A DNA stretch of 13,294 bases from Planctomycetota bacterium (GTDB lineage: Bacteria; Planctomycetota; Phycisphaerae; WQYP01): NCBI GenBank assembly GCA_021798635.1, contig JAJZGH010000010.1, forward strand, positions 23,739 through 37,032, read 5' to 3'. A program made the translations under genes and the position numbers. The notes beneath the pieces were generated by a model. The model did not search any database. It saw nothing but the letters and a program-made list of their open reading frames with translations, and was not told where the DNA came from. Shown piece by piece: positions 1 to 13,294 of the stretch; within the stretch, counting starts at the first letter, position 1; every line of letters starts with the position of its first letter.

Positions 1-3
1 CAT
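1..3 (-). CDS. Start codon of a gene running off the left edge, probably ribosomal protein L7/L12
   Basis: The complement of bases 1-3 is ATG. Upstream on the minus strand is GGAG (complement of 11-14), with a 7-base spacer (4-10), which is a good ribosome binding site and spacing. The codon lies 132 bases downstream of the rplJ stop in the same direction. In most bacteria rplL directly follows rplJ, and L10 needs L7/L12 to build the ribosomal stalk, so rplL is the natural guess. Only the start codon is visible, so the identity rests on gene order alone. Confidence 0.4.
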
Positions 4-135
4 AGTAAAACTCCACAAGTTCGCTTGTCTCCACCAGCCAGGGCGACGCGCCCCGTTTTAACTGCTCCAGGCAGGCTGAATGAATGACAAAAGACATAAA
101 AAACAAATTAAATTGAGCTTATTGCACCGGCCCGC
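4..135 (-). other. rplJ to (probable) rplL spacer with two short hairpins
   Basis: This non-coding spacer follows rplJ on the minus strand. Two small inverted repeats are visible: 41-45 with 49-53 (GGGCG/CGCCC, 3-base loop) and 15-19 with 24-28 (ACAAG/CTTGT; loop CGAA in minus-strand RNA). The second sits directly before the GGAG ribosome binding site at 11-14. Neither is followed by a T-run on the minus strand, so they do not look like terminators. They could set relative translation of the next gene; that is inference. Confidence 0.35.
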
Positions 136-672
136 TTATGCGGCGACCGGGGCTTCCTTTTCCTTCTTTTCAATAACGGCTTTGACCAGGCCCGCCACGT
201 TGCGGCCCGGCCCAACAATTTGTCCGGCCAGTTTACGGCCCGGAGAAATAGCCAGTGTCGAAATCTGAGCGTGCAGTTCTCTGCGTCCGGGCAGTTTGGC
301 CAGGGCTTCAGTGGCTGGTTTATCCAGCAATTGGCCTTCAACGACCGATCCCTTGATTTTGAGCTTGGCGATTTCCTTGCCTTGCTCGAGCAATTCCTTC
401 ACGGAATCGACCACGGATTCGCCGCCATAGACCAAGGCGTTGGTGCCCAAAAGAAGATCACCACCGGCCTTAAGACCGACCTTTTCCATGGCCCGACGCC
501 CCTGAGCGTTGGCAATGACGGTCATCCGCACATTCTTTTTCTTCAATCCGTTGCGCAGCTTGTTGGTGTCGTTGGCGTTGATGCCGGAATAATCCACAAT
601 AACCACGCTGTCGGCACCGGTCAGGCGCTTCTCAAGTTCCGTGGCAATCAGGTTTTTAATACGCTTACTCAT
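136..672 (-). CDS. rplJ: 50S ribosomal protein L10
   Basis: This 178-residue protein is the base of the ribosomal stalk. L10 binds 23S rRNA near the GTPase centre and carries L7/L12 dimers on its C-terminal helix. The N-terminus has the family pattern: a basic helix (SKRIKNLIATELEKRL), then VVIVDYSGINA, then a LRNGLKKKNV-type segment followed by VIANAQGRRAM. The C-terminal portion is an Ala/Lys-rich helix (about residues 158-178) suited to L7/L12 binding. Length is normal for L10 (about 165-180). The start has AGAGG upstream with an 8-base spacer. The rplA stop lies only 33 bases upstream, so the two are almost certainly co-transcribed. In E. coli, L10 represses its own operon through the mRNA leader; no such site can be assigned here by eye. 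Confidence 0.96.
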   Translation of the reverse strand: MSKRIKNLIATELEKRLTGADSVVIVDYSGINANDTNKLRNGLKKKNVRMTVIANAQGRRAMEKVGLKAGGDLLLGTNALVYGGESVVDSVKELLEQGKEIAKLKIKGSVVEGQLLDKPATEALAKLPGRRELHAQISTLAISPGRKLAGQIVGPGRNVAGLVKAVIEKKEKEAPVAA

Positions 673-705
673 AATGTAAACCTCTTAAGTGTTGTTCAGA
701 AAATC

Positions 706-1425
706 TCAGGCGGTCTCAATAACATCCAGGTGGCTGGTGTCAATTTGCACGCCGGGACTCATGGTGCTGTGTATCGTTACTTTTTTAACGTACTGGCCTT
801 TGGAGGTAGGGGGCTTTAACCGGCGAATGGTAGTAATAAACGCATGAATATTGGCTGCCAGATCGGCTTCGGCAAAACTCAGTTTACCGACCACGGCGTG
901 AATATTACCGCCTTTATCATTTCGGAATTCCACCTTACCGGCGGCATATTCCTTAACGGCATTGGTGACATCGGTCGCGACGGTGCCGGCTTTGGGGCTG
1001 GGCATTTTGCCCTGGGGGCCAAGAACCTTACCCAATCGGGTGATTTTCGGCATCATTTCAGGTGTCGCCACGGCGACATCAAAGTCCATCCAGCCATCGT
1101 TGACCTTTTTAATTAGATCATCCGCACCCGCTTCAACCGCACCGGCAGCCTTGGCGGTTTCAATATCATTGCCTTGAACAAAGGCGATCACGCGGCGCGT
1201 CTTGCCGATGCCTTTGGGCAAACTTACCGAACCACGGACGTTTTGGTCGGCCTGGGTGGCATCGATGCCTAAATGAAGGACAATATTAACGCTTTCGTCA
1301 AATTTCGCCGCCTTGAATTTTTTGAGCACAGGAATGGCCTGCTCAACAGTCACCGGGGTTTTGGGCAAATGCTCCGCTGACTGACGATAGCGTTTTCCGC
1401 GTTGGTTTAATGCTTTAATCGCCAT
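706..1425 (-). CDS. rplA: 50S ribosomal protein L1
   Basis: This 239-residue protein binds 23S rRNA at the L1 stalk, which helps move deacylated tRNA out of the E site. Family signatures are clear: SVSLPKGIGK in domain I, then LGKVLGPQGKMPSPKAGTV in domain II, then GKVEFRNDKGGNIHAVVGK and SF..ADLAANI. Length is as expected for bacterial L1 (about 230-240). The start has GAGGAG upstream with a rather long spacer of about 11 bases. A second, out-of-frame ATG lies 8 bases upstream. rplJ follows after 33 bases in the same direction. L1 is a known translational repressor of its own mRNA in other bacteria. rplK, which normally precedes rplA, is absent: the region upstream is a divergent promoter region facing rpoB. 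Confidence 0.97.
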   Translation of the reverse strand: MAIKALNQRGKRYRQSAEHLPKTPVTVEQAIPVLKKFKAAKFDESVNIVLHLGIDATQADQNVRGSVSLPKGIGKTRRVIAFVQGNDIETAKAAGAVEAGADDLIKKVNDGWMDFDVAVATPEMMPKITRLGKVLGPQGKMPSPKAGTVATDVTNAVKEYAAGKVEFRNDKGGNIHAVVGKLSFAEADLAANIHAFITTIRRLKPPTSKGQYVKKVTIHSTMSPGVQIDTSHLDVIETA

Positions 1426-1554
1426 AACGGCATAGACTCCTCAAGATAAGCAGCAGCGGCATAAAGTGATCATGCCAGTGAGCTTAGGCCATGAAAAATA
1501 CAGCTCGGAAATAATTACTTTAACTGGCAGAGGGGACAAGGGGCCAAGTGCTGG

Positions 1555-1575
1555 ATTGGCCGTTTCCCGGCCGAT
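1555..1575 (+). repeat. Inverted repeat (8-bp stem with one wobble pair)
   Basis: ATTGGCCG at 1555-1562 pairs with CGGCCGAT at 1568-1575 around a 5-base loop. In plus-strand RNA the single imperfect position is a U-G wobble. In minus-strand RNA it becomes an A-C mismatch, so the fold is slightly better in a rightward transcript. No T-run follows. A role in the leader of either divergent operon is possible but unproven. Confidence 0.4.
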
Positions 1576-1594
1576 GGAGCCGAAAAACCGTAAA

Positions 1595-1629
1595 AATCAG
1601 GCGTTTTTTTCGCCTGATTCTATTTTTTT
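1595..1629. terminator. Perfect hairpin with T-runs on both sides (bidirectional intrinsic terminator or attenuator)
   Basis: AATCAGGCG (1595-1603) and CGCCTGATT (1611-1619) form a perfect 9-bp stem around a loop of seven T. On the plus strand the stem is followed by CTATTTTTTTG. On the minus strand the stem end runs into TTTTT. It therefore has terminator form in both directions. It lies between two divergent gene starts, about 170 bp upstream of rplA and about 285 bp upstream of rpoB, where no convergent genes need it. It may insulate the operons or act as a leader attenuator for one of them. Confidence 0.6.
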
Positions 1630-1665
1630 GTCCGCTCCGGAGTTTATTCCGAGCTTCCACTATTC

Positions 1666-1695
1666 AGGCCCGTGGTTCGGCCTCCCGTAGGGGAG
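1666..1695. repeat. Two overlapping small hairpins
   Basis: AGGCC (1666-1670) pairs with GGCCT (1679-1683). CTCCC (1682-1686) pairs with GGGAG (1691-1695) around GTAG. The two stems share bases 1682-1683, so they cannot both form fully. Such mutually exclusive structures occur in leader regions, but the stems are only 5 bp each and could be chance in GC-rich DNA. Confidence 0.3.
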
Positions 1696-1744
1696 CAAAT
1701 AAGATACCGAGCGAGGAAAAAATTGTCAAGCAGCCATATTACAC

Positions 1745-1773
1745 TTGCGTTAAGGCTGAAGGGTGTATACAAT
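1745..1773 (+). promoter_or_regulatory. Candidate sigma-70-type promoter of rpoB
   Basis: TTGCGT (1745-1750) and TACAAT (1768-1773) are separated by exactly 17 bases. The -10 element matches TATAAT at five of six positions; the -35 matches TTGACA at three. This would place the transcription start near 1780 and give rpoB a leader of about 130 bases. If correct, the hairpins at 1555-1695 lie outside the rpoB transcript. This is by-eye matching only. Confidence 0.4.
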
Positions 1774-1913
1774 GCAGGACTATGAATAGCCGGGCTACCA
1801 TTGTTGTTTGTGTTTGTTCTTCTTTCCCCCCCTTCATAGTTGATTCATATTTTTTGGTTGCAGTGGACTGAAAGAAACTGTTCTTCTGTTCCTTGAATGT
1901 CGGAGGTTAAACC

Positions 1914-4900
1914 ATGCGTGTACGTGTAACGCAAGTGCGTGATTATTCAAAACGTGGCGATGCCTTGCCCATCCCGAACCTCATAGAGGTTCAGACCGCC
2001 GCCTATCGGCGATTCCTGCAAGCGGACACCGAGCCTGAAAAGCGAAAAAATGACGGCATCGAAGCGTTGCTGCGGGAAGTATTTCCCATTGAGTCGTATG
2101 ACGGCTCGATGAAATTGGAATACATCAGCTATGAACTGGGCAAAGCGCGGTATTCGCGCGATGAATGCCGGGCGCTGCGATTAACTTACGGCATGCCTCT
2201 TCGCATTAAGGTTCGCTTAAGCCGCAAGGACAAACCGGATATGGTCGAAGAATCGATTTATCTGGGTGATGTACCCATTATGACCGGCGGCGGCGAATTT
2301 ATTATCAACGGAGCGGAGCGCGTTATTGTTTCGCAGCTTCACCGCTCCCCGGGCGTGGACTTTCTGATTCAATCTCAGGAAGGCGACCGCCCCCTGCATT
2401 CCTGCCGGGTAATTCCCGAACGCGGGAGCTGGATTGAAATCAACGTCACCAAGAAGGACGTTCTGGTGGTGCGTATTGACCAGTCCGGCAAAATTCCGGC
2501 TACCAGCTTCCTGCGGGCTATGGATGAGAAATATGGCACCGATGAAGCTTTGATCCGGGCCTTTTACGAAACCCGCACCGTAGCCGTGGGGCAGTTAAAA
2601 GCGGATTATTATGCAGTGGGTTCCATTGTGGACACTGAAACCGGCGAAGAGCTTGTGAAATCCGGTGCCCAAATCGGTGATAGGGTGGCTAAAATTCAGG
2701 CCAGTAGCCTGAAAAAAATCGAAGTTATTGAGAAACTTGCGGATCCGCTGATTCTCAACACTTTGCAGGAAGATGATTCCCATAGCCATAAAGAGGCTTT
2801 GCGCAAAATTTACAGTCGTCTGCGGCCGGGCAATCCGCCCAACGATGACAAGGCCAAAACGCTGTTTGCGGAAAAATTCTTTGATGTGGCCCGTTACCGC
2901 CTTGGTCGGGTGGGGCGTTTCCGCATTAACCGCAAATTTGAACAGAATGTTCCTGAAGATGTCATGACCTTGCGGCCGGAAGATATTCTCGGCAGCATCA
3001 AATACCTTCTGGAATTGCGCGGTGGCCGCGGTTATGTGGATGACATTGACCATCTGGGCAATCGTCGCCTGCGTACCATTGACGAACTGGCGCAGGAAGA
3101 GTTACGCAAGGGCTTCCTGAAGCTGCGCCGCACGGTGCAAGAACGCTTAAGCATGAAGGCCCCGGAAGAAGTTGCCAAGATTGTGGAACTGGTGAACTCC
3201 AAGAGCATTAGCAGCTCTATTGAATACTTCTTTGGGCGCAGCGAGCTATCGCAGGTGGTCGATCAGACCAATCCTCTTTCGCAGCTTACGCATGAGCGCC
3301 GTCTGTCGGCCCTTGGGCCTGGCGGTTTAAACCGTAAACGTGCAGGCTTTGAAGTTCGCGATGTGCATATTTCGCACTATGGGCGTATCTGCCCGATTGA
3401 AACGCCGGAAGGCACGAACATCGGTCTGATTGCGTCGTTATCGATTTATGCCGGCGTTGATGACTATGGCTTCCTGATTACGCCGTATCGTGTGGTCGAA
3501 GGCGGCAAGGTCAACGGGGTACATAAATATCTCCGTGCGGATGAAGAAATGAAAGCTGTGCTGGCTCCGCCGGAAGTGGCGTCGCCGGATTCCGGAAAAG
3601 TGCGGCAGGATCTTCTTCTGGCCCGCGTGAACGGTGATCTGCAGCAGGTTCGCGGATCGGAAATTAACTATGTTGATATTTCCCCCAAGCAAACGGTGGC
3701 CATCTCGGCGGCGTTAATTCCCTTCTTGGAGCACGATGACGCGAATCGGGCCTTGATGGGATCGAACATGCAACGTCAGGCCGTACCTCTGCTGATTACG
3801 GATCCTCCGGTGGTCGGAACCGGGCTGGAAAAGATTATTCCTTATAATAGCGGCATGGTGATCAAAGCGGATCGCGCCGGGGTCATCACCTTTGTGGATG
3901 CCTGTCGGATTGTCATTGACAATTCTGATGAATATGTCCTGCGGAAAAATGCCGGGTTAAATGACAAAACCTGCATGACGCAAAAGCCGCTGGTGGCGGT
4001 GGGGCAAAAAGTTAAGAAGGGCCAGATCATTGCCGACGGCCCGGCCTGCCGCAATGGCGAATTGGCGCTGGGACGCAACGTTCTCGTGGCCTTTATGACT
4101 CTCGACGGCTACAACTATGAAGACGCTATTGTCGTGTCTGAACGGTTGATCAAGGGCGATGTATTTACGTCCATCCACATTGAGGAATTCGATGTGGAAG
4201 TGCGCGAAACCAAGCTCGGCCGTGAGGAATTCACGCGTGATATTCCCAACGTCAGCGAAAAGGCGTTGAAAAATCTCGACGAAAGCGGAATTGTCAGCAT
4301 CGGTACGCATGTCAGCCCCGGTGACATTCTCGTAGGTAAGGTTTCACCCAAGAGCAAGACGGAACTATCGCCGGAAGAAAAACTTCTGCACGCCATTTTC
4401 GGCCGCGCCGGCGAAGACGTGAAGAATGATTCTCTGGAAGTTCCCGCCGGAACTGAAGGCGTGGTGATCGGTGCGCAGCGGTTCAGCCGGCGCATGCACA
4501 TGAACGACGACCAGAAGAAAATTCTTCAGAAAGAAATGAAAGAGTACGGCAAGCAGATGGATGTGCGCATCGCCGAACTATTTCGGAAGATGGCCGATGA
4601 AATTAATGAAGCCACCGGCCAGACCATGGTCGATCCATCAACTCGGCAAAAAGTCGGTAAGTCGGATCAAGACGAGGTCATTCTGGAGCAGGTTGAAAGC
4701 TTTGCCGTAAGCTGGATCAAAGGCGCGGAAGATGCCCGTAAGCGCGGTGAGCAGATTTATCATCGCTACAAGGCCACGCTGCAATCCATGCGTGAAGAAA
4801 AGACCAGGAAAATGGAGCACATGAAGCGTGGCGATGAGCTGCCATCAGGTGTTCTTGAAATGGTCAAAGTGTATCTGGCCACGAAGCGGCAACTGTCAGT

Positions 4901-5666
4901 GGGCGATAAGATGGCCGGCCGGCACGGAAACAAGGGCGTCATCGCCCGTATCGTTCCCGAAGCGGATATGCCGTTCCTGGAAGATGGAACGCCCGTGGAT
5001 ATTGTGTTAAATCCGCTGGGCGTGCCGTCGCGTATGAACATTGGACAGATTCTTGAAACGCATCTGGGTTGGGCCGCGGCCGTGCTGGGCTTCCAGGCGG
5101 TTACACCGGTATTTGACGGTGCCAGCGAATCGGAGATTCTCAAAGCGGTCGAAGAGGCCAATGCCCATGTGCGCAGTCGCCGCGTAGAATTGGCTGAGAA
5201 GAAGCTTCCTCCGCCTCCCGGGGAAATTTCCGTTGAAATGCCGGCACTTTTGAAAATTAACCTGTACGATGGCCGCACCGGCGAACCGTTTGAGCAAAAG
5301 GTGACCGTGGGTTACATGTACATGCTTAAACTTCACCATCTGGTTGATGAGAAAATCCATGCCCGGTCCACCGGTCCATACAGTCTTATCACACAGCAGC
5401 CCCTTGGCGGAAAAGCCCGCACCGGCGGTCAGCGTTTCGGTGAGATGGAAGTGTGGGCCCTGGAAGCCTACGGTGCCGCCTATGTATTGCAGGAACTTTT
5501 GACCGTTAAATCTGATGATGTGGAAGGCCGCACCAAGATTTATGAAAGCATGGTCAAAGGTACCAACACGCTCGATGCCGGCACGCCGGTTTCCTTTGAT
5601 GTGCTGTGCAATGAAATCCGCGGCTTAGGGTTGAATATTACGCTGGAAAAGAAGAAAGGAATATAG
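1914..5666 (+). CDS. rpoB: DNA-directed RNA polymerase subunit beta
   Basis: The beta subunit (1250 residues) forms one side of the RNA polymerase active-site cleft. It opens with a standard beta N-terminus and the fork/lobe signature [23 protein letters not shown]. The rifampicin-pocket region spans about residues 441-470 ([20 protein letters not shown], then [10 protein letters not shown]); D450 corresponds to E. coli D516. The residues equivalent to E. coli S512, Q513, D516, H526, R529 and S531 are all retained. The catalytic-centre lysines are K999 and K1007 in [12 protein letters not shown] (E. coli K1065 and K1073). A charged, helix-rich segment at about 857-971 corresponds to the SI2 insertion site. 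The C-terminus has the typical [20 protein letters not shown] segment. GGAGG lies 7 bases before the ATG. The gene immediately downstream is not rpoC but a HEPN gene, 15 bases after the TAG stop. Confidence 0.98.
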
Positions 5667-5681
5667 CGTTATAGATCAGAT

Positions 5682-6086
5682 ATGATCGATTATGTTGTCT
5701 GCTTTAAGGAATTCATCTTGGCTGCGTGGTCTGAAATTAGTAGGGATAATTGGAGAGCGGCGCAAGCACTGCAGGAGCGTTCTCCCCGAAGCAGTGTAAG
5801 TCGCGCCTATTATGCCGCATTTTCAGCGCTTACACAGAAATTTGCGCATAAACGATTGTCCTTTTCAGGCAAGGAGTCGCCGCGGCACCGCGATATTCCC
5901 GACTTGGTGAACCGGGTTTTTCCCTCCAAAGCTCGTGCCGGAGAAATTCGTCGGAATATCAGGGCCTTAAATGCCATGCGACTGAACGCGGATTATTCAG
6001 CGAGGCGGTCCACCGATACCCAATCCGCAAAGGAAGCTATCCGATCCTCGGCCATTGTGTTACGAGCATGCGGAGTAAAACTATGA
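5682..6086 (+). CDS. HEPN-domain protein inserted between rpoB and rpoC
   Basis: This protein of up to 134 residues looks like a HEPN-fold protein of the UPF0332 kind. The features seen are NWRAAQALQE, then SSVSRAYYAAFSALTQKF (the typical R-x-YYA-x-F helix), a PRHRDIPDLV segment, and a closing MRLNADYSARR helix matching the family's R..ADY motif. HEPN proteins are all-helical; many are RNase toxins or partners of nucleotidyltransferases. The canonical R-x4-6-H catalytic motif is not evident, so RNase activity is doubtful. The ATG at 5682 has no clear ribosome binding site. An in-frame TTG at 5718 has AAGGA with a 7-base spacer and would give MAAWSEISRDNWRAA, a natural HEPN beginning, so the true start may be 5718. 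It overlaps the next gene by ATGA, which suggests translational coupling. Function is unknown. Confidence 0.8.
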   Translation: MIDYVVCFKEFILAAWSEISRDNWRAAQALQERSPRSSVSRAYYAAFSALTQKFAHKRLSFSGKESPRHRDIPDLVNRVFPSKARAGEIRRNIRALNAMRLNADYSARRSTDTQSAKEAIRSSAIVLRACGVKL

Positions 6087-6343
6087 GGCTGCAATCGCAA
6101 AATTTGAGTGGTGTTTCGAAGGTGGTTGAGAAATATTTAAAAAAACACCAACCTCGAAATTACAAGTTGGTCGTTAAACAAGCAGGATCCAAGCAAGACG
6201 GCGACTGGTGGTACATACTGGTCCAACCTGACAAGGAAACAGTCAGTTCGTTTGACTACGCCAGCAGGCTGGCCAAGACGGAGGATGAGTTAAGTGAAAA
6301 TGAGCATTTGAAGGTGCTGCTTGTTCCTGTGATACCGGAATAA
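6083..6343 (+). CDS. Small unknown protein coupled to the HEPN gene
   Basis: This is an 86-residue protein I do not recognise. I chose the ATG at 6083 because it overlaps the HEPN stop (ATGA) and has GGAG at 6072-6075 with a 7-base spacer; an ATG at 6068 is in frame but less well placed. The N-terminal half is basic (VEKYLKKHQPRNYKLVVKQ). The middle has a hydrophobic strand (GDWWYILVQPD). The C-terminal third is acidic and then hydrophobic (KTEDELSENEHL, then KVLLVPVIPE). It looks like a compact alpha/beta domain with no membrane segment. It lacks the GSxxxG and DxD features of an MNT nucleotidyltransferase, the usual HEPN partner. By position it is a candidate partner or antitoxin for the HEPN protein; that is inference. 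Confidence 0.75.
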   Translation: MRLQSQNLSGVSKVVEKYLKKHQPRNYKLVVKQAGSKQDGDWWYILVQPDKETVSSFDYASRLAKTEDELSENEHLKVLLVPVIPE

Positions 6344-6384
6344 TTTAAGAACTGAATTTATAACTCTTTTGGGAGTCAATAACC

Positions 6385-9300
6385 ATGGCTGAAACAGCAG
6401 TTTATGATCGAATTAATGACTATGGCGCAGTAAAAATCGCCTTAGCCAGCCCCAACGACATTCGTTCGTGGAGCTTTGGCGAAGTCAAAAAGCCGGAAAC
6501 GATTAACTATCGCACCTACCGCCCCGAACGGGACGGATTGTTTTGCGAACGCATTTTCGGCCCGGAACGGGACTGGGAATGTGCCTGCGGAAAATATAAA
6601 GGCACGAAATATAAGGGTGTCATCTGCGATCGATGCGGGGTGAAAGTAACCCATAGCCGTGTGCGGCGCAAACGCATGGGGCATATCAGCCTCGCGGCCC
6701 CGATTGTTCATATCTGGTTTTTCAAGGCCATGCCCAGCCGCTTGGGCAACTTGCTGGATATGAAGACCAGTGATCTGGAAAAAGTGGTCTATTATCAAGA
6801 TTATTGCGTGACCGACCCCGGCACGACCCCCTTGAAGAAAAAGCAATTGCTCACCGAAGAAGAGCATCGCGATGCGCGCGAGAAATATGGCGATTCCTTT
6901 AAGGCTGAGATGGGAGCCGACGCAGTGCGTTCCCTGCTCAATGCGATGAATCTGGCGGAAGTTTCCAGCCAGATTCGCGAAGGTATTGAGACCACCAACA
7001 GTAAGCAGAAAATTAAGGACTTCACGAAGCGTCTGAAAATCGTGGAAGCTATTCGCCAGTCGCAAAATAAGCCCGAATGGATGATCTTTGAAGTCATTCC
7101 GGTTATTCCGCCGGACCTTCGGCCTTTGGTGCTGCTGGAATCAGGCAACTTTGCCACCAGTGATCTTAATGATCTGTATCGCCGGATTATCAACCGCAAC
7201 AACCGCTTGCGCAAGCTGGTGGATCTTAATGCGCCGGAAGTGATCATCCGCAATGAAAAGCGAATGCTGCAACAGGCCGTGGATGCCTTATTTGACAATG
7301 GGCGCTGCCGCCGCCCGGTGCTGGGGGCCTCCAATCGTCCGCTGAAATCCCTGACGGATATGATCAAAGGCAAGCAGGGGCGATTCCGTGAGAATCTTCT
7401 GGGCAAGCGTGTGGATTATTCCGCCCGTTCGGTCATCGTCGTAGGGCCGGAATTAAAGCTGCATCAATGCGGTATGCCCAAGAAAATCGCCTTGGAGCTT
7501 TTCCAGCCGTTTATTATTCGTAAGCTCAAAGAGCATGGGTACGCTGACACCATCAAGTCCGCCAAGAAAATGATTGAGCGTCGGGACCGGGAAATCTGGG
7601 ACATCCTGGAAGAAGTCATCAAGGGGCATCCCGTGCTGTTGAATCGGGCTCCTACGCTGCACCGCATTGGTATTCAGGCCTTTGAGCCGGTGCTCATTGA
7701 AGGTAACGCTATTAAGATTCACCCGTTGGTCTGTAAGGGCTTCAACGCCGATTTTGACGGCGATCAGATGGCCGTGCATTTGCCGCTGTCGGTGGAAGCG
7801 CAGGCTGAAGCACAAATGTTGATGCTTTCCACGCATAATATTTTCTCGTCTGCCAATGGATCCCCGATTATTGGTCCTTCCCAGGACATTGTGATGGGGA
7901 TTTACTACATCACCACCATGCGGCAGGGTGAACCGGGCTGGCGTGAGGCCGGCAAGGAACTGGCGTTCCATAATTATCACGAGGCGCTGCTGGCTTATGA
8001 CCGCAAGCAGATTGGCATTCATACGCCGATTCGCATTCGCATCACGCGCGGCAAAGTGGTCAATGGGCAGGGCAAAGCTCCGGAAGCCTCCCCGGCTAAC
8101 CGGGTCATCGTATCTACCGTCGGTCGCTGTATGTTTAACGACATTTTGGCGCCGGCCATGCCGTTTTATAATTACACGCTGTCCAGTAAGGGTGGCAGCC
8201 GCGTCATTGCGGATTGCTATCAATTGCTGGGGCGCCCGGCGACCATTGATCTGCTGGACAACATGAAGGAACTGGGCTTTAAGATGTCCACCCTTGCGGG
8301 ATTAAGCTTCGGTATAACCGATCTGCGAATTCCCGCCCGCAAGTCCCAGATCATTGATGAATCCCAGAAGAAGGCGGACCGTGTTGAGAAGAATCTGAAC
8401 CTCGGTGCCATCACTGAGCGTGAACGTTATAACCAGCTTCTGGACATCTGGGCGCACGCCCGTGAAGAAGTCACCAAAGACATGATGCTGGAACTTGAAC
8501 ATGACACACGGGATGAGAAAAACCTTACCCCCATGGCTCCCAAAGACCCTAAGGGTAAGCCCTATCTGAATCCTGTGTTCCTCATGGCTGATTCCGGTGC
8601 CCGTGGTAACGTCGATAACTTCCGACAGCTTGCCGGTATGCGTGGTTTGATGAGTCGGCCCTCCGGTGAAATCATGGAAACGCCTATCAAGACCAATTTC
8701 CGTGAAGGTTTGTCGGTGTTGGAATATTTCACGTCCACGCACGGTGCCCGTAAGGGACTGGCCGACACGGCATTGAAGACGGCTGACTCCGGTTACCTGA
8801 CGCGTAAATTGGCGGACGTGGCGCAAAATGTCATTGTTTCGCAGCATGATTGCCGCACGCAAAACGGTATTCGGAAAAGTGCCATTTACAAGGGTGAACA
8901 AGTTGATGTGCCTCTGCGGGACGTTATCATCGGTCGGTGTGCAGCCGATACCCTGATTAATCCTGTGACGGATGAAGTGATTGTCCGTGAGGCGCAAATC
9001 ATCACCGATGTGATTGCCCGCAAGATCGAAGATTTGAACATCGAAACCGTGCGAGTGCGCAGCCCATTAACCTGCGAAAGCCCCACCGGCATTTGCGCCA
9101 AATGCTATGGCGTTGATCATTCCACCAACACGCTGGTGGAAGAGGGCCTGGCAGCGGGTATTATTGCCGCACAGTCCATTGGTGAACCCGGTACGCAGCT
9201 TACGATGCGCACGTTCCACACTGGCGGATCGGCAACACGTATTCTGGAAAAGAATGACGTGCGGGCCGGCGTTGCCGGTATTGTGGAATATCGTGACCTC

Positions 9301-10740
9301 AATGCGGTTGAAGTTGTGGATGCCGAAGGCAACAAGCATATTGTCGTACTCAAACGTAACGGCGAAATTGCCATTAAGGATTCCAAAGGTCGCGAACTGG
9401 AGAAATCCCGCGTTCCCTATGGTGCGTCGATTCTGGTGAAAGAAGGCGATAGCGTCCGGGGCGGCCAGCAGCTTTGCAGTTGGGATCAACACCGAACACC
9501 GATTCTCGCTGAGAAAGGTGGCCGCGTGAAGTTTGAAGATATTCAGGATGGTGAAACCGCCCGTGCCGAAAGTGAAGGCAAGGGTGGCAGTAAGCGTCTG
9601 GTGATTGTCGAGCACCGTGGCGAACGCCACCCGCGTATCGTCATTGAAGATCCTTCGGATGGCAAGATTCTTGACTTCCATTATCTGCCCGCCAAAGCCC
9701 GTATTGACGTTGACGAAGGACAGGTTGTTCAGCCCGGCACGTTGCTGGCACGTCAGCCGCGGGAAATCAAAGGTACGTCGGATATCACATCCGGTCTGCC
9801 CCGCGTAACGGAAATTTTTGAAGCGCGGAAACCCAAGGATACCGCCATCATGGCGGAGATTTCCGGAACCATCGAACTGCGCTCCGATAAGCGTCGCGGC
9901 AAGATGACCATCATCATCCGTGGCCCGGGCGGCGTGGAAAAAGAACATCATGTTCCGCAGGATCGGCAGTTGCGTGTGCATACCGGCGATCAGGTGGAAG
10001 CCGGCGACTCATTGATCGATGGGCCGTTGGTACCGCATGACATTCTTCGCATCAAGGGCGAAGATGCTCTGCAGCAGTATCTGCTGGGTGAAGTGCAAAA
10101 TGTGTATCGCACGCAGAACCAGCGTATCAGCGATAAGCACATTGAGATCATTGTTTCCCAGATGCTTCGCAAAGTGAAAGTTGAAAATCCCGGCGATACC
10201 AAGTTCCTGCCTTCGGAAGTTGTTGATAAGTTCAAGTTCCGCAAGCAGAATGAAATGGTTGCCAGGATGCTGCGCATTGAAGATCCAGGCACCAGCGAAT
10301 ATACGGTCGGCCAGTTGGTCAACCGTGATGAGTTGAAGGAAACCGTTGCCGCACTTGAGGCGAAGGGTGGAACGGCTCCCAAAACCCGTCGTCCGAAGCC
10401 GGCGACGGCTAAAACCCTGTTGTTGGGTATCACGAAAGCCAGCTTGCAGAGCGAGTCATTTGTTTCTGCCGCCAGCTTCCAGGAAACCACCAAGGTGCTT
10501 ACCGAAGCCGCCATTGCCGGCCGCGAAGATACCTTGCAGGGCTTGAAGGAAAACGTGATTCTCGGCCACCTGATTCCCGCTGGTACCGCGTTTCGGCCTT
10601 ATCAGGATATGCAGATTCTTCATTTAGGTGAGCCTATTCAGGAATTGGAAATGGAAATCCCGGTTCCCATGCCGCCTCCGGAACCCATCGCTTCGGCCCC
10701 CATTAAGGCCGCTCAGGTGGCTGAACCGGCCGGGGCCTGA
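6385..10740 (+). CDS. rpoC: DNA-directed RNA polymerase subunit beta'
   Basis: The beta' subunit (1451 residues) supplies the catalytic magnesium site of RNA polymerase. The first zinc site is C66, C68, C81 and C84. The active-site loop [11 protein letters not shown] has D456, D458 and D460. The second zinc site is C823, C897, C904 and C907. The bridge-helix region reads [19 protein letters not shown]. The trigger loop begins at [16 protein letters not shown] with H945. After it comes an insertion of roughly 190 residues of sandwich-barrel type, matching the E. coli SI3 position and ending before [16 protein letters not shown]. The C-terminal part ([14 protein letters not shown], then [19 protein letters not shown]) is standard. 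The start has GGGAG with a 9-base spacer. It lies 41 bases after the small gene, probably in one transcript with rpoB, and ends at a strong terminator. Confidence 0.98.
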
Positions 10741-10758
10741 TCACAGGCTTATATTAAT

Positions 10759-10787
10759 TTGACATGCTTAAGAGCCGACGGTATTTG
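10759..10787 (+). promoter_or_regulatory. Possible scpA promoter overlapping the rpoC terminator
   Basis: A perfect TTGACA lies at 10759-10764, and exactly 17 bases later is TATTTG (10782-10787), which is the loop of the rpoC terminator. The -35 is consensus but the -10 matches only three of six positions, so this is weak. It would start transcription inside the terminator and lead into scpA. Confidence 0.25.
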
Positions 10788-10804
10788 CCGTCGGCTCTTT
10801 TTTT
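10770..10804 (+). terminator. Intrinsic terminator of the rpoB-rpoC operon
   Basis: AAGAGCCGACGG (10770-10781) and CCGTCGGCTCTT (10788-10799) form a perfect 12-bp stem around TATTTG. The stem end runs straight into a T-tract ending at 10804. It lies 29 bases after the rpoC stop codon. The form and position leave little doubt that it ends the polymerase transcript. Confidence 0.93.
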
Positions 10805-10853
10805 CGCCCGTGCCTACTGGCGGCCTACACCGTAAAAGAGTATCCTAAATCCT

Positions 10854-11675
10854 ATGAATCAAGGCGAATACCGAGTCGAATTGGATGTCTATAACGGCCC
10901 GTTGGAGCTGCTGCTTTTTCTCATAAAAAAAGAGGAAGTGGACATTCATGACATTCCCATCTCGCGCATTACATCCCAGTATCTCGCGCATGTTGAGTTG
11001 ATCCGCCGAATTGATATTAATCTGGCTGGCGAATTTCTCGTCCTGGCCGCCACGCTTATGGAAATCAAAAGTCGGATGCTGAATCCGCAGCCAGTGGTAG
11101 AAGGGCAGTCCGCAGTAAGCACTGGAGAGCTATCCGATCCGCGGCGCGAACTCGTTGAGCAACTGCTGCAATACAAGCATTTCAAAGACGCAGCCAATGC
11201 CCTGGCCCGTCGTGCCGATGTGGAGCAGCAGCGTTTTGGCCGCAGCGGCCGCCGCGAGGCTGGGCGAACGCCCTTAGATATTGACGATATTAATTTATTT
11301 ACCCTTATTGATGCTTTTAACGCCATCATGGCCAGTGTGGGTCATTCGGCCTTTGGCCACGAGGTACTATATGATGATACCCCCATCAGTCTGCACCAGG
11401 CTGATATTCTTGATCGGCTCATGCGGGATGGGCCGCAGACATTGCAGGCCATGTTCACCGGCCGCAAGAGTCGATCTGAGATGATCGGCCTGTTTTTGGC
11501 CATGCTGGAACTCATTCGCATGAAAAAAATAATCATCGAACAATTAGATGCGGACAATCCGATTGCGCTACGGATAAATCCTGATGCCTCCGCTGCGGAA
11601 GGTGCGACGGCCGAATTCGCCGCTGGCTCGGCTCCTGTGCGTGAAGAGCCGGTCACACCCGGTCTGGAATCCTGA
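10854..11675 (+). CDS. scpA: Segregation and condensation protein A (kleisin)
   Basis: ScpA is the kleisin subunit that bridges the SMC heads and binds ScpB in the bacterial condensin complex. The N-terminal domain (residues 6-80) has the family pattern: VELDVYNGPLELLLFLIKKE, DIHDIPISRIT, QYLAHVELI, then LAGEFLVLAATLMEIKSRML. The middle (about 95-160) is a polar linker with QYKHFKDAANALARR. A C-terminal winged-helix region (about 185-245) holds EMIGLFLAMLELIRMKKI. At 273 residues it is typical for ScpA. The ribosome binding site is weak. The last 25 or so residues are Ala/Glu-rich and probably disordered. No scpB follows, which is often the neighbour; the next gene is a DoxX-like membrane protein 97 bases away. 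Confidence 0.93.
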   Translation: MNQGEYRVELDVYNGPLELLLFLIKKEEVDIHDIPISRITSQYLAHVELIRRIDINLAGEFLVLAATLMEIKSRMLNPQPVVEGQSAVSTGELSDPRRELVEQLLQYKHFKDAANALARRADVEQQRFGRSGRREAGRTPLDIDDINLFTLIDAFNAIMASVGHSAFGHEVLYDDTPISLHQADILDRLMRDGPQTLQAMFTGRKSRSEMIGLFLAMLELIRMKKIIIEQLDADNPIALRINPDASAAEGATAEFAAGSAPVREEPVTPGLES

Positions 11676-11772
11676 AAATACTCATGGACATGTATGGATG
11701 GGTAATTAACGAGGTTTGGTACGAGGATTAAATCGAAGATCCGCCGGGGTTTTATTTTGCGGAGGACATGCA

Positions 11773-12189
11773 ATGCCAACGCCTGAAAATATCAATGTTG
11801 CCTCACGGACCGCCATTCGCGTGGGATGGGTCATCAGTGCTCTGCCGATCCTGCTGATGGGTGTCGGTGGAGTGTTCATGCTCGTGGATCCAACGCCGAT
11901 GCTTAAGACGTTTACTGAACTCGGCTATTCCGCATCTTTGGTGCGACCCATCGCATGTGTCGAAATTGCATGCGTGATTATTTATCTAATGCCTCGGACT
12001 GCCGTGCTGGGGGCCATCCTGCTGACAGGATACTTGGGCGGAGCGACCGCGAGCCACGTTCGAGCGGGCCAGCCGTTTTACCTTCCGGTGGCCGTTGGCG
12101 TGCTGGTCTGGCTGGGGCTTTATTTGCGCGATTCCCGACTGCGGGCACTGGTTCCGTTACGCAAGCTGATGGCGCGTGAGCCGTCGTAA
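11773..12189 (+). CDS. DoxX-like small membrane protein
   Basis: This 138-residue protein has four predicted membrane segments, at roughly residues 14-38, 55-72, 74-91 and 100-117. The third and fourth carry the pattern of the DoxX-like family (GAILLTGYLGGATASHVRAG, then a LPVAVGVLVWLGLYLRD-type helix). DoxX-like proteins sit in the inner membrane; most have no defined role, though some are linked to redox or thiol stress. I chose the ATG at 11773 because GGAGG at 11761-11765 precedes it by 7 bases; an in-frame start at 11716 lacks such a site. It begins a run of small accessory genes with the VOC and SRPBCC genes. Confidence 0.82.
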   Translation: MPTPENINVASRTAIRVGWVISALPILLMGVGGVFMLVDPTPMLKTFTELGYSASLVRPIACVEIACVIIYLMPRTAVLGAILLTGYLGGATASHVRAGQPFYLPVAVGVLVWLGLYLRDSRLRALVPLRKLMAREPS

Positions 12190-12234
12190 CTGTTACGTGG
12201 TTGTCAGTTTAGTGGCGCAAGAAAAGGAGCCAAC

Positions 12235-12654
12235 ATGTTGGTCCAACCGCATCTCAATTTTGAAGGCCGCTGTGACGAAGCGATAACGTTTTATCGCGCC
12301 GCGCTGGGTGCGGAAGTAACCTCGCTGATGCGGTACAAGGAAATCCCCGTTGATCCGGATTCGAACACGGGGAAACCATCTCCGGAATCTAGCGAGAAAA
12401 TATGCCATGCTGCCCTTCGTGTGGGTGAAACAGTGATTTTGCTGTCGGATGGGAGGAATCGCGGAAACCCGACATTCAATGGCATCATGCTTTCGCTCAG
12501 CGTTCGTGATGTTGCGGAGGCCAAGAAGTTCTTCACCGCTCTGTCTGATGGCGGAACGATCTTTATGCCGTTGGGAAAGACGTTTTTTTCATCCAGCTTT
12601 GGCATGGTTACCGACCGCTTTGGCGTATGCTGGATGGTGATCGTGGCACCTTAA
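12235..12654 (+). CDS. VOC-family protein, PhnB/glyoxalase-like
   Basis: This 139-residue protein has the paired beta-alpha-beta pattern of the VOC superfamily. The first half is PHLNFEGRCDEAITFYRAALGAEV, quoted in parts: PHLNFEGRCDEA, then ITFYRAALGAEV, then LMRYKEIP. The second is MLSLSVRDVAEAKKFFTAL, then SSFGMVTDRFGVCWMV. The closing DRFGVCWMV matches the PhnB-like subgroup (D.FG..W). Members are soluble and may bind metals or small substrates, but substrate cannot be told from sequence. Length is usual for the subgroup. AGGAG (12225-12229) lies 5 bases before the ATG. It follows the DoxX-like gene by 45 bases and precedes the SRPBCC gene by 30, so an operon is likely. Confidence 0.85.
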   Translation: MLVQPHLNFEGRCDEAITFYRAALGAEVTSLMRYKEIPVDPDSNTGKPSPESSEKICHAALRVGETVILLSDGRNRGNPTFNGIMLSLSVRDVAEAKKFFTALSDGGTIFMPLGKTFFSSSFGMVTDRFGVCWMVIVAP

Positions 12655-12684
12655 TCGCCCGCCGTCTGACCAAAGGAACGGAAA

Positions 12685-13191
12685 ATGGAAAATGCAATAT
12701 CGCCCGCGCAGCGGGAACTGATCGTAACTCGCCGTTTCAATGCCCCGCGCGAAATGGTATGGAAAGCTTGGACGGATCCCCATCACCTGGCAAAATGGTG
12801 GGGACCGGTTGGTTTTACCGCTGGCGACTGCAAAATGGACGTCGGGCCCGGCGGCGAGTTTTCCCTCGATCTCCACGGGCCGGACGGCAAGCCGTATCCG
12901 TGCAAGGGGACATACTAGGAAGTCACGCCGCCGACAAGGCTGATCCTGGCGGGTGCCGGTGATTGTGGCCATCCCTGTGGCAGCGGCCTACCACCCCACG
13001 CGGTCGTGACCGTTACGTTTACGGAAATACGCGGCGGGACACAACTCACGATTCATACCCGGTTTAATTCGGAACTTGATCGTGAGGCGGCTATAAAGGC
13101 GGGATATAGCGTCGGATGGACGCAGTGTCTGGAACGGCTCGACGCAGATATGAAGGCGGCGACAATGAGCAGTGGGTTGGACGCCAAGTAA
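12685..13191 (+). pseudogene. SRPBCC/AHSA1-like gene interrupted by one in-frame TAG
   Basis: The frame reads as a full AHSA1-like SRPBCC protein of 168 codons except for a TAG at 12916-12918. The first part (77 residues) has ELIVTRRFNAPREMVWKAW, then DPHHLAKWWGPVGFTA and GPGGEFSLDLHGPDGKPYP. After the stop the same frame continues without further stops: EVTPPTRLIL, then HPCGSGLPPHAVVTVTF, GGTQLTIHTRFNS, and AIKAGYSVGWTQCLERLDADM, quoted here as separate blocks. These match the second half of the fold. The stop falls where relatives have one residue between GTY and EV, so a single base change explains it (for example CAG to TAG). AAGGA with a 7-base spacer precedes the ATG. TAG also ends rpoB here, so it is a real stop codon. 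It may be a recent pseudogene, a sequencing error, or a readthrough case. Confidence 0.8.
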
Positions 13192-13265
13192 CAGTGGCTC
13201 AACTAACAGTAGACCTTGTTTATCGTGGATTTTCAGCTATCGTTGTCACTTTTAAGGAGACTCTC

Positions 13266-13294
13266 ATGTCATACGCCGAATCGCTTCTGCCGGA
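13266..13294 (+). CDS. Partial gene at the right edge, possibly DinB-like
   Basis: The ATG at 13266 has AAGGAG (13254-13259) with a 6-base spacer. Only nine whole codons are visible: MSYAESLLP. This beginning resembles small DinB-like (DUF664-type) four-helix proteins, which often sit beside VOC and SRPBCC genes. The visible length is too short for a firm family call. It continues the accessory gene run in the same direction. Confidence 0.45.

Follow-up and report, generated by a model that had tools for sequence, protein, structure and literature searches.

Type VII HEPN–MNT (HepT–MntA) systems are among the closest described counterparts of the gene pair reported here: they too comprise two small co-oriented genes, with a HEPN protein as the toxin-like member. 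In the sections of PMC11586414 that define them, the HEPN motif is RX4HXY and the motif of the nucleotidyltransferase (MNT) is GSX10DXD, and the account of HEPN–MNT pairs in PMC3710099 puts the MNT gene 5′ of the HEPN gene. The part of PMC3710099 that treats the PF05168 family already lists HEPN proteins in which D replaces H and a conserved H lies elsewhere; its entries there concern MNT fusions and restriction-modification neighbourhoods, not the partner or the essential operons described below. PMC8046335 deals with insertions that other phyla have in their rpoBC operon cluster, and its main text does not contain the word toxin. Among the matches listed from open-licence PMC, no title or abstract start concerns a HEPN pair or a toxin pair in the rpoB–rpoC gap.

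In the window (the whole 13,294-nucleotide stretch analysed), rplA and rplJ are encoded on the minus strand and are followed on the plus strand by rpoB, a HEPN gene, a gene for an 86-residue protein, rpoC and scpA. The HEPN gene (PF05168, UPF0332-type; 5682..6086), a putative RNase toxin gene, and the partner gene (6083..6343), which would encode an antitoxin of an unnamed family, are flanked by rpoB upstream (1914..5666) and rpoC downstream (6385..10740), all on the plus strand. The partner gene lies 3′ of the HEPN gene, and its start overlaps the HEPN stop in an ATGA at 6083..6086 (plus strand), from which we infer translational coupling. Two starts are equally likely for the HEPN gene, ATG 5682 and TTG 5718; the latter is placed 7 nt after an AAGGA and agrees with a relative (P0005) that begins MAAWSEI. 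A sequence-only reading of this DNA had described two ATGA-coupled genes between rpoB and rpoC with no terminator separating the polymerase genes. The ORF coordinates confirm the former, and the latter holds as well, the single terminator-like match in 5500–6500 being inside rpoB (5577–5590) and no better than shuffled sequences. No sigma-70-like promoter was found in 5500–6500. Direct or inverted repeats of at least 11 nt are absent from 5600–6450, which leaves transposition without support. Elsewhere in the window, rplA and rplJ (136–1425, minus strand) are divergent from rpoB, and rpoBC are seemingly separated from their usual ribosomal neighbours. An AHSA1-like gene at 12685–13191 is seemingly interrupted, with a first half at 12685–12918 and a later piece at 13006–13191.

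The HEPN protein scores 36.1 bits against PF05168 (E 7.9e-9; gathering score 22). Its AF2 model (pLDDT 91.4) has five helices, and the best PDB match of the model is the HEPN protein AF0298 (2hsb; TM 0.74, probability 1.00, E 3.2e-3); profile and helical fold together place it in the family. The R-x4-6-H motif is indeed missing, as first read, and the protein has R100-LNA-D104-Y105 plus H69 instead. All 28 intact pairs keep W16, R36, R41, H69, R100, D104 and Y105 unchanged; in a relative from the database (P0006), position 105 is C. The absence of R-x4-6-H is not new: with D104 replacing H and the conserved H69 elsewhere, the protein matches the D-for-H variant pattern in the family listing of PMC3710099.

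The 86-residue partner found no Pfam or NCBIfam family above cut-off; the first reading held that its system idea would fail if the partner belonged to a known housekeeping family, and none was matched in either collection. Its view that the partner is not a recognisable MNT is borne out along three lines. None of the five partners scanned contains a Pfam nucleotidyltransferase, the GS and DxD of the MNT motif GSX10DXD are not conserved in the family, and hhalign comparison with six MNT-like proteins adjoining other PF05168 HEPNs gave probabilities of 0.5% and 0.2%. The secondary-structure order of the partner is helix-strand-strand-helix-strand, with a weak resemblance to the KH-II/RbfA/Era KH domain fold. 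Fold searches in the PDB and in viral models gave no match at E 0.001, a PDB sequence search gave chance-level matches only, and MNT is absent among the 50 matches listed in a VIA-align fold comparison. Foldseek reached the MntA chain 7aer_A only at rank 44 (TM 0.53, E 0.31). The partner conserves mainly hydrophobic residues, its polar signature being limited to one Glu, and catalytic-looking invariants are confined to the HEPN protein. The partner forms a small family of its own that accompanies the HEPN; as a candidate antitoxin family it is new and has no recognised relative by sequence. The pair differs from type VII systems in several features: its HEPN has R-x3-D-Y plus His rather than RX4HXY, its partner is not a nucleotidyltransferase and has no antitoxin enzyme motif, and the HEPN gene comes first, with the partner 3′.

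A protein search returned 14 HEPN proteins and only 2 partners (close copies included), and an alignment-based search enlarged the partner family to 38. With the HEPN alignment as query, the named genomes of GTDB gave 45 loci. Five planctomycete loci (L001–L005), all from metagenome assemblies, have HEPN and partner between rpoB and rpoC, and one from Armatimonadetes (L006) carries the pair elsewhere. The other 39 have no partner by profile; some of them, such as L007 and L035, have the HEPN gene at or close to a contig end, and in 6 of the 13 of these more distant HEPNs for which the upstream ORF was listed, that ORF is MNT-like (GS...DxD read by eye). This distribution, partner missing in 39 of 45 loci and an MNT-like ORF in some, indicates that the partner marks a separate HEPN subfamily. 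In the order of genome G001, the start of rpoC could be read in 23 of 28 genomes. Six of them (G001–G005 and G028) have the pair intact between rpoB and rpoC, and each of the six related genomes has one partner match. G026 keeps the partner and a HEPN tail at this place, where the pair is decayed in G009 and G011. On sequence grounds the pair in the window is not a chance arrangement, since it is intact at the same place in these six genomes and dN/dS among copies of the window's type is 0.05–0.23.

Across the class, the partner was found in at least 30 of 397 genomes, at no fewer than 32 loci, each seen with only about 1.5 kb on either side. The HEPN gene is intact directly upstream of the partner in 26 of the 32, broken or residual in five (G009, G011, G026, G167 and, read by eye, G040) and absent in one (G147); a whole partner ORF stands beside a broken HEPN gene in G026, G040 and G167. 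The first reading had taken unrelated, scattered ORFs without conserved pairing as grounds for dropping the system idea; the genomes show conserved pairing at rpoB–rpoC and elsewhere. Nineteen of the 32 loci occupy the rpoB–rpoC gap, with decay at three (G009, G011, G026); three lie between iscS and iscU (one named by NCBIfam, two by reading), one between rpsL and rpsG, and nine have unnamed flanks, so that embedding in an operon is not universal. In a phylum-wide draw at least 4 of 392 genomes had a partner match, and the pair is also intact beyond the class loci in G656 and G678, the latter (L257) between gltB and gltD (flanks by NCBIfam). In the phylum of L006 the count is at least 19 of 201 genomes. 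Two of its genomes, G872 and G801 (L260, L258), have one HEPN gene followed by two partner genes, with the acetolactate synthase small-subunit gene (ilvH) and a membrane ORF on one side and ilvC on the other (flanks named by NCBIfam for G801); the HEPN gene is whole in G872 and short in G801. Five loci of that phylum (L259, L268, L269, L271, L275) have a partner with no recognised HEPN nearby. No carrier element was found: viral contigs queried with alignment A3 gave 48 pattern matches, none a relative, and neither plasmid records (queried with the window partner) nor phage records (queried with the L003 partner) gave a match.

The rpoB–rpoC gap also receives other genes. Among the matches listed, we read the junction in 146 distinct genomes. 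These include 23 from the order of G001, and the shares are therefore not class-wide rates; six further genomes with an unreadable junction stand outside the 146. The gap is shorter than 250 nt in 88 and longer in 58. A GNAT-like gene occupies it in 25 genomes and additionally in G174 (one representative scanned, below the Pfam cut-off). Seven genomes, counting G174, have the HEPN–partner pair intact, and three have it decayed. In G174 (L244), two HEPN–partner pairs flank the GNAT-like gene within a gap of 1942 nt. Genes for BrnT (PF04365), the toxin of the type II BrnT/BrnA system, whose proteins are unrelated to the HEPN–partner pair, use the same gap in five genomes (L066, L148, L162, L168, L182). 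Each is followed by a second small ORF, two of which were scanned and matched no Pfam family above cut-off. Against a background of 67 places over cut-off in 42 of 198 genomes, five at one site is many, and it makes the gap look like a docking site; coordinates alone suggest a sixth near rpoC in G052, which is uncounted. The remaining contents include a 23S-rRNA-intervening-sequence-type protein in four genomes (L121, L129, L149, L152; two called by Pfam scan, the others by similarity), one PDDEXK_3 protein (L135), a weak HEPN-like match in G046 (E 1e-4, not counted) and unclassified content in 12 longer gaps.

The junction of rpoB and rpoC belongs to the most stable gene neighbourhoods of bacteria, and it was unexpected to find a cassette swapped there while its neighbours stay 97–99% identical in protein. 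Between the window and L001–L005, RpoB is 98–99% identical (100% over the only 43 residues on the contig of L004) and RpoC 97–99%, while against L002–L005 the HEPN proteins are 35–38% and the partners 37–49% identical. Blastn alignments with G005 and G002 break off at the stop of rpoB (5665) and start again shortly ahead of rpoC, at 6355 for G005 and at 6380 for G002; they delimit a replaced segment of 5665..6380 (unstranded). G001 and G005 have flanks 97.6% and 97.2% identical and a dS of 0.075 in the 5′ part of rpoC; their cassettes have dS above 2, with 42% (HEPN) and 47% (partner) amino-acid identity. The reverse holds for the more distant G028, which shares the window's cassette type: dS is 1.8 in the 5′ part of rpoC but 0.75 in the HEPN gene and 0.57 in the partner gene. 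Trees of rpoC and of the cassette conflict with each other, and an AU test rejects a single clade of the G001 and G005 cassettes (p-AU 5.5e-7, for a clade picked post hoc). Tree conflict, dS contrast and AU test together reject vertical descent of the cassette in the close clade. Placement at rpoBC, mapped on a tree built from 28 pairs, needs seven changes, at least four of them being forced by well-supported branches, so a single arrival at rpoB–rpoC followed by simple descent does not fit. Where computable, dN/dS is 0.05–0.26, several values being rough with dS above 2 and nearly saturated, and indicates that both proteins are kept functional. Genome comparison thus establishes the pairing, its place, purifying selection and the replacement of the cassette.

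We consider it probable that the pair is a conflict cassette housed in essential operons, in which a HEPN RNase toxin is combined with an antitoxin that is new and not an MNT. The HEPN would act as an RNase through an active site of R-x3-D-Y plus His, and the 86-residue protein, as an antitoxin without enzymatic activity, would silence it by binding and be produced by coupled translation off the toxin's own message. Having no recognised promoter, the cassette would live in-line inside strongly expressed essential operons, rpoB–rpoC in the window and iscS–iscU, rpsL–rpsG, gltB–gltD or ilvH–ilvC elsewhere. Such a place would give constant co-transcription and make deletion difficult without harm to the host; anchoring and constant expression would be its simplest advantages. 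At rpoB–rpoC the cassette is exchanged whole, for which homologous recombination in the flanking rpoB and rpoC would be the simplest route, and two very different versions thus coexist among close relatives. Toxin–antitoxin-like behaviour is suggested by pairing, coupling, unit exchange, purifying selection and the three loci with a broken HEPN gene beside a whole partner. Two general features of type II systems are present, in small co-oriented coupled genes inherited as a pair (ATGA; 26 of 32 intact) and in horizontal mobility (trees, dS contrast, AU test). Against this reading count the toxin-first order, unlike that of HEPN–MNT pairs, the weakness of the partner's fold resemblance, the nine class loci with unnamed flanks and the metagenome origin of all five named relatives with the pair at rpoB–rpoC (L001–L005). 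The rpoB–rpoC gap also hosts other genes, GNAT-like ones in 25 of 146 genomes, and the place may therefore be permissive and not chosen. The broken copies also suggest that the HEPN is lost before the partner, a comparison biased by the partner query with which the class loci were found, as partner-less loci would be missed. Speculatively, the natural role could be abortive defence, set off when a phage-imposed stop of host transcription or translation depletes the partner.

That last role shades into a reading of the pair as a dedicated anti-phage (abortive infection) module whose diversity tracks phage pressure, not an addiction element. Horizontal exchange, two very different versions at one locus and a weak PADLOC match of the HEPN to HEPN_IX (E 5.8e-4) speak for it, but no other defence-type gene is among the eight window proteins scanned by Pfam, and with dN/dS below 0.3 there is no indication of positive selection; we regard it as unlikely, and it overlaps with the toxin–antitoxin explanation, differing mainly in purpose. 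Quite improbable, in our estimate, is that HEPN and a KH-like RNA-binding partner cut or bind their own message and so tune the RNA polymerase (or Fe–S, ribosomal or amino-acid) operon. The in-operon position in several essential operons and the KH-II/RbfA-like fold would suit such a regulator. Its patchy occurrence (at least 30 of 397 class genomes), the swapping of versions with about 40% identity next to operon genes that barely change, its decay in G009, G011 and G026, and a partner with no conserved polar signature beyond one Glu would not.

The same facts bear on the first reading's proposal of a new type of HEPN/partner pair. The novelty is supported, as a separate non-MNT family paired with HEPN, and its toxin–antitoxin-like branch is favoured; a polymerase-linked regulator is unlikely for a pair that is patchy, present in unrelated operons (iscS–iscU, rpsL–rpsG, gltB–gltD, ilvH–ilvC) and swapped while RpoB and RpoC remain 97–99% identical. 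It is very unlikely that the partner is a degenerate MNT minus its G-loop, the remnant of a type VII pair: the distant Foldseek match to MntA points that way, but GS and DxD are not conserved, the gene order is reversed, and the profile comparison does not support such an origin. Least credible of all are neutral genes without pair function in a permissive gap. The variety of unrelated genes taken up between rpoB and rpoC would allow it, and pairing across many contexts together with purifying selection already disfavours it.

Returning to the putative HEPN toxin with its candidate non-MNT antitoxin, what sets the pair apart is its in-line habit in essential operons: a known toxin fold, a new partner and a new genomic habit. 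A broader proposal, which we put forward tentatively and at somewhat less than even likelihood, is that essential operons serve as docking sites. The HEPN and KH-like-partner family and, independently, BrnT genes would insert in-line, above all at rpoB–rpoC of this class, be anchored by host need and be swapped across species through the conserved flanks, their interchangeable versions being likened to mating-type idiomorphs. Selfish or defensive pairs may secure themselves by residing inside essential operons, and the pair, with its known toxin fold and non-nucleotidyltransferase partner, is a testable system.
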